In this document: one piece after another, positions 1 to 64,000 of the stretch
Layout of the letters: each line of letters starts with the position of its first letter
Position numbering within the stretch: the stretch's first letter is position 1
Assembly (NCBI GenBank): GCA_019454105.1
Contig: CP075364.1
Coordinates: 2,607,362 to 2,671,361 of the forward strand
Direction: 5' to 3'
From: Fimbriimonadaceae bacterium
GTDB lineage: Bacteria; Armatimonadota; Fimbriimonadia; Fimbriimonadales; Fimbriimonadaceae
Length of the DNA stretch: 64,000 bases
Position numbers and translations under genes: made by a program
The notes under the pieces: model-generated
What the model was told of the DNA's origin: nothing
Seen by the model: the letters and a program-made list of their open reading frames with translations, nothing else
Database searches by the model: none

Positions 1-2
1 TA

Positions 3-899
3 CGGGGACGGTTCAAGAACCGCCTCGCCGATGTTCCTGAAGAGGCTCGGGGGTCGGCGACCAGCTTCGACACTCTGAGGATCGTTCCTGGGCCATGGCT
101 CGACGATTTCCGGAAAGGGCGCCCCGGGCCATCGGTTGAGGCTCTATGGGCAGAGACTGACACGGGGCCACTGCCGATCGCCGCGTTCGAGAGGCAGTGG
201 GTCGAGAGGCACGCTGGCGAGATCCGGGCCGAAATGAGTGGCCGGAACTATGGATATGTGCTGACCAACGTGCTTCTTGACGGCCGCACCGTGCTCAACA
301 CGGCTCTCTTCTGCCTTCTCGCCGTCCTCACACAACTGGTCGTCAACCCGCTGGCGGCTTACGCGCTCTCGCGGGTTCCCATGCGGGCCGGAGCCAAGGT
401 GCTTTTGTTCCTTCTTGCGACGATGGCGTTCCCTGCCGAGGTCGCCATGATCCCCTCGTTCCTTCTGCTCCGCGACCTGGGGCTGCTCAACACCCTGGCC
501 GCGCTCGTCCTCCCCACAGCCGCGAGCGGGTACACGATCTTTTTGCTCAAAGGGTTCTTCGACTCGCTCCCGGCGGAGGTCTTTGACTCCGGCGAGGTCG
601 ATGGCGCGCCGGAATGGATCATGATGCTGAAACTCGCGCTGCCGTTGGCCAAGCCAGTCTTGGGCTATATCGCCTTGCTGGCCTTCATGGGCGCCTACGG
701 GGCATTTCTCTTCGCCTTCCTCGTTTGCCAAGATTCCAAGACATGGACCCTGATGGTCCACGTCTATCAGCTGCAGTTGACGGCCCCGAAAGCGGTCACG
801 ATGGCGGCGGTGACCCTTGCGGCTGTGCCGAGCCTGATCGTGTTCTTGCTCGCCCAGCGCGTGATCATGCGCGGCATCGTGCTGCCGGGCGAGCGTTGA
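3..899 (+). CDS. Carbohydrate ABC transporter permease (MalG type), 5' partial
   Basis: The frame is open to the left edge, so the start lies outside the window; about 298 codons are visible. It is an inner-membrane permease subunit of a binding-protein-dependent sugar importer. The C-terminal 200 residues contain about five hydrophobic segments. The EAA loop that docks on the ATPase is clear at about 590-650 (EVDGAPEW, then LPLAKP). The visible N-terminal part is soluble and charged, which fits a large periplasmic loop after TM1 as in some family members. Which sugar it carries cannot be read from this subunit. Partner genes would lie to the left. Confidence 0.85.
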   Translation, partial: RGRFKNRLADVPEEARGSATSFDTLRIVPGPWLDDFRKGRPGPSVEALWAETDTGPLPIAAFERQWVERHAGEIRAEMSGRNYGYVLTNVLLDGRTVLNTALFCLLAVLTQLVVNPLAAYALSRVPMRAGAKVLLFLLATMAFPAEVAMIPSFLLLRDLGLLNTLAALVLPTAASGYTIFLLKGFFDSLPAEVFDSGEVDGAPEWIMMLKLALPLAKPVLGYIALLAFMGAYGAFLFAFLVCQDSKTWTLMVHVYQLQLTAPKAVTMAAVTLAAVPSLIVFLLAQRVIMRGIVLPGER

Positions 900-900
900 C

Positions 901-1572
901 TCAGGAGTTCTTGGCCGGGGCGTTGATTCGCAGGCTTCGGTTCTCCGTCCGCTCGTAGCTAAGGCCGGCGGCGCGGGTGACGACGTCGAGCGCGTATTTG
1001 AGCGACGTGTCGATCAGATACGCGTCCACTTTGTAGTTCGGTACTTTGTCGGAGACTTCGATCACGATGCCGGTCTGCTTGGCGAACTCAGCGAAGACGG
1101 TTCGGATGTCGGCCATGCTCAATCGGGTCGTGACCCGCTTTTGGAGATCTTGCTCGGTGAGCTTGCCCAGCGGCTTGATGGCCACTACGGGCTTGGTTGA
1201 AGGCTCAGCAGCGGCCTTGTCGCCAGGCTTGAGCTTCGTGACAAAGTAGATACCGTTCTCAACCTCGAACTTGAGAGACGCCGTTCGGCAAACGATGTTG
1301 AGGGCTTCTTCGAACTCGACTCCGGTCAGGGCCAGGTACAGCACATGGCGCACCTCCGGTTCGAGCACGAAGCTCCGCTTGGCCTGGGTAAAGAGGTCGA
1401 AGAGCACGCTCCTGACGTCGGCTCCCTTCGAGCTGATCGTGACGATGTTCGCTTCGTCGATCGTGACCTCCGTGCCAGGGATCACGGCTTCGGCCGACGC
1501 CGGTTCTTGGGCGAAGAGCCCCGTGCCTAACAGCAAGGCCAGGGTGACGATGAAGGTTCGGAAGGGTCTCAT
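901..1572 (-). CDS. Secreted protein with two secretin-N/STN-like repeats
   Basis: It has 223 residues and a signal peptide (MRPFRTFIVTLALLLGTGLFA). Two similar modules follow, at about residues 40-115 and 145-218. Each has the pattern of secretin/TonB short N-terminal domains: a strand, a helix such as DVRSVLFDLFTQAK, and then an EALNIVCRTA or ALDVVTRAAG helix. No secretin beta-barrel follows, so it cannot itself be an outer-membrane gate. It starts inside the stop of the upstream gene (ATGA), so the two are probably co-translated. It could be a periplasmic partner of a pilus or secretion machine. Function is inferred only. Confidence 0.72.
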   Translation of the reverse strand: MRPFRTFIVTLALLLGTGLFAQEPASAEAVIPGTEVTIDEANIVTISSKGADVRSVLFDLFTQAKRSFVLEPEVRHVLYLALTGVEFEEALNIVCRTASLKFEVENGIYFVTKLKPGDKAAAEPSTKPVVAIKPLGKLTEQDLQKRVTTRLSMADIRTVFAEFAKQTGIVIEVSDKVPNYKVDAYLIDTSLKYALDVVTRAAGLSYERTENRSLRINAPAKNS

Positions 1573-2414
1573 GGTGTGGGGTTCTTAGGTCGTCCAGACT
1601 CGTCGTAAACTCGTATGTGGTTGGTTCGGGGCTTCGCGGCGGGCCTCCGCACGGGCTTTTTCCGGACAGGAGCGGCTTTCGGGGTCGCGACCGTCGGCTT
1701 CGGAGCCTTGGACGCGACCCGGTGGGCCGAGTCCGCTACCAGGATCTTTCCACCAATGGGCGGATGTTCCAATGGCGGCTTGGCAGAGGTCTCGCTTTCC
1801 TTTTGGGCAGGCTTCTTATCGATGGATTTCGAATCCGCCGGGTACCTATCGGCCTCACGACGAGCTTCGTGCACCGATCCAGCCTGCTCAGTCTTGGGAT
1901 CAGGTTCTTTTGGGCTCTCTTTGGCGTCCGAGTCCTTCACCACAGCGGCCTTCTCCTCGGGCTCGTCTTCCACGACCTTCTCGGAGGCGGCCATGGCTGT
2001 GGCACGAGCCCCTAACAGCCCTGTCGGGTCCCGGAACACGGTGCTCATCAACACGAGCACGATCGCCAGGGCGACTGAGAGCACCAAGTTTCTTGGCTGC
2101 TTCAGGATCTCGAGCAGATTGGGAGGCATGCCGTCCGTCCCGGGCGGGTCGAGCAGAGTGGCGGGCGTGGGCCGCTCGACCGCGCGTCGGACCTGTTGCA
2201 TGACAGCTGCCATGGGGCTGGATTTGGACTCGTCGGCGACGGCTTCGCCCCCACCCATCTGACCCCTCATCCTCTTGGCTTCGCCCAGACAATCGGGGCA
2301 AGACTGGAGATGCCGCTCCAATTGGTCTAAGAGCTCTTCCGGCATCGGCTGACCAGCCAGGTACCGCTTGAGCTGAGCCTGGGTCAGCTGGCACTCGAGG
2401 CTTTGAACCTGCAT
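1569..2414 (-). CDS. Zinc-finger (zf-HC2-like) single-pass membrane protein, anti-sigma-like
   Basis: The start is placed at ATG 2414 (MQVQSLECQLTQ). An upstream in-frame start at 2456 would add a tail lacking the family look. The N-terminus holds a HLQSCPDC motif, the H-x3-C-x2-C zinc site of anti-sigma factors, after a helix with PEELLDQLERHL. A single membrane helix (NLVLSVALAIVLVLMSTVF) lies near the middle. A long Lys/Pro/Ala/Glu-rich disordered tail follows, ending in basic RRPAAKPR. No sigma factor gene lies next to it, which is unusual for such proteins. Its stop overlaps the start of the STN-domain gene. It might regulate a distant sigma factor or anchor a complex. Confidence 0.72.
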   Translation of the reverse strand: MQVQSLECQLTQAQLKRYLAGQPMPEELLDQLERHLQSCPDCLGEAKRMRGQMGGGEAVADESKSSPMAAVMQQVRRAVERPTPATLLDPPGTDGMPPNLLEILKQPRNLVLSVALAIVLVLMSTVFRDPTGLLGARATAMAASEKVVEDEPEEKAAVVKDSDAKESPKEPDPKTEQAGSVHEARREADRYPADSKSIDKKPAQKESETSAKPPLEHPPIGGKILVADSAHRVASKAPKPTVATPKAAPVRKKPVRRPAAKPRTNHIRVYDESGRPKNPTP

Positions 2415-2492
2415 CCTTGACGATCCTTGTGAGGTTCGGCCAGAAAGGCCGGTCACCCCTCGATTGGAGTATCGGCGTACCCGGCAATTTCC

Positions 2493-3614
2493 TTAGTCTG
2501 GGCTCACAGGTTCGGCCAAGGCCGACCTCACGGACGATCCCGCACGAAAGACGAAAAGCACCAACCGCCGGGGCCACCTGTTCCTCAATGTGGCCGACGT
2601 TTGGGCAGGCTCCACCTGAACGCCCCGAGTCTTCACAGCTGCCACGCCAAGTTGAAGGTCCTCCAGAACACGCTTGATCTTCGGGACCTTGAATGGCCCG
2701 GACCACAGGGTTCGATAGCTTCGCAGCCAAGGAAGGGCGACCAGCCCCTCGGTGGTGAGGTACCCAGGGGAGTCCCCCAGCGCAGGCAGACCCGCTTGAC
2801 CGAGAGCACCGGCCCTGATCACGGCAGGGTCAGCCTCGAGGATGAAATCAAGAGGCGAACCGAGGGACTCCAGGGGGCTTTGCCCGCCTTCAACAACGAC
2901 CCCGGTCTCGACCAGAACCGCCGCCACCGTGGGCCAACCCGCCCCCAAGTCGCCCAGCAAGACCAGGGCCTCCCGACACTGTCTCCGGAACGATACGAAG
3001 AGCCTGCTCCCGCCCAAGAGCTCAAGATCCTCGTCAGACGACATTGGACTCAGCTTGACGGCGCCCCCTGCCAACAGCTTCGCTCTCGACACAAGCTCCA
3101 AAGGATCTGGTCTTGCGTGCGAAATGCGGATCGACCGTCGGCCCGACTCGCGCCGGACGGGGTCGGCGAAGAAGAAGTCGGTCTCCCACTCCGTCTCCAG
3201 ACAATCGCCCACGACGACTGTGGACTCACATCCATGAACGGCCAGGTTGTGACGGGCCAAGCCTGCCCGCTCGTGGTCGATCTCGATCCCAGACGCACTC
3301 CGGGCGGACGACAGGCCGATCAGGTCGGCCCCGATCCCAACTGTCGCGTCGAGCACGAGAGCTCCGACCGGGAACAGCCCTGCGCGCCAGCGAGCGATCT
3401 CCTCGGAGGACGCCATCTCAAGCCCTTCTCGGTCGAAAAGCATTTCCATCGACAGAGAAAACTTGTCCCGCCCCCGCTCTCGCAGGTTCCACTGGGTGAA
3501 TGCCCAGGCCGCTAGCCCTTGATCACCCAGAGCCTTAGCGGCCCGGTCGACGGCGCTCGGGGTCGGAGAGACGCCCCGGGTCAAATCCAGAGCGCGGGCC
3601 TCCCGTTCCGTCAA
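2493..3614 (-). CDS. Class I SAM-dependent methyltransferase with THUMP-like C-terminus
   Basis: It has 373 residues from a TTG start at 3614, preceded by GGGAG at good spacing. The Rossmann SAM loop DATVGIGAD is at residues 89-97, followed by the acidic ribose-binding strand GIEID. A DPVRR motif at 151-155 stands where amino-methyltransferases have their catalytic loop. That combination is seen in the PG_1098-like family with a THUMP-like C-terminal domain. The C-terminal 100 residues are basic. RNA is the likely substrate, but the target is not known. It is divergent from glcD, with only 26 bp between them. Confidence 0.75.
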   Translation of the reverse strand: MTEREARALDLTRGVSPTPSAVDRAAKALGDQGLAAWAFTQWNLRERGRDKFSLSMEMLFDREGLEMASSEEIARWRAGLFPVGALVLDATVGIGADLIGLSSARSASGIEIDHERAGLARHNLAVHGCESTVVVGDCLETEWETDFFFADPVRRESGRRSIRISHARPDPLELVSRAKLLAGGAVKLSPMSSDEDLELLGGSRLFVSFRRQCREALVLLGDLGAGWPTVAAVLVETGVVVEGGQSPLESLGSPLDFILEADPAVIRAGALGQAGLPALGDSPGYLTTEGLVALPWLRSYRTLWSGPFKVPKIKRVLEDLQLGVAAVKTRGVQVEPAQTSATLRNRWPRRLVLFVFRAGSSVRSALAEPVSPD

Positions 3615-3640
3615 GGGTCGAGCTCCCGCGATACGGCGCT

Positions 3641-5089
3641 ATGATGAAGCGGATGGTGAGCGGCAGCGATGCCTTGGTCGCCGGGCTGGCCCAGCTCCTT
3701 GAACCTGACCAGGTGTTGCACGGGCCTGCGATCGAGAAGGCCTATGAGTGCGACGCCTACACGGTCGACAGGTCTCCGCCATTTGCCGTCGTCCTGCCCC
3801 GCTCGACCGAGGAAGTCTGCCAAATCGTCAAGTGGTGCTCGGAGTTTGGGGTGCCGTTCACTCCCCGGGGAGCGGGTACCGGCCTGAGCGGTGGGGCGAT
3901 GGCGGCCAAAGGCGGAGTGGTCGTCTCGACCAAGAAGATGACCCAGATACTGGAGTTGGACCCGCTCAACGAGCGGCTCTGGGCCCAGGCAGGGGCCACC
4001 AATGCCAGCTTGAGCGCCGCTGCCCGGCCTCATGGCCTCCACTTTGCCCCCGATCCTTCCAGCCAGACCGTGAGCACTCTGGGAGGAAACATCGCCGAGA
4101 ACTCGGGCGGGCCCCACACGCTCAAGTATGGCGTCACCGTCCAGCACGTGCTTCAAGTGACCTTTGTCGACTCTGCTGGAGTCGCCCATCGGATCGGCAA
4201 CCTCGTCGAAGGAGACCCCGAGCCCGACATCCTCTCCTTGATCGTCGGGTCAGAGGGCACGGTCGGACTGGTGACCGAAGCCTGGGTCAAACTGACTCCT
4301 CTGCCCACCGAAGTCCGAACCTTGCTCGCCGCCTTCCCAAGCGTGAGGGCAGCGACCGAGACTGTCGCGAAGATCGTGGCCTCCGGCATCCTTCCGGCCG
4401 CACTTGAGTTCATGGACGGCCGCATGCTCATGGCCCTTCGACAGGCCTTCGGTCTCAGTTTCCCCGCTGGTGCTGAAGCGATGCTCTTGATCGAGTGCGA
4501 TGGCAACGACCCGGCCAAGGTCGATCACGAAGCCCATAGTTGCGAGTCGGTCTGTCGTGGAAGAGGCGCGCTCAGTGTCGAGGCCGCCGAAACCTCTGAG
4601 GAGAGAGCCCGGCTTTGGACAGCGCGCAAAAAAGGGATCGGAGCGATGGGACGGCTCGCGCCGACCATCGTGACCCACGACGGCGTCATCCCAAGATCCC
4701 GTTTGCCTGAGATGCTCGACTTCGTTTATGAGGTCGCTGCGCGGCACGGACTGGGCGTCGCCAACCTGTTCCATGCCGGCGACGGAAACCTTCACCCGTG
4801 CTTCTACTTCGACGACCGCGAGCCTGGCATCGTCCAACGTGTCGTCAGCGCTGGCGAAGAGATCCTTGCCCGCTGTGTGGAGTTGGGCGGTTCGGTGACT
4901 GGAGAGCACGGCATCGGCCTAGAAAAACTTGACGGCCTCAAGCTCATGTTCTCTGACGACGACCTGAGCCTTCAAAGGAGCATGAGACGTGTCTTCTCCA
5001 CGTCCGAACTGTGCAATCCCTGCAAGCTGATCCCAGACCAAAGGGGGTGCGTCGAGCACATGCGACGCTGGCGCGGGGCTGCCACTTGA
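3641..5089 (+). CDS. glcD: FAD-binding oxidase, GlcD-like (glycolate/D-lactate dehydrogenase subunit)
   Basis: It has 482 residues from the first ATG. In-frame ATGs at 3644 and 3653 are alternatives, and a -10-like TATGAT overlaps the first two. It belongs to the FAD-linked oxidase family, which oxidises 2-hydroxyacids such as glycolate or D-lactate. The PP-loop FAD motif PRGAGTGLSGG is at residues 75-85. NIAENSGGPHTLKYG and the late GEHGIGLEK are family signatures. NLFHAGDGNLHP supplies the active-site histidines. It is coupled to the GlcE-like gene by a TTGA overlap. No GlcF iron-sulfur subunit follows. Confidence 0.88.
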   Translation: MMKRMVSGSDALVAGLAQLLEPDQVLHGPAIEKAYECDAYTVDRSPPFAVVLPRSTEEVCQIVKWCSEFGVPFTPRGAGTGLSGGAMAAKGGVVVSTKKMTQILELDPLNERLWAQAGATNASLSAAARPHGLHFAPDPSSQTVSTLGGNIAENSGGPHTLKYGVTVQHVLQVTFVDSAGVAHRIGNLVEGDPEPDILSLIVGSEGTVGLVTEAWVKLTPLPTEVRTLLAAFPSVRAATETVAKIVASGILPAALEFMDGRMLMALRQAFGLSFPAGAEAMLLIECDGNDPAKVDHEAHSCESVCRGRGALSVEAAETSEERARLWTARKKGIGAMGRLAPTIVTHDGVIPRSRLPEMLDFVYEVAARHGLGVANLFHAGDGNLHPCFYFDDREPGIVQRVVSAGEEILARCVELGGSVTGEHGIGLEKLDGLKLMFSDDDLSLQRSMRRVFSTSELCNPCKLIPDQRGCVEHMRRWRGAAT

Positions 5090-5841
5090 AGCATCGGATC
5101 GTCGGATTGGGAACCAAGAAATGGCTGCTGTCTCATCAAGAGCCAGGAACGAAGCAAGTCAGGGCCCCATCGGGAATTCTCGAATTCTGGCCCGCCGACC
5201 AAGTCGTCTCGGTCCTGGCGGGCACCTCCTTGGACGATCTTCAGCAGGGACTTCGCGAGCAGGGACAGTGCCTCCCACTGCCTGACCCTCAGGTTCAAGG
5301 CAAGTGTCTTGCTGGGTGGCCGGGCACGGTTGGAGGACTTGTCGCGGCCAACTTGCCACACGGGCTTTGGAAAGTTTGTGGAGGGCCGCGGGACTGGGTT
5401 CTTGGGGCCACGCTTGTCCAGGCCGGCGGCACACGGGCCAAGTCCGGCTCTCGGGCCGTCAAAAGCGTGGCAGGCTTCGATGTCCACAGGGCGATGGTCG
5501 GCTCATGGGGCCAACTGGCCGTGATCGAGTCGGTGATCTTGCGGACTTGGCCCATGACCGCTGTTCCCACATGCCGAGGCACCTTGGTCGGTCAACTTGA
5601 CCCACAAGAAGCTTGGATCCAACGAACCGACCGGTCGAACTTCGCGCTCGCTCTTGATCGGTCCCCGAAGGTCTTGGCTTACGACGAACCTTCGTGTACG
5701 ATCTGGAGTGCCGAAGAACCGCCAACGCCCTCAATCGGATGGCTCCTTGGCCCGGGCGGGCGACGTTGGAGCGGTCAGCCCGTCCACCCTTTCCGGATCA
5801 GGCTCAAAGAGGTGCTCGATCCCAATGGAGTCTTCGTTTGA
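5086..5841 (+). CDS. glcE: FAD-binding protein, GlcE-like
   Basis: The start is placed at TTG 5086, which overlaps the glcD stop as TTGA; this gives about 251 residues starting (M)KHRIVGLGTKKW. It matches the small FAD-binding subunit of glycolate oxidase. It has VRAPSGILEFWPADQ early, then GTSLDDLQQGLREQGQCLPL and a glycine-rich GTVGGLVAANLPHG. The C-terminus FRIRLKEVLDPNGVF is typical of the family, which uses the last helix to finish the FAD site. It is shorter than most GlcE proteins (about 350 residues). The partner is GlcD upstream. The electron acceptor subunit GlcF is missing. Confidence 0.82.
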   Translation: MKHRIVGLGTKKWLLSHQEPGTKQVRAPSGILEFWPADQVVSVLAGTSLDDLQQGLREQGQCLPLPDPQVQGKCLAGWPGTVGGLVAANLPHGLWKVCGGPRDWVLGATLVQAGGTRAKSGSRAVKSVAGFDVHRAMVGSWGQLAVIESVILRTWPMTAVPTCRGTLVGQLDPQEAWIQRTDRSNFALALDRSPKVLAYDEPSCTIWSAEEPPTPSIGWLLGPGGRRWSGQPVHPFRIRLKEVLDPNGVFV

Positions 5842-6908
5842 TGCACGACGTCCTGGCCAAAGCTGAAACCTATCTGAAGAACGACGTGGCCCCCTTGGCC
5901 AACCGTATGGACGGCGACCCAAGTTTGCTCGGTCACGCGCTTTCCGGTCTCGGGAAGCTTGGGCTCCTGGCATTGCGGATTGGCGAGCCTTGGGGCGGGC
6001 CAGGCTTGGACGAGGACTCTTTCAGAAGCTTCCAAGAGTCGGTCGCGCGAACCTCAGGTGCGCTTGCCTTCCTTCAGACCCAACACCAAAGCGCTGGGTC
6101 GATGATCTCCAAATCTGAGAACGAAGCTCTCAAGGCGGAGTACTTGCCATGTCTTTCTGATGGCGAGAGACTGCTCGGGATCGGATTCAGCCAATTGCGC
6201 AGGACTGGGCCACCGATCATGAGGGCGACGCGGCACGAAGGAGGCTATGTCCTGGACGGCCATGTGCCGTGGATCACCGGCTGGACGTTCTATCCCGAGT
6301 TCATTATCGGGGCGGCAACGGACGACGGGCGATCGGTCTTCGGCGTCGTTCCCTTCGCCCCGACATCGGGAATCAGCTTTTCGGAGCCCATGAGGCTCGC
6401 CGCGATGCAGGCCGCTCTCACGGTGACCGCCGACGTCGAAGGTCTCTTCTTGCCCGATTCCAAAGTGCTCTTTGTCAGACCTCCCGGCTGGATCCAAGAC
6501 AACGACATGATCAACATCACGTTGCAGGGGTTCTTTGCCCTTGGATGTGCGCAGGCCGGGCTCGACGTCGTCGCTCGGGCCCTCGAACGCCGCCCAGCCC
6601 CTTTCATCGCCGAGGCTCAAGCCCGCCTCCAGGCCGAGCTTGATGACTGCCGGGACCGTGTGTCCCGGGCCAGGCCGGCTGACGAGGACGGCCCGTCCAC
6701 CGAGGAGCGGCTCGCCACACGGGCCTGGGCGATCGAACTGGCCGTTCGGTGCGCCCACGCCGGGGTCACCGCGTCGTCGGGAGCCGCGAACAGCTTGGAC
6801 CACCAAGCCCAGCGCGTCTACCGAGAGGCCCTTGTCTTCACCGTGAGCGCGCAGACCCCCGACATTATGAAAGCGACTCTCGAACGCCTCTCCCAGCCTC
6901 GGGGGTAA
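5841..6908 (+). CDS. Acyl-CoA dehydrogenase family protein
   Basis: The start is ATG 5841, which overlaps the glcE stop (TGATG), giving 355 residues. It has the N-terminal helical domain (LGKLGLLALRIGEPWGGPGLD) and a beta middle domain with the substrate/FAD region (GIGFSQLRR, then WITGWTFYPEFIIGA). A C-terminal helical bundle follows. The normal catalytic glutamate region is divergent: YREALVFTVSAQTPDIMKATLERL closes the protein. Substrate is unknown. Position in an operon with GlcD/GlcE suggests a shared oxidation step on a small acid. It could also be a paralog acting on amines or nitroalkanes, as some family members do. Confidence 0.8.
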   Translation: MHDVLAKAETYLKNDVAPLANRMDGDPSLLGHALSGLGKLGLLALRIGEPWGGPGLDEDSFRSFQESVARTSGALAFLQTQHQSAGSMISKSENEALKAEYLPCLSDGERLLGIGFSQLRRTGPPIMRATRHEGGYVLDGHVPWITGWTFYPEFIIGAATDDGRSVFGVVPFAPTSGISFSEPMRLAAMQAALTVTADVEGLFLPDSKVLFVRPPGWIQDNDMINITLQGFFALGCAQAGLDVVARALERRPAPFIAEAQARLQAELDDCRDRVSRARPADEDGPSTEERLATRAWAIELAVRCAHAGVTASSGAANSLDHQAQRVYREALVFTVSAQTPDIMKATLERLSQPRG

Positions 6909-6918
6909 GGTCGCAGGG

Positions 6919-7524
6919 TTGAGACGGTTCGGACTCTTAGTCGCGCTCCTGCCAGGTCTGGCCCTGGCCGACCGCGAGGTGACGGTGCCCCAAGGCAAGA
7001 AGATCCGGGACGGCGTCTGGCGCATCGAGTCGCTCTTTGGCCCCTCAAAGGATCCGACCCGGGTCTGGTTAGGAACTGGGTTCGCCAGTTCATACGACCT
7101 GGAACTCACCGGCTACCAAGACCGAGGCCGTCCTTGGCGCGGGAGCCTGGACGCGTCCTACAACTATTCGCCGCCGATCGTCGACATCGCTCCCGGCATC
7201 AGCGTCGGAGTCCAAGACGCAATGAACGTGACACCTGAAGGGCGGGCCCTCTATCTTGCGACGACGTTCAGGTTTGGCAATGTGGGGGAGCTGAACCAGG
7301 ACGTGCCGACCGAGCTCACTATTGGATTTTGGAGCCGCAAGGAGGGTGTGGCCTTTTTCGGCGCGAGCCTGCCTGTCTCCGACAAGGTCGTCCTGGTCGC
7401 CGAGCACAACAGCCTTCGATTGGCGGGGGCTTTGGAACTTAGGCCGTTCTCGGGGTTACGGCTCAAGTCGGTGTTCGAGTCGGGAGGGACGCTTTTCAGC
7501 GTGAGTCTGTCTCGGCGGTTTTGA
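6919..7524 (+). CDS. Secreted protein, probable beta-barrel or beta-sheet outer-envelope protein
   Basis: It has 201 residues from a TTG start. A signal peptide (MRRFGLLVALLPGLALA) is followed by alternating hydrophobic and polar strands. Examples are VWLGTGFASSYDLELTGY, ALYLATTFRFGNVGEL, KVVLVAEHNSLRLAGALEL and the final GGTLFSVSLSRRF. The C-terminal phenylalanine preceded by alternating residues resembles outer-membrane barrel ends (YjbH-like). It is small for a barrel. It sits 10 bp after the acyl-CoA dehydrogenase gene and its 3' end overlaps the convergent plsC gene by 29 bp. No specific function is recognised. Confidence 0.62.
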   Translation: MRRFGLLVALLPGLALADREVTVPQGKKIRDGVWRIESLFGPSKDPTRVWLGTGFASSYDLELTGYQDRGRPWRGSLDASYNYSPPIVDIAPGISVGVQDAMNVTPEGRALYLATTFRFGNVGELNQDVPTELTIGFWSRKEGVAFFGASLPVSDKVVLVAEHNSLRLAGALELRPFSGLRLKSVFESGGTLFSVSLSRRF

Positions 7525-8170
7525 TCGTGTGGCCCGCTTCTTCACAGGCCGCGACAATCCTGCGGGCGAGCTCTTTGGAGAAAGCGCGACGGTTCTCTCG
7601 GTCTTGGGAACACTGGGCCACCTCGGCATAGGTGAAGGGTTCGCCGAAGGCCAAAGTCAAGTGGGCACGCTTCGGTCGGGTCGCGCCCTTTGGAAGCATG
7701 ATCTCGGTTCCCGAAATCCCGATTGGCACGACAGTGGCCCCGGACTTTCTGGCAAGCAGACCGGCTCCAACTTGGATGGGAAGCATGGTTTGACCGTCGT
7801 TGCGGCTGCCCTCCGGGAAGACAAGGAGCGTGCCGCCCTCTGCCAAGCACTGAAGAGCGAACCGAAAGGCGCTGCTGTCGTTCTCTCCACGCCGCACAGG
7901 GAAAGCACCCAGGGTTCGGATCAAGAACCCCAGCCCAGGGATCTTGAAGAGTTCCTCCTTGGCCATGAAGGTCACCGGGCGCGGGCTCACGGCGCCGACC
8001 AGCGGAGGATCCAAGGCGCTCATGTGCACGGGGGCGAGGATCACGGCCCCTTGCTTGGGAACCCGTTCCCGCCCGATCACGGTCAAGCCGCCCATCAGGG
8101 GGTAGTAGACGCGCCGCACGGCCCATGCCGCAAACCAATACCAGCGCGTCCCAGGATTGAGCGTCTTCAC
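7496..8170 (-). CDS. plsC: 1-acyl-sn-glycerol-3-phosphate acyltransferase
   Basis: It has 224 residues. The enzyme makes phosphatidic acid by adding the second acyl chain to lysophosphatidate at the inner membrane. Block I HMSALD (H49 to D54) is the HX4D catalytic pair. LGAFPVRRG (88-95) is block II and VFPEGSR (117-123) is block III that binds the glycerol phosphate. A short hydrophobic N-terminal stretch (WYWFAAWAVRRVYYPLMGG) would sit on the membrane. It is the last gene of the minus-strand run that starts near 15 kb and lies 36 bp after the photolyase gene. Confidence 0.9.
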   Translation of the reverse strand: MKTLNPGTRWYWFAAWAVRRVYYPLMGGLTVIGRERVPKQGAVILAPVHMSALDPPLVGAVSPRPVTFMAKEELFKIPGLGFLIRTLGAFPVRRGENDSSAFRFALQCLAEGGTLLVFPEGSRNDGQTMLPIQVGAGLLARKSGATVVPIGISGTEIMLPKGATRPKRAHLTLAFGEPFTYAEVAQCSQDRENRRAFSKELARRIVAACEEAGHTIKTAETDSR

Positions 8171-8206
8171 CTAACCGTCCATCCTGGCAGAAACGGGCTG
8201 GTTTCG

Positions 8207-9616
8207 TCAGGATTTGCGACTGAGTAGGTTGATGGCGAGTTGTCTTTGGATCGAATGGTCGACGATCGGGTGGGGATAGTCCTCTCCCAGCCGACAACCA
8301 GCGGCCAGTTGTTCGATCGGTCCTGCGTCGTGCGGCCAATGGGCCAGTTCCGGCTCGAATCCTGCGAGTTCAGGACACCACTGTTTGATGAATGCGGCCT
8401 CTGGGTCGAATTTTCGGCTTTGGAGTATCGGATTGAAGATCCGGAAGTAAGGCTGGGCGTCGACTCCTGTGCTCGCGCTCCACTGCCACCCGCCGTTGTT
8501 GCTGGCAAGCTCGAAATCGAGCAACCACCGCGCGAAGAGAGACTCACCCCGGCGATAGTCCACAAGGAGGTCTTTCGTCAGGAACATCGCCGTCACCATA
8601 CGCAATCGGTTGTGCATCCATCCGGTGGCCTTGAGGCAACGCATCGCCGCGTCGACGAGGGGAAATCCCGTGCGGCCCTCTTCCCACGCCTCATACGCCG
8701 CTTGTGTCCCAGGCCATTCAAGGCTTTTGTACTCCCCCCGAAAGGGCTCCTCCACCACATGGGGGAACTTGGCCAAGATCATGTGATAGAACTCCCTCCA
8801 GATGAGTTCGTCCAACCACTTGGAAGCCCCATTGCCTTCCCGGGCGAGAGCTTCTCGGAAGCATTGGCGGACGCTGACCGTCCCATGGCGAAGATGGACG
8901 CTCAGGCCGCTCGTCGATTCGAGAGCAGGGAAGTCCCGGTCAGTTTTGTAACGGTCGATCTTCGCGAGAAAGGAAGAGAGCCGATCTTGGGCACCGTTCG
9001 CTCCCGGCTCCAGCCACAGGTCGTTCGATACGAAGCCGATTTCGCTCAGGGGTAGGTTTCCCCGGGCGGCAGGCAAGTCGGACTCAGGACAAAGGCGCGT
9101 CAGGTCTGGAGTCCGGGGGGCAACGTCGGCGGGCGTCAGGCGCGCTTTCCAGGCCTTGGAATACGGTGTGAACACTGAATAAGGATTGCCGCTCGGGTTC
9201 ATCACTTCGTCCCGTTCGAACACGACACAGTCTTTGAAAGTCTTCAGTTCGCGTCCGTCGCGACTCAGTGTTTGGCCGACTGATTGGTCACGCTGCAGCG
9301 CGTACGGGTCATCGTCATGGTTGGCGAAGACGGTGTCGACGGAAAGTTCACGGCTGAGCCTGGGGATGACTTCCGCCGGTTCGCCCATTCGTGTCAGCAG
9401 ACGAGACCCTTGAGCCTTGAGCCTTCCGTCCAAGTCGTCAAGAGAGCGGTGAATGAAAGTGACCCGCCGGTCGTCTCGATCCACCAATCGGGCGAGGATC
9501 TGAGTGTCGTAGACAAACACGACCGCGACTGACTTGGCGTGCCGCGTGGCTTCGGCCAGGGCCGTATGGTCGTCCAGCCTCAAGTCGCGTCGGATCCAGC
9601 AGAGAGCACGGCTCAT
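8207..9616 (-). CDS. phrB: Deoxyribodipyrimidine photolyase (CPD class I)
   Basis: It has 469 residues. It repairs UV-made pyrimidine dimers in DNA using light and FADH-. The N-terminal antenna domain starts WIRRDLRLDDHTALAEA. The C-terminal FAD domain carries WLDELIWREFYHMIL, TGFPLVDAAMRCLKATGWMH, NRLRMVTAMFLTKDLL and NNGGWQWSASTGVDAQPYFR. All are strong signatures of CPD photolyases and hold the FAD-binding and dimer-binding residues. NNGGWQW is the loop near the isoalloxazine, with an Asn as in real photolyases. It lies 12 bp after the sarcosine-oxidase-like gene and is co-directional with uracil-DNA glycosylase. Confidence 0.95.
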   Translation of the reverse strand: MSRALCWIRRDLRLDDHTALAEATRHAKSVAVVFVYDTQILARLVDRDDRRVTFIHRSLDDLDGRLKAQGSRLLTRMGEPAEVIPRLSRELSVDTVFANHDDDPYALQRDQSVGQTLSRDGRELKTFKDCVVFERDEVMNPSGNPYSVFTPYSKAWKARLTPADVAPRTPDLTRLCPESDLPAARGNLPLSEIGFVSNDLWLEPGANGAQDRLSSFLAKIDRYKTDRDFPALESTSGLSVHLRHGTVSVRQCFREALAREGNGASKWLDELIWREFYHMILAKFPHVVEEPFRGEYKSLEWPGTQAAYEAWEEGRTGFPLVDAAMRCLKATGWMHNRLRMVTAMFLTKDLLVDYRRGESLFARWLLDFELASNNGGWQWSASTGVDAQPYFRIFNPILQSRKFDPEAAFIKQWCPELAGFEPELAHWPHDAGPIEQLAAGCRLGEDYPHPIVDHSIQRQLAINLLSRKS

Positions 9617-9628
9617 GTCGCCCCTGTT

Positions 9629-10729
9629 CTACGAACCTTGGTGCCGGGGGTGCCAGAGGAACCGGGGCCAGTCTCCAAGATCTCTTTTGCCCTCCACCAA
9701 ATCCGCCAGGAACCTCCCCATCCAAGGCCCAAACTTGAACCCATGGCCACTGCACGGACTCGCCAACAGGGTGCGATCGTCCAGCCACCCGATCTTGAAA
9801 TCGTCCCCAGGTGCTACCGTGTAAAGGCACCCTCGTGACTCAGTCACGTGGGCGTTCCGAACACCGAACCGGCGCCAAGCAGCTTCCTTGATGGCTTGGA
9901 CCTGACCTGATGGTGGTGTCCTGTCGGGGTCGTCGGGATCAGTCTCCGGTCCTGGCTCGTGGTGTCCGATCTTGAAATCGTTCCGTCCAGGCTCGCTTGG
10001 AAAGCCATAAGAGTGATCGCCGAAACCTTCAATCCAGACCGGACCGTGCTGGAGCCCTTCCAAGTAGGCGTAGCTCTGCAGAGTGACCCGGATACCGTCT
10101 CTGGGCTTTGCGCTCGCTTCTCCATAGGCCAACGAGGACGCGGGTGGTGATCCAGGGTCGGCCCAATCTTTGATCCAAGACCCAGCGGTGACGACTGCGC
10201 AGTCAAACCCCGCACCCACCGAATGGTCGACTTTTGAACGCAGGAACTGCGCTCCTCGGTCGCTGGCCAATCTTGCGACCGCCGAGAGCACGGCAGGAAC
10301 ATCGGCCCAGCCTGCGTCACGGGTCAAGACGGCGATCTCAGACGCCCCTAGGTTCATCTGCGGATGGATCCCGCCTATCGACGCGGCCGTCAATACCTCG
10401 TGCCTAACGCTGAGCTGCTCGAGAGTCTCCAACTCGTGCCACATCTCAGGCTCGTCCTTTGGGCCAATATAGAGCAGGCCCACCAAATGGATCATTTCTT
10501 GGTTCGCCTGTGCCTCGAGCTCTGTCCACAATTGGTGGCCCTCCAAGAGGATTTCTGTGTAGAAGGAGTCAGGATAGGCTTGCCTCACGATTCGGGAGCG
10601 TCCAGTGGAACTCCCAAGCGCATGGTTGAGCCCGTACTGCTCGAAGACGGTGACGGCGTGACCCCGTTCGGCCAACGACTTCGCCGTGCAAAGCCCCATG
10701 ATGCCGCCTCCAACGATGGCGACCTTCAC
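9629..10729 (-). CDS. FAD-dependent oxidoreductase, monomeric sarcosine oxidase / SolA type
   Basis: It has 366 residues. It is a DAO-family flavoenzyme expected to oxidise N-methyl amino acids or related amines. The dinucleotide loop GGGIMG is at residues 7-12, with FEQYGL as the acidic strand end and GSSTGRSRIVRQAY nearby. Cys301 in SRGCLYTVAPGDD aligns with the cysteine that covalently holds FAD in sarcosine oxidase. CSGHGFKFGPWMG near the C-terminus is a family signature. The ATG overlaps the stop of the NanE-NanK gene (ATGA), which suggests coupled translation. The natural substrate is unknown. Confidence 0.88.
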   Translation of the reverse strand: MKVAIVGGGIMGLCTAKSLAERGHAVTVFEQYGLNHALGSSTGRSRIVRQAYPDSFYTEILLEGHQLWTELEAQANQEMIHLVGLLYIGPKDEPEMWHELETLEQLSVRHEVLTAASIGGIHPQMNLGASEIAVLTRDAGWADVPAVLSAVARLASDRGAQFLRSKVDHSVGAGFDCAVVTAGSWIKDWADPGSPPASSLAYGEASAKPRDGIRVTLQSYAYLEGLQHGPVWIEGFGDHSYGFPSEPGRNDFKIGHHEPGPETDPDDPDRTPPSGQVQAIKEAAWRRFGVRNAHVTESRGCLYTVAPGDDFKIGWLDDRTLLASPCSGHGFKFGPWMGRFLADLVEGKRDLGDWPRFLWHPRHQGS

Positions 10730-12150
10730 CAGGCACCCTCCGAAACAGGAAACTGGGCGATGGCGGCCGCGCCATAGAGCCCGGCGTCAGGCCCGTACGG
10801 CGATGCCAAAGCCTTCTGCCCTGGGCATGCCAGGGCCACCGACCCCGCGAGCAAGGTCACATCGGGTCGGAAAAGTCCTTGGATCTGGCTCACCAGCGTC
10901 GAGAGGCTCTCGTCCACCTCTCTCACACGGCTCGGATCGTCCCACCATCGATCGCCAAGGAAACCCCCGCCGAACCGCTCCTCAATCGTGCGGCCGTCTG
11001 GCCCAACCCAATCGTTGAAACGGGGATATTCGCCGTTTGGGCCCATGAGCAAGCGGCCACCGGCGACGAACCCCGCTCCGACTCCTGTCCCGAATGTCAG
11101 CGTCAGCACTGACCTTCCATAGTTGGAGAGCCGAATCGCGTGCCCCCATGCCGTCGACAAGCCGTCGTTGAGGGCGTAGACGGGCACTGGGCAACGCTCA
11201 GCCAACGCGGCGTATCCATGATTGTCCGGTATCGACGCCTTGGTTTCGATGACGTGGAGGCCAACCGGATGGATGGTTCCTCCCGCCGCGATTCCCACCC
11301 TCGTCGCGCCAGACCCGTGGATCCGGTCGAGCATCCAATCGTCTCGATCCCGCTGGCTTGGTGGAAGAGGGGCGGCTTCGCTTAAACTCAGCTCCCCCAC
11401 ATCGGAGAACAACCCAAATCGGATCCAAGTGCCGCCGACATCGAATGCGGCGGTCAGGCCGGTCGGCATCTTTGCTGCCGCGCAGAATCGGGCCGAGTTC
11501 TTCACTGGGTCGTTCAACGCGCCCCCCACGACCACACCCGTCGCACGACCCCACATTGCCGCCCGGACTTGCCCCACAGTCTCAAAACGACCCTCGGCGA
11601 GAACTGGAACCAGGCCGCGACCGACTAACTCCCCAAGCAGTTCCAAGTCGGGCCCTGGCGTTGGGGACCGGTTCTGGGTGTACCCAGCCAGGGCGGTCGT
11701 GACCATGTCGCACCCTGCGGCCACAGCATAATCGTAGCTCTCTCTGGAGTCACAGTCGCCGACAGCGAGGAGCCCTGCTTCCTGACATGCCTGCACCAGA
11801 TGGTGCAAGGTCTCGCCACCGGGTCTTGGGCGAGTTGTCGCGTCCATCGCCACCGCCTCGCAGCCAGCAGCAGCCAAAGCTCTCACGTCCTGCGCCCTTG
11901 GTGTGATGTAGACTTCTGAACCAGCTTCCCACCGTTTGACGAGGCCAATGACCTGACACTTCGTCGCCTCACGGATAGTCCGTACTCTCTCAATCCCCTC
12001 GAGCCTCAAGACATTGACACCTTGGGACACCGACGCAAGGGCCATCCTCCGCAAAGTCTCAGTGTCGTCGCAAGCCGACCCCGGCGACGCTTGCACAGAA
12101 GCCACCAAAGGGTTGGCTTTGAGCAAGGATAGGAATTGGGCCTTGGTCAC
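10726..12150 (-). CDS. Fused N-acetylmannosamine-6-P 2-epimerase (NanE) and ROK kinase (NanK-like)
   Basis: The start is GTG 12150, overlapping the udg stop (GTGA), giving 474 residues. Residues 1-228 are a NanE TIM barrel: catalytic Lys72 in GLVKRW, DATTRPRP at 103-110, and Glu186 in VLAEGR. NanE converts ManNAc-6-P to GlcNAc-6-P. Residues about 232-474 are a ROK sugar kinase with DVGGTWIR (ATP loop) and FGTGVGAGFVAGG. The usual ROK zinc site (CxCG..GCxE) is absent; the place reads FNDWVGPDGRTIEERF. Together the halves would phosphorylate and epimerise ManNAc in sialic-acid use. No NanA lyase is in the window. Confidence 0.88.
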   Translation of the reverse strand: MTKAQFLSLLKANPLVASVQASPGSACDDTETLRRMALASVSQGVNVLRLEGIERVRTIREATKCQVIGLVKRWEAGSEVYITPRAQDVRALAAAGCEAVAMDATTRPRPGGETLHHLVQACQEAGLLAVGDCDSRESYDYAVAAGCDMVTTALAGYTQNRSPTPGPDLELLGELVGRGLVPVLAEGRFETVGQVRAAMWGRATGVVVGGALNDPVKNSARFCAAAKMPTGLTAAFDVGGTWIRFGLFSDVGELSLSEAAPLPPSQRDRDDWMLDRIHGSGATRVGIAAGGTIHPVGLHVIETKASIPDNHGYAALAERCPVPVYALNDGLSTAWGHAIRLSNYGRSVLTLTFGTGVGAGFVAGGRLLMGPNGEYPRFNDWVGPDGRTIEERFGGGFLGDRWWDDPSRVREVDESLSTLVSQIQGLFRPDVTLLAGSVALACPGQKALASPYGPDAGLYGAAAIAQFPVSEGAW

Positions 12151-12809
12151 AATTCGAGCCCCAGTTGTGCTGGGGCCACTTCTACACCGGCGCGAGTCGA
12201 TCCCCGCGCCCGAAGCTTGACCGCTGTCTCCCAGCCTCTGGCGATGTCGGCCACCAGCATCGAGTACCCGCCGTCGCTTGTCGCGCCCTGTTGCCGCAAG
12301 ATGTAAGCTGGGTGCAGCGTCGCCAAGATCACCCGGCACAATTCGGTAGGGAAGAACCGTCCCCTTTCCCGAGTGATCTTGAAGTCGCGTTTGATCAGGT
12401 TCTTGGCGGAGGGGGCTCCGATGCAGAGGATGGCTTCGGGGGCGATCGCCGCCAATTGAGGGAACAGCCACTGTCGGCACGCGGCGGCTTCCTCGTCGGT
12501 CGGAGGTCGGTTCACCGGTCGGCCAGTGGACCAGTCGCACGCCCGGCATTTGACGGTGTTGCAGATGTAAACGTCGTCTCGGGTGAGCCCACAATCGCCA
12601 AGGGCCGAGTCAAGGAGCTTTCCGGCCCTGCCAACGAACGGTCTGCCAGTCTTGTCCTCCTCTTCGCCAGGGCCCTCGCCGACCAGGACAAGCGGGGCCT
12701 TCGGGTTACCTTCGCCGAACACGACGTGGGTGCGACGAGAGGAAAGGACACAGGACTCGCACCCAAGCGCTTCGGCTCGCAAAGCTTCAAGCCTGACCGC
12801 GTCGCTCAT
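12147..12809 (-). CDS. udg: Uracil-DNA glycosylase, family 4 (4Fe-4S)
   Basis: It has 220 residues. It removes uracil arising from cytosine deamination. Motif A is GEGPGEEED (44-52), followed by GRPFVGRAG (55-63) that packs on uracil. Motif B is HPAYIL (165-170). Four cysteines suited to the iron-sulfur cluster are C17, C20, C88 and C111, with the normal spacing of the thermophile-type family 4 enzymes. It is 22 bp downstream of the Ig-like secreted protein gene. It is followed with a 4-base overlap by the NanE-NanK fusion. Confidence 0.93.
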   Translation of the reverse strand: MSDAVRLEALRAEALGCESCVLSSRRTHVVFGEGNPKAPLVLVGEGPGEEEDKTGRPFVGRAGKLLDSALGDCGLTRDDVYICNTVKCRACDWSTGRPVNRPPTDEEAAACRQWLFPQLAAIAPEAILCIGAPSAKNLIKRDFKITRERGRFFPTELCRVILATLHPAYILRQQGATSDGGYSMLVADIARGWETAVKLRARGSTRAGVEVAPAQLGLEL

Positions 12810-12831
12810 CGAGCGCAGTCTATCACGGAGC

Positions 12832-13587
12832 TCACCAGACCGAGAAGAGGACGGGTTCTGACTTGATCACGTTTCTGGAGACGGGATCTCGCGCCAGGGC
12901 GATGACCTTGCGGTCGGCTCCCGGCGAGCTCAATCGGGTCAAGAACACCCAACGCCCATTGACGTCTGCCGTCGTACGCCCAAGGAAGTTCCCGTCCACC
13001 ATGACCGAGACCAGGTGCCCGGGAGGCGCCGAGCCGTCGAACTCGACTTTGCCGCGACGCACGGTATTGCCGGCTCCAGGCCGCTTGACGACGACCTCAA
13101 ATGTCTGGCGTGGCACTTCGCTACCGACCGCGACTTCTGGCTGGTCCGCATCCGACTCAGGTGCGATGGTCTCAGATCCTGGCTTCAGCCAGAGCGGCGA
13201 CGATCTATCGCGGAGGGAAGCGTTGTCGTCAGCCTCGAGCGACCTGACGACGATAGGCTTCTTCAAGTAGTCGTCGTGTGGGAACCGGAGGGTCCACTGG
13301 CCGTCCAACGGCACTGTTGCCCATGCGACCTCCTTGGACTCGATCAGAGCCGATACGATCGTCCCAGGCATGGCTTTCCCTTTGACGACCGCCGTGTGCT
13401 TGCCACCCTTGGCCACGATGGTGGCATCGGAGATCTGGAACGAGACCCGGACAGCCGAATCGCGAATGGCGGCAGCTTCGGCTGAGTTTCTTGGGATCAA
13501 GAAAGCGGCGCCAGTCGCGACCCCTAGCCCCAGAGTGACCAGTGCGCGGAGCAAGTAGTAAGGCCCAAGCCCAAGCGGAGCCTTCAT
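12832..13587 (-). CDS. Secreted protein with bacterial Ig-like repeats
   Basis: It has 251 residues. One N-terminal hydrophobic segment (LLRALVTLGLGVATGAAFLI) could be a signal peptide or an anchor. Two beta-rich modules follow. Both have the Ig-like pattern of a change of substrate text with GTIVSALIES...DGQWTLRF and PGHLVSVMVDG...NGRWVFLTRL. These are typical of Big/adhesion-type domains found in envelope proteins. A Pro/Glu/Asp linker separates the modules. The start overlaps the stop of the coiled-coil gene upstream (ATGA), so the two products may act together at the envelope. Exact function is unknown. Confidence 0.66.
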   Translation of the reverse strand: MKAPLGLGPYYLLRALVTLGLGVATGAAFLIPRNSAEAAAIRDSAVRVSFQISDATIVAKGGKHTAVVKGKAMPGTIVSALIESKEVAWATVPLDGQWTLRFPHDDYLKKPIVVRSLEADDNASLRDRSSPLWLKPGSETIAPESDADQPEVAVGSEVPRQTFEVVVKRPGAGNTVRRGKVEFDGSAPPGHLVSVMVDGNFLGRTTADVNGRWVFLTRLSSPGADRKVIALARDPVSRNVIKSEPVLFSVW

Positions 13588-15065
13588 GAGCGCGCCGCCT
13601 GTGTCAATCGCCGGGCGTGCTCGATCCAGATCGCCAAATCAGGAAACTCTGACTTGAGCTCCGGGTCGATCACAGGGTCATGAATGTCAAGAGCGGCCAA
13701 TTGGGACAACGACAAGACGCCGTTGGCATGAAGCCTCCGCTCTGCGAACTTGGTTAGGCCGGGAACGACCGCGAGTGGTTCGAGGAGGTGCCCACCGTTG
13801 CCGTTCTGCGAAGGCCTTGCCTGCCGCGAAGAGTACTCAAGCCGGGCGATCTGCGACCTCAGGTCTTCGATGACTCGGTCTGCCTGACGCAATTGGCTTT
13901 CGAGCTGAGAAACCCGCCCGGCATCTCCTGGCTCAGCTTCCTTCTCTCCGCGAACCTTCGCGAGTTCGTCCAACGCTGTCTGAAGGGCGCGCCGTTCTTC
14001 GGCAAGCTGCCGCTCGAGTTGGGCATGAGCCTCAGAGGCCCGGTCGCCTTGGCCAGACTCCAACCGTGCCAATCGGACGCGGGCTTCGGCTTCGATGACC
14101 TGTGCTTGGAGTCGGTCCCGCTCGGCAAGGGCCAAGTCGCGTTCGGCCAACAAGATCTCGTCTGGAGTCCGCGCCCCTGCCGATGCCTCGAGTTCTTTCA
14201 GTCTCTCGCGAAGCGACGCTGATTCGGCCGCGTGCCGTTCGGCCGATTCGGCCATGGTCCGTTGGACTTCTTCTGCTTGGAGGCGCCATCGTTCGGCCAA
14301 TTCTTCAGCTTGAGAGAGTTCGCTCGCTCGTTGCTCGCCCGCTATGGCCGCTTGCGACCTCAGGCCCTCAAGTTCGGCCGCCAACCTTCCTCGGTCGGCT
14401 TCGATCTCAGAATAGGCCGACCGCAGGGTGTCGAGATCGGAATTGGTGGCTTCGAACTCTCTACGAAGCGACTGCGACTCGGATCTGGCTTCGGACAACT
14501 CTCGTTGGAGGTCGTCCAAAGCCTGTGGCTCGAGTCGGGCCGCGAGAGTGGCGCGTTCCTGCATCAGTCGGTCGCGGTCGGCCTCGATGCTGCGGCGCTC
14601 TTGTTCCGCGACCTCCAGCTTCGCCCAAAGCCTGCTGATCTCGGAGCGGAGTTCTTCGCCTTCGGCGTCGGTCAGGCCAGGTGCGGCGGCCAATCTGGCC
14701 TGCTCCAGTTCAGCCCGAAGGGCGTTGGCACGCTCTTCCAAGTCTGCGAAGCGCGCAGATTGACCCTTGAGGTCGGCCAATTCGGCCTTGAGAGGCTCGA
14801 TCGACCTTGCCAATTCGATGAGTTGGGCCCTGTCAGCGTCAAGCTGGGCGTTTTGGTCCCGCAGGGCCGCGACCTCCTCTTCAAGAATCAGAAGGGCTTG
14901 GGCCCGATCGCCTTCGATTGCCGTTCCAGTGGGAGTAGGAGCCTCTTCAAGTTCCAGGATACGACGGTCGGCCTCTCTCAACTTTCGATGCGTCACGATC
15001 AGATCGACGACGAACCCGACTCCATAGCCGAGGAAGATTCCCAATAAAAGCGTTTCCCAGGACAT
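13584..15065 (-). CDS. Membrane-anchored long coiled-coil protein with C-terminal helix-hairpin-helix-like end
   Basis: Start is placed at ATG 15065 (MSWETLLLG); ATG 15086 is possible. An N-terminal membrane helix (LLLGIFLGYGVGFVVDLIV) is followed by about 370 residues of Ala/Glu/Arg/Leu heptads, a continuous coiled coil. The C-terminal 70 residues change character: VVPGLTKFAERRLHANGVLSLSQLAALD looks like the helix-hairpin-helix found at the ends of some DUF4332-like proteins. One end would be in the membrane and the other in the cytoplasm, perhaps touching nucleic acid. It heads the minus-strand gene run toward plsC. Confidence 0.68.
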   Translation of the reverse strand: MSWETLLLGIFLGYGVGFVVDLIVTHRKLREADRRILELEEAPTPTGTAIEGDRAQALLILEEEVAALRDQNAQLDADRAQLIELARSIEPLKAELADLKGQSARFADLEERANALRAELEQARLAAAPGLTDAEGEELRSEISRLWAKLEVAEQERRSIEADRDRLMQERATLAARLEPQALDDLQRELSEARSESQSLRREFEATNSDLDTLRSAYSEIEADRGRLAAELEGLRSQAAIAGEQRASELSQAEELAERWRLQAEEVQRTMAESAERHAAESASLRERLKELEASAGARTPDEILLAERDLALAERDRLQAQVIEAEARVRLARLESGQGDRASEAHAQLERQLAEERRALQTALDELAKVRGEKEAEPGDAGRVSQLESQLRQADRVIEDLRSQIARLEYSSRQARPSQNGNGGHLLEPLAVVPGLTKFAERRLHANGVLSLSQLAALDIHDPVIDPELKSEFPDLAIWIEHARRLTQAARS

Positions 15066-15143
15066 ACGCGATCCGGTGGGCTCCATGTACCCAGCGTTGT
15101 TATCGGCTATCCAGGCTCAATTCCTGAGTCGGGACTCTAAGAT

Positions 15144-16322
15144 TCAGACGTCCTCGATGACGATGGTTTCTTCGATCCGGACTTCAAACGGCCTTCGCCG
15201 GAGCTCCCGCATAAAGTCTTTGCCCTTCATCGCGTTCTCGTAGCGGACGCCTCCTTTGGCCACTTTGCCTTGAGCCACTTCTTGAGCGATGATCGACATC
15301 GAGAACCCTGTGAGCCGTTCCATCGAGGTGAACCCGGTCGTGGGGTCCTCTTTGTCGAAGATGTCGATCTTGACCTGCGTCTTCTTTCCGTCTCGGACCC
15401 CCCACCCGATGCCGCGGACCGCGCAGAGGTCTTGGTCCACGAACTGAGCGAGGGCTGGCCCGAACACAGCGTTGAAGACGTCCTTGGGACGGACAGACCC
15501 GCCTTGCACTGACACGTGATCCTCTCGCCAAAGCCCGAAGTCCTTGAAGAGCTTCATCTTCTCACAATGGCCCGGGAATCGGATGGTCTTGTACTCGTAG
15601 TTCTTGACCTTGCCATGGTGCGTGTAGGGGGCTGTGCTGGTGCCGCCGCTCGTGACGAAGGCCTCCATCTCGCCCAGCTGGTCGATCGTCAATGTCTCGA
15701 GTTCGGTGAGTGTCGGAACCTTGTGGATCTCGCCATCACGGAGCACGACCGCCTCATAGTCGTACTCGGTCACCAAGCCCTCCATGTTGAAGGTCAGCTT
15801 GTAGTTGAAGGGCGGTTTCGGGTTCTGAGGCAAGACCCCGCAATAAAGCTTGACCGTCTCGCACTCGTCGAGCGACTCGATGATGTAGGAGCCAAGGCTG
15901 TTGACGAGCCCGGGAGCCAGCCCGGTGTCGGGCACGATCGAGATGTCGGCCTCCAAAGCCTTCGCATGAAAGTCCAATGTCTGCATCGTGACGTCGGTGT
16001 TGCCGCCCAGGTCCACCATGTCGGTGACCGATTCGCAACAGGCCTCGGCGACCTTTGGGTGCATCCAATAAGGCACGCAGCTCAAAACCGTGTCGATCTT
16101 CGTGAGAAAGTCCGAGAGGTTCGCCTTGTCCAAGGCGTCGACTCGGACTGGTTCGCAGATGATGTCGCCAATCAGGCCGTTCACTCGGTCCGCGCAAGCC
16201 TGAGCCTGCTTCATGTCGTAGTCGCCGACAAAGATCCTGGAAGGGCTCGCGAACTTGGCCAGATCGTAGGCCGCGGCGGTGCCCTGCATTCCAGAGCCGA
16301 GGATTCCGTACGTGTTCTGCAT
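15144..16322 (-). CDS. Saccharopine dehydrogenase family oxidoreductase (lysine 6-dehydrogenase-like)
   Basis: The start is ATG 16322 (MQNTYGILGSGMQG), because the 21 residues before it in the longer frame are unlike the family; this gives 392 residues. The NAD(P) loop GILGSGMQGTAAAYDLAK is at the N-terminus. VLSCVPYWMHPKVAEACCES and DLGGNTDVTMQTL follow as in saccharopine/lysine 6-dehydrogenases. PDTGLAPGLVNSLGSYI closes the substrate site. A likely reaction is NAD-linked oxidation of lysine or a related amino acid. It is divergent from acetyl-CoA synthetase, with about 107 bp between starts. Confidence 0.84.
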   Translation of the reverse strand: MQNTYGILGSGMQGTAAAYDLAKFASPSRIFVGDYDMKQAQACADRVNGLIGDIICEPVRVDALDKANLSDFLTKIDTVLSCVPYWMHPKVAEACCESVTDMVDLGGNTDVTMQTLDFHAKALEADISIVPDTGLAPGLVNSLGSYIIESLDECETVKLYCGVLPQNPKPPFNYKLTFNMEGLVTEYDYEAVVLRDGEIHKVPTLTELETLTIDQLGEMEAFVTSGGTSTAPYTHHGKVKNYEYKTIRFPGHCEKMKLFKDFGLWREDHVSVQGGSVRPKDVFNAVFGPALAQFVDQDLCAVRGIGWGVRDGKKTQVKIDIFDKEDPTTGFTSMERLTGFSMSIIAQEVAQGKVAKGGVRYENAMKGKDFMRELRRRPFEVRIEETIVIEDV

Positions 16323-16429
16323 GTGTCGCCCTGTTCGGCGCGGGAGGTTACCGGGCGCGAGCCTGTCCGGTGGGCCAGTCGCCACGACCAGGCTGGGTCA
16401 CGACAGTGATAGAATCAGCGCCCAGAGCC

Positions 16430-18499
16430 ATGGGCCCAACGCAAAAAAGCACCCTTCAGACCCTGCTCAGCGAGAACCGGATCTTTGCCCCTTCGGCCGA
16501 CTTCGTCGCCCAAGCCAACTTCACCGACCCCGGGGTCTACCCGACGGCCTTCGCCGACCCTGTCGAGTATTGGTGCTCGTGGGCGGAGATGCTGGATTGG
16601 TTCGAACGGTGGCACACACCGTTGATCTGGGAGAAACCGTTCGCCCAGTGGTTCGTCGGCGGGAAGATCAACGCCTGCTTCAACTGCTTGGACCGGCACG
16701 TCCGGGCAGGACGCGGTGACAAGCTAGCATTCATCGCCGAAGGTGAGCCCGGGGACGTCCGGCCCGTCACCTATGCCGAGGCCCTGGTCGAAGTCGGCAA
16801 GATCGCCAACGCCCTCAAGGCCCTGGGAGTCAAGAAAGGCGATCGAGTGTGCCTTTACATGCCGATGGTCGCGGAACTTCCGTTGACCATGCTGGCCTGC
16901 GCCCGGATCGGCGCCGTCCACTCCGTCGTCTTCGGGGGTTTCAGCGCGGAATCGCTCCACGAGCGCATCAACGACGCCGGGGCCAAGGCGCTCGTCACCG
17001 CCGACGGTGGGTTCCGACGCGGAGCCGTGGTGCCGCTCAAGCGGATCAGTGACGAGGCCCTGGCCCTTGGTTGCCCGACCATCGAAAGGGTGCTCGTTCT
17101 GGAACGGGTCCACTCCCACGTCCTCGCCGCTACGGAAGCGGCGAAGCCAGTCCCCGATTACGACCATGGCCAATGGGTCGAGGGGCGCGACGTGTCCTGG
17201 AACGCCTTGGTGCCGCAGCAGAGCCCGGACTGTCCCTGCGAACCGATGGACAGCGAGGATCCGCTGTTCATCTTGTACACCAGTGGGTCGACCGGAAAGC
17301 CAAAGGGCATTCTCCACACGACCGGCGGCTACCTCACCCAGACTTACGCCACCGCACAGATGGTCTTCGACTTGAAAGACAGCGACATCTATTGGTGCAC
17401 AGCCGACTGCGGATGGGTGACCGGACACAGCTACATCGTCTATGGCCCCATGCAAAACGGGGTGACCCAGGTGATCTACGAGGGATCGCCCGACACCCCC
17501 GACAAGGACCGGTTTTGGCAGATCATCGAGAGGCACCGGGTCACGATCCTTTACACGGCCCCGACCGCCATCCGCACCTTTATGAAGTGGGGCGACGAGT
17601 ATCCGACACGGTGCGACCTCACGTCACTTCGCCTGCTCGGAAGCGTCGGCGAGCCGATCAATCCCGAAGCCTGGATCTGGTACCACCAGACGATCGGCGG
17701 AGAACGGTGCCCCATTGTGGACACTTGGTGGCAGACAGAAACCGGGGCCATCATGATCAGCCCCCTCCCTGGGATCACGAAGACCAAGCCTGGCTCGGCG
17801 ACCCAGCCCATCCCTGGCATTCGGGCCGCCATCTTGAGTGAAGAAGGCCACGATCAGACGCCGGTCCAAGGAGCTCTCGGCTATATGGCGTGCGCCCAGG
17901 AAGATTCAGCTCCCGAGCACGGCCCGGAGGTTGGAGGAATCCTGGCGGTCACCCATCCTTGGCCGTCGATGCTCCGCGGGATCTGGGGCGACCCCGAGCG
18001 ATATAAGCAGGTGTATTGGAGCCGGTTCGAAGACGCCTACTTCCCAGGGGACGGGGCGAAGGTGGACAGCGACGGCTACTTCTGGCTTCTGGGCCGGATC
18101 GACGACGTCATGCTCGTCAGCGGTCACAACATCTCGACCATGGAAGTCGAAAGCGCGTTGGTCGACCACCCTTCGGTCGCAGAAGCCGCCGTCATCGGCC
18201 GCACTCACGAGCTGAAGGGTCAAGCGATTGCCGCCTTTGTGATCCTGCGGGCAGGGGCCGAGCCGCACGAAGGTCTGATCGACGAGATCAAGGCTCATGT
18301 GGCCCAAAAGATCGGGGCATTGGCCCGGCCCGACGACGTCTTCCTGGCGGCAGAACTCCCCAAGACTCGAAGCGGCAAGATCATGCGGAGGCTCTTGCGG
18401 GACGTCGCCGAAGGGCGGGTGCTGGGCGACACGACCACCTTGGCCGACCCCAGCGTGGTCGCCGCCCTCAAAGAAAAGTACGAGGGCCAGGAGGGCTGA
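16430..18499 (+). CDS. acsA: Acetyl-CoA synthetase (AMP-forming)
   Basis: The start is ATG 16430 (MGPTQKSTLQ), giving 689 residues, normal for the family. It activates acetate to acetyl-CoA through acetyl-AMP. The ATP loop is YTSGSTGKPKG, at about residue 283. DTWWQTETGAIM is the adenylate-binding motif, and RIDDVMLVSGHNIST is the hinge. The C-terminal PKTRSGKIMRRLLR holds the lysine that is acetylated and catalytic in the adenylation half-reaction. TAGAAT at 16410-16415 is a plausible -10 box with a 14-base leader. No clear -35 was seen. Confidence 0.95.
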   Translation: MGPTQKSTLQTLLSENRIFAPSADFVAQANFTDPGVYPTAFADPVEYWCSWAEMLDWFERWHTPLIWEKPFAQWFVGGKINACFNCLDRHVRAGRGDKLAFIAEGEPGDVRPVTYAEALVEVGKIANALKALGVKKGDRVCLYMPMVAELPLTMLACARIGAVHSVVFGGFSAESLHERINDAGAKALVTADGGFRRGAVVPLKRISDEALALGCPTIERVLVLERVHSHVLAATEAAKPVPDYDHGQWVEGRDVSWNALVPQQSPDCPCEPMDSEDPLFILYTSGSTGKPKGILHTTGGYLTQTYATAQMVFDLKDSDIYWCTADCGWVTGHSYIVYGPMQNGVTQVIYEGSPDTPDKDRFWQIIERHRVTILYTAPTAIRTFMKWGDEYPTRCDLTSLRLLGSVGEPINPEAWIWYHQTIGGERCPIVDTWWQTETGAIMISPLPGITKTKPGSATQPIPGIRAAILSEEGHDQTPVQGALGYMACAQEDSAPEHGPEVGGILAVTHPWPSMLRGIWGDPERYKQVYWSRFEDAYFPGDGAKVDSDGYFWLLGRIDDVMLVSGHNISTMEVESALVDHPSVAEAAVIGRTHELKGQAIAAFVILRAGAEPHEGLIDEIKAHVAQKIGALARPDDVFLAAELPKTRSGKIMRRLLRDVAEGRVLGDTTTLADPSVVAALKEKYEGQEG

Positions 18500-18580
18500 G
18501 CTAGCAAGACCGCCTGATTCCAGGGCGTCTCCCGCATCCTCGCCAGGGCCCGAAACCCACAGCAAGGGAAAGGGCACCGT

Positions 18581-19504
18581 ATGCGTATCAATTGGTGCTT
18601 GGCGCTGGCGGCCCTCGCATGGGGCTCGACCGCCCACGGGCAGTCGAAGTTCGATCCGGCCAAAGCCGAAGAAGGCGAGACGTACCGGGTCTCAGGCCAG
18701 GTCGTCGACTCGCAGCTGACCGGCGACAAGGTGACCGTCGTCCTCGCCCAGCCGCGAAAAGATGGGTGGACGAACCTGTTCGTCGTCCCGCTCGACGGGG
18801 CTTCTCCCAGCGATTTCAAAGTCGGCAGAGCGGCCAGCTTCCATGCCGTCTTCTTTGGGCGTCAAGACTCAAAGTCAGAAAAGACGAGCACGTCCTATTT
18901 CCGCAACGGATCGTCGCTGGAACCGGTCTCGGTCGACACCCACCCGTCGGCTGGATACAAGCTGGGCAAGCGGGCCTCGGTGACGGGGCTGGTCGCCCAT
19001 GACGGCGAGATCCAGGGCGTGAGGGCGATCGTCCTCATGAAGGAAGAGGACGGCGTCATCACGTCCTACGCCTTCATCGTCCGCGATAAGAACTTCGCCA
19101 AGCCCAAGCCCATGTCCGAAGTCACCCTGAGCGGGGAGTTCCTGCTCAGCAAGAAGGACGAGCAGCACGGCATCTGGGTCCACGTCTTCGACAACGCGAA
19201 GATGGGCAAGGCCGAATCCAACAGCCCCGAGGTTCAGCCCGAAGCCAAGTCCGGGGCTCCTGGGTGGGCCGATCCTGCCCCGGCCAAGGCCGAAAACAGC
19301 TTCAACGCGGCTCTGAACGGTTGGCGGTTCCAGGGCACGGTCGAGATCGAGGGCCAAGCGACCGCGGTCTTCACAAAGGAGGACCGCACCCGCCATGTCC
19401 GCTCAGGCGCGACTCTGGACGAGGGCGTCCAAGTCGTCGAAGTGGGTTCCGGGTGGGTCAAGGTCAAGTCTCAGGGCTCGGTCTTGCGCCTCAGCCCTTG
19501 GTAA
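18581..19504 (+). CDS. Secreted protein of unknown function with C-terminal SH3-like segment
   Basis: It has 307 residues with a cleavable signal peptide (MRINWCLALAALAWGSTAHG). The body is beta-rich and contains two OB-like stretches: YRVSGQVVDSQLTGDKVTVVLAQ and ASVTGLVAHDGEIQGVRAIVLM. A Pro/Ala/Glu linker near residue 225 separates a C-terminal unit whose end, VQVVEVGSGWVKVKSQGSVLRL, has the look of a bacterial SH3 fold. It begins 81 bp after acsA. The 3' end overlaps the convergent GYF-domain gene by 14 bp. No close family is recognised. Confidence 0.68.
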   Translation: MRINWCLALAALAWGSTAHGQSKFDPAKAEEGETYRVSGQVVDSQLTGDKVTVVLAQPRKDGWTNLFVVPLDGASPSDFKVGRAASFHAVFFGRQDSKSEKTSTSYFRNGSSLEPVSVDTHPSAGYKLGKRASVTGLVAHDGEIQGVRAIVLMKEEDGVITSYAFIVRDKNFAKPKPMSEVTLSGEFLLSKKDEQHGIWVHVFDNAKMGKAESNSPEVQPEAKSGAPGWADPAPAKAENSFNAALNGWRFQGTVEIEGQATAVFTKEDRTRHVRSGATLDEGVQVVEVGSGWVKVKSQGSVLRLSPW

Positions 19505-19934
19505 GGCCCAGGCCTCGAAGGGCGACCAGGCTCAAAACGATCCCAACCACCATGCAGGTGACGGCGTAGCCGAGGAGCAGCCCTCCTCGGCTATAGCCGA
19601 ACTGCCGGGCCCTGACCGCAAGAAGGATCGCGATCAGCCCAAGCCCGAACGGACAAAAGAAGATCGAGACGGAAGCGAGCGTCCAGGCGATGCCCGCGAG
19701 CCGGTTTGGGTCGATTGGGGCGGCCTCACGCCTGGGATAGTCGGTGAACTCCTCTTCTACAGCCAGGGGCCCGAACAATCCCGGTAGCCTCTGGGCCTCA
19801 AAGGGCGTGCCGCCGGTCTCCACCTCGAGCAAAGTCGTCGCCACGATCCGTCCCTGCTCGCGCCACTGCTGGAGTGTCGCGAGGTCGGCCGGCCCATAGA
19901 TCTGCCCATCGGGCCCGTGGACGAAGTGGCGCAT
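19491..19934 (-). CDS. GYF_2 domain membrane protein with DUF4190-like C-terminus
   Basis: Start is taken at ATG 19934 (MRHFVHGPDGQIYGP); 147 residues. The N-terminus reads HGPDGQIYGPADLATLQQWREQGRI, the bacterial GYF_2 pattern (GPxGxxYGP...L..W...G.I). Two membrane helices follow: LAGIAWTLASVSIFFCPFGLGLIAILLAV and GLLLGYAVTCMVVGIVLSLVAL, as in DUF4190 proteins. Such proteins are thought to bring small peptides or partners to the membrane, but no function is proven. The upstream longer frame overlaps gltX and is not used. Confidence 0.75.
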   Translation of the reverse strand: MRHFVHGPDGQIYGPADLATLQQWREQGRIVATTLLEVETGGTPFEAQRLPGLFGPLAVEEEFTDYPRREAAPIDPNRLAGIAWTLASVSIFFCPFGLGLIAILLAVRARQFGYSRGGLLLGYAVTCMVVGIVLSLVALRGLGLTKG

Positions 19935-19993
19935 CCTTGTCCCTAGTGTACGCCCCCAGGGCCGGTCGGACGCCCCAGGTATCTTCCGGGCCG

Positions 19994-21523
19994 ATGTCGG
20001 TCCGCGTCCGGTTCGCACCCAGCCCGACCGGCATGCTCCATGTCGGCGCGCTCCGCACCGTCCTCTTCAACTGGCTCTTCGCCAAAAAGCACGGAGGGAC
20101 TCTGATCCTCCGCATCGAGGACACCGACCAGAGCCGCTACAGCCCCGAGAGCGAGCAGGAGTTCGTCGACACCCTCGCCTGGGCCGGGATCGAGTTCGAC
20201 GAAGGGCCCCATGTCGGCGGCCCCCACGGCCCCTACCGCCAGAGCGAGCGCAAGGCAGCCGGGATCTATGAGCATCACGTCCAACGCTTGCTCGCGTCCA
20301 GAGATGCCTACTGGGCGTTCGAGACGCCGGAGGAACTGGCCGCCATGCGCGAGGCCCAGGAGAAGCAAGGGGGCAAGTCCGGCTACTTTGGTGGGGCTTG
20401 GCGCGACGCCGATCCCGAGCGGGTCGCAGTGGCCAAGAGCGAAGGGCGGCCGGGCGTCGTGCGGCTCAAGGTGCCGAGGGGCCAGACGCTGACCATGGAC
20501 GACGCCATTCGGGGGCGGCTCGAATGGGACAGCGACCAGATCGACGACCCCGTCCTCATCAAAGCCGACGGGATGCCGACCTACCACTTCGCGGCCATGG
20601 TCGACGACCATCTGATGGGGGTGACCCACGTCTTCCGCGGCGACGAGTGGCTCTCCAGTGCCGCCAAGCACGCCGCGCTCTTCGATGCGTTCGGTTGGGA
20701 GCGGCCCGTCTTCGTCCACTGCCCGGTCATCGTCGGCAACGACGGCAAGAAGCTGAGCAAGCGGCACGGGGCTACCCGGGTGCTTGATTACGCCTCCCAG
20801 GGGTTCCTGCGCGACTCGATCCTCAACTTCGTCGCCTTGATCGGATGGTCGCCCGGCGACGACCGCGAGGTGATGTCGCGGGAAGAGATGGTCGCCGCGT
20901 TCGATCTCCGTGGGCTCCAGCCCTCGCCAGGCAAGTTCGATATCGAGAAGCTCCGCTGGATGAACGCGGTGCGCGTGCGGGCCATGGCGGCCTCGGAAGT
21001 GCTGGACAACCTCGTCGCCCTGGCCGGAGAACCGTTCGCCGAAGAGTATTGGCGGACGGTCGAGCCCGAACCGGGCGAGCCCGACCCGCGCGAGGTCTGG
21101 GAAGGCGTGAGGATCCTCGTCCGGGCGGCGAGCGAGGACTGTGAGAGGGCGGTCGAGGCGGTGAGGCTCCATCAAGAGCGCGTCCACACCCTGGCCGAGC
21201 TCGGGCCTGCCTGCCGCTTCTTCTTCGATCCTGACTTCCCGATCGACGCCAAGGCTGCCGAGAAGTGGTTCGCCGAGCCTTATGCCAGCGAGCTCTTTCA
21301 ACGGCTCGCGGAGAAGATGGACAGGCTTCAGGCGGTTGGGTTCGACCCGGCCCCCTATGAGGCGGCGCTCCGGTCGTGCCAAGAGGAGCTCGGCTTAGAG
21401 AAGTTTGCCGCCGTGGTCCATCCGACTCGGGTCAAGCTCTCAGGACGCACCATCGGCCCGGGCTTGTTCGAGCTCATGGCCGTCCTTGGCCCGTCCGAGG
21501 TCGCCAGAAGGTTGCGAAAGTAG
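19994..21523 (+). CDS. gltX: Glutamyl-tRNA synthetase
   Basis: The start is ATG 19994, giving 509 residues (MSVRVRFAPSPTG). It charges tRNA-Glu with glutamate. The class I HIGH-type signature is FAPSPTGMLHVGALRT at the N-terminus. The second catalytic signature, the KMSKS loop, reads KLSKRHG. Between them lie RIEDTDQSR and the GDEWLSSAAKHA stretch. The C-terminal helical anticodon domain is present. A hairpin terminator follows at once (21523-21549). It is 60 bp from the divergent GYF_2 gene. Confidence 0.96.
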   Translation: MSVRVRFAPSPTGMLHVGALRTVLFNWLFAKKHGGTLILRIEDTDQSRYSPESEQEFVDTLAWAGIEFDEGPHVGGPHGPYRQSERKAAGIYEHHVQRLLASRDAYWAFETPEELAAMREAQEKQGGKSGYFGGAWRDADPERVAVAKSEGRPGVVRLKVPRGQTLTMDDAIRGRLEWDSDQIDDPVLIKADGMPTYHFAAMVDDHLMGVTHVFRGDEWLSSAAKHAALFDAFGWERPVFVHCPVIVGNDGKKLSKRHGATRVLDYASQGFLRDSILNFVALIGWSPGDDREVMSREEMVAAFDLRGLQPSPGKFDIEKLRWMNAVRVRAMAASEVLDNLVALAGEPFAEEYWRTVEPEPGEPDPREVWEGVRILVRAASEDCERAVEAVRLHQERVHTLAELGPACRFFFDPDFPIDAKAAEKWFAEPYASELFQRLAEKMDRLQAVGFDPAPYEAALRSCQEELGLEKFAAVVHPTRVKLSGRTIGPGLFELMAVLGPSEVARRLRK

Positions 21524-21549
21524 AGAGGCCGAGCTTTGCGCGGCCCCTC
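21523..21549. terminator. Bidirectional hairpin between gltX and the minus-strand lipoprotein gene
   Basis: The inverted repeat GAGAGGCCG (21523-21531) and CGGCCCCTC (21541-21549) forms a 9-bp stem with one G-T wobble and a 9-base loop. It starts at the last base of the gltX stop codon and lies just downstream of the convergent lipoprotein gene. It has no long T-run, so efficiency is uncertain. Confidence 0.55.
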
Positions 21550-21556
21550 ATGGCAC

Positions 21557-21774
21557 TCAGTTCCCGGGCTTCGAAGGCGTCGTCCCTTCAGCATCGCCGC
21601 CGCGGGACATGCCTCCCTCTTGCGGAGGGTCGTCGGGAATTCCTTCGCGTGGCTTGGGCATCTCCTTGGCGACCTCGCGCGCATCGTTGGCCGACTGCTG
21701 GGAGTCCGAAAAACAACCTGCTGACGTCATCAACGATGCCGCCCCGAGGATCGCAACGACCAGCGAGCGAATAC

Positions 21775-21778
<4 letters not shown>
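21557..21778 (-). CDS. Tiny lipoprotein coupled to a pseudopilin gene (copy 1)
   Basis: The start is GTG 21778, which overlaps the pseudopilin stop (GTGA), with GGAT-CTCCGG upstream; about 73 residues. A short signal ends in a lipobox, SLMTSAGC. The mature part is a disordered, acidic and Pro/Gly-rich tail ([19 protein letters not shown]). An ATG at 21790 is also possible. The same arrangement, pseudopilin followed at once by a small lipoprotein, occurs at 55.8-56.9 kb. That repeats the layout but not the sequence. The role is unknown; it may help anchor or assemble the pseudopilin. Confidence 0.72.
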
Positions 21779-22680
<902 letters not shown>

Positions 22681-22833
22681 GGATGTTCCTCCGTTGCCGG
22701 AAGGCCCGAGAGACAGGCCGCCGCTCGGAGCACTTTCAAGTATGGCGGGACTTTCTTCCCAGAATCAAGGCTCCGGTGAACTCTGTCGGCGATCCCATGA
22801 TTATTGCCGTCCGCCCGGGTAAACCAGCCAACG

Positions 22834-23700
22834 GTGGCACGAGTCGGGTTCGTCGGTCTGGGGGTCATGGGGGCGCCCATGGCAGGCCATCTGGTCGACC
22901 ACGGTCACCAGGTGACGGTCTGGAACCGGACCCCGGGCAAGTCAGAGCCTCTCGCCGCCCGTGGAGCGCGGGCTGCCGCGAGCCTTCCCGAGCTTGCAGC
23001 CGACTGCGAGGTCGTCTGCCTCTGTGTCGGCCGGAGCGAGGACGTCGCCGAATGCGTCGCCCTGATCGCGCCTAACGCCGTGCCCGGCGCGCTGATCGTC
23101 GACCACTCCACCATCGCCCCCACCGTCGCTCAGACGCTCCATGCCGAACTCGCCCAGAGCGGCCTCGGGTTTGTCGACGCCCCCGTCACCGGAGGATCCA
23201 TGGGCGCCCAGACCGGTCAGCTCACCGTCTTTTGCGGCGGTTCTGAGGAGGACTACGCCCGAGCCAAGCCCGTCGTTGAAGCCTATGCCAAGCGGATCGC
23301 ATACGTTGGCGGGCCCGGGGCCGGGCAGACCATGAAGCTCGCCAACCAGATCGCGGTGGGCGGGGCCTTGCTCGGCCTCTGCGAGTCGCTCGCGTTCGCC
23401 CATCGAGCTGGACTCGACCTAGCCCTCACCCGCGAACTCTTGTCGGGCGGGGCCGCTGGCTCGTGGGCGTTCGACAACTATGGACCCAAGATCCTGGAAC
23501 GCGACTGGTCGCCTGGATTCAGCGTCAAGAACCAGCGCAAGGACTTCGGCTATGTGCTCGAATCGGCCGAGGGCCTCCGTGCCGCCGTCCCAGGCACCGC
23601 CCTCGTCGACCTCTTGCTCGCCAAGCTCGAAGAAGCCGGCCACGGGGAGTGGGCCACCGCCGCCCTCTTCGAAGTCTTGGCCGAGGGCACCCAAGCGTGA
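22834..23700 (+). CDS. 3-hydroxyisobutyrate dehydrogenase-family reductase
   Basis: The start is taken as GTG 22834; an in-frame TTG at 22804 would add ten residues. About 288 residues. The NAD(P) loop is ARVGFVGLGVMGAPMAGHL at the N-terminus, followed by VWNRTPGKSEPL (an Arg that favours NADP). DAPVTGGSMGAQTGQLTVFCGG is the substrate-binding loop. Catalytic Lys lies in GAGQTMKLANQIAVGG. This is the HIBADH/GLYR family (glyoxylate or succinic semialdehyde reductases), and the true substrate is not clear. It is coupled by GTGA to an ABC transporter, which suggests a linked catabolic role. Confidence 0.88.
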   Translation: MARVGFVGLGVMGAPMAGHLVDHGHQVTVWNRTPGKSEPLAARGARAAASLPELAADCEVVCLCVGRSEDVAECVALIAPNAVPGALIVDHSTIAPTVAQTLHAELAQSGLGFVDAPVTGGSMGAQTGQLTVFCGGSEEDYARAKPVVEAYAKRIAYVGGPGAGQTMKLANQIAVGGALLGLCESLAFAHRAGLDLALTRELLSGGAAGSWAFDNYGPKILERDWSPGFSVKNQRKDFGYVLESAEGLRAAVPGTALVDLLLAKLEEAGHGEWATAALFEVLAEGTQA

Positions 23701-25166
23701 CCGTCTCGATGACTGGGGTCACCGTCCGGTTCGGATCGTTGACGGCACTGGAAAACGTGGACTTTGAGGCCCGACCCGGTCACATTCACGCCCTCGTCGG
23801 CGAGAACGGCGCCGGAAAGACGACGCTCATGCGCGTCCTCTTCGGTTCTCAGCGGGCCGACTCGGGCGAAGTGACGGTCGATGGAGCCCATGTCAAGTCG
23901 CGCCGGGCCGCCATCGGCATGGTGAGCCAGCACTACAGCGTCATCCCCCAGCTCAAGAACCTTCAGAACCTGATGGTCGGGGCCGAGCCGGGAGCCGTCC
24001 TTGACAGGAAAAGAGACCGAGCCCGGGCAGAGGGCATCGCCCGCGCCATGGGCTTCAGCTTCGATTGGGACGCACCCTCCTCCTCGCTCAGCCCGGCCGG
24101 CGCCCAAAAGCTTGAGATCCTCAAACTCCTTTGGCGCGAGTCTCAGGTCATGATCCTCGACGAGCCGACAGCCATGCTCTCGCCGGCCGACTCCGAGGAA
24201 CTGTACACGAGCCTCAAACGCCTGGCCGAAGAGGGACGGACGGCCATTGTCGTCACCCACCGGATCCGCGAAGTCCTCGACCATTGCGAACGGGTCACCG
24301 TCTTGCGGGGCGGCAAACGAGTGGCCACGCTGCCCGTCGCCGAGACGGACGAAGCAAATCTGGCGCGCCTGATCATTGGCCACGACTTGCGAGAGCGGGG
24401 ATCAGCGACGGCAGAGCCCGGGCCGCCGATCCTTATGATCGAACGGCTCACGGTACTCGGCGACCGCGGTCACCGGGCCGTTGACGACGCAAGCCTGGTC
24501 GTGCGCAAAGGCGAGGTCGTCGGCATCGCTGGAGTCGACGGGAGCGGCCAGCGCGAGCTCTTTCAAGCCCTGATCGGCACGCGGTCTGCCACGGGTTCGG
24601 TCCGTTTCGGCGGGATCGATTGGCTCAATTTGACCACGGCCAAACGTCTGGCGTCCGGGCTCCGGCTGGTGCCCGAAGACCGGCACGCCGAGGCAGTGAT
24701 CGAGGATTGGAGCCTCTTCGAGAACGCGGCCTTGGGCTTGCACCGTGATCCTCCGTTTGCCCATGGGCATTGGATCGACACTCAAGGTCGCGCGCGGCAA
24801 GCAGGGGTGATTGCCGATGCCTTCAAGACCAGGTACGGCAGTCTCGCGCAGCCGATGAAGAGCCTCTCGGGTGGCAACCAGCAACGCTTCGTCGCCGGGA
24901 GAGGGCTGACCACACAGCCCAAACTGATCGCGGCGTTCCAACCTACGCGTGGACTCGACATCGACGGCTCGGCCAAGATCTATCAAGCGATTCGGCACGA
25001 GTGCCGTCAAGGGGCGGTCGCCCTCGTAGTCGGCTTTGACCTTGACGAGCTCTTGGTGGAGTGCGACCGGGTCGTCGCGATGTGCCAAGGACGGATTTTC
25101 GAGGCCCCAGGGGGCCTCGAGCGAGACCGCGACGCGATCGGGCGTCTCATGGTCGGTGTCGGGTGA
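23697..25166 (+). CDS. Nucleoside/sugar ABC transporter ATP-binding protein (YufO type, tandem domains)
   Basis: The start is GTG 23697 within the upstream stop (GTGA), giving 489 residues. It has two ATPase modules. The first has Walker A GENGAGKTTL, a degenerate signature LSPAGAQKL and Walker B VMILDEPTAML. The second has an altered P-loop, GIAGVDGSGQREL, and a good signature LSGGNQQRF. That asymmetry is typical of the nucleoside/ribose-type importers (RbsA, YufO). It energises uptake by the two permeases that follow. The lipoprotein substrate-binding protein (BmpA-like) is not found here. Confidence 0.92.
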   Translation: MTVSMTGVTVRFGSLTALENVDFEARPGHIHALVGENGAGKTTLMRVLFGSQRADSGEVTVDGAHVKSRRAAIGMVSQHYSVIPQLKNLQNLMVGAEPGAVLDRKRDRARAEGIARAMGFSFDWDAPSSSLSPAGAQKLEILKLLWRESQVMILDEPTAMLSPADSEELYTSLKRLAEEGRTAIVVTHRIREVLDHCERVTVLRGGKRVATLPVAETDEANLARLIIGHDLRERGSATAEPGPPILMIERLTVLGDRGHRAVDDASLVVRKGEVVGIAGVDGSGQRELFQALIGTRSATGSVRFGGIDWLNLTTAKRLASGLRLVPEDRHAEAVIEDWSLFENAALGLHRDPPFAHGHWIDTQGRARQAGVIADAFKTRYGSLAQPMKSLSGGNQQRFVAGRGLTTQPKLIAAFQPTRGLDIDGSAKIYQAIRHECRQGAVALVVGFDLDELLVECDRVVAMCQGRIFEAPGGLERDRDAIGRLMVGVG

Positions 25167-26167
25167 AAGGGCTCGGCTGGAAGGAGGCCGCCTTGGTCAT
25201 CGGGGCGGCGGCCCTCGTCTGGCTCATGCTCACCAGCATCGGGGTCGTACCAAGCGAGGCGATCGCCGGACTGGTCCGGGGAAGCGTCGGAGGGCCTGCC
25301 GCTTGGCGGCAGACCCTCCGCGAAATGACCCCGCTGTTGATCGCCGGTCTGGCCGTCGCCGTGGCCCTGAGGGCGGGGCTCTTCAACATCGGGGCTGACG
25401 GACAGCTCTTGGTCGGTGCTGCTGCGGCCGCGGTCGTGGCCCTGGCAGTTCCCGGGCCGGTCGGCGTCGTCTTGGCCTGTGCCGCGGCGGCTGCCGCCGG
25501 AGGTCTTTGGGCGTTCCCGGCCGGGTGGATCAAGGTCGCCCGCGGGGGCCACGAGGTGATCTCGACGATCATGCTCAACAACATCGCCGTCTTCTTGACC
25601 CTCTGGCTCGTCAGAGGACCGATCAAGGACCCCTCCGTCCAGACCTGGACGACCCCGAGCCTACCGACTGGAACCGGAATCCCAAGTCTCGTCGAGGCGG
25701 GCGTTTTCCGTCTCAACTGGGCTCTGCCGTTGGCCATCCTCGCCGCCGTCGCCTTCGGGGTTTGGCTCCAACGGACGGTCGGGGGGTTCGAACTCCGTGC
25801 GGTCGGAGCCAATCTGACCGCTGCCAAAGTCGCCGGGGTCGACGTGGACCGGATCCGGATCCGGGCGATGGTCGCGAGCGGGGCGCTGGCCGGTCTGGCC
25901 GGGGCGGTGCTTGTCCTCGCCTTTGAGAAGCGCTTCTATTCCAACTTCTCGCCCGGGTACGGCTTCGACGCGCTGGGTGTCGCCCTCTTGGCCGGGAACT
26001 CGGCCTGGGGCCTCTTGCCAAGCGCTTTCCTCTTCGCGGCGCTCAGCGCCGGGACGACCTCGGTACAGATCCTCGGCGTTCCGAAGGGGCTCAGCACGGT
26101 TCTCCTGGGTCTGATCATCATCGTCTTCGCCGTCTTGAGATACAGGGAGGCCTGCCGAGATGGTTGA
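25163..26167 (+). CDS. ABC transporter permease, nucleoside type (YufP-like)
   Basis: The start is GTG 25163, overlapping the ATPase stop (GTGA), giving 334 residues. About eight to ten hydrophobic helices are present. The family marker is near TPLLIAGLAVAVALRAGLFNIGADGQ: the NIG.(E/D)GQ motif occurs in RbsC/YufP-type permeases. A second marker is GHEVISTIMLNNIA. It pairs with the next gene to form the channel. Its 3' end overlaps the second permease gene by 8 bp. Confidence 0.92.
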   Translation: MKGLGWKEAALVIGAAALVWLMLTSIGVVPSEAIAGLVRGSVGGPAAWRQTLREMTPLLIAGLAVAVALRAGLFNIGADGQLLVGAAAAAVVALAVPGPVGVVLACAAAAAAGGLWAFPAGWIKVARGGHEVISTIMLNNIAVFLTLWLVRGPIKDPSVQTWTTPSLPTGTGIPSLVEAGVFRLNWALPLAILAAVAFGVWLQRTVGGFELRAVGANLTAAKVAGVDVDRIRIRAMVASGALAGLAGAVLVLAFEKRFYSNFSPGYGFDALGVALLAGNSAWGLLPSAFLFAALSAGTTSVQILGVPKGLSTVLLGLIIIVFAVLRYREACRDG

Positions 26168-27005
26168 AGTCCTGTTTGCCAGCACCGTCACGTTGACCGC
26201 CCCGCTGCTGTTGGCGGCGCTGGGCGGGCTGACCAGCGAGCGTTCCGGGGTCATGAACATCGGTCTTGAAGGCAAGCTCTTGGTGGCGGCCTGGGCCACG
26301 GGCTTTGTCGGGGCCGCCTCCCAGAACCCGCTCTTGGGGTTGCTTGCTGGAATCTGTCTGGCGGTCGCCATGAGCCTGCTCCACTTGCTGCTGACCCAGA
26401 CGTTCCGGATTGATCACATCGTGAGCGGCATGGGGATCAACGCTTTGTCGATCGGTGGCACGAGCTTCGCCTCCAAGGGTCTTGGCGACCGTTCCCAGTC
26501 GGTCGCGGGGGTTTTCTTCCCAGTTTGGATGTATTGGATCCTCGCGGCGGCCGCTGTCTTGGCCCTGGCGCTAGCCCTTGACCGAACCCGTGGCGGACTG
26601 CGCCTCCTTGCGGTGGGGCACGATCCGGACAAGTCTCGCCAGTCGGGCGTGGACGTGGGAGCGGTCCGTCTCAGGGCCCTCCTCGCGACAGGCCTCCTCT
26701 GCGGCCTCGGCGGAGCTTTGATCGTCACCAACGCGACCAGCTTTACCGACGGCATGACTGGGGGAAGAGGCTATATCGCGCTTGCCGCCCTGATCTTGGG
26801 CGGCTGGCGACCGCTGCCGACCCTGGTCGCTTGTTCCGTCTTCGGGTTCGTCATGGCCCTACAACTCCAGCTTCAAGGCTCGGAACTGGCAGGAGCGGCG
26901 GTGCCATCCCAACTGTGGGGCGCGCTGCCCTATCTCGTCACGTTGGTCGCCCTCGTCGGCTTTTTGGGCAAGAGCCAGCCTCCCGCCGGCCTGGGGAGGC
27001 CGTAA
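26160..27005 (+). CDS. ABC transporter permease, nucleoside type (YufQ-like)
   Basis: It has 281 residues and an ATG start. The N-terminus reads TAPLLLAALGGLTSERSGVMNIGLEGKLLV, the same NIGLEG motif as in second permeases of nucleoside importers. FRIDHIVSGMGINALSIGGTS and GRGYIALAALILGGWRP are further family signatures. About eight membrane helices are present. It completes the transporter (ATPase, permease 1, permease 2). The next gene starts one base after its stop, but that product seems unrelated. Confidence 0.92.
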   Translation: MVEVLFASTVTLTAPLLLAALGGLTSERSGVMNIGLEGKLLVAAWATGFVGAASQNPLLGLLAGICLAVAMSLLHLLLTQTFRIDHIVSGMGINALSIGGTSFASKGLGDRSQSVAGVFFPVWMYWILAAAAVLALALALDRTRGGLRLLAVGHDPDKSRQSGVDVGAVRLRALLATGLLCGLGGALIVTNATSFTDGMTGGRGYIALAALILGGWRPLPTLVACSVFGFVMALQLQLQGSELAGAAVPSQLWGALPYLVTLVALVGFLGKSQPPAGLGRP

Positions 27006-27006
27006 A

Positions 27007-28236
27007 GTGGTTTTGTCGGCCCTGCTTTTGGCCGCTTCGACCGACCCGGCAATGTACCTCTTGGAGCGTGTGGCTTCGGCGCACCAGGCCCTCTCCAACT
27101 TTCAGGTGGAGGCAACGAAGACCACCGTGGGTCCGGTCTCGACAGAGACCGAACGGTTCAGAATCCTGGTCGGCTCTGGCTGGGTCGACGTCGACTGGCA
27201 AGGCTCTTCCGTCACCGCGCGATGGTCGGTCCAACGAGAGACAGTCCGGCAGTTGGACCCGAAGACGGGCCAGTACACCGAGTCGCCCCGGGGCGAACGG
27301 AAGGTTGTCGAGGCCCTGAGATCGGAGGCGGGCGGGCTCGACTCGCTCGTTTTCAGCCTGATCGAGCCATCGTCTCTCGCTAAGATCTTCCGCGAGATCG
27401 ACCCGGAAGGCTGGCGGATCGAGGTCAATGGCGTCGAAACCCTCCTGAAAAAGGCCTCCGGTCTCGCCAAGGACGGCATCGGCTGGAACCGTGACTCTCG
27501 TCTGCTCACCCGGTACATCCAGAAGACAGACAAGTTTGGAGTCGAATGGCGGTTGAACCTCCGCTCTGGCCGGACATCGCCGCCGCCTCTCCCGCCGGGC
27601 GCGCACAAAGTGGGAAGGCTCGCGCCCGCGGTCTCCCCCCCGGTCTATGACTCCCAACTGGCCCGCCAAGTCACCGAGACGCTCTTTCGGCGGTACGACC
27701 GGCCAGGACGGCTCGGCTACCGGCTCGCCGAGGGCGAAGGCGAGACCCGGGTCAGGATCGATGGCAGCAAGGTCTGGCAGCGAGACCGCATGGCCGAATG
27801 GACATACGACGGAAAGACCCTCCGGCTCCACAGCCTGGCCCAAGGGTGGGCCTACGATGGTCCGGCCACCGTCTCAGAGGTCATCGACGCGGTGGCCCGT
27901 GCCGGAAGTCGGGTCGATCCTCTTCTCCGGGGCCTCGTCACCGGGAAGAACCCGTTTCGGACGCTCTTCGGCCAAGGAGCCCAGGTCTCGCTTGTCGGCT
28001 CCACCAGCCACAAGGGCGACCCCGCCCATTTGATACAAGCCAAACAAGGGGCCGGTCAGGCGACCCTCGTGATCAGGGCCAGGGACAGCCTTGTCCTGAG
28101 TTCCTTGTTCACTGGCCCGGACGGCCTGGCTGCGCCGACCAAGGTCTATGAACCCGACCCTGGCCCCGTCCCGGCCCTTCAGCTTTCCCCGCGCCTTCGC
28201 CGACTGAGCCGGCAAGAGGCCACGGGCCGAGACTAG
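27007..28236 (+). CDS. Secreted protein, LolA/DUF2092-like tandem beta domains
   Basis: It has 409 residues from a GTG start one base after the permease gene. A weak signal (MVLSALLLAASTDPA) leads into two related halves, at about residues 15-190 and 215-395. Each begins with a helix of the type AMYLLERVASAHQALSNFQVEA or LARQVTETLFRRYDRPGRLGYRLA. A beta sheet with a WVDVDW or VWQRDRMAEWTY strand follows. This resembles outer-membrane lipoprotein-carrier-like folds. No conserved enzyme residue is seen. Its stop overlaps the convergent protease gene by 4 bp. Confidence 0.6.
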   Translation: MVLSALLLAASTDPAMYLLERVASAHQALSNFQVEATKTTVGPVSTETERFRILVGSGWVDVDWQGSSVTARWSVQRETVRQLDPKTGQYTESPRGERKVVEALRSEAGGLDSLVFSLIEPSSLAKIFREIDPEGWRIEVNGVETLLKKASGLAKDGIGWNRDSRLLTRYIQKTDKFGVEWRLNLRSGRTSPPPLPPGAHKVGRLAPAVSPPVYDSQLARQVTETLFRRYDRPGRLGYRLAEGEGETRVRIDGSKVWQRDRMAEWTYDGKTLRLHSLAQGWAYDGPATVSEVIDAVARAGSRVDPLLRGLVTGKNPFRTLFGQGAQVSLVGSTSHKGDPAHLIQAKQGAGQATLVIRARDSLVLSSLFTGPDGLAAPTKVYEPDPGPVPALQLSPRLRRLSRQEATGRD

Positions 28237-29462
28237 CCCCGGTCGAACGTCTGGAGGGCGACGGCCACGGCCCGGTCTTCCTCGCCAAACCTTGCAGGCG
28301 GCGCGCTCAGGTTCGGTTTGAGCCCGTTCCCTTCGATCCGATAACCCTTCTTGGTCACGTAGTCAGTGACCGGGTATTGAAGCATGAATCCGTTCGAGAC
28401 CGGCCTCATGTAGCTGGCCAAGACGGCCCCTGCCGACTGGGCTCCGATAAGGGGCGAGTTCTTGCCTTCCTTAAGTGCGGCCGCCAAGATCTCGCTCGCG
28501 CTTCCCGTGCCGCCGTTGATGAGCACGGCGACAGAGCCCTTGAACTGATCGCTTCGGCTGAAGGGCCTGAGCTTCAGATCGTCCTTGACCCAAGCGGCCA
28601 CGGCTTGGACCGAGTCTCCTTTCCGTTTGGTCGCCTTCTCGTACTCCACGACCCGTGCTTTGGAAACAAAGGTTCCGAGCGGATCGTCCTGGGCGAAAAA
28701 GAAGCTGGCCAAGTGCATCAGGTTCAGAACGAGACCGCCACCGTTGCCCCTCAAGTCAAGAATGATGTTGTCCGCCTTCATCGCCTCTGCCATCAAGTCG
28801 TTCACGCGCTTTTGTTGGTAGCCGAGGTCAAAGGTCGGTATGGTCACGATCGCCGTTTTCGGATTGACCCACTCAAGGGTCTCGGGGATGTCGGTTGAAA
28901 AGGCCTTCCTCACGATTTCGAAGTCCTGCTCCTTGCCGTCCCGGAGGACCGTGACTTTGACTTTCGAGTCTTCTTCGCCCTGCACATCTGCTGGGCTCTT
29001 GACAGGCTTGCCGTCCGCAGCCACGATCAAGTCTCCGGGTTGGATCCCGGCGAGGCTCGCGGGGCCGCCTGGGAACAGTCCCGTCACCCGTATTCCGTTT
29101 GGCTCAAGTTGGATCCTCACCCCCAACCCGACCATCCTCCGGTTCGTGCGTTGCTGAGCCGACTGGGGCGAATACAGCACAATATGACTGAATCCGAACT
29201 CGCGGAGGGCCCCGTTCACGAGCCCCGTGAACTCGACTTGGGTCTCGGCCGCGTCCAAGGCTTTCCGGTGCTTCTTGATCATTTCCGGCCAGCGGTCGAA
29301 ATCGACCCCAGGCACGAACGCGTCTTTCGTGATGACCTTTTCCATCTGGAAAAGGACCTCCGCCTTCTCCTTCATCGAAATCGATGCAGCCTTGGGCTGA
29401 GCCAAGGCGAGGATCGGGGCCAAAGCGGCGATGAAAAGCAAGAGCGCGCGGGACGTTTTCAT
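28233..29462 (-). CDS. S41-family peptidase with PDZ domain (tail-specific protease-like)
   Basis: It has 409 residues with a signal peptide (MKTSRALLLFIAALAPILALA). A PDZ-like module at about residues 125-190 has GLFPGGPASLAGIQPGDLIVAADGKPV. The S41 core is ILDLRGNGGG, then GGTGSASEILAAALKEG, whose serine is the catalytic nucleophile. The lysine normally 25 residues later (in TFGKG) is replaced: the place reads GAQSAGAVLAS. It could work by another mechanism, as in tricorn-like or IRBP-like relatives, or be inactive. It would act on periplasmic or exported proteins. Confidence 0.85.
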   Translation of the reverse strand: MKTSRALLLFIAALAPILALAQPKAASISMKEKAEVLFQMEKVITKDAFVPGVDFDRWPEMIKKHRKALDAAETQVEFTGLVNGALREFGFSHIVLYSPQSAQQRTNRRMVGLGVRIQLEPNGIRVTGLFPGGPASLAGIQPGDLIVAADGKPVKSPADVQGEEDSKVKVTVLRDGKEQDFEIVRKAFSTDIPETLEWVNPKTAIVTIPTFDLGYQQKRVNDLMAEAMKADNIILDLRGNGGGLVLNLMHLASFFFAQDDPLGTFVSKARVVEYEKATKRKGDSVQAVAAWVKDDLKLRPFSRSDQFKGSVAVLINGGTGSASEILAAALKEGKNSPLIGAQSAGAVLASYMRPVSNGFMLQYPVTDYVTKKGYRIEGNGLKPNLSAPPARFGEEDRAVAVALQTFDRG

Positions 29463-29560
29463 GTCGAGTCAGGACCTTCCGACGTTCGTGTTCACCGGAT
29501 TATTACGCTGATTGTTGCCAAGTGAGTGCCCCGGGCGGACTGATGTCTCTACCAGGAATC

Positions 29561-30934
29561 TCAAAGTCCGGGGATCGTCCGAAGCGCGATCTCGAAGTAG
29601 ATAATCAGTCCTGTGGCGTCGACGAAGGTGGTGATGAAGGGTGCGCTCATGACGGCAGGATCGATCCCCACCCGCTTTGCGGCCAGTGGCAGCAGGGAAC
29701 CGATCGTGGCCGCCCAAAGCACGACCGCCGGTAACGCGAGGCCTACCACAAGGCTCAGGCTCCAAGGCGTGTCCCACCAAGTCACCGAACGGGCGAACCC
29801 GACCACGCCGAGAGTCGTCCCGATCATCACGGCCGTCATCAGTTCGCGGCCGAGGACCAGTGCCCAGTCGCGGACGCCGACCTCTCCCAGCGCCAGGGCC
29901 CGGGTGATCGTCGTGGTGACTTGGGACCCGCTGTTCCCGCCAGCCCCAATGATCAAAGGGATGAACGGGACGAGGGCCAACATCCCGATCCCTCCCTTGT
30001 CTTGACCCATCCCTGTATAGTGGCGCATCACAGAGCCTGTGAACGTCTCGGCGACGAAGAGGGCAAAGAGCCAGCCGATCCGCCTCTTATAAAGCTGAAA
30101 CGGGTTCAACGAGAGATAGCTCTCGGCCGGACCGATGACGGCTCCGAGGGCGAGGACGTCCTGTGACTCTGCCTCGCGGAGCACTGTTTGGGCGTCGTCG
30201 CCGGTGAAGATTCCGACCATCCGGCCCCGGCTGTCGATCACGGGAAGAGCGTAGAAACCGTATCTGGCCATCCGTCGGGCCGCTTCTTCGGCTTCTTCGT
30301 CCGCTTTTGCCACCACCGGCTCATCCCGCATGATCTCGACCGCCCTCGTCTTCGGGTCAGCCCGGAGGGCCTTCCGAAGGCTGAACAGCCCTTTGAGATA
30401 GCGGCTTTCATCGACGACATAGATGTCGTTGACCGTTTCGTATTTGTCCTCGCTTGCTTGGCGAAGGTCGGCAAGGATCTGTCTCATGGTCGCCGACTCG
30501 CTGACCTCGAAGAACTTCTCAGTCATGAGCCGTCCGACGCTGTTCTCCGGATAGGCCCGAAGCCGTCTGATCTCTCGGGCGTCCTCGATCGGGATGGAGT
30601 CGAGCAGGGACTCGAAACGTTCGGCCCCGACCTCTTCTTCAAGGTCGAGCGCATCGTCCATCGGAAGCAAGTCGAGATAGGTGGCCAAGACCTCGTCGGG
30701 AAGGTCGGCCGCGTACCGCCGGGCGATCTCAGTCGGCAACTCAACGAGAACGGCCCCACCTTGCTCAGGCTTCAAAAGCCTCAAGACCACAAGGCCCTCG
30801 TCGTCGGAAAGCCGCTCAAGGGCCGAGGCCAGGTCTTCGGGCCGCTCGTCGCAGACGTCCGCGAGCAGTTCAGCGTCATCGGGCGTCTGCGCCAGTTCGC
30901 GCAGTGCGGCCACCAAGTCGGCTCCTTGCCTCAT
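29561..30934 (-). CDS. mgtE: Magnesium transporter MgtE
   Basis: The start is taken as ATG 30934; a TTG at 30943 is possible. It has 457 residues. The N-terminal superhelix (ELLADVCDERPEDLASALERL) is followed by two CBS domains (MTEKFFEVSESATMRQILADLR; MRDEPVVAKADEEAEEAARRM). Five C-terminal membrane helices follow. The pore signature GAGGNSGSQVTTTITRALALGE is clear and selects Mg2+. CBS and N domains close the channel when cytoplasmic Mg2+ is high. It is divergent from tilS with about 65 bp between starts. Confidence 0.95.
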   Translation of the reverse strand: MRQGADLVAALRELAQTPDDAELLADVCDERPEDLASALERLSDDEGLVVLRLLKPEQGGAVLVELPTEIARRYAADLPDEVLATYLDLLPMDDALDLEEEVGAERFESLLDSIPIEDAREIRRLRAYPENSVGRLMTEKFFEVSESATMRQILADLRQASEDKYETVNDIYVVDESRYLKGLFSLRKALRADPKTRAVEIMRDEPVVAKADEEAEEAARRMARYGFYALPVIDSRGRMVGIFTGDDAQTVLREAESQDVLALGAVIGPAESYLSLNPFQLYKRRIGWLFALFVAETFTGSVMRHYTGMGQDKGGIGMLALVPFIPLIIGAGGNSGSQVTTTITRALALGEVGVRDWALVLGRELMTAVMIGTTLGVVGFARSVTWWDTPWSLSLVVGLALPAVVLWAATIGSLLPLAAKRVGIDPAVMSAPFITTFVDATGLIIYFEIALRTIPGL

Positions 30935-30999
30935 CGCACTCAAAACTCCACTGCCCCTCCTTGAAGGCCTAGCCCAGGTTACCGGTACGATGCTTTCTC

Positions 31000-32397
31000 A
31001 TGTCAGGGCCGATCGAAGAGAGGGTGGACCTGTCTTGGTGGACCGAAGGCACCTGTGCCCTTGTTGGGCTGAGCGGTGGGGCCGACTCGGTGTGCCTGAC
31101 CCACCTTCTGGTTGGAAGGGGGGTCTCCATCGTCGCGGGCCACCTTCATCACGGGCAGCGTGTGGAGGCCCAGGGCGAGCTAGAGGCCTGTGCCCGGTTC
31201 GCTGAAGAGCTTGGAGTGCCGTTCGTTTCTGGGCGCGCCGAAGTTCCGCGCTTGGCCCAGGATCTCAAGATGGGGCTCGAGGAGGCGGGGAGGGTCGCCC
31301 GATATCAGTTTTTCGAACAAGCCAGCAGGCAAACAGGATGCGAGTTCATCCTCACGGCCCACACCCTGGACGACCACGTCGAGACCGTTCTTTTGAACCT
31401 GACCCGGGGTTGCGGGCTGAGCGGCATCGCAGGGATCCCCGCCCGGAGGGGACGAATCGTCCGACCATTGCTCGACGTCCGCCGGAGCGAGACCCGGGGC
31501 TACTGCCGAGAACGTGGTCTCTGGTTCCACGACGACCCCGCGAACTTCGACCCGACTTACAGCCGAGTCCGGATCCGACAGCTTGTCGTCCCCGAGTTGG
31601 AGCGGGTGAACCCACAAGTGCATGCCGCCGTCGCAAGACTCGCCCACCTGGCCGACCAGGACGACCAACTGCTCAATGGGATCTCAGCACGAATGTTGGA
31701 AGCTTGTGAGCGCCCTTTGAACGGCCCCTTGAGGTTTCTGACTCAAGATTGCGAGGTCGCTTTTGACCAGCAGGCGCTGGCCAAGGAGCCACCGGCGCTG
31801 GTCTCCCGAGGGCTGAGGCTGGCCGTTGGGGCCTTGGGTGGCGAGCTAGACTTCTCGCAGACCAAGACTGTCCTTCAGAGCCTCGACAAGGGCGAGCCAG
31901 GCTCTGTCACCGCCACGGGCGGCGGCATCGAGACTGTTTGGGACGGTGAATCGGTGCACGTCCTCAAGCGCTTGCCCGAGGAGTTCTACCGCCACCCGCT
32001 CACAATCCCCGGCGAGACGGAGAGCCTGGACTTCGGGTGGCGAATCGTTGCCCACGAAGTGCCTCCTGAGATACCAAGGCCGCTCCCGGGCAGGTTAGAG
32101 GCGGTGATCGACGCCGATGTCGTGGCAGGAGGCCTCGTCATCGGTCCCTCCCGCCCAGGGGACACGATCGCTCCGCTTGGCTTGGGCGGAACCAAGAAAC
32201 TCAGCGACGTCTATCGAGAAATGGGACTGACCGAGGGCGCCAGAAGGCGGCTTCCGGTAGTCTGGGACGACACTGGGTCGGTATGGGTGCCCGGTGGGCC
32301 GCTGAGCGAAAGGTTCCGAGTCACCGAGAATTCGACTCGAGCCCTTCGGATCGCCTTGGTCCCGCCGGACGGACCAAACGAAAGGCCCGGTGCGTAA
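31000..32397 (+). CDS. tilS: tRNA(Ile)-lysidine synthetase
   Basis: It has 465 residues. It converts C34 of the CAU-anticodon tRNA-Ile to lysidine so that AUA is read as Ile. The PP-loop SGGADS is at residues 25-30, followed by GHLHHGQR and HTLDDHVETVLLNLTRGCGLSGI. The C-terminal substrate domain (RPGDTIAPLGLGGTKKLSDVYRE) is present. Upstream, TACGAT near 30988 is a plausible -10. It is followed 53 bp later by ftsH, the same order as in many bacteria. Confidence 0.95.
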   Translation: MSGPIEERVDLSWWTEGTCALVGLSGGADSVCLTHLLVGRGVSIVAGHLHHGQRVEAQGELEACARFAEELGVPFVSGRAEVPRLAQDLKMGLEEAGRVARYQFFEQASRQTGCEFILTAHTLDDHVETVLLNLTRGCGLSGIAGIPARRGRIVRPLLDVRRSETRGYCRERGLWFHDDPANFDPTYSRVRIRQLVVPELERVNPQVHAAVARLAHLADQDDQLLNGISARMLEACERPLNGPLRFLTQDCEVAFDQQALAKEPPALVSRGLRLAVGALGGELDFSQTKTVLQSLDKGEPGSVTATGGGIETVWDGESVHVLKRLPEEFYRHPLTIPGETESLDFGWRIVAHEVPPEIPRPLPGRLEAVIDADVVAGGLVIGPSRPGDTIAPLGLGGTKKLSDVYREMGLTEGARRRLPVVWDDTGSVWVPGGPLSERFRVTENSTRALRIALVPPDGPNERPGA

Positions 32398-32450
32398 CAG
32401 GGGGCCATGGCCGAGCGTAGTCATCGGCAAGAGCCCCGCTTGGTGGAAGA

Positions 32451-34394
32451 TTGAACAAAGGCGCCAGAATTTTCATGCTCACAGTGATGGTGGTGATATC
32501 CGCCGTCCTCCTTGTTAACCTGCTCGGCGGGCCTGGAACCAATCTGGGCGGGCTCGGGACCAGCGAGCGAAAGCTCTCCATCACCGACTTCCGCAAAGAG
32601 GTGGACAGCAAGAACGTCGCGACAGCACGATGGCAGCGGTCGACGATCACTGGCAAGCTGGCGGACGACACCCGGTACACCGTGCGCGTGTTCGATGCTG
32701 GGACTGACGCCGGAAACGATTTGCAAAGAGAGTTAAGGGTCGCCGGAGTCGAGCTGGTGCTCGAAGAGCCGCCCATGTCCGAGGCGCTCGTGCCAATCAT
32801 CGGGATGCTGATCGGGCCACTCTTGATCGTCGTCCTCCTCTGGTACATGTTCAACAGGGCCGCTCAGGCAGGCGGCAACCAAGCCATGAGCTTCGGCCGA
32901 AGCCGGGCAAAAAGGGCGAACGACACTGGCCCCAAGATCACCTTCGAAGACGTCGCTGGAATCGAGGAAGCCAAAGCCGAGCTCTATGAGATCGTCGACT
33001 TCCTCCGCAACACGAAGAAGTATGTCGCGCTCGGGGCCAAGATCCCGAAGGGCATCCTCTTGACCGGCCCTCCGGGCGTCGGCAAGACCCATCTGGCCCG
33101 GGCGATCGCGGGCGAAGCGGGCGTCCCCTTCTTCCACATCAGCGGCTCTGACTTTGTCGAGATGTTCGTCGGCGTCGGCGCCGCCCGAGTGCGCGACCTC
33201 TTCGAGACGGCCAAGGCCCACCGGCCTTGCCTCATCTTTGTCGATGAGATCGACGCGGTCGGCAGGCAGCGCGGCGCCGGACTTGGCGGTGGCCACGACG
33301 AGCGCGAACAGACCCTCAACCAGCTTCTGGTCGAAATGGACGGGTTCGACGCCAACACCGGCGTCATCATGATCGCGGCCACCAACCGGCCCGACGTCCT
33401 CGACCCGGCGCTTCTTCGTCCGGGGCGTTTCGACCGCCAGATCGTTGTCGACGCTCCCGACGCCAACGGCCGGGAAGCGATCCTGAAGATCCACTCGAAA
33501 GGCAAACCGCTCGACCAGACCGTCGACCTGGGCGTCATCGCCAAACGCACGCCTGGGTTCACCGGCGCCGACCTTGCTAATAGCTTGAACGAGGCCGCGT
33601 TGCTCGCTGCCCGAAGGAACAAGAACAAGGTCGGCATGGGCGAAATGGAAGAGGCCCTGGATCGCGTCATGGCCGGCCCCCAACGCCGGAGCCGGGTCAT
33701 GGATGAAGAAGAGCGGGAGGTCATCGCCTACCATGAGGCGGGCCACGCCGTCATCGGAGAGCTTCTTGAACACTGCGACCCGGTGCACAAGATCACGATC
33801 CTCCCAAGGGGCATGTCTCTCGGCTCGACCTGGGCTCTCCCTGAAAAGGACACGTACTTGGTCAGCGAAGAAGAGCTGATGGACGACATCGCCATGTCTC
33901 TCGGCGGGCGAGTGGCCGAAGAAGTGGTCTATGACCGCATCTGGACAGGATCCAGCAGCGACCTCTCTCGAGTCACGAGGATCGCTCGCGCCATGGTTTG
34001 CGAATATGGCATGAGCAAGATTGGGGCCCTGCAACTGGGTCGTCGAGGACGCAACCCGTTCCTGGGCCGCGACTATCACGAGGACCGCGACTATAGCGAG
34101 GAAGTGGCGAAGCAGATCGACGAGGAAGTGCGGCACTTGGTCGACACGGCCCATCACCGGGCCAAGGACATCTTGCTCTCCAACCGGGACAAGCTTGATC
34201 GTGTGGCGAAGGCCCTGCTTGAGCGAGAGACCCTCGATCGCGAGGAGTTCCTCGCCGTCATGGAAGGACGGGAACTGCCCGAACGGGTCGTTCCAACGCC
34301 CTCGGAAGACGAAGACGCCCAAACGGTCTCGGAGCCAAGCGACCAACTATCGAGCGGGTCCACCCCCCCGAGGCTCGAACCCGACCCAGCTTGA
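32451..34394 (+). CDS. ftsH: ATP-dependent zinc metalloprotease FtsH
   Basis: It has 647 residues from a TTG start. It is a membrane-bound AAA+ protease for membrane-protein quality control and regulators. Two membrane helices flank a periplasmic loop: [18 protein letters not shown] and [21 protein letters not shown]. Walker A GPPGVGKT is at 206-213. Walker B reads [10 protein letters not shown], and the second region of homology has LLRPGRFDR. The zinc site HEAGH is near residue 430, with a further Asp ligand region later. The C-terminal tail is long and acidic. Confidence 0.97.
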
Positions 34395-34428
34395 GACCTC
34401 GGTACGGTATGATCGTCGCCAGTCACAG

Positions 34429-34773
34429 ATGACTGTCGACGAGCTCTTTGAGCAAGGCTTCGCGTTTCGGTGCGAGGGCCGATACCGCGAGGCAAGAGAA
34501 GCCTTGGAGCAAGCCTTGCGCCTCAACCCTTTCCATGTCAAGAGCCGATGGCAGATGGCTCTCATCTTGGGATTCGAAGGGGACTTCGATGGTTCTCTCG
34601 ACGCGCTCAGGGCCCTTGCGTTCGAAGAACCGGACAACATCGACGTCAAGAACGACCTTGCCATGACCTACATGATGCTGGGGTACATGGAAGAAGCTTG
34701 TGCCGAGTTCCGCGGAATCCTCGCCATCGATCCGAGTCACGAGAACGCTCGGCGGCAGATGGTTTATTGTTGA
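34429..34773 (+). CDS. Tetratricopeptide-repeat protein
   Basis: It has 114 residues, ATG at 34429. Three TPR units are visible: ELFEQGFAFRCEGRYREAREALEQALRLNP, WQMALILGFEGDFDGSLDALRALAFEEP, and NDLAMTYMMLGYMEEACAEFRGILAIDP. TPR units bind other proteins. It starts 34 bp after ftsH. A -10-like TATGAT lies just upstream (34409-34414), so it may have its own promoter as well. Its 3' end overlaps the convergent TSUP gene by 10 bp. Partner is unknown. Confidence 0.85.
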   Translation: MTVDELFEQGFAFRCEGRYREAREALEQALRLNPFHVKSRWQMALILGFEGDFDGSLDALRALAFEEPDNIDVKNDLAMTYMMLGYMEEACAEFRGILAIDPSHENARRQMVYC

Positions 34774-35537
34774 GCCAGCCGCCAGAAGAAGACGCCGGCC
34801 ATCAACAGCCCGTAGACCACGACCAGACGGCGGAGACTGTCCGCTGGCACCTTTTGGGAAGCCCGGGCCGAGACGAAACCGCCCAACACCGCCCCGGCAG
34901 CCAATGAGAGACACGGGATCCACAGCACCAGCCCCTTCCAGACAAAGATTCCCATCGCGACGACGTTGATCACGACTGCGAGCCAGTTCTTCACCGCGTT
35001 CATCTGGTGAATGTCGGCGTCCAGGTACAGAGCCATGGCCGCGAGCATCATGATGCCCATGCCGGCCCCGAAGTAGCCGCCGTAGACACTGATCGCAAAC
35101 TGGAGAAGCAGGCCCAGCATCGGACTCTGGCCGTGCTTGGTGCCAGCGACCCACGCCCGGACTTGGGGCTGGAACGCCAGGAGCAACGTGGCCGTCAGGA
35201 TCAGCCATGGGACCACCGCCTTGAACAGGTCCGCCGGTGTCGCCACCAGGAGCAACGACCCGGCCAGCGCTCCGGCCAAGGTCGGGGGGATCAGTGCGGT
35301 GAGACGCGATTTGAACTCGCCAAGACGGTCGCGATACCCGAAGGCGCTTGACAATGACCCCGGCCAAAGGGCCACCGAGTTGGTTGCGTTCGCCTGGAGC
35401 TCGCCAACCCCCAACCCGATCAAGACGGGAAAGGAGACCAGCGTCCCACCGCCCGCAAAGGCGTTCACGGCCGCGGCCAGAGCCCCGGCGATGAACAGCA
35501 AAGCCAAACCGACGGGAGAGTCTGGACTGAATGGCAC
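34764..35537 (-). CDS. Sulfite exporter TauE/SafE (TSUP) family permease
   Basis: It has 257 residues and about seven to eight membrane helices. The N-terminal signature is ALAAAVNAFAGGGTLVSFPVLIGLGV, followed by NATNSVALWPGSLSSAFGYRDRL, the characteristic TSUP pair. A second repeat reads GGYFGAGMGIMMLAAMALY. Family members move sulfite, sulfoacetate, taurine-derived sulfonates or similar organic anions. The substrate cannot be assigned here. It follows the lipid kinase gene by 18 bp. Confidence 0.9.
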   Translation of the reverse strand: MPFSPDSPVGLALLFIAGALAAAVNAFAGGGTLVSFPVLIGLGVGELQANATNSVALWPGSLSSAFGYRDRLGEFKSRLTALIPPTLAGALAGSLLLVATPADLFKAVVPWLILTATLLLAFQPQVRAWVAGTKHGQSPMLGLLLQFAISVYGGYFGAGMGIMMLAAMALYLDADIHQMNAVKNWLAVVINVVAMGIFVWKGLVLWIPCLSLAAGAVLGGFVSARASQKVPADSLRRLVVVYGLLMAGVFFWRLAQQ

Positions 35538-35555
35538 TGCTCGCGGGTTTACCCG

Positions 35556-36467
35556 CTAGCCGGGTTCGGCCTCGAACTCCTCGGGAACGACGGTCAACAG
35601 CCTTTCTGGAGAGGCTTGGAACTTGACCGGCGTCCTCAACACGACGTCACCGTCGATCGCCACTCGTTTGGCCGGCATGGTTTCGATCGAGAACTGACTG
35701 GCCTCGAAAGTGTCCATGATCTCGCCCGCGTCCAGCGAGTTGAGGGCGAGAGCCGCGAAAAACCTCACCAAATGGGCCTTGTCGTGCGAGGCCAAGACGT
35801 ACCCTTGAAGACGCCCGCTCGTGAGGCCCGTCCCGTTGGGCTCGGGAGCCGGGCCGATGCGCCGAAGCCCGTTCGCGACCACGACCTGGAGCGCGTCGAT
35901 CGTCCTGGCGCCGTCCGCGGAAAGAACTTTGACCTGAAACGGCTTTGATCGGCGAAAGGCTTCAATGGTTGGACGCAGGTAAGAAATCAGACCGAGTCGC
36001 CGTTTGGCCATCGGATCCAGACTGAGTGCGATCTGCGTCGACACTCCGATCGTGGCAAAGGAGAGAAACGTTCGTCCGTTGGCCCGTCCGACGTCGAGCC
36101 ACTCGCACCGACCCTTTGAGATCACATGGCAGGCCTTCTCGACGTCGTGCCCGATACCGATCAGCCGGCTGAAACTGTTGCCCGTCCCCAGTGGAAGGAC
36201 GCCGAGCGCTGGGCCGCGACCAGCAAGCACCTCGGCCGCGATCCTCATCGTGCCGTCCCCGCCACCAACCGCAACGACGGGCGCCCCTGCGGCAATGGAG
36301 GCTTCCAGCGCCAGCTGCAAATCTCTCTCGCGCGACACCCTCTGGGCTCTTGGGATAGTGATCCCGAGTTCCTTGAGCAAGGAAAAGCACTTTTGAAACT
36401 CCGCTTGACCCCGGCGCGATCGCGAGCTGACGATGAGGTCGACGATCGCGGTGGTTTCAGTCGGCAT
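35556..36467 (-). CDS. Diacylglycerol/lipid kinase family protein (YegS/DgkB-like)
   Basis: The start is ATG 36467, because the longer frame to 36506 would run into the tRNA; 303 residues. The catalytic core has VVAVGGGDGTMRIAAEVLAG, the GGDGT motif of diacylglycerol and lipid kinases. VLPLGTGNSFSRLIGIG is the paired glycine-rich loop. It probably phosphorylates diacylglycerol or another lipid in the membrane cycle. tRNA-Arg ends 6 bp upstream of the start, so both may share a transcript. No lipid-substrate specificity is visible. Confidence 0.88.
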   Translation of the reverse strand: MPTETTAIVDLIVSSRSRRGQAEFQKCFSLLKELGITIPRAQRVSRERDLQLALEASIAAGAPVVAVGGGDGTMRIAAEVLAGRGPALGVLPLGTGNSFSRLIGIGHDVEKACHVISKGRCEWLDVGRANGRTFLSFATIGVSTQIALSLDPMAKRRLGLISYLRPTIEAFRRSKPFQVKVLSADGARTIDALQVVVANGLRRIGPAPEPNGTGLTSGRLQGYVLASHDKAHLVRFFAALALNSLDAGEIMDTFEASQFSIETMPAKRVAIDGDVVLRTPVKFQASPERLLTVVPEEFEAEPG

Positions 36468-36473
36468 GTCGTT

Positions 36474-36549
36474 TGGCGCCCCGGAGAGGACTCGAACCTC
36501 CGACAAACGGCTTAGAAGGCCGCTGCTCTATCCACTGAGCTACCGGGGC
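36474..36549 (-). tRNA. tRNA-Arg (anticodon UCU)
   Basis: Read on the minus strand, the acceptor arms are GCCCCGG (36549-36543) and CCGGGGC (36484-36478). The D arm is GCTCAGTGGATAGAGC. The anticodon loop CTTCTAA gives UCU between stems GCGGC and GCCGT. The T arm contains GGTTCGAGTCC. Discriminator G is followed by an encoded CCA (36476-36474). It reads AGA codons, which are rare in this GC-rich genome. Confidence 0.96.
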
Positions 36550-36706
36550 TGGGCCAACGAGTCTACCTATCGAGCCAGGGCTTGCCCAAAACCCGCTGAC
36601 GACTGGCCCGTCTCATTCTCTGAGGCTGGTGCTGGCACAATCGCCCCTCGCCTCGTCATAATCCTGACGGGCGCCCGGCGCCTGGACAAGGACGACGACA
36701 ACTCCC

Positions 36707-38233
36707 ATGGTTTGGAACACTCGATCGGCAATGGTTTTGGCCGCGACCCTTGTGGGTGCTGCCGCCTTCTCCACCTTTGACGGCCCTGCGGCCGTGGCCT
36801 GGCGCTGGGCCCAGTCAGCGACGCTCTCGCCGTCGGGGTCGCCCGTCGTCGACGGAGACTCCGTCTACGTCGCGGTTGGTGGCCGGATCTACGGCTTGAA
36901 CCGCGTCACAGGCAACCAACTCTGGCGGTTCCCCGTCGCCGAGCCTCTCGAATCGCAGTTTGTCTCAGGGGCCTCGATGGGCAATGGAGTGGTCGTCGCA
37001 GCAGACGACAACCGGAACATCTTTGCGATCGACGCCAAGACTGGGGCGGTCAAGTGGCAGTTCGCGACCCCTGAAGGAGTCTTGGGCACACCCGTGATCG
37101 CAGGGTCGACGGTCGTCGCCCCGCTGTCCAACAACAGCCTCATCGCCATCGACGCCGAGACCGGCCAGGCCCGCTGGGACAAGCCGATTGCGATGCCGGA
37201 CGGCGTCTTCGCCAGCCTCGCCACGTGGCAGGAGAACGTCATCGTCCTGACGAGGCAGCCTGCCGTCGTCAGCATGAACGCGGCTAGCGGCAGGATCAAC
37301 TGGACCGCTCGCGTGTCCAGGCTTTCGGCGACCGCGAGCGCCGCCGTCTATGGCGACGCGGTCTTCGTGAACTCAGGCAACTTCATTTCGGCGATTCGGA
37401 TCGGCACCGGCGGTCGGAAGTGGGAGCAGCGAGTCGACGAGGACCTCGTTTTTGGCCCGGCCGCCTCAGAATTGGGCGTCGTTTCGGTTTCTCGAACAGG
37501 GAAAGTCTTCGTCCTCGATCTGAATGGCCGTTTTGTGCTCCGACAGGGAGTCACCGTGGACTCGGTGCCTGTCGCTCAGCCATCCTTTGTCGGCTCGACA
37601 CTCGTGGTCGGCACCTCGAACGGCCTGATCAACGTGCTGGACCCTAAGAGCGGGGACGTCGTTTTCAACTACCTGGTTCCCCCGCTTTTCAAGACGGCCA
37701 GGACCGCCGACGGCGGCTCCCAAGCGCAAATGACCGTTCCGATCGCCGGGCCGGCCACAGTCTCGGGCGACACCATGCTCGTCCTCGCAAGGGACGGCTC
37801 GCTGCTGGCTTTCGATAAGAACATCGGGGTTGATCTAACGCCTCCGTCCGTCACCATGCTTTGGCCCAACCCGGGCGATCAAGTCGCGGGCAAGCCGCCG
37901 ATGGAAATGGCCTTCATGCTCAGCGACGCGTCTTCAGGAGTGCGCCCGGATTCGGTGAAGATCATGATCGACTCCACCGAGTATGCGGGTCGATACCAAC
38001 GGGACGGGCTCCTGACGCTCGCCATCTCTTCTGGCGGGCCGAACCAGCCACTGATGGACGGCAGGAGAGAGATCACCGTCATAGCCAAGGACTGGCTGGG
38101 CAACGAGACTCAGCGCAAGTTCGTGCTGCTGGTCGACAACACCCTCCCGGCCCTCGGCGGATTGCCCCGACGAGATGGCGCCGACGCCGGTGGAGGCGGA
38201 GGGCGCGGCGGTGGACGGCGCGGAGGGCTCTAG
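36707..38233 (+). CDS. PQQ-type beta-propeller protein with C-terminal Ig-like domain
   Basis: It has 508 residues with a signal-like N-terminus (MVLAATLVGAAAFSTFDGPAAV). Repeats of the type DAKTGAVKWQF, DAETGQARWDKP and SGRINWTARV mark PQQ-enzyme/BamB-like propeller blades. At about residue 385 the sequence changes to PPSVTMLWPNPGDQVAGKPPMEMAF, an Ig-like or fibronectin-like module seen in exported proteins. The C-terminus ends in Gly/Arg-rich repeats. No catalytic metal-binding residues for PQQ dehydrogenase are seen, so a structural role is likely. Its 3' end overlaps dprA. Confidence 0.82.
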   Translation: MVWNTRSAMVLAATLVGAAAFSTFDGPAAVAWRWAQSATLSPSGSPVVDGDSVYVAVGGRIYGLNRVTGNQLWRFPVAEPLESQFVSGASMGNGVVVAADDNRNIFAIDAKTGAVKWQFATPEGVLGTPVIAGSTVVAPLSNNSLIAIDAETGQARWDKPIAMPDGVFASLATWQENVIVLTRQPAVVSMNAASGRINWTARVSRLSATASAAVYGDAVFVNSGNFISAIRIGTGGRKWEQRVDEDLVFGPAASELGVVSVSRTGKVFVLDLNGRFVLRQGVTVDSVPVAQPSFVGSTLVVGTSNGLINVLDPKSGDVVFNYLVPPLFKTARTADGGSQAQMTVPIAGPATVSGDTMLVLARDGSLLAFDKNIGVDLTPPSVTMLWPNPGDQVAGKPPMEMAFMLSDASSGVRPDSVKIMIDSTEYAGRYQRDGLLTLAISSGGPNQPLMDGRREITVIAKDWLGNETQRKFVLLVDNTLPALGGLPRRDGADAGGGGGRGGGRRGGL

Positions 38234-39215
38234 GCTCGCCCAACGCCTCGCCTCGGCCTGGGTGGGACCAGCCAAGGCAAGAAGGTTCCTGAAAGAGGCC
38301 GACGCTTCGTCCTTCACCGAAGCCGAGGCCTCTCGGTTTCTAGCGGCGGACGTGTCCGTGGGTGTTGGCCCAGGCTTTTCGACCAGGTTGGAGCCGCATC
38401 TGCCCGAGGGCCTCAACGAGAACTCCGCCGTCCGGCCATGGCTCTTCGTCCAGGGACGAGGAGAGACCCTCGACAAGCCAATGATCGCGATCGTCGGAAC
38501 CAGGACGGCGACGACTTATGGGCAAATGATCGCCGCCAAGTTCAGCGAGTCGTTCGCCCAAGCTGGGGTCACGGTGGTGAGCGGGGGCGCCCCTGGCATC
38601 GACGCAGCCGCTCATGCTGGATCCCTTAAGTTTCCAGACTCCACCGTCTGCGTGCTCCCTTGCGGGGCCGACCGCGACTACCCCGCCCGCCATCGACAGC
38701 TTTTGGAAGAGGTGCGTTCGAAAGGTTGCACAGTTTCACAATACGCCTGGGGCTCGCCCTGCCTGCCCAAGAACACGGCAGAAAGGGACACTCTCATTGC
38801 TGCCCTCGCGAAAGCTGTGGTCGTGATCGAGGCTCCGGCCGAGTCCGGATCGCTCATCACGGCGCAGAAGGCCAAGGCCCTGGGTCGGCCCATCTTCGTC
38901 GTCCCCGGCCCCGTCACCGCTTCCACGTTTCTCGGCTCTCACCGTCTGATCCGTGAGGGAGCCGAGCTCGTTTGGGAGCCGGAGCAGGTGCTCGGTGCCC
39001 TTGGCCTAAGAGACGCCCCGGCGCCCGCTCTCGAGAGGATAACGAACGGAGTCTGGCGCGACGTTGCGGCCCACCTAGAAGGCGGGCCCTTGCGGGTCGA
39101 TCATTTAGCCGAAGCCCTCGGGATGCCACCGTCGGAACTCCTGGTGGTCCTCACCGAGATGGAGATCGAAGCGAAAGTGAAGTCGGGGCCCGAGGGGTAC
39201 TCTCTCGTTTGGTGA
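38211..39215 (+). CDS. dprA: DNA processing protein DprA (Smf)
   Basis: The start is chosen at GTG 38211 (preceded by GAGGG at good spacing); ATG 38175 is possible. It binds incoming single-stranded DNA and loads RecA in natural transformation. The Rossmann-like DprA core has MIAIVGTRTATTYGQ, VVSGGAPGIDAAAHAGSL, AESGSLITAQKAKALGRPIFVVPGP and SGGAP. An N-terminal helical hairpin (RLAQRLASAWVGPAKARRFL) resembles the SAM/HhH region. A C-terminal winged-helix-like tail begins at about 285 (RITNGVWRDVAAHLEGGPLRVDHLAE). It is coupled to nagA by GTGA. Confidence 0.93.
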   Translation: MDGAEGSRLAQRLASAWVGPAKARRFLKEADASSFTEAEASRFLAADVSVGVGPGFSTRLEPHLPEGLNENSAVRPWLFVQGRGETLDKPMIAIVGTRTATTYGQMIAAKFSESFAQAGVTVVSGGAPGIDAAAHAGSLKFPDSTVCVLPCGADRDYPARHRQLLEEVRSKGCTVSQYAWGSPCLPKNTAERDTLIAALAKAVVVIEAPAESGSLITAQKAKALGRPIFVVPGPVTASTFLGSHRLIREGAELVWEPEQVLGALGLRDAPAPALERITNGVWRDVAAHLEGGPLRVDHLAEALGMPPSELLVVLTEMEIEAKVKSGPEGYSLVW

Positions 39216-40261
39216 GCCTGCGATGTCTGGCCTTGGGGCCCTTGGGCTGGGGGCGGTACCGAGTCGATTGGACCAACGGGAGCCCCAGTCTCGAGCCGAC
39301 GGACGAACCCCCTGAGGCGATCTTCACGCCCGGTCTGGTGGACCGCCACATTCATGGAGCCTTCGGCATCGACTTCATGACCGCAAGCCAAGACGAGCTT
39401 GCGAACCTGAGCCTTCGCCTCAAGGATCTTGGCTATGAGTCATGGCTCCCGACGACGGTCACGGCCTCGGTCGAGAGCGTCCTAGCCGCGGTCGCCAACC
39501 TCCCGAACGACCCCGCCCCTTGCGGTTTCCATCTTGAAGGGCCGTTCATCAGCCCGAGCTACCCGGGAGCCCAGCCCCCGGAGTGGATCATATCGCCAGA
39601 CGAGGCGTCGCCCGCTTGGGATCCAATCTTCGACCACCCAAAACTTCGCGTCGTGACCCTGGCCCCAGAGACGCCCGGATGCCTCGACTTGGTTCGCCGG
39701 TTGGCGAACCGTGGTGTCGTGGTGAGCCTGGGGCACACGGACGCGACCGCCGAACAAGCCCGTGCAGCGATCGAGGCCGGGGCCAGCCAGACGACCCACA
39801 CCTTCAACGCCATGCGGCGCTTCCATCACCGGGAACCTGGCGTCATCGAAGTCGCCTTGACCGACCCTCGGGTTGAGTGCGAGCTGATCTATGACCGCCG
39901 ACATGTCTCCAAGGAGGCCGCTTCCTTGCTCTTGCGGGCCAAGGGGCTGGAGGGAGTCGTAGGCGTGAGCGACTCAACCGCCGCGACCGGAATGCCAAAC
40001 GGCACCGAGCTTGAGATGTGGGGACACTTGTGCCGGGTGCAAAGCGGAACCGTCCGGATCGCCGAGACCGGGGCCTTGGCGGGCTCGACTTCGACCCTGT
40101 TGGACTGCTTCCAGGCTCTCGCTGACGATTTCGGCCCCGAAACCGCTGTCCGCGCCTGTTCCGTCAACCCTCGTCGGGTTCTTGGCACCCATAAGCCTCG
40201 GGTTTGGTGCGTGTTCTCCCTCCGACACACCCTGCTTGAAACGCGCGGCCCTGTGCTATAG
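39212..40261 (+). CDS. nagA: N-acetylglucosamine-6-phosphate deacetylase
   Basis: The start is GTG 39212, overlapping the dprA stop (GTGA), giving 349 residues. It releases acetate from GlcNAc-6-P to make glucosamine-6-P. The metal site residues are in FHLEGPFISP (Glu), VSLGHTDATAEQ (His) and TTHTFNAM (His). The catalytic Asp is in GVSDSTAATGMPNG. VDRHIHGAFG near the start is the HxH pair. The C-terminal 30 residues are unlike the family: after NPRRVLGTHK it reads WCVFSLRHTLLETRG. It seems to lack the normal GSLxxGxxADLVV tail. Confidence 0.85.
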   Translation: MSLRCLALGPLGWGRYRVDWTNGSPSLEPTDEPPEAIFTPGLVDRHIHGAFGIDFMTASQDELANLSLRLKDLGYESWLPTTVTASVESVLAAVANLPNDPAPCGFHLEGPFISPSYPGAQPPEWIISPDEASPAWDPIFDHPKLRVVTLAPETPGCLDLVRRLANRGVVVSLGHTDATAEQARAAIEAGASQTTHTFNAMRRFHHREPGVIEVALTDPRVECELIYDRRHVSKEAASLLLRAKGLEGVVGVSDSTAATGMPNGTELEMWGHLCRVQSGTVRIAETGALAGSTSTLLDCFQALADDFGPETAVRACSVNPRRVLGTHKPRVWCVFSLRHTLLETRGPVL

Positions 40262-40262
40262 T
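40236..40262 (+). promoter_or_regulatory. Likely promoter of kimA inside the end of nagA
   Basis: TTGAAA (40236-40241) and TATAGT (40257-40262) lie 15 bp apart, 30 bp before the kimA ATG. The -35 and -10 match the housekeeping pattern well, though the spacer is short. The leader would be about 22 nt, too short for a riboswitch. Confidence 0.5.
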
Positions 40263-40291
40263 CCCTCGGGGCGGCACCGTGCCGTCCGCGT

Positions 40292-42151
40292 ATGGCGCTC
40301 GCAACCCGACTCAAGCACTTCCTCTTAGGCAGGCCGATCGCGACCAAGAGGGCCCACCACGAAAGGCTACCGAAGCGCTTCGCTCTGCCGGTTTTCGCCT
40401 CGGACGCGCTCTCCTCAAACGCTTATGCGACCGAGGAGATCATGCTCGCCCTCAAGATCTTCGCTCCGGCGGGCCTCGGGCTTGCGTTCCTTTCCCATAC
40501 CGTCGAATTCGCCGTCGCGATCAGCATCCTCATCTTCATTGTTGCGATCAGTTATTATCAGACCATTCACGCCTACCCCCAAGGCGGAGGTTCTTACACC
40601 GTTTCCAAAGAGAACTTAGGGGAGTTTCCAGGAAAAGTCGCTGGAGCGGCACTCCTCATCGATTACATCTTGACGGTGTCAGTGTCGATTTCGGCCGGGG
40701 TCTTGGCCATCGTTTCATTGGTTCCAACGCTTCAAGCCCACATTGTCCCGCTGGGTCTGTCCGCGATCTTTCTGATGACGATGCTCAATCTCCGTGGCAC
40801 CCGGGAGAGCGGAGTCGTTTTCTCGGTGCCAGCTTACGGATTCATCCTGTTGATGATCAGCATGATCGGCTATGGGCTGACACTCGCCCCGGCGCCCGTC
40901 CCGGTGGAAATGCTCGAAGCGCAGCAACGCGCGGCAGCTACGGGCCAACCATGGTATGCCTTGGTCGGCGTGTTCCTGATCCTCAAGGCGTTTTCAAGCG
41001 GATGCGCGGCGTTGACCGGAATTGAAGCCATATCCAACGGGACCACGGCCTTCAAAGAACCAGTCGCGAGAAATGCCTCGACCGTCTTGATCGTCCTCGC
41101 CGTGCTCTTGTCAATAATTTTCTGCGGTATCAGCATCTTGGCCGAGCGGTTCCATGTGATTCCAATGGAGGTGTCGGAACCGGGATTCAAGACCGTCGTC
41201 GCACAGATCGCCACGGCTGTGTTCGGGGAGGGGCCGCTCTTCGGACTGATCCAGGTCATCACTGCCGCGATTCTCATCCTGGCCGCCAACACCGCCTATG
41301 CTGGCTTTCCGAGACTCGCTAACCTAATCGCCCAGGACGGGTTCCTGCCTCGTCAGTTCGCCAGCCTCGGCGACCGACTCGTGTTCCAAAACGGCATCAT
41401 CGTCCTGAGCATCGTGGCGGGCATGCTCATCGTCGGGTTCGGCGGCGACACTCACAAACTCGTCCCTCTCTACGCCATCGGTGTCTTTATGTCGTTCACG
41501 CTCAGCCAGTACGGCATGGTCGTGTTCTCAAAGCGTAAAGGGAAGATCGTTCCAATGGTCATCAGTCTGGTCGGTGGCACCGTGACCCTGGTCATCACGT
41601 TCGTGGTGGCGGTCTCGAAGTGGACAAGCGGGGCCTGGCTCGTACCGCCGGCCCTGATCGTCATGCTCCTTTTCTTCGACCGCGTCAAAAACCACTATAA
41701 GAAACTCGGTCAAGCCCTGAGCGTCCAACCCGACGACACGCTTCCGAAGGTCCGATCGACCGTCTTGCTCTTGGTGCCCCGGATGCATAAAGGCATTCTC
41801 CAGGCTGTCGCTTATGCCCGCTCCATGACCACCGACGTGAGGGCCCTCCATGTCACTTTGGATCCAAAGGGAACGGGCCGAATCAAGGAAGACTGGGCCA
41901 AGTTTGGGGCCGACATTCCCCTGGTCATCTTAGAATCCCCTTACCGGTCTTTGGTCGAACCGATCACCGAGTACATTGATGAAGCGATCGAGGACTCTCC
42001 CGACCTCTTGGTCACTGTGATCGTCCCTCAGGCCGTCCCCAAGAAGTGGTGGCAAGGCATGCTCCACTCCAACGCGGCCGTCCCGCTGAAGCTTGCCCTC
42101 GCGGGTAGAAAGAACGTCGTCATCACCAACATCCGCTACTTCATCACCTAG
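40292..42151 (+). CDS. kimA: APC-family potassium importer, KimA type
   Basis: It has 619 residues, about 12 membrane helices and a cytoplasmic C-terminal domain. It matches B. subtilis KimA (YdaO) from memory along its length: FASDALSSNAYATEEI, YYQTIHAYPQGGGSYTVSKENLG, DYILTVSVSISAGVLAI, LKAFSSGCAALTGIEAISNG and AANTAYAGFPRLANLIAQD. The C-terminal module (RSTVLLLVPRMHKGILQAVAYARSM) resembles a USP fold. KimA is a proton-coupled K+ symporter that c-di-AMP inhibits in Bacillus. The next gene, 2 bp downstream, is a STAS-USP protein. Confidence 0.93.
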   Translation: MALATRLKHFLLGRPIATKRAHHERLPKRFALPVFASDALSSNAYATEEIMLALKIFAPAGLGLAFLSHTVEFAVAISILIFIVAISYYQTIHAYPQGGGSYTVSKENLGEFPGKVAGAALLIDYILTVSVSISAGVLAIVSLVPTLQAHIVPLGLSAIFLMTMLNLRGTRESGVVFSVPAYGFILLMISMIGYGLTLAPAPVPVEMLEAQQRAAATGQPWYALVGVFLILKAFSSGCAALTGIEAISNGTTAFKEPVARNASTVLIVLAVLLSIIFCGISILAERFHVIPMEVSEPGFKTVVAQIATAVFGEGPLFGLIQVITAAILILAANTAYAGFPRLANLIAQDGFLPRQFASLGDRLVFQNGIIVLSIVAGMLIVGFGGDTHKLVPLYAIGVFMSFTLSQYGMVVFSKRKGKIVPMVISLVGGTVTLVITFVVAVSKWTSGAWLVPPALIVMLLFFDRVKNHYKKLGQALSVQPDDTLPKVRSTVLLLVPRMHKGILQAVAYARSMTTDVRALHVTLDPKGTGRIKEDWAKFGADIPLVILESPYRSLVEPITEYIDEAIEDSPDLLVTVIVPQAVPKKWWQGMLHSNAAVPLKLALAGRKNVVITNIRYFIT

Positions 42152-42153
42152 CC

Positions 42154-42957
42154 ATGATCGTCGAGTCTTATGAAGACGTCATCGTCCTGTCAGGATCCCT
42201 CAGGTCCAACTTCTGGGAGACCATCCATACGGCTGTCTCGTTGACGCTCAAAAGGCATCCGACCGGCGTGGTCATCGACTGTAGCGGGATCACTGAGATC
42301 ACGACCGAAGGGGCCGACACCTTTGTCGACGCCATTCGCTTCGTTGAAGACCACGACCAGGCCCGGATCGTCGTCGCCGCTGTCCCGCCCCACGTCAAGG
42401 AAGTGCTTCGCCAGGTGCCAGACGTTCGGTCGCAGCTGCCCGAGGCCTCCACTGTGGAAGAGGCCCGCAGGTCTCTCGACCTGCTGGTGGAAGAAGAAGA
42501 CTTAGGCAAAAAGAAGCGCAAGGAGCCCACCAAAGCTTTCGACCGCATCATCGTCGGGGTCGTGAGCAGCGACGAGGGCGACACTCAGATGCTCCATGTG
42601 GTCGAGGAGATGGTCGAGAACCTTCCTGCCAAAGTGGTGCTCGTCGCCCCAATCGTCGTGCCTCGGGACAAGCCGGTCTCGGCCCCCATGCCGGTCGAAG
42701 AAGAGAAAGCGGCGGCGAGCCTCGACGCCGGCCGGAACCAGCTGATGAATCGGGGCATCCCTTGCGACATTCGGCTCGAGCGCCATCGCGAGCTCTCCAC
42801 CCTGATCCAAGAAGTCGGCGAAGAACTGAACGCGGCCCACATCGTGGTGGGACTCGCCTCGGACCTGAAAGGCGACGAGAGCTACATTAAAGTGCTGCGT
42901 TCGGTGATCGAGCGCGTGAAGCGGCCTCTCGTCATCGTCCGCGGCGCCCGCGTCTAG
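42154..42957 (+). CDS. STAS-domain plus UspA-like fusion, coupled to kimA
   Basis: It has 267 residues. Residues 1-115 have the STAS pattern: YEDVIVLSGSL, VVIDCSGITEITTEGADTFVDAIRF and RIVVAAVPPHVKEVLRQ. The D-C-S-G segment is like the serine loop of anti-sigma antagonists. Residues about 130-267 fit the universal-stress fold: FDRIIVGVVSSDEGDTQMLHVV and HIVVGLASDLKGDESYIKVLRSVIERVKRPLVIVRG. The typical ATP loop G-2x-G-9x-GS is not clear. The gene begins 2 bp after kimA and likely forms one transcript with it. It probably tunes the transporter. Confidence 0.8.
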   Translation: MIVESYEDVIVLSGSLRSNFWETIHTAVSLTLKRHPTGVVIDCSGITEITTEGADTFVDAIRFVEDHDQARIVVAAVPPHVKEVLRQVPDVRSQLPEASTVEEARRSLDLLVEEEDLGKKKRKEPTKAFDRIIVGVVSSDEGDTQMLHVVEEMVENLPAKVVLVAPIVVPRDKPVSAPMPVEEEKAAASLDAGRNQLMNRGIPCDIRLERHRELSTLIQEVGEELNAAHIVVGLASDLKGDESYIKVLRSVIERVKRPLVIVRGARV

Positions 42958-44258
42958 CTCGTTCGAGAGACAACGAACTGATCTCGGGCCCGTCCCGTCA
43001 AATGGATCGTCCGGTTCCCATCGCGAACAGGGATCTCCTCGATGAGGCGACCGTGGGCGTCGCGTGCGACCAGGTAGGTCACACCAGCCCGGGACTTGAC
43101 GCTCACCAGGCAAACGGTCCTCGATTCAATCTCATCAAACTGGATTCGGACAGAGTTCAGGGGAATCGGTTCGACCGAGTTCTTCAAAGCTTCACGAATC
43201 TGGCCCTCGAAGAGGTCTCGGGGCTTTTTCGACCGAAAGGCCCGAAGTTCGTCGTCGATTCCGACAGGGGTTCCGTCGTCGTCGATTCCGATCCAGAGTT
43301 CGCCTCCCTCGCTGTTCATGAAAGCCGCGATCGTTCTCAGGCACCCGTGACGTAGGCCAAGGTCGCGCGAGGAAGATTTCGGATTCCAATTGAAGCCCGA
43401 CTTGAACTCGGTCCTATGGTCTTCGATCGTGGGCCACTGGCCCTGGGTGACGGACCGTCCGACCCTGATCACGCTCCTGAAGTCAGGAATCGGGAGCCTT
43501 GTGCCCGCTGGGTCTGCCAGGATCCATGTCGAAACGAGTCGGGCACGGGCCCAAATCGCCGAAGACAGGACGTCTGCGAACCCTTGGATCGAATCGAGCA
43601 CCCAATCCTCCAGAGGCCCGGTCTCGGCCGCGACGGCGATCACGGCCGCGAGCCGTCCGCCAGTTCCGCAGTCAGGATCGACCACTGCGACGCCGGGCGC
43701 GAACTGAGCCCTGCGAGCTTCGGCCAAGCGCTCAGGCCACGTAGGGGCTTCCTGAGGCAGAACTGCCCGGTCCAAGGCTTCGAAAAACTGAGCCGAGGCA
43801 GTCAAACTCCAAGGCTGCGCCATCCTCTCGATCAAACCCGTCACCAACGAATCCGAGACCAAAGTCAGGGGTTGTACGGCCTGGTCGCCCAATTCTGGAG
43901 TCAGGATGCCCGTGCCGACGAAGGGAACCTCACCAGCCAGGTTAGCCACCAATCCCCTGGCACGAGCGTTCGGCTGGCCCAGTCCTTGGAGAGCCGCGAT
44001 CGAGACGCGCTGGAAAAGCGAGTAAGGCCCCGGTTCCCGCTTCCAATCGTCGATCAATGCCTCGAGATAATCCGAGCGTCCCTTGAAGGTGAGTTGACCG
44101 GTAGCTTGCAGGCTCTTCACCGTCAGGATCTTGGCGCACGCAGTCTCGACGGCCCTCCTCTTCGCGCATGGATCGGCCCGTCCCGATCCGAGCCAACGGA
44201 CGCGGTCGGACTCGGCTGACAAGAACTCAGACAGGTCTCCCGCCAGATCGCTTGTCAT
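42954..44258 (-). CDS. Protein with a DNA-methylase-like middle segment and a Schlafen AlbA_2 domain
   Basis: Start ATG 44258 overlaps the vsr stop (ATGA); 434 residues. Residues 1-150 are a helical region without a recognised fold. At 194-201, VVDPDCGTGGRLAAVIAVAAE matches motif I of N6-adenine DNA methylases (DPxCGTGG) by eye. The later stretch GFADVLSSAIWARARLVSTW is like the Gxx...A..RL helix that follows. The catalytic NPPY motif is absent. From 279 the AlbA_2 fold starts: EDHRTEFKSG, AAFMNSEGGELWIGIDDDG and VGIDDEL. AlbA_2 domains occur in defense proteins and may bind nucleotides or nucleic acids. Together with Vsr it looks like an accessory module. Confidence 0.72.
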   Translation of the reverse strand: MTSDLAGDLSEFLSAESDRVRWLGSGRADPCAKRRAVETACAKILTVKSLQATGQLTFKGRSDYLEALIDDWKREPGPYSLFQRVSIAALQGLGQPNARARGLVANLAGEVPFVGTGILTPELGDQAVQPLTLVSDSLVTGLIERMAQPWSLTASAQFFEALDRAVLPQEAPTWPERLAEARRAQFAPGVAVVDPDCGTGGRLAAVIAVAAETGPLEDWVLDSIQGFADVLSSAIWARARLVSTWILADPAGTRLPIPDFRSVIRVGRSVTQGQWPTIEDHRTEFKSGFNWNPKSSSRDLGLRHGCLRTIAAFMNSEGGELWIGIDDDGTPVGIDDELRAFRSKKPRDLFEGQIREALKNSVEPIPLNSVRIQFDEIESRTVCLVSVKSRAGVTYLVARDAHGRLIEEIPVRDGNRTIHLTGRARDQFVVSRTS

Positions 44259-44707
44259 CGACCTAAGGCCCCTCGGATTCGGTCCACGACGTCGCCCATC
44301 CCGTGCCTCAACTCGCACTCCCATATGGTGAGCACGGTGAAGCCCAGTCGTTCAAGTTCGGCCCGTCGTTCCTCGTGCCGGGCCCGGTTTCGCTCAATTT
44401 TGGTTTGCCAAAAAAGGGCGTTCGTGGAGGGCATCCTCGCGCGTCCACAGTCGTGGCCGTGCCAAAAGCATCCATGGACAAAGACGGCCAATCGGGACGG
44501 GCCAAAGACGATGTCGGGCGTGCCAGGAAGCTTGCGGACGTTCTTACGATAGCCACGCAACCCTTCGGCCCAGAGAGCTGATCGAAGGGTCACCTCGGGT
44601 TTGGTGCCCGTGCTCCGGTTGCCCTGCATCGACCGTCGAGTCGACTCAGCGACGGTCAGGGTTTCCCGCAGTCGGTTGAGGCCGTAGAGCTTGCCAGTGT
44701 CAGCCAC
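44255..44707 (-). CDS. vsr: Very short patch repair endonuclease (Vsr)
   Basis: It has 150 residues from a GTG start. Vsr nicks 5' to the T of T:G mismatches that arise from 5-methylcytosine deamination. The N-terminal helix has TRRSMQGNRSTGTKPEVTLRSAL. Asp65 in TPDIVF is the metal ligand. VFVHGCFWHGHDC holds His83 and the zinc residues Cys80, His85 and Cys87; Cys131 in WECEL completes the zinc set. The usual partner, a cytosine-C5 methyltransferase, is not adjacent. Instead the gene is coupled to the AlbA_2 protein gene by a 4-bp overlap. Confidence 0.93.
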   Translation of the reverse strand: MADTGKLYGLNRLRETLTVAESTRRSMQGNRSTGTKPEVTLRSALWAEGLRGYRKNVRKLPGTPDIVFGPSRLAVFVHGCFWHGHDCGRARMPSTNALFWQTKIERNRARHEERRAELERLGFTVLTIWECELRHGMGDVVDRIRGALGR

Positions 44708-44735
44708 TGCCGCTCTATTGTGGCCCGAACGACGC

Positions 44736-45743
44736 TCATCGCCCTTCGGCCTTCAGCGATGCCCAGAACTTGTCTCGGGCTTTGACAGCTCGGGCGGGGA
44801 AATCGGTGAAAAGGCCGTCGGCTCCTGCGTCCAAAAACGCGGCGATCTCCGAGTCCGGGTCTGTGCTCAAAGGGAGGAACTGAGCCTCGTCGCGAAAGGT
44901 CCAAACGTGCACTTTGAGCTTCTGGCGCCGGGCCTCCCGAACAAGCTCGGTCGGCGTCCCAAGCCCACGCGGTCCTTTCGGAACCACGAGATCTTTGCTT
45001 GGGCCGATTCCTTGGGCATAGCTCGCGATGAACTTCAGACCTTCGGGAGTCGCTAAGTCGGCGTATCCCCGGGGATCGCTCGCGAGAGTCAGATCGTAAG
45101 GGCGGCCGATCGGGCTCAACAGCTGCACCAGCGGACTCTTGACCAGAGCCCTAAGCCGCTGAAGCGGCCCCACCTCGAAGCACTGGACAAAGACCTTGGC
45201 TCTCGGGTCATCCAGTCCATGGGCCTTCAAAGCACTGGCCATGGCCCCAACCATGTCGAGCTTGACGGAATTGAAATAGGTCGGGTGCTTCATCTCTGGG
45301 TAAACGCCGATGCCGCGCTTCCGGGCGAGGGCAACTACCTCATCGAACGTCGCCACATCGAACTTCCCGTCGAACTTCGCGCTTTCCGGGCGGATCTTAG
45401 GCAGTCTCTCCTTGGCTCGAAGAGTCTTGACCTCGGCAAGCGTGAAGTCTTCGGAAAACCATCCGATGACCCTTTGCCCATCGATCGTCTTCGTCGTCTT
45501 GCGAGAAGCGAACTCGGGTCTGGTGGCCACGTCGGTCGAGTCGCTCAACTCGTTCTCGTGTCGGGCGATCAAGGCCCCGTCTTGAGTCATCACCAAGTCC
45601 GGCTCGACATAGTCGGCGCCTTGGGCGATCGCGAGCTCGTATGCGGCGAGGGTGTGTTCGGGACGTTCTCCGCTCGCTCCTCGGTGAGCGATGACGAGGG
45701 GTCGATCGACGGCGATGGCAATGGCGAGGAGCGTTCCGAAGAT
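44736..45743 (-). CDS. Glycerophosphodiester phosphodiesterase (start codon unclear)
   Basis: The first canonical starts (TTG, GTG, ATG at 45602-45594) lie inside the family core. They would lose the conserved N-terminal catalytic segment VIAHRGASGERPEHTLAAYE. That segment is encoded in the same open frame, which is open from a stop codon at 45753-45755. No ATG, GTG or TTG lies between. ATC at 45743 (after GTGGAGGC) or ATT at 45722 are possible rare starts, giving about 335 residues. YVEPDLVMTQDG and YPEMKHP support the family. The enzyme splits glycerophosphodiesters. A short hydrophobic GTLLAIAIAV precedes the core. Confidence 0.8.
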   Translation of the reverse strand: MFGTLLAIAIAVDRPLVIAHRGASGERPEHTLAAYELAIAQGADYVEPDLVMTQDGALIARHENELSDSTDVATRPEFASRKTTKTIDGQRVIGWFSEDFTLAEVKTLRAKERLPKIRPESAKFDGKFDVATFDEVVALARKRGIGVYPEMKHPTYFNSVKLDMVGAMASALKAHGLDDPRAKVFVQCFEVGPLQRLRALVKSPLVQLLSPIGRPYDLTLASDPRGYADLATPEGLKFIASYAQGIGPSKDLVVPKGPRGLGTPTELVREARRQKLKVHVWTFRDEAQFLPLSTDPDSEIAAFLDAGADGLFTDFPARAVKARDKFWASLKAEGR

Positions 45744-45824
45744 GCCTCCACGTTACGGGCTCGACGTCAAGCTGACGTTAAGAACCAGTGCATGACATTG
45801 GAAACTTGACGACCCTGAGCCAGT

Positions 45825-46226
45825 TCAGTAGCCTGAGACGACCGACTCAAGCGTCTTGGTGGCGCTGAAATGGCCAAACTTTGAGCCGAGCGGCATCGTT
45901 TGCGGCTTGAGCTTCCCGAATTCAGGTTTCGACTCGGATGGACAAGTCTGCTGATCGCGCTCGCCGAGGGCCATTTCGATGACACTCAGCCCTTTTTGCC
46001 CCGAATGCTCGTCACCGGTGACCATCAGGAACATGCGGACATGGCGGATAACGTCTTCCCGGTCGGTCGAGCAGGTGAACTGAACCGACCGGAACGCACA
46101 AGTGGAGACCGCGACACCGCCGAATGGGTGTCCGACCAAGACAGGAACCATCACCAGTCGGGACATTTCGAGCTCCGCCGAATTCGGCTGGGCCAGCGTC
46201 ATCACCATGGTCAGCGTCGCGAGCAA
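45825..46226 (-). CDS. Small secreted protein, unknown function
   Basis: It has 133 residues. TTG at 46226 is preceded by AGGAGGA at a spacing of 9 bases, a very good ribosome site. A short hydrophobic N-terminus (MLATLTMVMTLAQPNSAE) looks like a signal peptide. The mature part has CSTDREDVIRHVRMFLM, a central GDEHSGQKGLSVIEMALGER and five Cys in all. Codon use has the GC-rich third positions of neighbours. No family is recognised. It is divergent from purS with about 115 bp between the starts. Confidence 0.62.
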   Translation of the reverse strand: MLATLTMVMTLAQPNSAELEMSRLVMVPVLVGHPFGGVAVSTCAFRSVQFTCSTDREDVIRHVRMFLMVTGDEHSGQKGLSVIEMALGERDQQTCPSESKPEFGKLKPQTMPLGSKFGHFSATKTLESVVSGY

Positions 46227-46242
46227 GTGTCAGTTCCTCCTG

Positions 46243-46256
46243 CAGTCAAATGACTG
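46243..46256. repeat. Short palindrome in the leader of the small secreted protein gene
   Basis: CAGTCA (46243-46248) and TGACTG (46251-46256) are perfect 6-bp inverted repeats with a 2-base gap. It sits just upstream of the ribosome site on the minus strand. It could be an operator, or a hairpin that hides the ribosome site. Confidence 0.35.
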
Positions 46257-46341
46257 TACCCTACTTTACGGACGATCAACCGGTTCGTTTCGGATCTAGC
46301 GTGGCCCATCGACGAAGGGCGAGGGCGACTCAGAATGAGAC

Positions 46342-46575
46342 ATGCCCGTCGTGCGAGTGCACGTGACCCTCAAACCCGCCCTGCTCGATTCAGCCGGCCG
46401 GACCCTCCTCGGATCTCTGCACAAGTTGGGCTATCCGGAGGTTCAAGACGCTAGGATCGGCAAAGTCATCGAATTGACTTTCGAGAGCTACGACGAAGCA
46501 AGGGTCAAAGAGATGGGCGAGAAGCTTCTCGCCAATCCAGTCACCGAAGACTTCAGGATTGAGGTCGTCGAATGA
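46342..46575 (+). CDS. purS: Phosphoribosylformylglycinamidine synthase subunit PurS
   Basis: It has 77 residues, the family length. PurS is the small structural subunit that bridges PurL and PurQ in the fourth purine synthesis step. Family features are VRVHVTLKPALLDSAGRTLLGSLHKLGY and VIELTFESYDEARVKEMGEKLLANP. It overlaps purQ by 4 bases (ATGA), so subunit amounts would be matched. A purL gene is not adjacent. Confidence 0.93.
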   Translation: MPVVRVHVTLKPALLDSAGRTLLGSLHKLGYPEVQDARIGKVIELTFESYDEARVKEMGEKLLANPVTEDFRIEVVE

Positions 46576-47240
46576 AGGTCGCCGTCGTCCGGTTCCCAGG
46601 TTCGAATTGCGACCAAGACGCCTTCCATAGCTTGCGAGAGGACCTCGGGGTTCAAGCTGAATACGTTTGGTACGAGGAGACCGACCTGAGCGACTATCAG
46701 GCTGTCTTCCTGCCAGGTGGCTTTTCTTATGGCGACTACCTCCGCTGTGGAGCCATGGCGGCCCGGGCCCCGGTTATGGACGAAGTGCGCCGGTTCGCCC
46801 GCGAGGGAAGGCCAGTCATTGGCTCTTGCAACGGCTTCCAAGTGCTCTGCGAGGCAGGGATCCTTCCCGGAGCGCTGATGCGGAACACGAGCGAGAAGTT
46901 CGTCTGCCGAGACGTCTGGATCGAGGCCCAGACCAAGAGATCGCCTTGGACCTCACAGGTCGACCGCCCTCTCCAGATCCCCGTGGCCCATGGAGAAGGC
47001 CGGTACGTGTGCGGCTCAGATGGGCTCAAGAAGCTTCAGGACAAGGATCAGATTGCCTTTCGATATGTCGGCGAGTCGGGGAATCCCAATGGATCGGAAT
47101 TCGATATAGCCGGAGTCTTGAACCTTGAAGGCAACGTCCTGGGGCTCATGCCCCACCCTGAACGGGCGACCAAGCCCATCTTAGGGTCGTCCGATGGACT
47201 CATGATCCTTTTCGGGCTCAAACTGGTGGCCGCGGGGTAG
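46572..47240 (+). CDS. purQ: Phosphoribosylformylglycinamidine synthase subunit PurQ (glutaminase)
   Basis: It has 222 residues. PurQ frees ammonia from glutamine for FGAM synthesis. The N-terminus reads VAVVRFPGSNCDQDAFH. The nucleophile elbow is GSCNGFQVLCEAGILPGAL, with Cys as catalytic residue. GDYLRCGAMAA and the late LGLMPHPERATKPILG hold the catalytic His and Glu. It is coupled to purS and followed by a hairpin at 47251-47268. Confidence 0.96.
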   Translation: MKVAVVRFPGSNCDQDAFHSLREDLGVQAEYVWYEETDLSDYQAVFLPGGFSYGDYLRCGAMAARAPVMDEVRRFAREGRPVIGSCNGFQVLCEAGILPGALMRNTSEKFVCRDVWIEAQTKRSPWTSQVDRPLQIPVAHGEGRYVCGSDGLKKLQDKDQIAFRYVGESGNPNGSEFDIAGVLNLEGNVLGLMPHPERATKPILGSSDGLMILFGLKLVAAG

Positions 47241-47250
47241 GATCGAACCT

Positions 47251-47268
47251 CGATTCTGCCGAGAATCG
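47251..47268 (+). terminator. Hairpin after purQ
   Basis: CGATTCT (47251-47257) pairs with AGAATCG (47262-47268) around a 4-base loop, followed by TCTTGAT. It is a short stem with no long T-run. It may weakly end purSQ or just separate it from the NlpC gene. Confidence 0.4.
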
Positions 47269-47279
47269 TCTTGATAGCG

Positions 47280-48023
47280 ATGGTCAGGCGCACGATCCTC
47301 CTCACTTTCTTGCTGGCGGCTTTCTCCCCATTTGCGCGCGCCTCGGAGGAAGGACGCGTCATCGGCAAGCTTGGGCAGACCGTCGACACGGCTCCCATCA
47401 GGGCGACCGCCAACCCCAAGTCGCGCGTTTACTACACGGCCAAGAAGTTTCAGTACTTGGTGATCAACCCATCGGGCAAATCGGGATGGTTGAAGGTCGT
47501 CCTTCAGAACGGCCGTTCCGGCTTTATCAGTGCCGACGTCGTCGCCCGGCTCCCCTACGACGTTCGGGTGAGCGACACGAAGCCTGCCAGAACCGGTGGC
47601 TCGCAAGCCTCGAGGAGCGCGACCCCCAGCGGAGCGGTCGGCAGCATGCTGGACTACTCATTCCGGTATATCGGGACGCCGTACAAGTGGGGTGGAGAGA
47701 GCCTGACGAAAGGAATCGACTGCTCGGCGTTCGTTCAAAAGCTCTTCGGCAAGATCGGGGTCGACCTGCCGCGGACGGCGGCCCAGCAAGCCCTGGTCGG
47801 CACTCCCATTGAAAGGTTCGAGCATCTTCAGCCTGGAGACCGTCTGTACTTCTGGGAAGACCGGCGTCGAATGATTGGGCACACTGGAATCTTCCTCGGC
47901 TTCACCCAGGACGGTCGGGCCCACTTCATCCACTCAAGCAGCGGCCGGAGGGGCGTCCAGACCGACGACCTCGCCAAACCGAATTGGCGGCGGCTCCTGG
48001 TCGCGGCCCGGCGCGACGTCTAG
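47280..48023 (+). CDS. Secreted NlpC/P60 peptidase with an SH3-like domain
   Basis: ATG 47280 is used (a TTG at 47271 is close); 247 residues. A signal peptide (MVRRTILLTFLLAAFSPFARA) is followed by an SH3-like module (DTAPIRATANPKSRVYYTAKKFQYLVI). The NlpC/P60 domain starts at about residue 120: YIGTPYKWGGESLTKGIDCSAFVQKLFGKIG holds the nucleophile Cys. IGHTGIFLGF carries the His, and FIHSSSGRRGV follows. It would cut D-Glu-diaminopimelate bonds in peptidoglycan stems. It is convergent with the DUF1611 gene, overlapping by 4 bp. Confidence 0.92.
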   Translation: MVRRTILLTFLLAAFSPFARASEEGRVIGKLGQTVDTAPIRATANPKSRVYYTAKKFQYLVINPSGKSGWLKVVLQNGRSGFISADVVARLPYDVRVSDTKPARTGGSQASRSATPSGAVGSMLDYSFRYIGTPYKWGGESLTKGIDCSAFVQKLFGKIGVDLPRTAAQQALVGTPIERFEHLQPGDRLYFWEDRRRMIGHTGIFLGFTQDGRAHFIHSSSGRRGVQTDDLAKPNWRRLLVAARRDV

Positions 48024-49051
48024 TCGGCCAGAACCGCATCAAGCAACCGGTCGGCCCCGTGCCGGACAGGGTCGCAACAAGGCAGACCCGTCTCGCCTTC
48101 GGTGTTCTGCACAGCTTCGAGAGCCTCGTCGTCTGACAGATAAAACGTATTGAGGGCCACCCCCACCGTCTTGGGCCGATCGAACGAGCCGAGAGCCTCG
48201 GCCACATCTTCGTAGAGGCGGACGACGCTCGCGAGAGCGGGAACGTGGATCGAGGGAAAGTTCTTGAGCGAAGCCATCCCGGCCCGATGGCAAAGCACGA
48301 GGTGGGTCGGACAGCTTCCCCGCATCAAAGGAAGGGTCGCGCTGCTGGCCGGATTCAGGAGCGACCCTTGCCCTTCGATCACGACCAGGCGCCGGTCGGC
48401 ATGGCGAAGCACTTCGCGTTCGACCGCGCCCGAAGCGTAGTCGAGACGCACGGCGTCAAGTGGCACGCCGGAGCCCATGATCGTGATTCCAGTTTGTCCA
48501 GTGGCGACAAAGGCTGAACCGAGTCCTCGGTGTCTGGCGGCGAGTTCGATCTCTAACCCCGCTGTCATCTTGCCCACGCTCATGTCGGTTCCGACCATCA
48601 AGAGTCGCCGGTTGTCGAGACTCCGGGCCAGCCCGTGGCCGCTTCCCAATCCAGGCGGCTCGGTCCTGATGTCCCACACGAATTGGTCGGGTTCCAACTG
48701 AGGATAGCGACTTGCCAAATGATCATGGAGGCCGTTCACCAGACTCAAGCCGAGCTCGGCCGCACGGTCCAGGGCTGGCAACCAGGCTTCAGGGACGCGG
48801 CCCCCGAGCGGCGCGATCCCGAGGACCAACGCCTTGGCCCCGAGACCCTTGGCGTCCTCGATTGTGGCCACGATTGGGGCGTCCCGGCCCACGCGAGTCA
48901 AGTCGTGCACCCGTTGCCCGGCATGGCACGGATCCACGACCGCCACGACCGGGTTCGGAGAATAACGGAGCACACCGAGCCCCATCTTCCCGGTGTTCTC
49001 TTCGAACGCTCCGGCCATGAAGAGGGCCATAGGCTGGTCGGGCCGCAGCAT
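48020..49051 (-). CDS. DUF1611 protein with a P-loop (DgcN-like)
   Basis: It has 343 residues. It matches the DUF1611 layout: an N-terminal Rossmann-like part (AIVATIEDAKGLGAKALVLGIAPLGG) and a C-terminal P-loop part. GTDMSVGKMT is at residues 154-163, and VVIEGQGSLLNPASSATLPL follows. I recall that DUF1611 members paired with a dipeptide epimerase act as D-glutamate N-acetyltransferases (DgcN with DgcA). That link is from memory and is not shown by the sequence. It lies 10 bp after the epimerase gene. Confidence 0.85.
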   Translation of the reverse strand: MLRPDQPMALFMAGAFEENTGKMGLGVLRYSPNPVVAVVDPCHAGQRVHDLTRVGRDAPIVATIEDAKGLGAKALVLGIAPLGGRVPEAWLPALDRAAELGLSLVNGLHDHLASRYPQLEPDQFVWDIRTEPPGLGSGHGLARSLDNRRLLMVGTDMSVGKMTAGLEIELAARHRGLGSAFVATGQTGITIMGSGVPLDAVRLDYASGAVEREVLRHADRRLVVIEGQGSLLNPASSATLPLMRGSCPTHLVLCHRAGMASLKNFPSIHVPALASVVRLYEDVAEALGSFDRPKTVGVALNTFYLSDDEALEAVQNTEGETGLPCCDPVRHGADRLLDAVLAD

Positions 49052-49061
49052 CGCCTGGAAT

Positions 49062-50102
49062 CTACCTCTCGTTCAACTCGGCCCCGTGCCCAGGCTTTCC
49101 AGATGGAAGGACGACGCCATCGACCCATCGCGTCCCCTCTGCCGGATCTGGACTCAGATTCAAGTGCGAGTCAAGATCGATCTGGTCGAAGAGCGCGCCG
49201 ATCGAGGCTCCGGCCGAGATCGCGACCGAAGACTCGCCCATGCATCCAATCATGGTTTGGAGCCCGTGGGCCCTGGCGACGGCGACCAGCCGCAGGGCTT
49301 CGGTCAAGCCACCGGTTTTCATGAGCTTGAGGTTGACTCCGTGGCAGCGGTCGGCCAGTCGGGCCGCGTCGGACGAAGTCCGGACCGACTCGTCCAGAAA
49401 GATGGGCAACGGGCTGCCGGGCACGAGGTCCGCTAACTCGTCCTCGGCTCCGGCCGGAAGGGGTTGCTCGATGGAGTCACATCCTTGCTCGGCCAGCCAC
49501 GCGACCATCTTCTTGGCCACCGAGAGGCTCCAGCCTCCGTTGGCGTCGGTTCTGAGTCCGGCTCGGTGCCGGTCGGCGGCCCTCTTTGCGGCGAGAAACT
49601 GCTCTTGGTCGGCTTCGTGCCCCTCGGGGTTCCCGAGCTTCACCTTGAGAAATCTGGCCCCTGTCCGCGCCAGGAACTCATCCGCCCGGTCCAAGACGAC
49701 GTCGGGCGGATTGATCCCGACTGTGACGCTTGTGGGAGCGGTCGGCCAAGGAAGGCCGAATACTTGGTTGAGCGGGAGCCCGGCCCGACGTCCGATCAGG
49801 TCCCAATGAGCCACGTCCAACGCCGCCATCGCGGCCGGGTCGGATCCGGCTTCGTGCATCGACGCCCAAAGCTCATGGGGGCTCGCTCCCGATTGGAGAA
49901 GTGGCTCGAAGGCCCGGAGTTGCTCCTCAGCCTCCGCTGCCAGAGTGTCGTCGTGGCCGGTTCCAGGGGCACACTCGCCGATTCCGGTATGAACCCCGTC
50001 CGAGACCGTTACGAACAGGTTCCAGGAGCCGATCGAGAGCCCCCGGCTGATCATGAGCGGGTGGCGCTTGTTCAGCCGCACCCGGCGGAAGGCGACGATC
50101 AT
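49062..50102 (-). CDS. Dipeptide epimerase, enolase superfamily (L-Ala-D/L-Glu epimerase-like)
   Basis: It has 346 residues. The mandelate-racemase-type barrel has the catalytic KxK pair in FLKVKLG (Lys153, Lys155). The metal ligands are Asp186 (RTDANGGW), Glu212 (IEQP) and Asp237 (LDESV). The second lysine is in VNLKLMKTGG (Lys259). The likely reaction swaps the stereochemistry at the second residue of L-Ala-D-Glu during peptidoglycan recycling. Because DUF1611 follows, the DgcA activity (N-acetyl-D-Glu) is an alternative. It lies 12 bp after the HAD gene. Confidence 0.92.
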   Translation of the reverse strand: MIVAFRRVRLNKRHPLMISRGLSIGSWNLFVTVSDGVHTGIGECAPGTGHDDTLAAEAEEQLRAFEPLLQSGASPHELWASMHEAGSDPAAMAALDVAHWDLIGRRAGLPLNQVFGLPWPTAPTSVTVGINPPDVVLDRADEFLARTGARFLKVKLGNPEGHEADQEQFLAAKRAADRHRAGLRTDANGGWSLSVAKKMVAWLAEQGCDSIEQPLPAGAEDELADLVPGSPLPIFLDESVRTSSDAARLADRCHGVNLKLMKTGGLTEALRLVAVARAHGLQTMIGCMGESSVAISAGASIGALFDQIDLDSHLNLSPDPAEGTRWVDGVVLPSGKPGHGAELNER

Positions 50103-50114
50103 GCGATCCCGATG

Positions 50115-50873
50115 CTACCGCCCGAGGAGGGAGTCGGCCAGTTCCATCAGGGTCGCTCCGCCGGGCTGGCCCGCTGGAAGCTCGTCCTCGACCCCGGTCA
50201 GTGTGAGCCACGTCGGGCAGCCGGCCCGACGCCCACATTCGATGTCGGTGTCGAGCCGGTCGCCCACGACAAGAAGGTCTTCGGGCCGTACCTGGAGGTC
50301 ATCGAGGATCCACCCGACCAAGCCGGTTTCCGGCTTGCCGAGGGTGACCGGAGCGCGCCCGCTGGCGACCTCGACCGCAGCGACCAGAGCCCCGGCTCCA
50401 GGTTCGAGCTTGCCCTCCTCCAGTGGGTAGGTCGCGTCCCGGTTGGTCGCAATGAACTCGGCACCGGCCCGGATAAGACGCGCGGCAGTCGCCAAGTCGG
50501 CATAGGTGGCCTGCCGCGCAATGCCGACGACGACCGCCGAAGCCCCGTCGTCGGACAACTCGATTCCGGAGTCAGAGAGCGTTTCCTTGAGGCCTGGCTC
50601 GCCCAGACAGAAAACCCGCGTGTGACTTTGGGAAGCGCAATACCGGGCCGTGAGAGGCCCAGTGCCGTAGACCCAGACCGGCTCGCACGGAATGCCGAGC
50701 CCCTGCAGCTTGGCGGCCACAGCACTCGGCTGGGCCGCCGAATTGTTGGTCGCATAGCGCAAGTGGCATCCGGCCCGGAAGAGCCGGTCGAGAGCTTCGA
50801 CCGCTCCGGTCACCGCCTCTGAGCCGCGGTAGACCGTGCCGTCCAAATCAAGGGCCAAGGCCCTCACTGGCAC
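50115..50873 (-). CDS. HAD-IIA family sugar-phosphatase (NagD/AraL-like)
   Basis: It has 252 residues. Motif I is LDLDGTVYRG, with Asp nucleophile and proton donor Asp. Motif II is ATNNS; motif III-IV region is LGKPETGLVGWIL and VVGDRLDTDIECGRRAGC. The C2-type cap lies between. Family members remove phosphate from small sugar phosphates or nucleotides. The start overlaps the end of the prenyl synthase gene by 10 bp. Substrate is unknown. Confidence 0.9.
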   Translation of the reverse strand: MPVRALALDLDGTVYRGSEAVTGAVEALDRLFRAGCHLRYATNNSAAQPSAVAAKLQGLGIPCEPVWVYGTGPLTARYCASQSHTRVFCLGEPGLKETLSDSGIELSDDGASAVVVGIARQATYADLATAARLIRAGAEFIATNRDATYPLEEGKLEPGAGALVAAVEVASGRAPVTLGKPETGLVGWILDDLQVRPEDLLVVGDRLDTDIECGRRAGCPTWLTLTGVEDELPAGQPGGATLMELADSLLGR

Positions 50874-51874
50874 CGGTCGATCGAGAACCGGGCGAGCGAG
50901 GCCAGCAAGCCGCGGACCTCCGAATCGGGCAGGGTTTCAAGGGCCAGCCATGCGATCTCGGCATGCCGCTCGGCTTCCGCCCGAGCCTGGTTGAGAGCCC
51001 CTCGGGTCTGCATCCAGGCCCTGATCATGGCCAAGTCGTCGTCCGAGACCCCGTTGCCAAACTTCTTGCGAGTGAAGCTGGACTCTTCTTCGCTCAGGGT
51101 GTCTCGCAAGTAGATGAGCGGGAGGGTCGCTTGAGCCTCTCTGAAGTCGGTCGCGTGCGGTTTGCCAGTCACGACCGGATCGCCTTCGTAATCGAGGACG
51201 TCGTCGGTGATTTGGAAAGCCATGCCAAGGTGATGGCCGAATCGAGCGAGCGCGTCACGGTGGGCGTCCGAGGCTCCGGCGAGCAGGGCCCCGGCCTCGC
51301 AACAGACTTGGGTGAAGGCGGCGGTTTTCTTACGGATGACCTCTCGATGGTCTTGTTCAGAGATGTCGAACTCGCCCCGTACTTCGACCTCACGGACTTC
51401 GCCCTCGGCCATCTCGACCACGGCCGAGCTGACGGCTCGGATCAGGTCGAGGTCGCCGTCTTGGGCGAGGATGCGCATCGACTTAGCGAGAAGCACGTCT
51501 CCGCCCAGGATAGCGGCGGTGTTCCCGTGCAGGCTGGCGGCCGTCGGTTGGTTGCGGCGGGTCGCGGCCTGGTCGATGACGTCGTCGTGAATGAGTGTCG
51601 CCATGTGAATGAGCTCAAGGCAGGCACCAACGCGGCTCGCACGCTCGTCGTCCACCGTGCGTCCTGTCGCCAGAGCGGACACATAGGCCAGCGCAGGACG
51701 GATCCGCTTGCCACCCGAGCGGAGCGTGACCACGCCGACAGACTCGACGAGCTCGACCGAGCTTCCCACTTGTTCCAAGAGTTCGCGATCGACCTCGGAC
51801 AGATAGCGGTCGAGCCTCTCCATCAAACCTGGATCGAGTCCCCCTTCGAGCCCCAGAAGCGTGGCCAAGCTCAT
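50864..51874 (-). CDS. Polyprenyl diphosphate synthase
   Basis: The start is ATG 51874 within the MenG stop (ATGA), giving 336 residues. It makes the long isoprenoid tail of quinones from IPP and an allylic primer. The first aspartate-rich motif is LIHDDVIDQAATRR and the second is ITDDVLDYEGD. SGGKRIRPALAYVSA is the diphosphate-binding stretch. It is next to the MenG/UbiE gene, which supports a role in menaquinone side-chain synthesis (HepT/IspB type). The exact chain length cannot be read. Confidence 0.93.
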   Translation of the reverse strand: MSLATLLGLEGGLDPGLMERLDRYLSEVDRELLEQVGSSVELVESVGVVTLRSGGKRIRPALAYVSALATGRTVDDERASRVGACLELIHMATLIHDDVIDQAATRRNQPTAASLHGNTAAILGGDVLLAKSMRILAQDGDLDLIRAVSSAVVEMAEGEVREVEVRGEFDISEQDHREVIRKKTAAFTQVCCEAGALLAGASDAHRDALARFGHHLGMAFQITDDVLDYEGDPVVTGKPHATDFREAQATLPLIYLRDTLSEEESSFTRKKFGNGVSDDDLAMIRAWMQTRGALNQARAEAERHAEIAWLALETLPDSEVRGLLASLARFSIDRCQ

Positions 51875-52590
51875 GGTTTCACCCCTGTGTGAAGGCAAAC
51901 ATTGCCCAAGAAGAAGTCACGCCAGCGGACCTCCCGGAAGCCGGCCGACTCGAGCTTGTGCCCGAGTTCTTCTCGCGTGGCGAATCTTGCCGCGCTCTTG
52001 GGAAGGTAGGTGTAGGCTTCCGCCCGACCGAACAAGCGTCCCAGGATGGGGGTCACGATGTGAAAAGCTGACTCCGCCATGGGGCCGAGAGGGCCCCTCG
52101 GGCGGGCCATGTCCAGGCAAGCAAACCGACCGCCCGGCTTGAGGACCCGGAAACACTCGGACAAGGCTCGATCGAGGTCGTCGACGTTGCGCAGCCCCCA
52201 GCCGACCGCGAGTCCGTCGAAGACCGAGGATGCCAGGGGAACAGCCTTGGCGTCCGCGAGCAGAAGTGTGGCCATGGGATCCTTCTTGTGCGCCCGCTCC
52301 AACATGGGCCCGCAGAAATCGACGCCGACCAAGGCTCCCTCGGGCCCGACCGCGCGCCTCAGAGGAGGCAAAAAGTCACCAGTACCGCAACAGAGGTCGA
52401 GAACGGCGCCGCCGGGCGGCAGCTTCAAAGTCGCGACTGCCTTCCTCCTCCAACGGTGGTGCAGGTTGAAGCTGAGGAGAGAGTTGAGGAGGTCATAGGT
52501 CGGAGCGATCTCCGAGAACATCTCCTTGACCGCCGCCCCTTTTTGCTCGCCATCGGCTTGCCAGACCCGCTTGTCCACCTCAACGACCAT
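51871..52590 (-). CDS. ubiE: Demethylmenaquinone/2-polyprenyl methyltransferase (MenG/UbiE)
   Basis: It has 239 residues. It adds the last methyl group to demethylmenaquinone. The SAM loop is VLDLCCGTGDFLPPLRRAVG, followed by GVDFCGPMLERAHKK. MFSEIAPTYDLLNSLLSFNLHHRWRR is the MenG/UbiE N-terminal signature. WGLRNVDDLDRALSECFRVLKPGG is also highly conserved. It overlaps the prenyl synthase by 4 bases. It begins the five-gene run MenG, prenyl synthase, HAD, epimerase and DUF1611. Confidence 0.95.
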   Translation of the reverse strand: MVVEVDKRVWQADGEQKGAAVKEMFSEIAPTYDLLNSLLSFNLHHRWRRKAVATLKLPPGGAVLDLCCGTGDFLPPLRRAVGPEGALVGVDFCGPMLERAHKKDPMATLLLADAKAVPLASSVFDGLAVGWGLRNVDDLDRALSECFRVLKPGGRFACLDMARPRGPLGPMAESAFHIVTPILGRLFGRAEAYTYLPKSAARFATREELGHKLESAGFREVRWRDFFLGNVCLHTGVKP

Positions 52591-52659
52591 CGTTTGTTCC
52601 CTCAGATTCTACCAATCCAGTTTCTGGAAATTCCCGAACTTTCAGAAACTATTGAAAGT

Positions 52660-53418
52660 TCAGGGCGCTTGGCCCGGGCCCGCCAGGGCCACACCCTCGT
52701 GAAGGCTCTCCAGGGCGGCCACAACTCCAGCTACGGCCTCCTCAAAGAGCCTGCGACCCTTGTCGGCTGTCGCCAAAGTTGCCTCACCCAGGCTTCCTTC
52801 CTCTGTGATCTCGTCGAACATCCAAACGAGCCCGGGGACTTTGGAAGGGTCGGCGAGCCCGTCGTCACGGAGCTTGTCAGTTCGCACAAGTCTTGGGTGC
52901 AGATGCATCATCAAGCTGGACTCCGCCTCGCAGGCGTGCCGGATCGTCTTGGACGCACCGGTGAGCGTCGACCCCAAAGTCTCAGGGCCTAAGAAGTCGA
53001 AATATCCCACGTGGCCATAGACGTTCTCAGCGTTTTGCTCTTTGAGCCTGCGACAGACCAAATCGTTTGGCGAAGTGTTCCCGCCGTGACCGTTCAGCAG
53101 ATAAAACTTCCAGAAACCGTGGTCGCTGAGACAGCGGACGATGTTCTCTAGTCCATCCATGTAGCTTTCAAAGCTGTTCGAGAGCGACCCTTCGAAAGCG
53201 AGGTGGTGGCTGCTGCAGCCGAGCCAGGTGGTCGGGGCCAGAATGACTTTGTCGGCCAAGCGTCGTTCGGCTTCCTCGGCGACGGCCGTGACCAAAAGCG
53301 TGTCCGTCATGAGCGGCAGATGCGGTCCGTGCTGTTCGAGCGAGCCGGTCGGGACGACGACGACCGCCTCACGGGAGACGTCCCTGACCTCCTGCCAGGT
53401 CATGGCGGCGAGAACCAT
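52660..53418 (-). CDS. Creatininase-family amidohydrolase
   Basis: The start is ATG 53418, 14 bp after the dnaA stop; 252 residues. Metal ligands sit in PTGSLEQHGPHLPLMTD (Glu, His, Asp) and LNGHGGN (His). TIRHACEAESSLMMHLHP carries a later Glu. Family members cleave amides or cyclic ureas such as creatinine, or act in cofactor maturation such as MftE. No nearby gene decides between these. It may be co-transcribed with dnaA. Confidence 0.9.
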   Translation of the reverse strand: MVLAAMTWQEVRDVSREAVVVVPTGSLEQHGPHLPLMTDTLLVTAVAEEAERRLADKVILAPTTWLGCSSHHLAFEGSLSNSFESYMDGLENIVRCLSDHGFWKFYLLNGHGGNTSPNDLVCRRLKEQNAENVYGHVGYFDFLGPETLGSTLTGASKTIRHACEAESSLMMHLHPRLVRTDKLRDDGLADPSKVPGLVWMFDEITEEGSLGEATLATADKGRRLFEEAVAGVVAALESLHEGVALAGPGQAP

Positions 53419-53432
53419 GGCCTCAGTATGAG

Positions 53433-54818
53433 CTAAGCCGTGGGATACAGGTCGGTGATCATCGACTGGACCGCGCTGTTCAGTTCCTTGTCGATCCCCA
53501 TCATGCCTCGGATCTTCTTGTACCCATGCATCATCGAGGTGTGGTCGCGGTTGCCGAACAAGGCCCCGATATGCTTCCATGAGTCGCCCGTGATCGTTCG
53601 CGTGACATAGACCGCGACATGGCGGGCGTGGGCGACGGGCGCCTTCCGCGACGTGCCTTTGATCTCATGGGTCGGGATCTTGTAGTGCTTCGACACGGCC
53701 TCCAGGATTTGGTCGAAACTGGGCTTGGCTTGGCCGACCATCCGGTAATACTTCTCAACGATGACCTCGGCCAACTCTCGGTCGAGGCCGCTCCCTTCGA
53801 GGCTCGCCTGAACGGCGAGCTTGGTCAGGGCCCCTTCCAAAATCCGGACATTGCTCGGGATCGACTCGGCCAAGTACATCGCCACGTCGTGGGGGAGTTC
53901 GAGCCCTTCTTCCTTCGCCTTGCTTTGGATGATCGCGCACCTGAGTTCGGTGTCGGGAAGCTGGACGTCGCAGACCAGGCCGGCCTCGAACCGAGACCGG
54001 AGCCTCTCGTCCATCAGGAGAAGGTCGCGTGGCGGCCGGTCCGAGCAAAGCACGATCTGCTTGCCCGAATTGTGGAGATAGTTGAACGTATGGAACAGCT
54101 CTTCTAGCGTCCGTTCCTTGCCCGCTATGAACTGAACGTCGTCCAGCAGCCACACACCGACGCCCCTCTGGGCGCGCCGGAATGCGTCGATCTTGTTGTT
54201 CTGGAGCGCGTGGACGAACTCTTCGGTGAACGACTGGGCGCTGACATAGGTCACATTGAGCCCGCTCTTTCCTCTTTGGATCTCGTGGGCGATGGCGTGC
54301 ATCAAGTGGGTTTTGCCCAGTCCGGTCGGCCCATAAATGAAGAGCGGGTTGTACTTCGTGCCAGGGGCTGATGCGACCGCCTTCGCTCCCGCGAACGCCA
54401 AACGGTTGCTCTGCCCGGTCACGAAAGTCTCGAACCGGTAACGCTCTGAAGGGTTGAAGGCGGCCACGCCTTCGACAGAGACCGGCTGATGGCGGACTTG
54501 GCTCGCCTCGGTCGGCGAAGGCGCCGTCCGTTCTCGGGGTGTCGACCGGAGTTCGAGCCGGATCGGCCGACCCGTCTCAACTTCGAATTCCGCCTCGATC
54601 GCATCGGAGTATTTCTCCTTCACCCACTCAAGGACGAACTGCCCCGGAGCGTCGAACACGGCCGCTGCTTCTGTGAGCTCGACCGGTTGCAAGGGTCGAA
54701 GAAACTTCAAGACCACCGTCGCAGGAAGCGACTCAGAGAGCCGGTGAAGGACTCTGTCCCAAACTGTCTTGATGGCGATGGTGGTCGGGTGCTCTTCGAG
54801 CGAGAACTGGTCGGACAT
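53433..54818 (-). CDS. dnaA: Chromosomal replication initiator protein DnaA
   Basis: It has 461 residues. DnaA melts the origin and recruits the helicase. Domain I is the N-terminal 100 residues. Domain III holds Walker A IYGPTGLGKTHLMHAIAHEI (163-170 core) and Walker B WLLDDVQFI. Domain IV has the DnaA-box-binding signature VTRTITGDSWKHIGALFGNRDHTSMMHGY. FETFVTGQSNRLAFAGAKAVA opens domain III. No dnaN is next to it: a creatininase-like gene follows and thiamine pyrophosphokinase lies upstream. Confidence 0.97.
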   Translation of the reverse strand: MSDQFSLEEHPTTIAIKTVWDRVLHRLSESLPATVVLKFLRPLQPVELTEAAAVFDAPGQFVLEWVKEKYSDAIEAEFEVETGRPIRLELRSTPRERTAPSPTEASQVRHQPVSVEGVAAFNPSERYRFETFVTGQSNRLAFAGAKAVASAPGTKYNPLFIYGPTGLGKTHLMHAIAHEIQRGKSGLNVTYVSAQSFTEEFVHALQNNKIDAFRRAQRGVGVWLLDDVQFIAGKERTLEELFHTFNYLHNSGKQIVLCSDRPPRDLLLMDERLRSRFEAGLVCDVQLPDTELRCAIIQSKAKEEGLELPHDVAMYLAESIPSNVRILEGALTKLAVQASLEGSGLDRELAEVIVEKYYRMVGQAKPSFDQILEAVSKHYKIPTHEIKGTSRKAPVAHARHVAVYVTRTITGDSWKHIGALFGNRDHTSMMHGYKKIRGMMGIDKELNSAVQSMITDLYPTA

Positions 54819-55051
54819 GGGCGCGGTTTCTAGGGTCGTCTCCTGGGAATTAGGCGGGGGATGTTACCCATGAGGGGGTTGGTGCTGAACCGCCGAAAGG
54901 GACGATGAACAACCCAGTCTTGAACCTGATGGGCTAATTTTGTAACGTATGATTCAAAAATTCAGCACGTCACGCAAAGCCCGTAGGTGCGACCGACCCA
55001 AGCCGTTCGGCCCCCGATAGGCAACCGGCCGCTGTGCCAGACTGAGGGCCG
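54819..55051. other. Intergenic region between dnaA and thiamine pyrophosphokinase
   Basis: This 233-bp divergent region has an AT-rich stretch (54934-54963) and a TATGAT at 54948-54953. On the minus strand, TTCAGC and TAACAT lie 17 bp apart at about 54896-54868, a possible dnaA promoter. No clear DnaA box (TTATCCACA-like) is visible, so I do not call an origin. Confidence 0.4.
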
Positions 55052-55687
55052 ATGTTGGGCCGGGCTCTGGTGGTGCTGGCGGGCCAAGACGCCTCGGACG
55101 GCCACCTTGCCGCTTGGGCCGGTTCCTCAGATGCTCTTTATGCCGCTGACTCGGCCGCCGACCGACTGTTCCGATTGGGGTTTGAGCCGGTCGTGGTGGG
55201 CGATCTGGACTCCTGTGACCGGTCGCTCTTCAAGCCGACGACCCGTGTGGTCGAGGATGCAGACCCCGATCGGACCGATTGTGACAAGGCCCTGAGTTTG
55301 GCGAAGGAAGACGGCTGGGGAGCGGTCACGGTCGCTGGAGTGGAGGGCGACCTTTTCGACCACTGGGCGGCGTCCCTCTCAAGCTGTCTGGCGAGCGGGC
55401 TCTTCGTCAGGCTGGCCCTGCGGCTCGGGATCGCGACCTTGTTGCGCGGGGGGGACTCTGTCCGGGTAGAGGACGCTCTCGGTCGCCGGGTCTCGCTTTT
55501 GCCCATGGTGCGCTCGACCGGAGTCGAGTTGCGCGGAACCTTGTGGGAACTGGACGGCGCGGTGATCGAGCCGGGTGGGCGGCTGTCGGTCTCGAACCAG
55601 GGGACGGGCGAGGTCGAGGCGTCGCTCCGGACGGGGGCGGCTTGGCTGTTCGTGTCGCGGCATGAGGCCGAGGGCCCGGTCTGGTGA
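55052..55687 (+). CDS. Thiamine pyrophosphokinase
   Basis: It has 211 residues. It forms thiamine diphosphate by pyrophosphate transfer from ATP. VVGDLDSCDRSLF is the substrate Asp motif, followed by EDADPDRTDCDKAL (the D-x-D-x-T-D motif). GVEGDLFDHWAASL stands for the GGRxDH motif. The C-terminal beta domain has LLPMVRSTGVELRGTLWEL and SNQGTGEVEASLRTG. No TPP riboswitch was found in its leader. Confidence 0.9.
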   Translation: MLGRALVVLAGQDASDGHLAAWAGSSDALYAADSAADRLFRLGFEPVVVGDLDSCDRSLFKPTTRVVEDADPDRTDCDKALSLAKEDGWGAVTVAGVEGDLFDHWAASLSSCLASGLFVRLALRLGIATLLRGGDSVRVEDALGRRVSLLPMVRSTGVELRGTLWELDGAVIEPGGRLSVSNQGTGEVEASLRTGAAWLFVSRHEAEGPVW

Positions 55688-55787
55688 GAAGGCGCGGCCC
55701 GAAGGGCCTATCGTTAAGAACGCGTTAATGAGCAGACGCTAGGCTTGTTCTGGGCTTGTGCGTCCAAGAGCCCTAGAGGAATCATCT

Positions 55788-56747
55788 ATGCGTCGAGCGT
55801 TCACCCTCATAGAACTTTTGGTGGTCATCGCCATCATCGCCATCTTGGCCGCGATCCTGTTCCCGGTCTTTGCCCAAGCCAAGACTGCCGCCAAGAAGAC
55901 CGCCCAAATCTCGAACACGAAGCAGATTGGCACCGGAATGATGATCTATATGGGGGATCACGACGATCGCTACCCCAGAAACGACGGGTGTGTCTTGAAC
56001 AGCTCTCTGAATGTGGCCCTCAACACTCAGGCTCAGGGGACAAATCCGAACCCGTGGTGCGACAACTCTGGAGGTCGAGGATTTCCATTCCGTATGAACC
56101 ACTTCGCATGGCAGAAATGGATCCTGCCGTACACGAAGAGCGTGGACATCTTCAAGCACTCGGCGCGCCAGCCCTATGACAATTCAAACTCGGGAGGAAG
56201 CTGTCGCACGGTTTGGAGCACCTGCGGGCAGCTCTTCGGTTCTATGGGGGTGAACATGGCCCTGACCGGCGCCTTGAACACATGGAACCGCGGCGCCAAT
56301 GATAACGGTCGCTTGCGGAACAGTTGGCTTGGCGGCAATCAGTCGGCCATACCTGACGTCGCCTCAGCCTGGCTCTTTATGGAATTGCTCAATATCGACG
56401 TTCCTGGTGCGCCGGTCTTCGTGTCCCCCAACGCGCCAGAGCAGACCGCTTATCCGATCGCGATCCGCGAGCTTTGGATCCCGCAATTCATGCAGGGCAA
56501 CCCAGCGACTTGCGTCTACACTAACGAGATCGATAAGACCAAATATCCGTTCGGAGACCAGATCGTCACGGGACGGGCCGACGGCAGCGCCAAGTCGATG
56601 CCGATCCGTCAGTTCTTGGCGGAGACGCCCGACCGGACCCAGTACCGAGTGAGCTCACGCTGGCCGTGCGCTCCGGACGGAGGAGCCTGGACGATTGGGA
56701 GCGCTCCGGCTTACGACAAGCCCTGGCCATTGTGGGCGTTGCAGTGA
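55788..56747 (+). CDS. Type II pseudopilin-like protein (copy 2)
   Basis: ATG 55788, 319 residues. The N-terminus [20 protein letters not shown] ends in FPVFAQAK, nearly identical to the 21.8-kb copy. The globular domain has [30 protein letters not shown] and, late, [18 protein letters not shown] with the short ADG motif of the DUF1559-like family. It is a secreted pilin-like protein. The stop overlaps the lipoprotein start (TGATG). Confidence 0.9.
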
Positions 56748-56923
56748 TGAAAGGCCTTCGCCTCTTGGCCGGAGTTTTCATCGGGATCCTCGCGGCAGGG
56801 TGCGCCCAGTCAGGACAGTCCGACGAGGCGATGTACTCGGAGGCCCAGGCGATCCGGCAGTACAACGAAAAGGCTCTTGAGAAGATGGAGCTGCCGCCCG
56901 GCGAAGGCCCTTCTCAGATGTGA
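56747..56923 (+). CDS. Tiny lipoprotein coupled to the pseudopilin gene (copy 2)
   Basis: It has 58 residues. ATG 56747 overlaps the pseudopilin stop. A signal with lipobox GILAAGC is followed by a short acidic helix SDEAMYSEAQAIRQYNEKALEKM and PPGEGPSQ. Similar in place and build to the lipoprotein at 21.6 kb, but not in sequence. It is followed by a strong terminator. Confidence 0.78.
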   Translation: MKGLRLLAGVFIGILAAGCAQSGQSDEAMYSEAQAIRQYNEKALEKMELPPGEGPSQM

Positions 56924-56929
56924 CCTCTT

Positions 56930-56964
56930 CGCTGGCCCCGCAAGTTTTCCTTACGGGGCCAGCG
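56930..56964 (+). terminator. Rho-independent-like terminator
   Basis: CGCTGGCCCCG (56930-56940) and CGGGGCCAGCG (56954-56964) form a perfect 11-bp stem with a 13-base loop, followed by TTCTT. It lies 6 bp after the lipoprotein gene and ends the pseudopilin transcript. Confidence 0.8.
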
Positions 56965-56995
56965 TTCTTAAGGATTCGACTACAATGACGTCCGG

Positions 56996-57325
56996 ATGAA
57001 GCTCGTCGTCTGCGTCGTCCATAACCGAGATCGGAACCGGCTCACCGAAGAGCTCCTCAAGGCGGGGTTTAAGTTCACGGTGATCGGCTCGACCGGCGGT
57101 TTCTTGCGCGAGGGCAACACGACCCTGCTCTCGGGTGTCGAAGAAGACGACTTGGAAAGCTTCAAACAGATCGTCGCCGGGCACTGCTGCGCCCGAGAGC
57201 AAGTCGTCACGATGGCCCCCTTCGAGGGCCCGCCCGGGGGAGCGATGCTCCCTGGGGCTGTGAGCGTGCCGGTCGGTGGGGCGGTCATGTTCGTGCTGGA
57301 TGTCGATGAGTTCCACCGTTTTTGA
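56996..57325 (+). CDS. darA: c-di-AMP receptor DarA (PII-like, DUF970)
   Basis: It has 109 residues. It matches B. subtilis DarA: MKLVVCVVHNRDRNRLTEEL, TTGGFLREGNTTLLSGVE in its equivalent STGGFLREGNTTLL, and VGGAVMFVLDVDEFHRF at the end. DarA is a trimeric cytoplasmic PII-like protein that binds c-di-AMP. TACAAT at about 56979 is a possible -10 box. It overlaps holB, the usual neighbour in Firmicutes too. Confidence 0.94.
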   Translation: MKLVVCVVHNRDRNRLTEELLKAGFKFTVIGSTGGFLREGNTTLLSGVEEDDLESFKQIVAGHCCAREQVVTMAPFEGPPGGAMLPGAVSVPVGGAVMFVLDVDEFHRF

Positions 57326-58247
57326 CCGGCCCGGGCTCCAAGGGGCCAAGAAGGTGCTCAAGGGCTTCGCCGAGGGGGCCTCGGGGGGTCATGCCGTCCT
57401 CTTTTATGGGATCGAAGGGTCCGGCGCCCTCGAGTGCGCCCGCGAGCTTGCCTTGACCTGGCTCTGTCCCCAGGGCGGCCCCTGCCGCGAGTGCCCCGTG
57501 TGCCGCACCTTCGAAGCTGGGCGGGCTGTCGACTTTCAACACGTGGCCCCCTGGGGCCCAAGCTCGATGATCAAGCTCGACGCGATCCGACCGGGTCAGA
57601 AGCCGACGAGCGATCCATACCCGGGTGTGCCCCTTCTCGAGTTCTTCCGTTCGGGCCCCCTCATGGCTCGGACCAAGGCCGTCCTCTTCGAGAAGGTCGA
57701 ACGGATGAACCCTTCGACCGCCAACGCTCTCCTGAAAACGCTCGAAGAACCCGCGCCCTTCGGACGGATCGTCATGACCACGTCTGAACTCGGCCGGGTG
57801 ATCCCTACCGTTCGTTCGCGATGCCTTTGTGTGGCATGCGAACTCCCGGATCAGGCGGAATGGGCCCCAGCCGACGAGGTCGAAGCCACCTTCGGCGGCA
57901 CGCCAGGCCTTGTCGACCGAGTGCGGGCCCACCGCCCTGCCTTCGAAGAGCTCTGGAACTTGCTCGGCCAATTGGACTCCGCTCCGCCGGGCGCGGCCAT
58001 GGCCCTGGCCGAGCGGATGCGGAAAGTCGGTGAGGCTCTGGCCAAGGCCGAAGGTACCTCGGCCAGGGCTGGCCACGCCGAAGCCCTCCGTTGCCTGGCC
58101 CAGTGGGCGAGCCACCGAGATCCGGCCCTTGCCATTGAGGCCGTTGAGGCCCATCGGCTCGTCTTGGGCAACGCCAATGCCGGGATCGTCATCGACGCGC
58201 TGATGGCGAGCCAAGCCCAGAGGGCCCGGGCGGGAACCTTGGGATAG
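57300..58247 (+). CDS. holB: DNA polymerase III delta' subunit-like
   Basis: The start is one of ATG 57300 or 57306; about 315 residues. It belongs to the clamp-loader family: YGIEGSGALECARELALTWLC is the P-loop-like region without the normal GKT. CPQGGPCRECPVC holds four cysteines for zinc. FEKVERMNPSTANALLKTLEEP is the classic DnaX/HolB signature. VMTTSELGRVIPTVRSRCLCVACE is the sensor region. It starts inside darA. The last part is a helical tail. Confidence 0.88.
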   Translation: MSMSSTVFDRPGLQGAKKVLKGFAEGASGGHAVLFYGIEGSGALECARELALTWLCPQGGPCRECPVCRTFEAGRAVDFQHVAPWGPSSMIKLDAIRPGQKPTSDPYPGVPLLEFFRSGPLMARTKAVLFEKVERMNPSTANALLKTLEEPAPFGRIVMTTSELGRVIPTVRSRCLCVACELPDQAEWAPADEVEATFGGTPGLVDRVRAHRPAFEELWNLLGQLDSAPPGAAMALAERMRKVGEALAKAEGTSARAGHAEALRCLAQWASHRDPALAIEAVEAHRLVLGNANAGIVIDALMASQAQRARAGTLG

Positions 58248-58278
58248 AATCGGAAGTACTGACTGAGGAGAGGCCGCC

Positions 58279-58857
58279 ATGATAGGAACGTTCGCCAGAA
58301 GCTGGATCAAAGGGAGGGAAGACAGACGCCCCCTCTTCGAACGGTTGATGTCGGACTCTTATCGACAGGCCTACCACACCGCCTTGAGGCTCACTGGAAA
58401 CGCGGCCGAGGCCGAAGACCTCCTCCAAGAAACCTTCGTCCGAGCTTATCGGTTCTTCCACCGCTACGACGACTCGCTCCCCTTCACGGCGTGGATGCAC
58501 CGGATCATGACGAACATCCACATCGATTCGGCCAGGCGGCGCTCCAGGCTCAAGACCGTCAGCCTCGACAGCCAAGGCCCTGAGGACTCCAAGACTTGGG
58601 AGGTTCCCGACGAGAGCGGCAGCCCCGACGCGGGAATGGTCGCATCGAGCATCGGCGACCACCTCCAGGCTGGACTGAGGGCGATGAACCCGGAGTTTCG
58701 GACCGCGGTCGTTCTCGCCGATATTGAGGGGCTCGGCTATGAGGAGATCGCCGAAGTGATGCAGACGTCGGTCGGCACAGTCCGCTCGCGCATCCACCGG
58801 GGCCGAAAGCAGCTCCGATCATTCATCGAGAAAACTGGGGAGGGCGTGGCACGATGA
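58279..58857 (+). CDS. ECF sigma factor (sigma-70 family)
   Basis: It has 192 residues. Region 2 is YRQAYHTALRLTGNAAEAEDLLQETFVRAYRFFHRYD, with AWMHRIMTNIHIDSARRR. Region 4 is MNPEFRTAVVLADIEGLGYEEIAEVMQTSVGTVRSRIHRGRKQLRSF. It is coupled to the anti-sigma gene by ATGA. TAGAAT at 58245-58250 is a possible -10. It likely directs an envelope-stress regulon containing the HtrA gene downstream, as RpoE does. Confidence 0.93.
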   Translation: MIGTFARSWIKGREDRRPLFERLMSDSYRQAYHTALRLTGNAAEAEDLLQETFVRAYRFFHRYDDSLPFTAWMHRIMTNIHIDSARRRSRLKTVSLDSQGPEDSKTWEVPDESGSPDAGMVASSIGDHLQAGLRAMNPEFRTAVVLADIEGLGYEEIAEVMQTSVGTVRSRIHRGRKQLRSFIEKTGEGVAR

Positions 58858-59306
58858 CTTGCAAGCAGATTGACCAGCTTTTGTCGGCGTTCGTCGACCA
58901 AGAACTCTCTGGCCAGCAGATGCTCGCCGTGCGCGATCATGTCTCCCGGTGCCCCGAGTGCGCCGCCGAGCTTGAGTCGTTCCGGTCTCTCCGGTCCGCT
59001 CTTGCGGCCATGCATCCCGCCGAGCCTCGGCCGGGACTGGAAGACAGGCTGCGTGAAGCCGTCTTCAGTCGCCATCAGCCGGGCCCATGGGTGCGCCGTC
59101 TTCGCCCCGCCCATGGCTGGGCCGCCTTTTCTCTTGGTCTCTTGGCCACGGTCTGGGCTCTGACCGCCATGAACACGCCCGTCAAGGAAGTGATGCAGGA
59201 CGACGTCGATGCCTTCCAAGCCGTAGCGGACTCAACTTATGTCGTCGGTTCCGACCCGTTCGGGTCGCATGTCGCGGTCCATCCGGCCGGCTACGCAGAT
59301 CGGTAA
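58854..59306 (+). CDS. Anti-sigma factor with zf-HC2 domain, single-pass membrane
   Basis: It has 150 residues. CKQIDQLLSAFVDQELSGQQMLAVRDHVSRCPEC is the zf-HC2 anti-sigma domain (H-x3-C-x2-C). A membrane helix (AAFSLGLLATVWALTAMN) follows at about 89-107. About 45 residues are periplasmic. It should hold the sigma factor at the membrane until a signal releases it. Translation is coupled to the sigma gene; the RseB-like gene begins 1 bp after the stop. Confidence 0.9.
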   Translation: MTCKQIDQLLSAFVDQELSGQQMLAVRDHVSRCPECAAELESFRSLRSALAAMHPAEPRPGLEDRLREAVFSRHQPGPWVRRLRPAHGWAAFSLGLLATVWALTAMNTPVKEVMQDDVDAFQAVADSTYVVGSDPFGSHVAVHPAGYADR

Positions 59307-59307
59307 A

Positions 59308-60276
59308 GTGCGGCCCCTCTGGCCAGTCTCCCTTGCCGCCTCCCTTCTGGGGGCTCAGGCAGAGGCGCAAAATCCCGAATCTTTCCTCCGGCTCGCCCTT
59401 GAGAAACAGCGCAGCCTGAACGCCACCGTTTTCCAGACCCGCTTCGACGACATGGGCGGGCAGATGCTGATCAAGGTCGAGTTCGCAGGCAAGGAAGGCA
59501 TGAAGATCACGATGCTCAGCCCCGTGAGCAGGGCCGGCATTGTCAGCGTGGACGACACAAAAGAGTTCAGGGTCTATTACCCGGATCGCTCACAAGTCGT
59601 CGCCCAGCCTTCACCGGCAGCGCACCAACCAAAGGTCGATTGGCGGATGAAGCAGATCCGCAAGAACTATCGTCTGAGCCTGGGCGAACCTGGGGAGGTC
59701 GCCGGTCGGGCCGTGCGTCCGGTCGTGATCAAGCCAAAGCACGACGCCTTGCCGACGCGTACAATGTATGTCGACACCACGACTCATATGGTGTTGCGAT
59801 ATATTATCGACACAGGATCCGGCAAGCCCAGCTTGTTCTTCGACACTCGGGAGGTGATCTACCGGAAGGACGGCGCCCCATCGGATCTGTCGCTTCCAGC
59901 CGGATACGAAAGGTTCGAGGTCAAACGCGAGGCGGGCCCTCGGCCACTGTCCTCAGTTCGATCGGCCCGAGCGGAGTTAGGTTTCGAGCCTCGCCTGCCA
60001 AAGGCCCTTCCGCTTGGGTTCCAGTCTCACGCCGTCCATGTGATCGGCTCTGGGGGGCGGTCGTTCGTCGCCGTCCGGCTGTCGGACGGCATGTTCTCCG
60101 TGACGGTGTTTCAATGGTTGGCCGCCCGGTTCCCTCGCGACCCGGGGGGAAGGATGCTGGCGATGGCCGAGGACGATCACGGCGTGAAGTACAGCGTGTC
60201 GACCATCCCAGGAGAACGGCTCTCGAGGAGCGCGGCCTTGTCGATTTTGGCGGCCTTCCTCCAGAAAGAACCCTAG
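59308..60276 (+). CDS. Secreted RseB/MucB-like, lipoprotein-carrier-fold protein
   Basis: The start is GTG 59308; 322 residues. A signal peptide (VRPLWPVSLAASLLGAQAEA) precedes a LolA/MucB-like N-terminal domain: LRLALEKQRSLNATVFQTRFDD, RVYYPDRSQV and GRAVRPVVIKPKH. Residues about 220-320 form a second domain with LPKALPLGFQSHAVHVIGSGGRS and DGMFSVTVFQW, as in MucB C-termini. In RpoE systems RseB guards the anti-sigma factor. Its place right after the anti-sigma gene supports this. Confidence 0.82.
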   Translation: MRPLWPVSLAASLLGAQAEAQNPESFLRLALEKQRSLNATVFQTRFDDMGGQMLIKVEFAGKEGMKITMLSPVSRAGIVSVDDTKEFRVYYPDRSQVVAQPSPAAHQPKVDWRMKQIRKNYRLSLGEPGEVAGRAVRPVVIKPKHDALPTRTMYVDTTTHMVLRYIIDTGSGKPSLFFDTREVIYRKDGAPSDLSLPAGYERFEVKREAGPRPLSSVRSARAELGFEPRLPKALPLGFQSHAVHVIGSGGRSFVAVRLSDGMFSVTVFQWLAARFPRDPGGRMLAMAEDDHGVKYSVSTIPGERLSRSAALSILAAFLQKEP

Positions 60277-60397
60277 GCCCAGGAACCGAAGGCCAGACTC
60301 GCAAGGTTTCAATCCATATCGACAAAGACCAAGCCCGCCTTTCGCCGACCGAGCTTGATCTGCCAACACTCTCACTAACGGAACGGTAAAGCTACAC

Positions 60398-61969
<1,572 letters not shown>

Positions 61970-61991
61970 CCCTGGTGCGCTCCTGGGCTGT

Positions 61992-62016
61992 GGGCCGCCT
62001 GCTCTGCGGGCGGCCC
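61992..62016 (+). terminator. Hairpin after the HtrA gene
   Basis: GGGCCGCC (61992-61999) pairs with GGCGGCCC (62009-62016) around a 9-base loop. It starts 22 bp after the stop codon. The following sequence has few T residues, so termination efficiency is unclear. Confidence 0.5.
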
Positions 62017-62041
62017 GCTGGCTTGTGTCATCCTCAAGGGT

Positions 62042-62605
62042 GTGAATCGAGAAGCCGCCTGGGGTTTGGTCTGTGAGCACACGCCAAGCCTGTCTCTCCG
62101 TCGGCACATGTTGGCGGTCGAGGCGTGCCTGAGATGGTACGCAATCAGGCTGGGCGAGGACGAGGAGCTTTGGGGCCTCACCGGACTGCTCCATGACTTC
62201 GATTACGAGCAGCACCCAGATGAGCATCCGTTGTGGGGCATGAGGTTGCTCGAGTCCCAGGGGTGGCCGTCAGAGGTGGTCCGGGCCATCGCCTCGCACT
62301 ATGAAGCCAAGACGGGGGTGGCTCCAGAAAGCCCGCTTGAGAGGCACCTCTTCGCCTGTGACGAGGTCACTGGTTTCGTGGCCGCCGTGAGTTATGTCCG
62401 CCCCGACAAAGACGTGCGCAATGTTGAGGTCAAGAGTGTGGTCAAGAAGCTCAAAACGCCGTCGTTTGCCGCAGCAGTATGCCGCGAGGATCTGGCGGTC
62501 GGGGCTGAATTGATCGGCCTGGCTCTTGAAGAGCACATTGCGAACGTTCTTGCGGCCATGTCCGCCCATGCCGAGGCTCTGGGGCTCGGCGGAACCGCTG
62601 TCTGA
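62042..62605 (+). CDS. HD-domain hydrolase
   Basis: It has 187 residues from GTG 62042. His22 and the HD pair His51-Asp52 (LTGLLHDFDYEQH) with SHYEAK further on fit the HD fold of small metal phosphohydrolases. FACDEVTGFVAAVSYVRPDKDVRNVEVKSVVKKL is a strongly conserved block in this small subfamily. Substrate may be a nucleotide or small phosphate compound. It stands alone after the stress operon. Confidence 0.86.
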   Translation: MNREAAWGLVCEHTPSLSLRRHMLAVEACLRWYAIRLGEDEELWGLTGLLHDFDYEQHPDEHPLWGMRLLESQGWPSEVVRAIASHYEAKTGVAPESPLERHLFACDEVTGFVAAVSYVRPDKDVRNVEVKSVVKKLKTPSFAAAVCREDLAVGAELIGLALEEHIANVLAAMSAHAEALGLGGTAV

Positions 62606-62734
62606 GTCCAAATCTACGGGCCAGCACCTTCGTCTGTCCCGAGACCAGTCGATGATGGTGGAGATTCCTGGACGCGATTCGGAACTCGCGAACAATCTTG
62701 GTTGACAAATCTTGGAGTTGGGCTTTCCATAGAT

Positions 62735-62915
62735 ATGTTCGATAAGTTCTATGGCGCTGTAGTCGCGCGGCTAAAGCGAATACAAGAAGTACAGCGACTG
62801 GTCGCCAGGTACGGGAACGATTTCGATGAACAGATCGGCAATCAAATTCTGAAGCGGGGGCAACGCCTGCGAAACCGAATATCTTGCACACCTGTACGCC
62901 TACCGCTATGCTCCA
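62735..62915 (+). pseudogene. N-terminal part of a methyltransferase gene split by an apparent frameshift
   Basis: An open frame from ATG 62735 (an earlier TTG at 62702 is possible) reads MFDKFYGAVVARLKRIQEV, then LVARYGNDFDEQIGNQILKRG. It then leaves the frame of the downstream methyltransferase. Removing one G from the GGGGG run at 62856-62860 would join it to EYLAHLYAYRYAPMHHAALRSVL of the next frame. Either the gene is broken or the base is a sequencing error. Base use is lower in GC than neighbours. Confidence 0.5.
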
Positions 62916-63494
62916 ATGCACCATGCCGCGCTGCGGAGCGTACTTCCCGAGCACGCCCCGGATGTTCTCATTGATTTTGGCGGCGGACCCGGCACAGCTC
63001 TGCTAGCTTTATCGAGTCACCGGGGCGCCACGTTCGAGAGGTTGTCCCTTGAACTCGCTCAAGGCAAGCGGGCTCTCGCCTCAGGAGCCAGTCGAATGGA
63101 AGGGAGCATGTGTAAGCGGAATTCGGAGCACGCGTTTCCAGACTCAAAATTCTGGGACGAAGCAGCAAGAATGGCCGAGGGAAGAGCGGTGCTCCTTGTC
63201 TTCTCTTACTTCTTTGCGCAGGAACTCACCCGGCCGTTTGTGCGCGCGATGGCAAATCGAATCGCCGCTCTCTCGCCGTCATCGATGACCCTGATCTACA
63301 CAAATCCGGTTGGCCCGTCGGCGAGTTGGATGCCTCAGTGTGATGTTCACGGGTGGTACAAAGAGTTTACACGCTGTCTGGGCCATAAACCGCGGATCAA
63401 AGAAGGGTCTTATTCTTACAGCGTCTTGCGCAATCTGGAAGAACCCACAACCAGATCTGGAGACTGCGCCTATGAGGTTTGGAAAGTTCGATGA
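62916..63494 (+). CDS. SAM-dependent methyltransferase, Rsm22-like (intact downstream frame)
   Basis: ATG 62916 begins the clean frame (192 residues), but the frame is open back to 62853 and the conserved region before the ATG (HLYAYRYAPMHHAA) belongs to it. LIDFGGGPGTALLALSS is the SAM loop. VLLVFSYFFAQEL and LIYTNPVGPSAS follow as in class I enzymes. The pattern Y-x-x-x-R-x-x-P-x-x-A before the SAM loop resembles the Rsm22 family of ribosome/RNA methylases. That is by eye. It overlaps the AlkB-like gene by 4 bp (ATGA). Confidence 0.6.
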   Translation: MHHAALRSVLPEHAPDVLIDFGGGPGTALLALSSHRGATFERLSLELAQGKRALASGASRMEGSMCKRNSEHAFPDSKFWDEAARMAEGRAVLLVFSYFFAQELTRPFVRAMANRIAALSPSSMTLIYTNPVGPSASWMPQCDVHGWYKEFTRCLGHKPRIKEGSYSYSVLRNLEEPTTRSGDCAYEVWKVR

Positions 63495-64000
63495 GTTCGC
63501 TGTTCGATGATCTGCCTTCGATCCCTGGGCTCATCTGCGCCCCAAATTTCATTAACGAGCCCAGCTCACTGCTTGCCACCCTTGATCGTATGCCATGGCT
63601 GGACGACCTTTCTCGACGTGTCCAGCACTACGGATGGCGTTACGACTACAAGTCGCGTAAGATTCAACATGACGCGTATCTGGGCCCGTTGCCGGGCTTT
63701 CTTCGAGATGTTGCGGAGAAACTTTTCTCCGCAGGCTTGTTGAAGTGCGTGCCGGACCAAGCCATCGTGAACGAGTGCCTTCCCGGCCAAGGCATTGCCG
63801 CCCATATCGACTGCGAGCCTTGCTTCGGGCCCGAAATCGCTATGATCTCGCTTGGTGATGACTATCCCATGCGATTCACCAACGTCTCTACAGCACAAGC
63901 CATTGACGTTTGGCTGCCCGTGGATTCTGCCTGTGTGATCTCAGGGCCAGCTCGCTATGAGTGGCGGCACGAAATCGCCAAGAGAAAGTCTGACCTGCTC
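63491..64000 (+). CDS. AlkB-like 2-oxoglutarate/Fe(II) dioxygenase, 3' partial
   Basis: 170 codons are visible and the frame is open at the right edge. It begins MSSLFDDLPSIPGLI. The iron site is HID at 105-107 (GQGIAAHIDCEP) and His160. Arg165 in YEWRHEIAKRKSD fits the 2-oxoglutarate-binding Arg of AlkB proteins. QAIVNECLPGQGI and LGDDYPMRF are close to ALKBH8-type enzymes. It might repair or modify alkylated nucleic acids. Its start overlaps the methyltransferase stop, so they act together or are co-expressed. Confidence 0.88.
   Translation, partial: MSSLFDDLPSIPGLICAPNFINEPSSLLATLDRMPWLDDLSRRVQHYGWRYDYKSRKIQHDAYLGPLPGFLRDVAEKLFSAGLLKCVPDQAIVNECLPGQGIAAHIDCEPCFGPEIAMISLGDDYPMRFTNVSTAQAIDVWLPVDSACVISGPARYEWRHEIAKRKSDLL

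Follow-up and report, generated by a model that had tools for sequence, protein, structure and literature searches.

KimA is a potassium importer under the control of c-di-AMP. STAS and USP proteins have been described in connection with other transporters: in Halomonas elongata, the operon-encoded USP TeaD acts on the TeaABC transporter (PMC12159084), the USP Rv2623 binds the transporter Rv1747 (PMC5549992), and one ABC transporter includes MlaB, a STAS protein that stands alone (PMC7367683). No STAS or USP partner of KimA was found described in open-licence PMC papers, nor did these contain the term 'STAS-USP' or a fusion of STAS and USP domains together with a permease. The 64,000-nucleotide stretch analysed here (the window) belongs to the 2.74 Mb, single-contig genome of a Fimbriimonadaceae bacterium, and contains a KimA gene followed directly by a gene for a STAS-USP protein. 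The features of the locus are as follows:

38175-39215, + strand: DprA, upstream neighbour (Pfam)
about 39194-40261, + strand: NagA-like amidohydrolase, upstream neighbour (Pfam)
40292-42151, + strand: predicted KimA-type (KUP family) K+/H+ symporter, ORF of 619 aa (phmmer match to 6s3k/8b70)
42152-42153, + strand: intergenic gap between KimA and STAS-USP, 2 bp from stop to start
42154-42957, + strand: STAS-USP protein, ORF of 267 aa
42154-42489, + strand: STAS domain of STAS-USP, residues 1-112 (Pfam STAS, SpoIIAA 1thn_B, SpoIIAA profile alignment)
42277-42288, + strand: DCSG, residues 42-45, a generic STAS beta-strand motif aligned to SpoIIAA NLED
42301-42312, + strand: TTEG, residues 50-53, at the position of SpoIIAA DSSG (profile alignment, conservation)
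42535-42954, + strand: USP domain of STAS-USP, residues 128-267 (Pfam Usp, fold search, conservation)

The preliminary description had the KimA gene ending 2 bp before the STAS-USP gene, and both ORFs do lie at these coordinates. On the other side of the pair, a gene with a Schlafen/AlbA_2 domain (42954-44324, - strand) is convergent with STAS-USP, the 3' ends of the two overlapping, and itself overlaps a Vsr endonuclease gene (44255-44707, - strand); these two minus-strand genes may form a small pair for DNA repair or defence.

KimA and potassium import in this genome

Residues 7-617 of the window KimA match KimA of Bacillus subtilis (6s3k/8b70/8b71; E 3.5e-128), the sole protein matched by phmmer in the PDB, with 39% identity to the solved transporter over 591 aligned positions; the C-terminal cytosolic domain occupies about residues 466-619. 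The K+ ligands of KimA, given as D36, Y43, T230 and Y377 (PMC10284832), are all four present in the window protein and near-invariant across 157 aligned KimAs. The full-length homology and the complete set of ligands support the earlier assignment of this gene as a putative KimA-type K+ transporter. Among the positions that contact c-di-AMP, R337, V506 and H579 are retained, four are replaced (N580S, Q581N, S582A and W592G), and P479, another position of the c-di-AMP network, has no reliable alignment in the window protein. Because N580, Q581 and S582 are described as making amide contacts to c-di-AMP (PMC10284832), the impact of the three replacements there is uncertain.

Searches for the TrkH, KdpA and Kup families found none in this genome, with positive results in control searches, and KimA is present as a single copy, which probably makes it the main K+ importer of this organism. 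STAS-USP, with its sensor domain, is a concrete and testable partner candidate, and its host seems to have no major K+ uptake system besides KimA. One diadenylate cyclase is encoded in this genome, and a c-di-AMP cyclase was found in all 41 genomes searched. Control of the KimA/STAS-USP operon by a c-di-AMP riboswitch was ruled out, as an Rfam search of positions 39000-44500 (E up to 1) gave no match; two strong c-di-AMP riboswitches of the ydaO type are located elsewhere in the genome (C1:2567109-2567241 and C1:2699159-2699293), neither of them at KimA.

Domain build of the STAS-USP protein

Pfam assigns STAS to residues 12-88 and Usp to residues 129-263, both matches being barely above the cut-off. 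Conservation was assessed in an alignment of 83 homologues, drawn from 94 STAS-USP proteins that were chosen after dropping five short or misparsed ones (L035, L067, L193, L196 and L200); the 11 left out of the alignment have two USP domains or are very divergent. At E up to 0.01, STAS is matched in 73 and Usp in 52 of these 83. An AlphaFold2 model from 30 sequences reaches a mean pLDDT of 84.7, with a linker at residues 114-124 below 50. Modelled residues 1-110 match SpoIIAA (1thn_B, Z 15.0, 108 aligned), RsbS-type STAS proteins also being close, and modelled residues 129-263 match USPs, among them 6hcd_B (Z 16.2) and, at rank 5, TeaD (3hgm_A, Z 15.5). Two designed helical-repeat proteins that headed the list of another search represent repeated weak matches and were disregarded. 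Structure prediction supports both folds, including the STAS fold for which the preliminary description had wanted such a check, and the proposed domain build is genuine.

SpoIIAA-type STAS domains are controlled by serine phosphorylation, and the preliminary description had read DCSG as a loop of this kind, through whose serine KimA might be regulated. This part of the description did not survive alignment with SpoIIAA: DCSG falls on NLED, its serine on the beta-strand residue E51, and the exact motif is found in only 27 of the 83 homologues. The first serine of SpoIIAA DSSG, which we take to be the phosphoserine S58, aligns with residue 51 of STAS-USP, a threonine in the window protein, and this position is Ser or Thr in only five of the 83. 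The preceding residue 50 is much more constant (Thr/Ser in 73, Asn in 8, Asp in 1, Ala in 1); it comes just before a helix, and T50 fits the pattern of a helix N-cap. DCSG is thus a beta-strand motif of the kind usual in STAS domains, and with residue 51 variable the loop holds no conserved site of phosphorylation; phosphorylation of DCSG was set aside as unlikely, and regulation of KimA through phosphorylation of the serine in the STAS loop is very improbable. In the STAS domain, R71 and S93 are invariant across all 83 homologues.

The USP half has a signature of its own, [VI]PRxLPLxxPxPExE (with R171 and E183) followed by ERxR[DE] (with R210 and R212), in which E183 and R212 are found in all 83 homologues, R210 in 79 and R171 in 78. 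The model puts these four residues behind USP strand 2, at the beginning of the helix that follows, and where strand 3 ends; to judge from the predicted secondary structure, they would sit on the ligand face of the USP fold, where they could form an altered ligand pocket. The motifs described for ATP-binding USPs, G-X2-G-X9-G-(S/T), and for c-di-AMP binding of the KdpD type, (A/G/C)XSXSX2N(Y/F) (PMC8214093), are each present in 0 of 136 STAS-USP proteins, with a spacing of 8-11 allowed in the former, and ATP binding through the USP motif was ruled out on this count. Descent of the USP half from the cytosolic domain of KimA was also considered and rejected, having no sequence support (hhalign probability 0.1%).

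Association with KimA across Armatimonadota

STAS-USP is present in 28 of 41 genomes and 142 of 291 Armatimonadota genomes, KimA in 39 and 228, respectively. Both are found in 139 of the 291, STAS-USP only in three, KimA only in 89 and neither in 60, so that KimA accompanies STAS-USP in 139 of 142 genomes versus 89 of the 149 that lack STAS-USP (Fisher p 4e-17, uncorrected for relatedness). The three genomes with STAS-USP and no KimA comprise one that is 64% complete and two with weak USP-only matches. Among named records, those nearest to STAS-USP come from Fimbriimonadaceae and other Armatimonadota MAGs; a contig scan with patterns derived from a single family gave 29 loci, nearly all titled as Armatimonadota groups, with one titled as a Methanoregulaceae archaeon and one simply as 'bacterium'.

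Adjacency was counted in 139 of the 142 genomes (G101, G194 and G200, with weak USP-only matches, were left out). KimA lies directly upstream on the same strand at 101 of 138 testable STAS-USP loci, in many families, which argues against adjacency by chance. This count comprises 99 pairs recognized by script, L035, and a pair split over two contigs (L144 and L200 of G134); L128, where the contig ends 5 bp upstream, is excluded from the testable loci, and L177, where a piece of KimA comes after STAS-USP instead of before it, is counted as non-adjacent. In the window organism's own family the pair is adjacent in 46 of 53 (45 including L035, plus G134). The search for the same domain order beside other KimA homologs, suggested in the preliminary description, was thus positive across the phylum, well beyond the single strain to which adjacency might have been limited, and a phylum-wide partner gene of KimA is real. 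Gaps between the two genes, as set by the start codons that the script chose (n=99), are overlaps in 62 cases, exactly -4 bp in 49, and no longer than 15 bp in 88.

Operon-like spacing of this kind could by itself preserve gene order, and USPs are common stress proteins; as KimA also has c-di-AMP contacts of its own, STAS-USP might be a general stress protein that is co-expressed with KimA and neither touches it nor affects transport. Such an explanation is unlikely, given the co-occurrence in 139 of 142 genomes, the other small regulators that take the same place in other lineages, and the invariant residues in both the STAS and the USP domain, all of which suggest a specific job.

STAS-USP does not directly follow KimA at 37 of the 138 testable loci. 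The organism's own family has seven such exceptions, and inspection by eye places STAS-USP behind the NagA-like gene at five of them (L052, L053, L090, L098 and L107), where KimA is absent or has moved; DprA and the NagA-like amidohydrolase (38175-40261 in the window) are part of the family's conserved gene order, likewise at L052 and L053. Genomes G015 and G131 have lost the neighbouring KimA while keeping STAS-USP behind the NagA-like gene, and the KimA ortholog of G005 is about 38 kb from STAS-USP; STAS-USP can therefore work in trans or have another job. The pair is found in two of the four genomes of genus g16, and outer lineages, among them genus g92, have STAS-USP apart from KimA. Coupling is strong, yet these separated loci show that it is not obligate.

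The persistence of STAS-USP in G015 and G131, together with the orphan copies that many outer lineages carry at a distance from KimA and a STAS fold nearest to SpoIIAA and RsbS, would suit a protein that signals outward, as a stressosome- or anti-sigma-type switch reporting K+ or osmotic state to other partners, with KimA as a neighbour through the same stress. However, the scarcity of Ser or Thr at the phosphoserine position (5/83), a Pfam scan of seven neighbouring window genes that found no anti-sigma kinase among them, and an association with KimA too general for a chance neighbour make outward signalling unlikely.

The two halves of STAS-USP have evolved very differently. Mean pairwise identity among the 83 homologues is 51% for STAS and 27% for USP, STAS being the higher in 3402 of 3403 pairs, and the protein is therefore read as a fixed STAS part that carries an exchangeable sensor. 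Families f32 and f35 have a STAS-USP-USP protein, and L134, L151, L162 and L175 have STAS-USP and a separate USP gene. A lone USP follows KimA at six genes (L061, L062, L208, L270, L271 and L276), so STAS is dispensable in a KimA partner. KimA is followed by a TrkA pair at L205 and by a cNMP-binding protein at L060, and this natural range of partners, from STAS-USP and lone or tandem USPs to a TrkA pair and a cNMP-binding protein, suggests that bacteria exchange sensors on one transporter. No fusion of KimA with STAS-USP was seen. Two observations concern the transporter itself: at L061 and L062 (family f2, lone USP) the KimA cytosolic domain has an insertion of about 20-25 residues that interrupts the match near query residue 527, and the KimA-like gene of L195 (G237), although very divergent (end branch 3.6), still overlaps a STAS-USP gene.

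A second Armatimonadota KimA clade has no partners in the fetched stretches and lacks His579 in 36 of 36 members, mostly with QEN for HNQ. With partner status defined as adjacency within the fetched stretch, His579 is present in 98 of 99 KimAs that have a STAS-USP or USP partner versus 22 of 58 that have none. On the tree, one branch (support 88) separates the 36 partnerless, His-less KimAs from all others, so they count as one evolutionary event, which is no evidence of association (sign test p 1); the idea of a link between partner and His579 was dropped on this ground. At seven loci of this clade (L063, L254, L256-L259 and L265), a gene for a DUF4118 histidine kinase or an OmpR-type regulator lies immediately downstream of KimA, as judged by eye, two of the seven loci having been covered by Pfam; the arrangement resembles a KdpDE pair attached to KimA and is noted as a lead. 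A conserved ORF of about 115 aa lies directly after the His579-less KimA at four other loci (2143-2490 of L246, also L247, L248 and L249), and the one copy scanned has no Pfam match.

Proposed role and comparison with known systems

The reading that we prefer, and to which we give an even chance, is that STAS-USP is a dedicated, co-translated accessory regulator of KimA, with STAS as dock and USP as sensor. It is favoured by the adjacency and tight spacing of the two genes, their co-occurrence, the strongly conserved STAS half, the invariant residues of both domains, the other small regulators placed after KimA elsewhere, the retained R337 and H579 together with the c-di-AMP cyclases, the probable role of KimA as main importer, and the precedents TeaD, Rv2623 and MlaB; the non-adjacent loci, the lone-USP lineages, the lack of a KimA fusion and the missing nucleotide motifs speak against it. 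The slowly evolving STAS domain would dock on the cytosolic side of KimA, either on the cytosolic domain or on the TMH8-9 loop, by analogy with stand-alone MlaB or the STAS domain of SLC26, each of which acts on its own transporter. The fast-evolving USP domain would sense a small anionic ligand in its Arg-rich pocket, candidates being nucleotides such as c-di-AMP or AMP and not ATP bound through a Walker-type motif, and ligand binding would tune K+ uptake by KimA. Since KimA retains its main c-di-AMP contacts, STAS-USP would add a second input and not replace those contacts. In a stronger form, which is tentative and on balance doubtful, STAS-USP would be a true accessory subunit of KimA, and with its fixed STAS dock, exchangeable USP sensor (one USP, two, or a separate extra one) and novel Arg/Glu pocket would add a class to the regulators of K+ transporters, alongside the RCK/TrkA proteins. 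KimA would then gain a second ligand input, and STAS-USP would be, to our knowledge, the first auxiliary subunit known for the KUP/KimA family.

Comparison with known systems shows which parts of the locus are familiar. B. subtilis KimA is like the window KimA in its full-length homology, K+ ligands, cytosolic domain and the contacts R337 and H579; the window KimA differs in having STAS-USP encoded directly after it and in the changed positions N580, Q581, S582 and W592. TeaD (3hgm; fold match Z 15.5) is likewise a USP whose gene shares an operon with a transporter, in its case for an osmolyte, but it is a stand-alone, ATP-responsive protein without STAS and its partner is a TRAP transporter, whereas STAS-USP is without the ATP motif. 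The USP domain of KdpD with c-di-AMP (7ji4; Z 13.0) has the same fold, also lacks the ATP motif, and belongs to a protein of K+ control; in contrast to STAS-USP, it is part of a histidine kinase and has the motif (A/G/C)XSXSX2N(Y/F).

STAS-USP has the STAS fold in common with anti-anti-sigma factors of the SpoIIAA/RsbV type but shows no conserved Ser/Thr at the S58 position among its homologues, and it has the USP fold in common with ATP-binding USPs of the UspFG type but lacks G-X2-G-X9-G-(S/T). In MlaB and SLC26, STAS is a regulatory part of a transporter, and STAS-USP is matched by SLC26A11 (9iar_A, Z 14.5); these are other transporters, however, and have no USP domain. The TrkA/RCK proteins are separately encoded, ligand-sensing regulators beside a K+ transporter, as is proposed for STAS-USP, although their fold is unrelated and STAS-USP has no TrkA domain by Pfam. 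For K+ and osmolyte transporters, regulators encoded in the same operon are already known; a regulator with the STAS-USP build, on KimA, would be new.

What the first reader, a model, noticed from the sequence alone, without database searches (positions are those of the whole stretch)
42954..44707. Vsr endonuclease coupled to a methylase-like/AlbA_2 fusion protein
vsr normally sits beside a cytosine-C5 methyltransferase. Here it overlaps by 4 bp a 434-residue protein. That protein has a DPDCGTGG motif like motif I of N6-adenine DNA methylases, lacks NPPY, and ends in an AlbA_2 domain. AlbA_2 is common in defense proteins. The pair may be a mismatch- or modification-sensing module in which a dead methylase scaffold reads DNA. 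The methylase reading is by eye.
Basis: partly seen in the sequence, partly recalled or inferred. Interest (0 to 1): 0.72.

Follow-up and report, generated by a model that had tools for sequence, protein, structure and literature searches.

The report
Dead methylase-AlbA_2 relic beside vsr
Next to an ordinary mismatch-repair nuclease gene sits a gene descended from a DNA-methylating defence enzyme that has lost its methylating part but kept a nuclease-like (Schlafen/SAMD9-type) tail; it appears to have become an ordinary inherited chromosomal gene, and its link to the repair nuclease looks like shared location rather than shared function.

Summary
Window 44255-44707(-) encodes a bona fide Vsr. 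It overlaps by 4 bp (ATGA) a 434-aa protein, "P1", at 42954-44258(-). 100, E 1e-40). P1 then jumps straight to AlbA_2, without the ~550-600 residues (NPPY, target-recognition domain) that intact methylase-AlbA_2 fusions keep in related genomes. None of 29 truncated relatives has NPPY; motif I is intact in 5/29; the AlbA_2 triad E-x4-E...D is complete in 20/29. The AlbA_2 model matches the SAMD9 tRNase domain and Schlafens. The coupling idea is not supported. Among 85 genomes of the bacterial family, P1 is in 22 and Vsr in 28; the pair is adjacent in only 5 (3 genera), with no significant association (p=0.19). Both sit in a vertically inherited housekeeping neighbourhood, not a defence island; each is lost without the other. 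Vsr instead tracks C5 methyltransferases (24/28 vs 22/57). Best reading: a domesticated, catalytically dead methylase-AlbA_2 relic, probably an AlbA_2 RNase, beside a normal Vsr that serves unlinked C5 methylases.

The parts
44255..44707 (-). vsr, 150 aa, DNA mismatch (T:G) endonuclease; E38, D65, H78, H83 and Zn ligands C80, H85, C87, C131 match E. coli Vsr
   Evidence: PF03852 and TIGR00632 above cut-off; E. coli Vsr 1CW0 E 8e-29 with active-site region aligned; invariant columns
42954..44258 (-). P1, 434 aa: dead type IIG/Eco57I methylase N-half fused to AlbA_2 (an in-frame upstream ATG at 44324 would give 456 aa)
44255..44258 (-). 4-bp ATGA overlap of the vsr stop and P1 start
   Evidence: the same 4-bp overlap in L046 and L047
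43434..44258 (-). P1 residues 1-275: homologous to residues ~182-552 of Eco57I-type methylases; motif X segment (GSYYTP) missing
   Evidence: hhalign prob 100, E 1.4e-40; alignments
43659..43679 (-). motif I remnant DPDCGTG (residues 194-200)
   Evidence: intact in only 5 of 29 truncated relatives
43425..43445 (-). junction (residues 272-278) where full-length fusions carry ~550-600 more residues with NPPY and target-recognition domain
   Evidence: profile coordinates of L063, L118-L121
42999..43424 (-). AlbA_2 domain (residues 279-420) with putative Schlafen-type triad E279, E284, D327
   Evidence: PF04326; invariant columns; model pLDDT 86 matching SAMD9 tRNase domain 9o0d, SLFN11, SLFN13
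42154..42957 (+). convergent neighbour, STAS/UspA-like protein (named by eye; not part of the system)
44736..45596 (-). upstream neighbour, glycerophosphodiester phosphodiesterase-like (named by eye; not part of the system)

Best explanation
P1 is a domesticated relic of a defence methylase. In related genomes an intact type IIG/Eco57I-type adenine methylase with a C-terminal AlbA_2 domain is encoded beside an HKD-SNF2 helicase. P1 looks like that fusion with the stretch from after motif III to the AlbA_2 domain deleted, which removed NPPY, the rest of the catalytic domain and the target-recognition domain. It is therefore not expected to methylate. Its retained, constrained part is AlbA_2, which most likely acts as a Schlafen/SAMD9-like metal-dependent nuclease on structured RNA such as tRNA (or at least binds nucleic acid), with the methylase remnant as a helical scaffold or regulatory cap. 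The neighbouring Vsr is a conventional T:G-mismatch endonuclease that protects sites of solitary C5 methylases encoded elsewhere. The two genes are neighbours because both belong to an ancestral operon-like housekeeping neighbourhood, and each can be lost without the other. Shown: homology, missing motifs, synteny, independent loss, purifying selection in related genera, AlbA_2 fold. Inferred: nuclease activity, its target, the role of the methylase remnant, and which C5 methylase Vsr serves.
For: hhalign of the P1 N-half to 8 full methylases, prob 100, E 1.4e-40. No NPPY in 29 truncated members; motif I intact in 5/29 but 8/8 full-length. Full fusions match the same profile at 428-433 and 435+ with ~550-600 residues between. 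They sit next to an HKD+Snf2 helicase and score as type IIG in PADLOC. In the N-half tree full methylases form one clade (support 1.0) with truncated forms outside on long branches. Synteny: PurQ-S9pep-Vsr-P1-HD-LPS-transport gene intact in G024, P1 directly beside HD in 12 genomes, Vsr beside P1 in 5, and G009 has S9pep-Vsr-HD without P1. P1-Vsr co-occurrence p 0.19; Vsr-C5 methylase 24/28 vs 22/57, p 5e-5. dN/dS 0.17-0.18 for close pairs with dS < 0.75; GC of both genes typical of the region. AlbA_2 model pLDDT 86, top PDB match SAMD9 tRNase domain; E279/E284 spacing fits SLFN13 E205/E210 with D248 (PMC5862951). Precedent for a Vsr unlinked to its C5 methylase: Caulobacter VsrA/ScmA (PMC12907096).
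Against: The complete triad is lost in 9 of 29 truncated members, including some at the syntenic locus, so nuclease activity may not be universal. P1 itself still has a good motif I, so SAM binding is not excluded. Co-occurrence counts are not corrected for phylogeny. Overlap or close coupling with Vsr is kept in the genomes that have the pair adjacent. Selection was measured only in related genera; for P1 itself dS is saturated.
Confidence: 0.6

Rival explanations
1. First reader's module: P1 binds Vsr and senses modified or mismatched DNA, the dead methylase acting as a reader that directs Vsr.
For: ATGA overlap; pair conserved in 5 genomes of 3 genera; P1 presence correlates with a solitary C5 methylase ortholog, 15/22 vs 5/63 (phylogeny not corrected).
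Against: P1 without Vsr in 12 genomes and Vsr without P1 in 18. Where Vsr is absent P1 follows the S9 peptidase gene, and in G009, where P1 is absent, Vsr overlaps HD by 4 bp, so the overlap is generic to this locus. The target-recognition domain is gone.
Confidence: 0.1
2. P1 is a DNA-binding regulator or nucleoid-type protein, AlbA_2 serving only as a DNA-binding domain without nuclease activity.
For: AlbA_2 is often described as DNA-binding (pAgo survey PMC6299218); a crystal structure of human SAMD9 with DNA is a structural match; the triad is incomplete in 9 of 29 members.
Against: E-x4-E is kept in 26/29 and the full triad in 20/29 including this protein; the best structural match is a tRNase domain.
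Confidence: 0.25
3. The pair, or P1 alone, is a still-functional anti-phage defence unit (for example abortive infection through AlbA_2 tRNA cleavage).
For: Ancestry in a helicase-methylase defence operon; Schlafen RNases act as backup effectors in BREX-type systems (PMC12839542).
Against: Vertically inherited housekeeping locus, native GC, no defence genes seen adjacent and no PADLOC hit for P1.
Confidence: 0.15
4. P1 is a decaying pseudogene-like remnant without function.
For: Long branches; further reduction in some lineages (343-368 aa forms; degenerate copy L058:1885-3162).
Against: dN/dS 0.17-0.18 in related genera; open frames in 22 genomes; AlbA_2 well conserved.
Confidence: 0.08

Closest known systems
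Type IIG / Eco57I-type restriction-methylase (PF07669, PF20473; PADLOC REase_MTase_IIG), intact methylase-AlbA_2 fusions L063, L118-L121
   Same: N-terminal helical region, motif I region and LPxL..GxSL segment align end to end; C-terminal AlbA_2 in the same order
   Different: P1 lacks NPPY, motif X, the rest of the catalytic domain and the target-recognition domain, and the HKD-SNF2 helicase partner
Schlafen / SAMD9 AlbA_2 nuclease domain (PF04326; SLFN13, SAMD9 tRNase)
   Same: Fold and E-x4-E...D acidic triad
   Different: Only a single AlbA_2 lobe fused to a methylase remnant; no second Schlafen lobe or C-terminal helicase; activity untested
Vsr (E. coli Vsr, 1CW0)
   Same: Family score and catalytic and zinc residues
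   Different: Gene not beside its C5 methylase; beside P1 instead
Caulobacter VsrA with solitary C5 methylase ScmA (PMC12907096)
   Same: Vsr-like nuclease unlinked to a solitary C5 methylase
   Different: No AlbA_2 protein is mentioned with VsrA (term absent from the paper)

Membership tests
Vsr endonuclease | PF03852 / TIGR00632 above cut-off | tested here: met
Vsr endonuclease | catalytic Asp/His/Glu and zinc ligands | tested here: met
   aligned to 1CW0; invariant across 8 family members except the H85 ligand position
Vsr endonuclease | T:G mismatch cleavage next to methylated sites | not testable with these tools
   needs enzyme assay
Type IIG / N6-adenine methylase | homology over the SAM-binding half | tested here: met
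   hhalign prob 100, E 1.4e-40
Type IIG / N6-adenine methylase | motif IV NPPY | tested here: not met
   0 of 29 truncated members, 8 of 8 full-length
Type IIG / N6-adenine methylase | target-recognition domain and motif X | tested here: not met
   missing in alignment
Type IIG / N6-adenine methylase | SAM (Rossmann) fold by structure prediction | tested here: inconclusive
   pLDDT 50, pTM 0.44, no PDB match
Schlafen AlbA_2 | PF04326 and fold | tested here: met
   E 1.1e-15; SAMD9 tRNase match prob 1.0
Schlafen AlbA_2 | E-x4-E...D triad | tested here: met
   E279, E284, D327
Schlafen AlbA_2 | RNase activity | not testable with these tools
   needs assay
Defence-island system | located among defence genes or mobile | tested here: not met
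   conserved housekeeping synteny and native GC
Vsr-P1 functional module | co-inheritance of the two genes | tested here: not met
   10/22 vs 18/63, p 0.19

The most novel reading that the evidence does not exclude
A truncated restriction-methylase-AlbA_2 protein has been recruited as a housekeeping tRNA/RNA nuclease (or modification reader) in one bacterial family, with the dead methylase domain as its sensor, and in some lineages translationally coupled to Vsr so that mismatch repair and RNA cleavage respond together.
Probability: 0.12. Interest if true: 0.75.

Novelty: new variant of a known kind. Interest (0 to 1): 0.42.

Why it matters
It is a clear case, with intact and intermediate forms in relatives, of a defence methylase losing catalysis and becoming a vertically inherited chromosomal gene while keeping a Schlafen-type tail. 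Bacterial Schlafen domains are newly recognised effectors, and a non-defence member would be useful. It also warns that adjacency of vsr to a methylase-like gene need not mean a shared function.

Tried and rejected
NCBIfam and PADLOC gave nothing for P1. The genome-contig scan returned only one AlbA_2 relative. The first viral-plus-AlbA_2 alignment misaligned motif I with the AlbA_2 GG motif and a split-fragment version also failed, so the N-half was aligned alone; its model was poor. One dN/dS pair (tandem1) was out of frame and is disregarded. The literature search for type IIG with Schlafen found no paper. Considered and rejected: recent horizontal acquisition of the pair (GC native and synteny conserved); a defence island (no defence genes beside the pair).

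Full report
OBSERVATION. The window encodes, on the minus strand, a 150-aa Vsr (44255-44707) and a 434-aa protein, P1 (42954-44258), overlapping by ATGA. Vsr is above the curated cut-offs of PF03852 and TIGR00632, and its family profile matches E. coli Vsr (1CW0, E 8e-29) through the active site. P1 has one Pfam hit, AlbA_2 at 279-420, and none in NCBIfam or PADLOC.

WHAT P1 IS. Relatives were found in 29 of 101 related genomes. Aligned with full-length Eco57I-type methylases, P1 and its relatives share the N-terminal helical part, the motif I region and the LPxL..GxSL segment, then jump to AlbA_2. Profile-profile comparison is decisive: P1 residues 2-271 match methylase residues 182-552 with probability 100 and E 1.4e-40 (whole alignments 1.5e-59). 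Full-length methylase-AlbA_2 fusions of 1227-1295 aa exist in the same bacterial family (L063, L118-L121). They match the P1 profile up to position ~428-433 and again from ~435, with about 550-600 residues in between carrying NPPY and the recognition domain. So P1 looks like such a fusion after one internal deletion. NPPY is absent in 29 of 29 truncated members and present in 8 of 8 full-length ones; motif I is intact in 5 of 29 against 8 of 8. In an N-half tree the full methylases form one clade with support 1.0 and the truncated forms lie outside on long branches. A model of residues 1-276 with remote viral homologs was too poor to judge the SAM fold (pLDDT 50).

THE RETAINED PART. AlbA_2 is the conserved half. 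E279, E284 and D327 are invariant in the core alignment and the triad is complete in 20 of 29. The E-x4-E spacing equals that of SLFN13 E205/E210 with D248 (PMC5862951). The domain model (pLDDT 86) matches the SAMD9 tRNase domain, Corynebacterium DIP2311, SLFN11 and SLFN13. Nuclease activity is therefore plausible but not shown. The literature is split: AlbA_2 is called DNA-binding in pAgo operons (PMC6299218), while Schlafen-family domains are described as RNase effectors in BREX (PMC12839542).

SURROUNDINGS. The intact fusions lie next to an HKD-SNF2 helicase and score as type IIG enzymes, i.e. a defence-type operon. The truncated family does not. A marker scan shows an ancestral order DUF1611-NlpC-PurQ-S9 peptidase-Vsr-P1-HD hydrolase-LPS-transport (LptA/D N-terminal domain, PF03968) gene, complete in G024; P1 is directly beside HD in 12 genomes and beside Vsr in 5 (G000, G015, G041, G053, G024). 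G009 has S9 peptidase-Vsr-HD with P1 gone and Vsr overlapping HD by 4 bp. In the window the pair still lies near PurQ, NlpC and DUF1611. GC is native. In genera with close pairs P1 is under purifying selection (dN/dS 0.17-0.18). Short P1-type proteins (methylase half plus AlbA_2) were found only in this one bacterial family among 291 genomes of the phylum.

IS IT A MODULE? Across 85 genomes of the family P1 (counted as methylase half or its remnant plus AlbA_2) is in 22 and Vsr in 28. They co-occur in 10, against 18 Vsr among 63 genomes without P1 (p 0.19). Vsr tracks C5 methylases (24/28 vs 22/57, p 5e-5). P1 also tracks an unlinked C5 methylase ortholog of this genome (15/22 vs 5/63), but all these tests ignore phylogeny, so this is a lead only. 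A Vsr working in trans with a solitary C5 methylase has precedent in Caulobacter (PMC12907096). This genome has two full-length C5 methylases and one shorter C5-like protein, all far from vsr.

VERDICT. Observation confirmed; the dead methylase-AlbA_2 reading is right; the mismatch-sensing pair is not supported. Most likely P1 is a domesticated defence relic acting through AlbA_2, and Vsr does its ordinary job.

Noticed in passing
G000:C1:2105072-2112749 (L061:7073-14750): Own genome carries an intact defence-type operon of the ancestral kind: HKD-SNF2 helicase, Eco57I/type IIG methylase (no AlbA_2) and a PDC-M11A (PADLOC candidate) gene.
   Followed up: partly
L055:1633-7263 and L056:7812-13435: Three tandem diverged copies of truncated methylase-AlbA_2 genes in two genomes of one genus, which also keep a further copy at the syntenic locus (L137, L124).
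   Followed up: partly
L063, L118, L119, L120, L121: Full-length type IIG methylase with C-terminal AlbA_2 beside an HKD-SNF2 helicase-like gene; no name for this fusion was found.
   Followed up: partly
L130:3288-5597; L131:1466-2065; L152:2103-3497: In viral contigs AlbA_2 is C-terminal on a 769-aa protein that by eye resembles DUF262/GmrSD, or encoded next to a helicase-fragment-like gene or next to a type IIG methylase.
   Followed up: no
G000:C1:21534-22670 and orthologs in 19 other genomes: Solitary C5 methylase conserved at 54-66% identity in the family, correlated with P1 presence; candidate partner of Vsr.
   Followed up: partly
L058:1885-3162: Degenerate P1 copy at the syntenic locus that has lost most of AlbA_2, in a genome with a second, better preserved copy (L057:9902-11770).
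   Followed up: no
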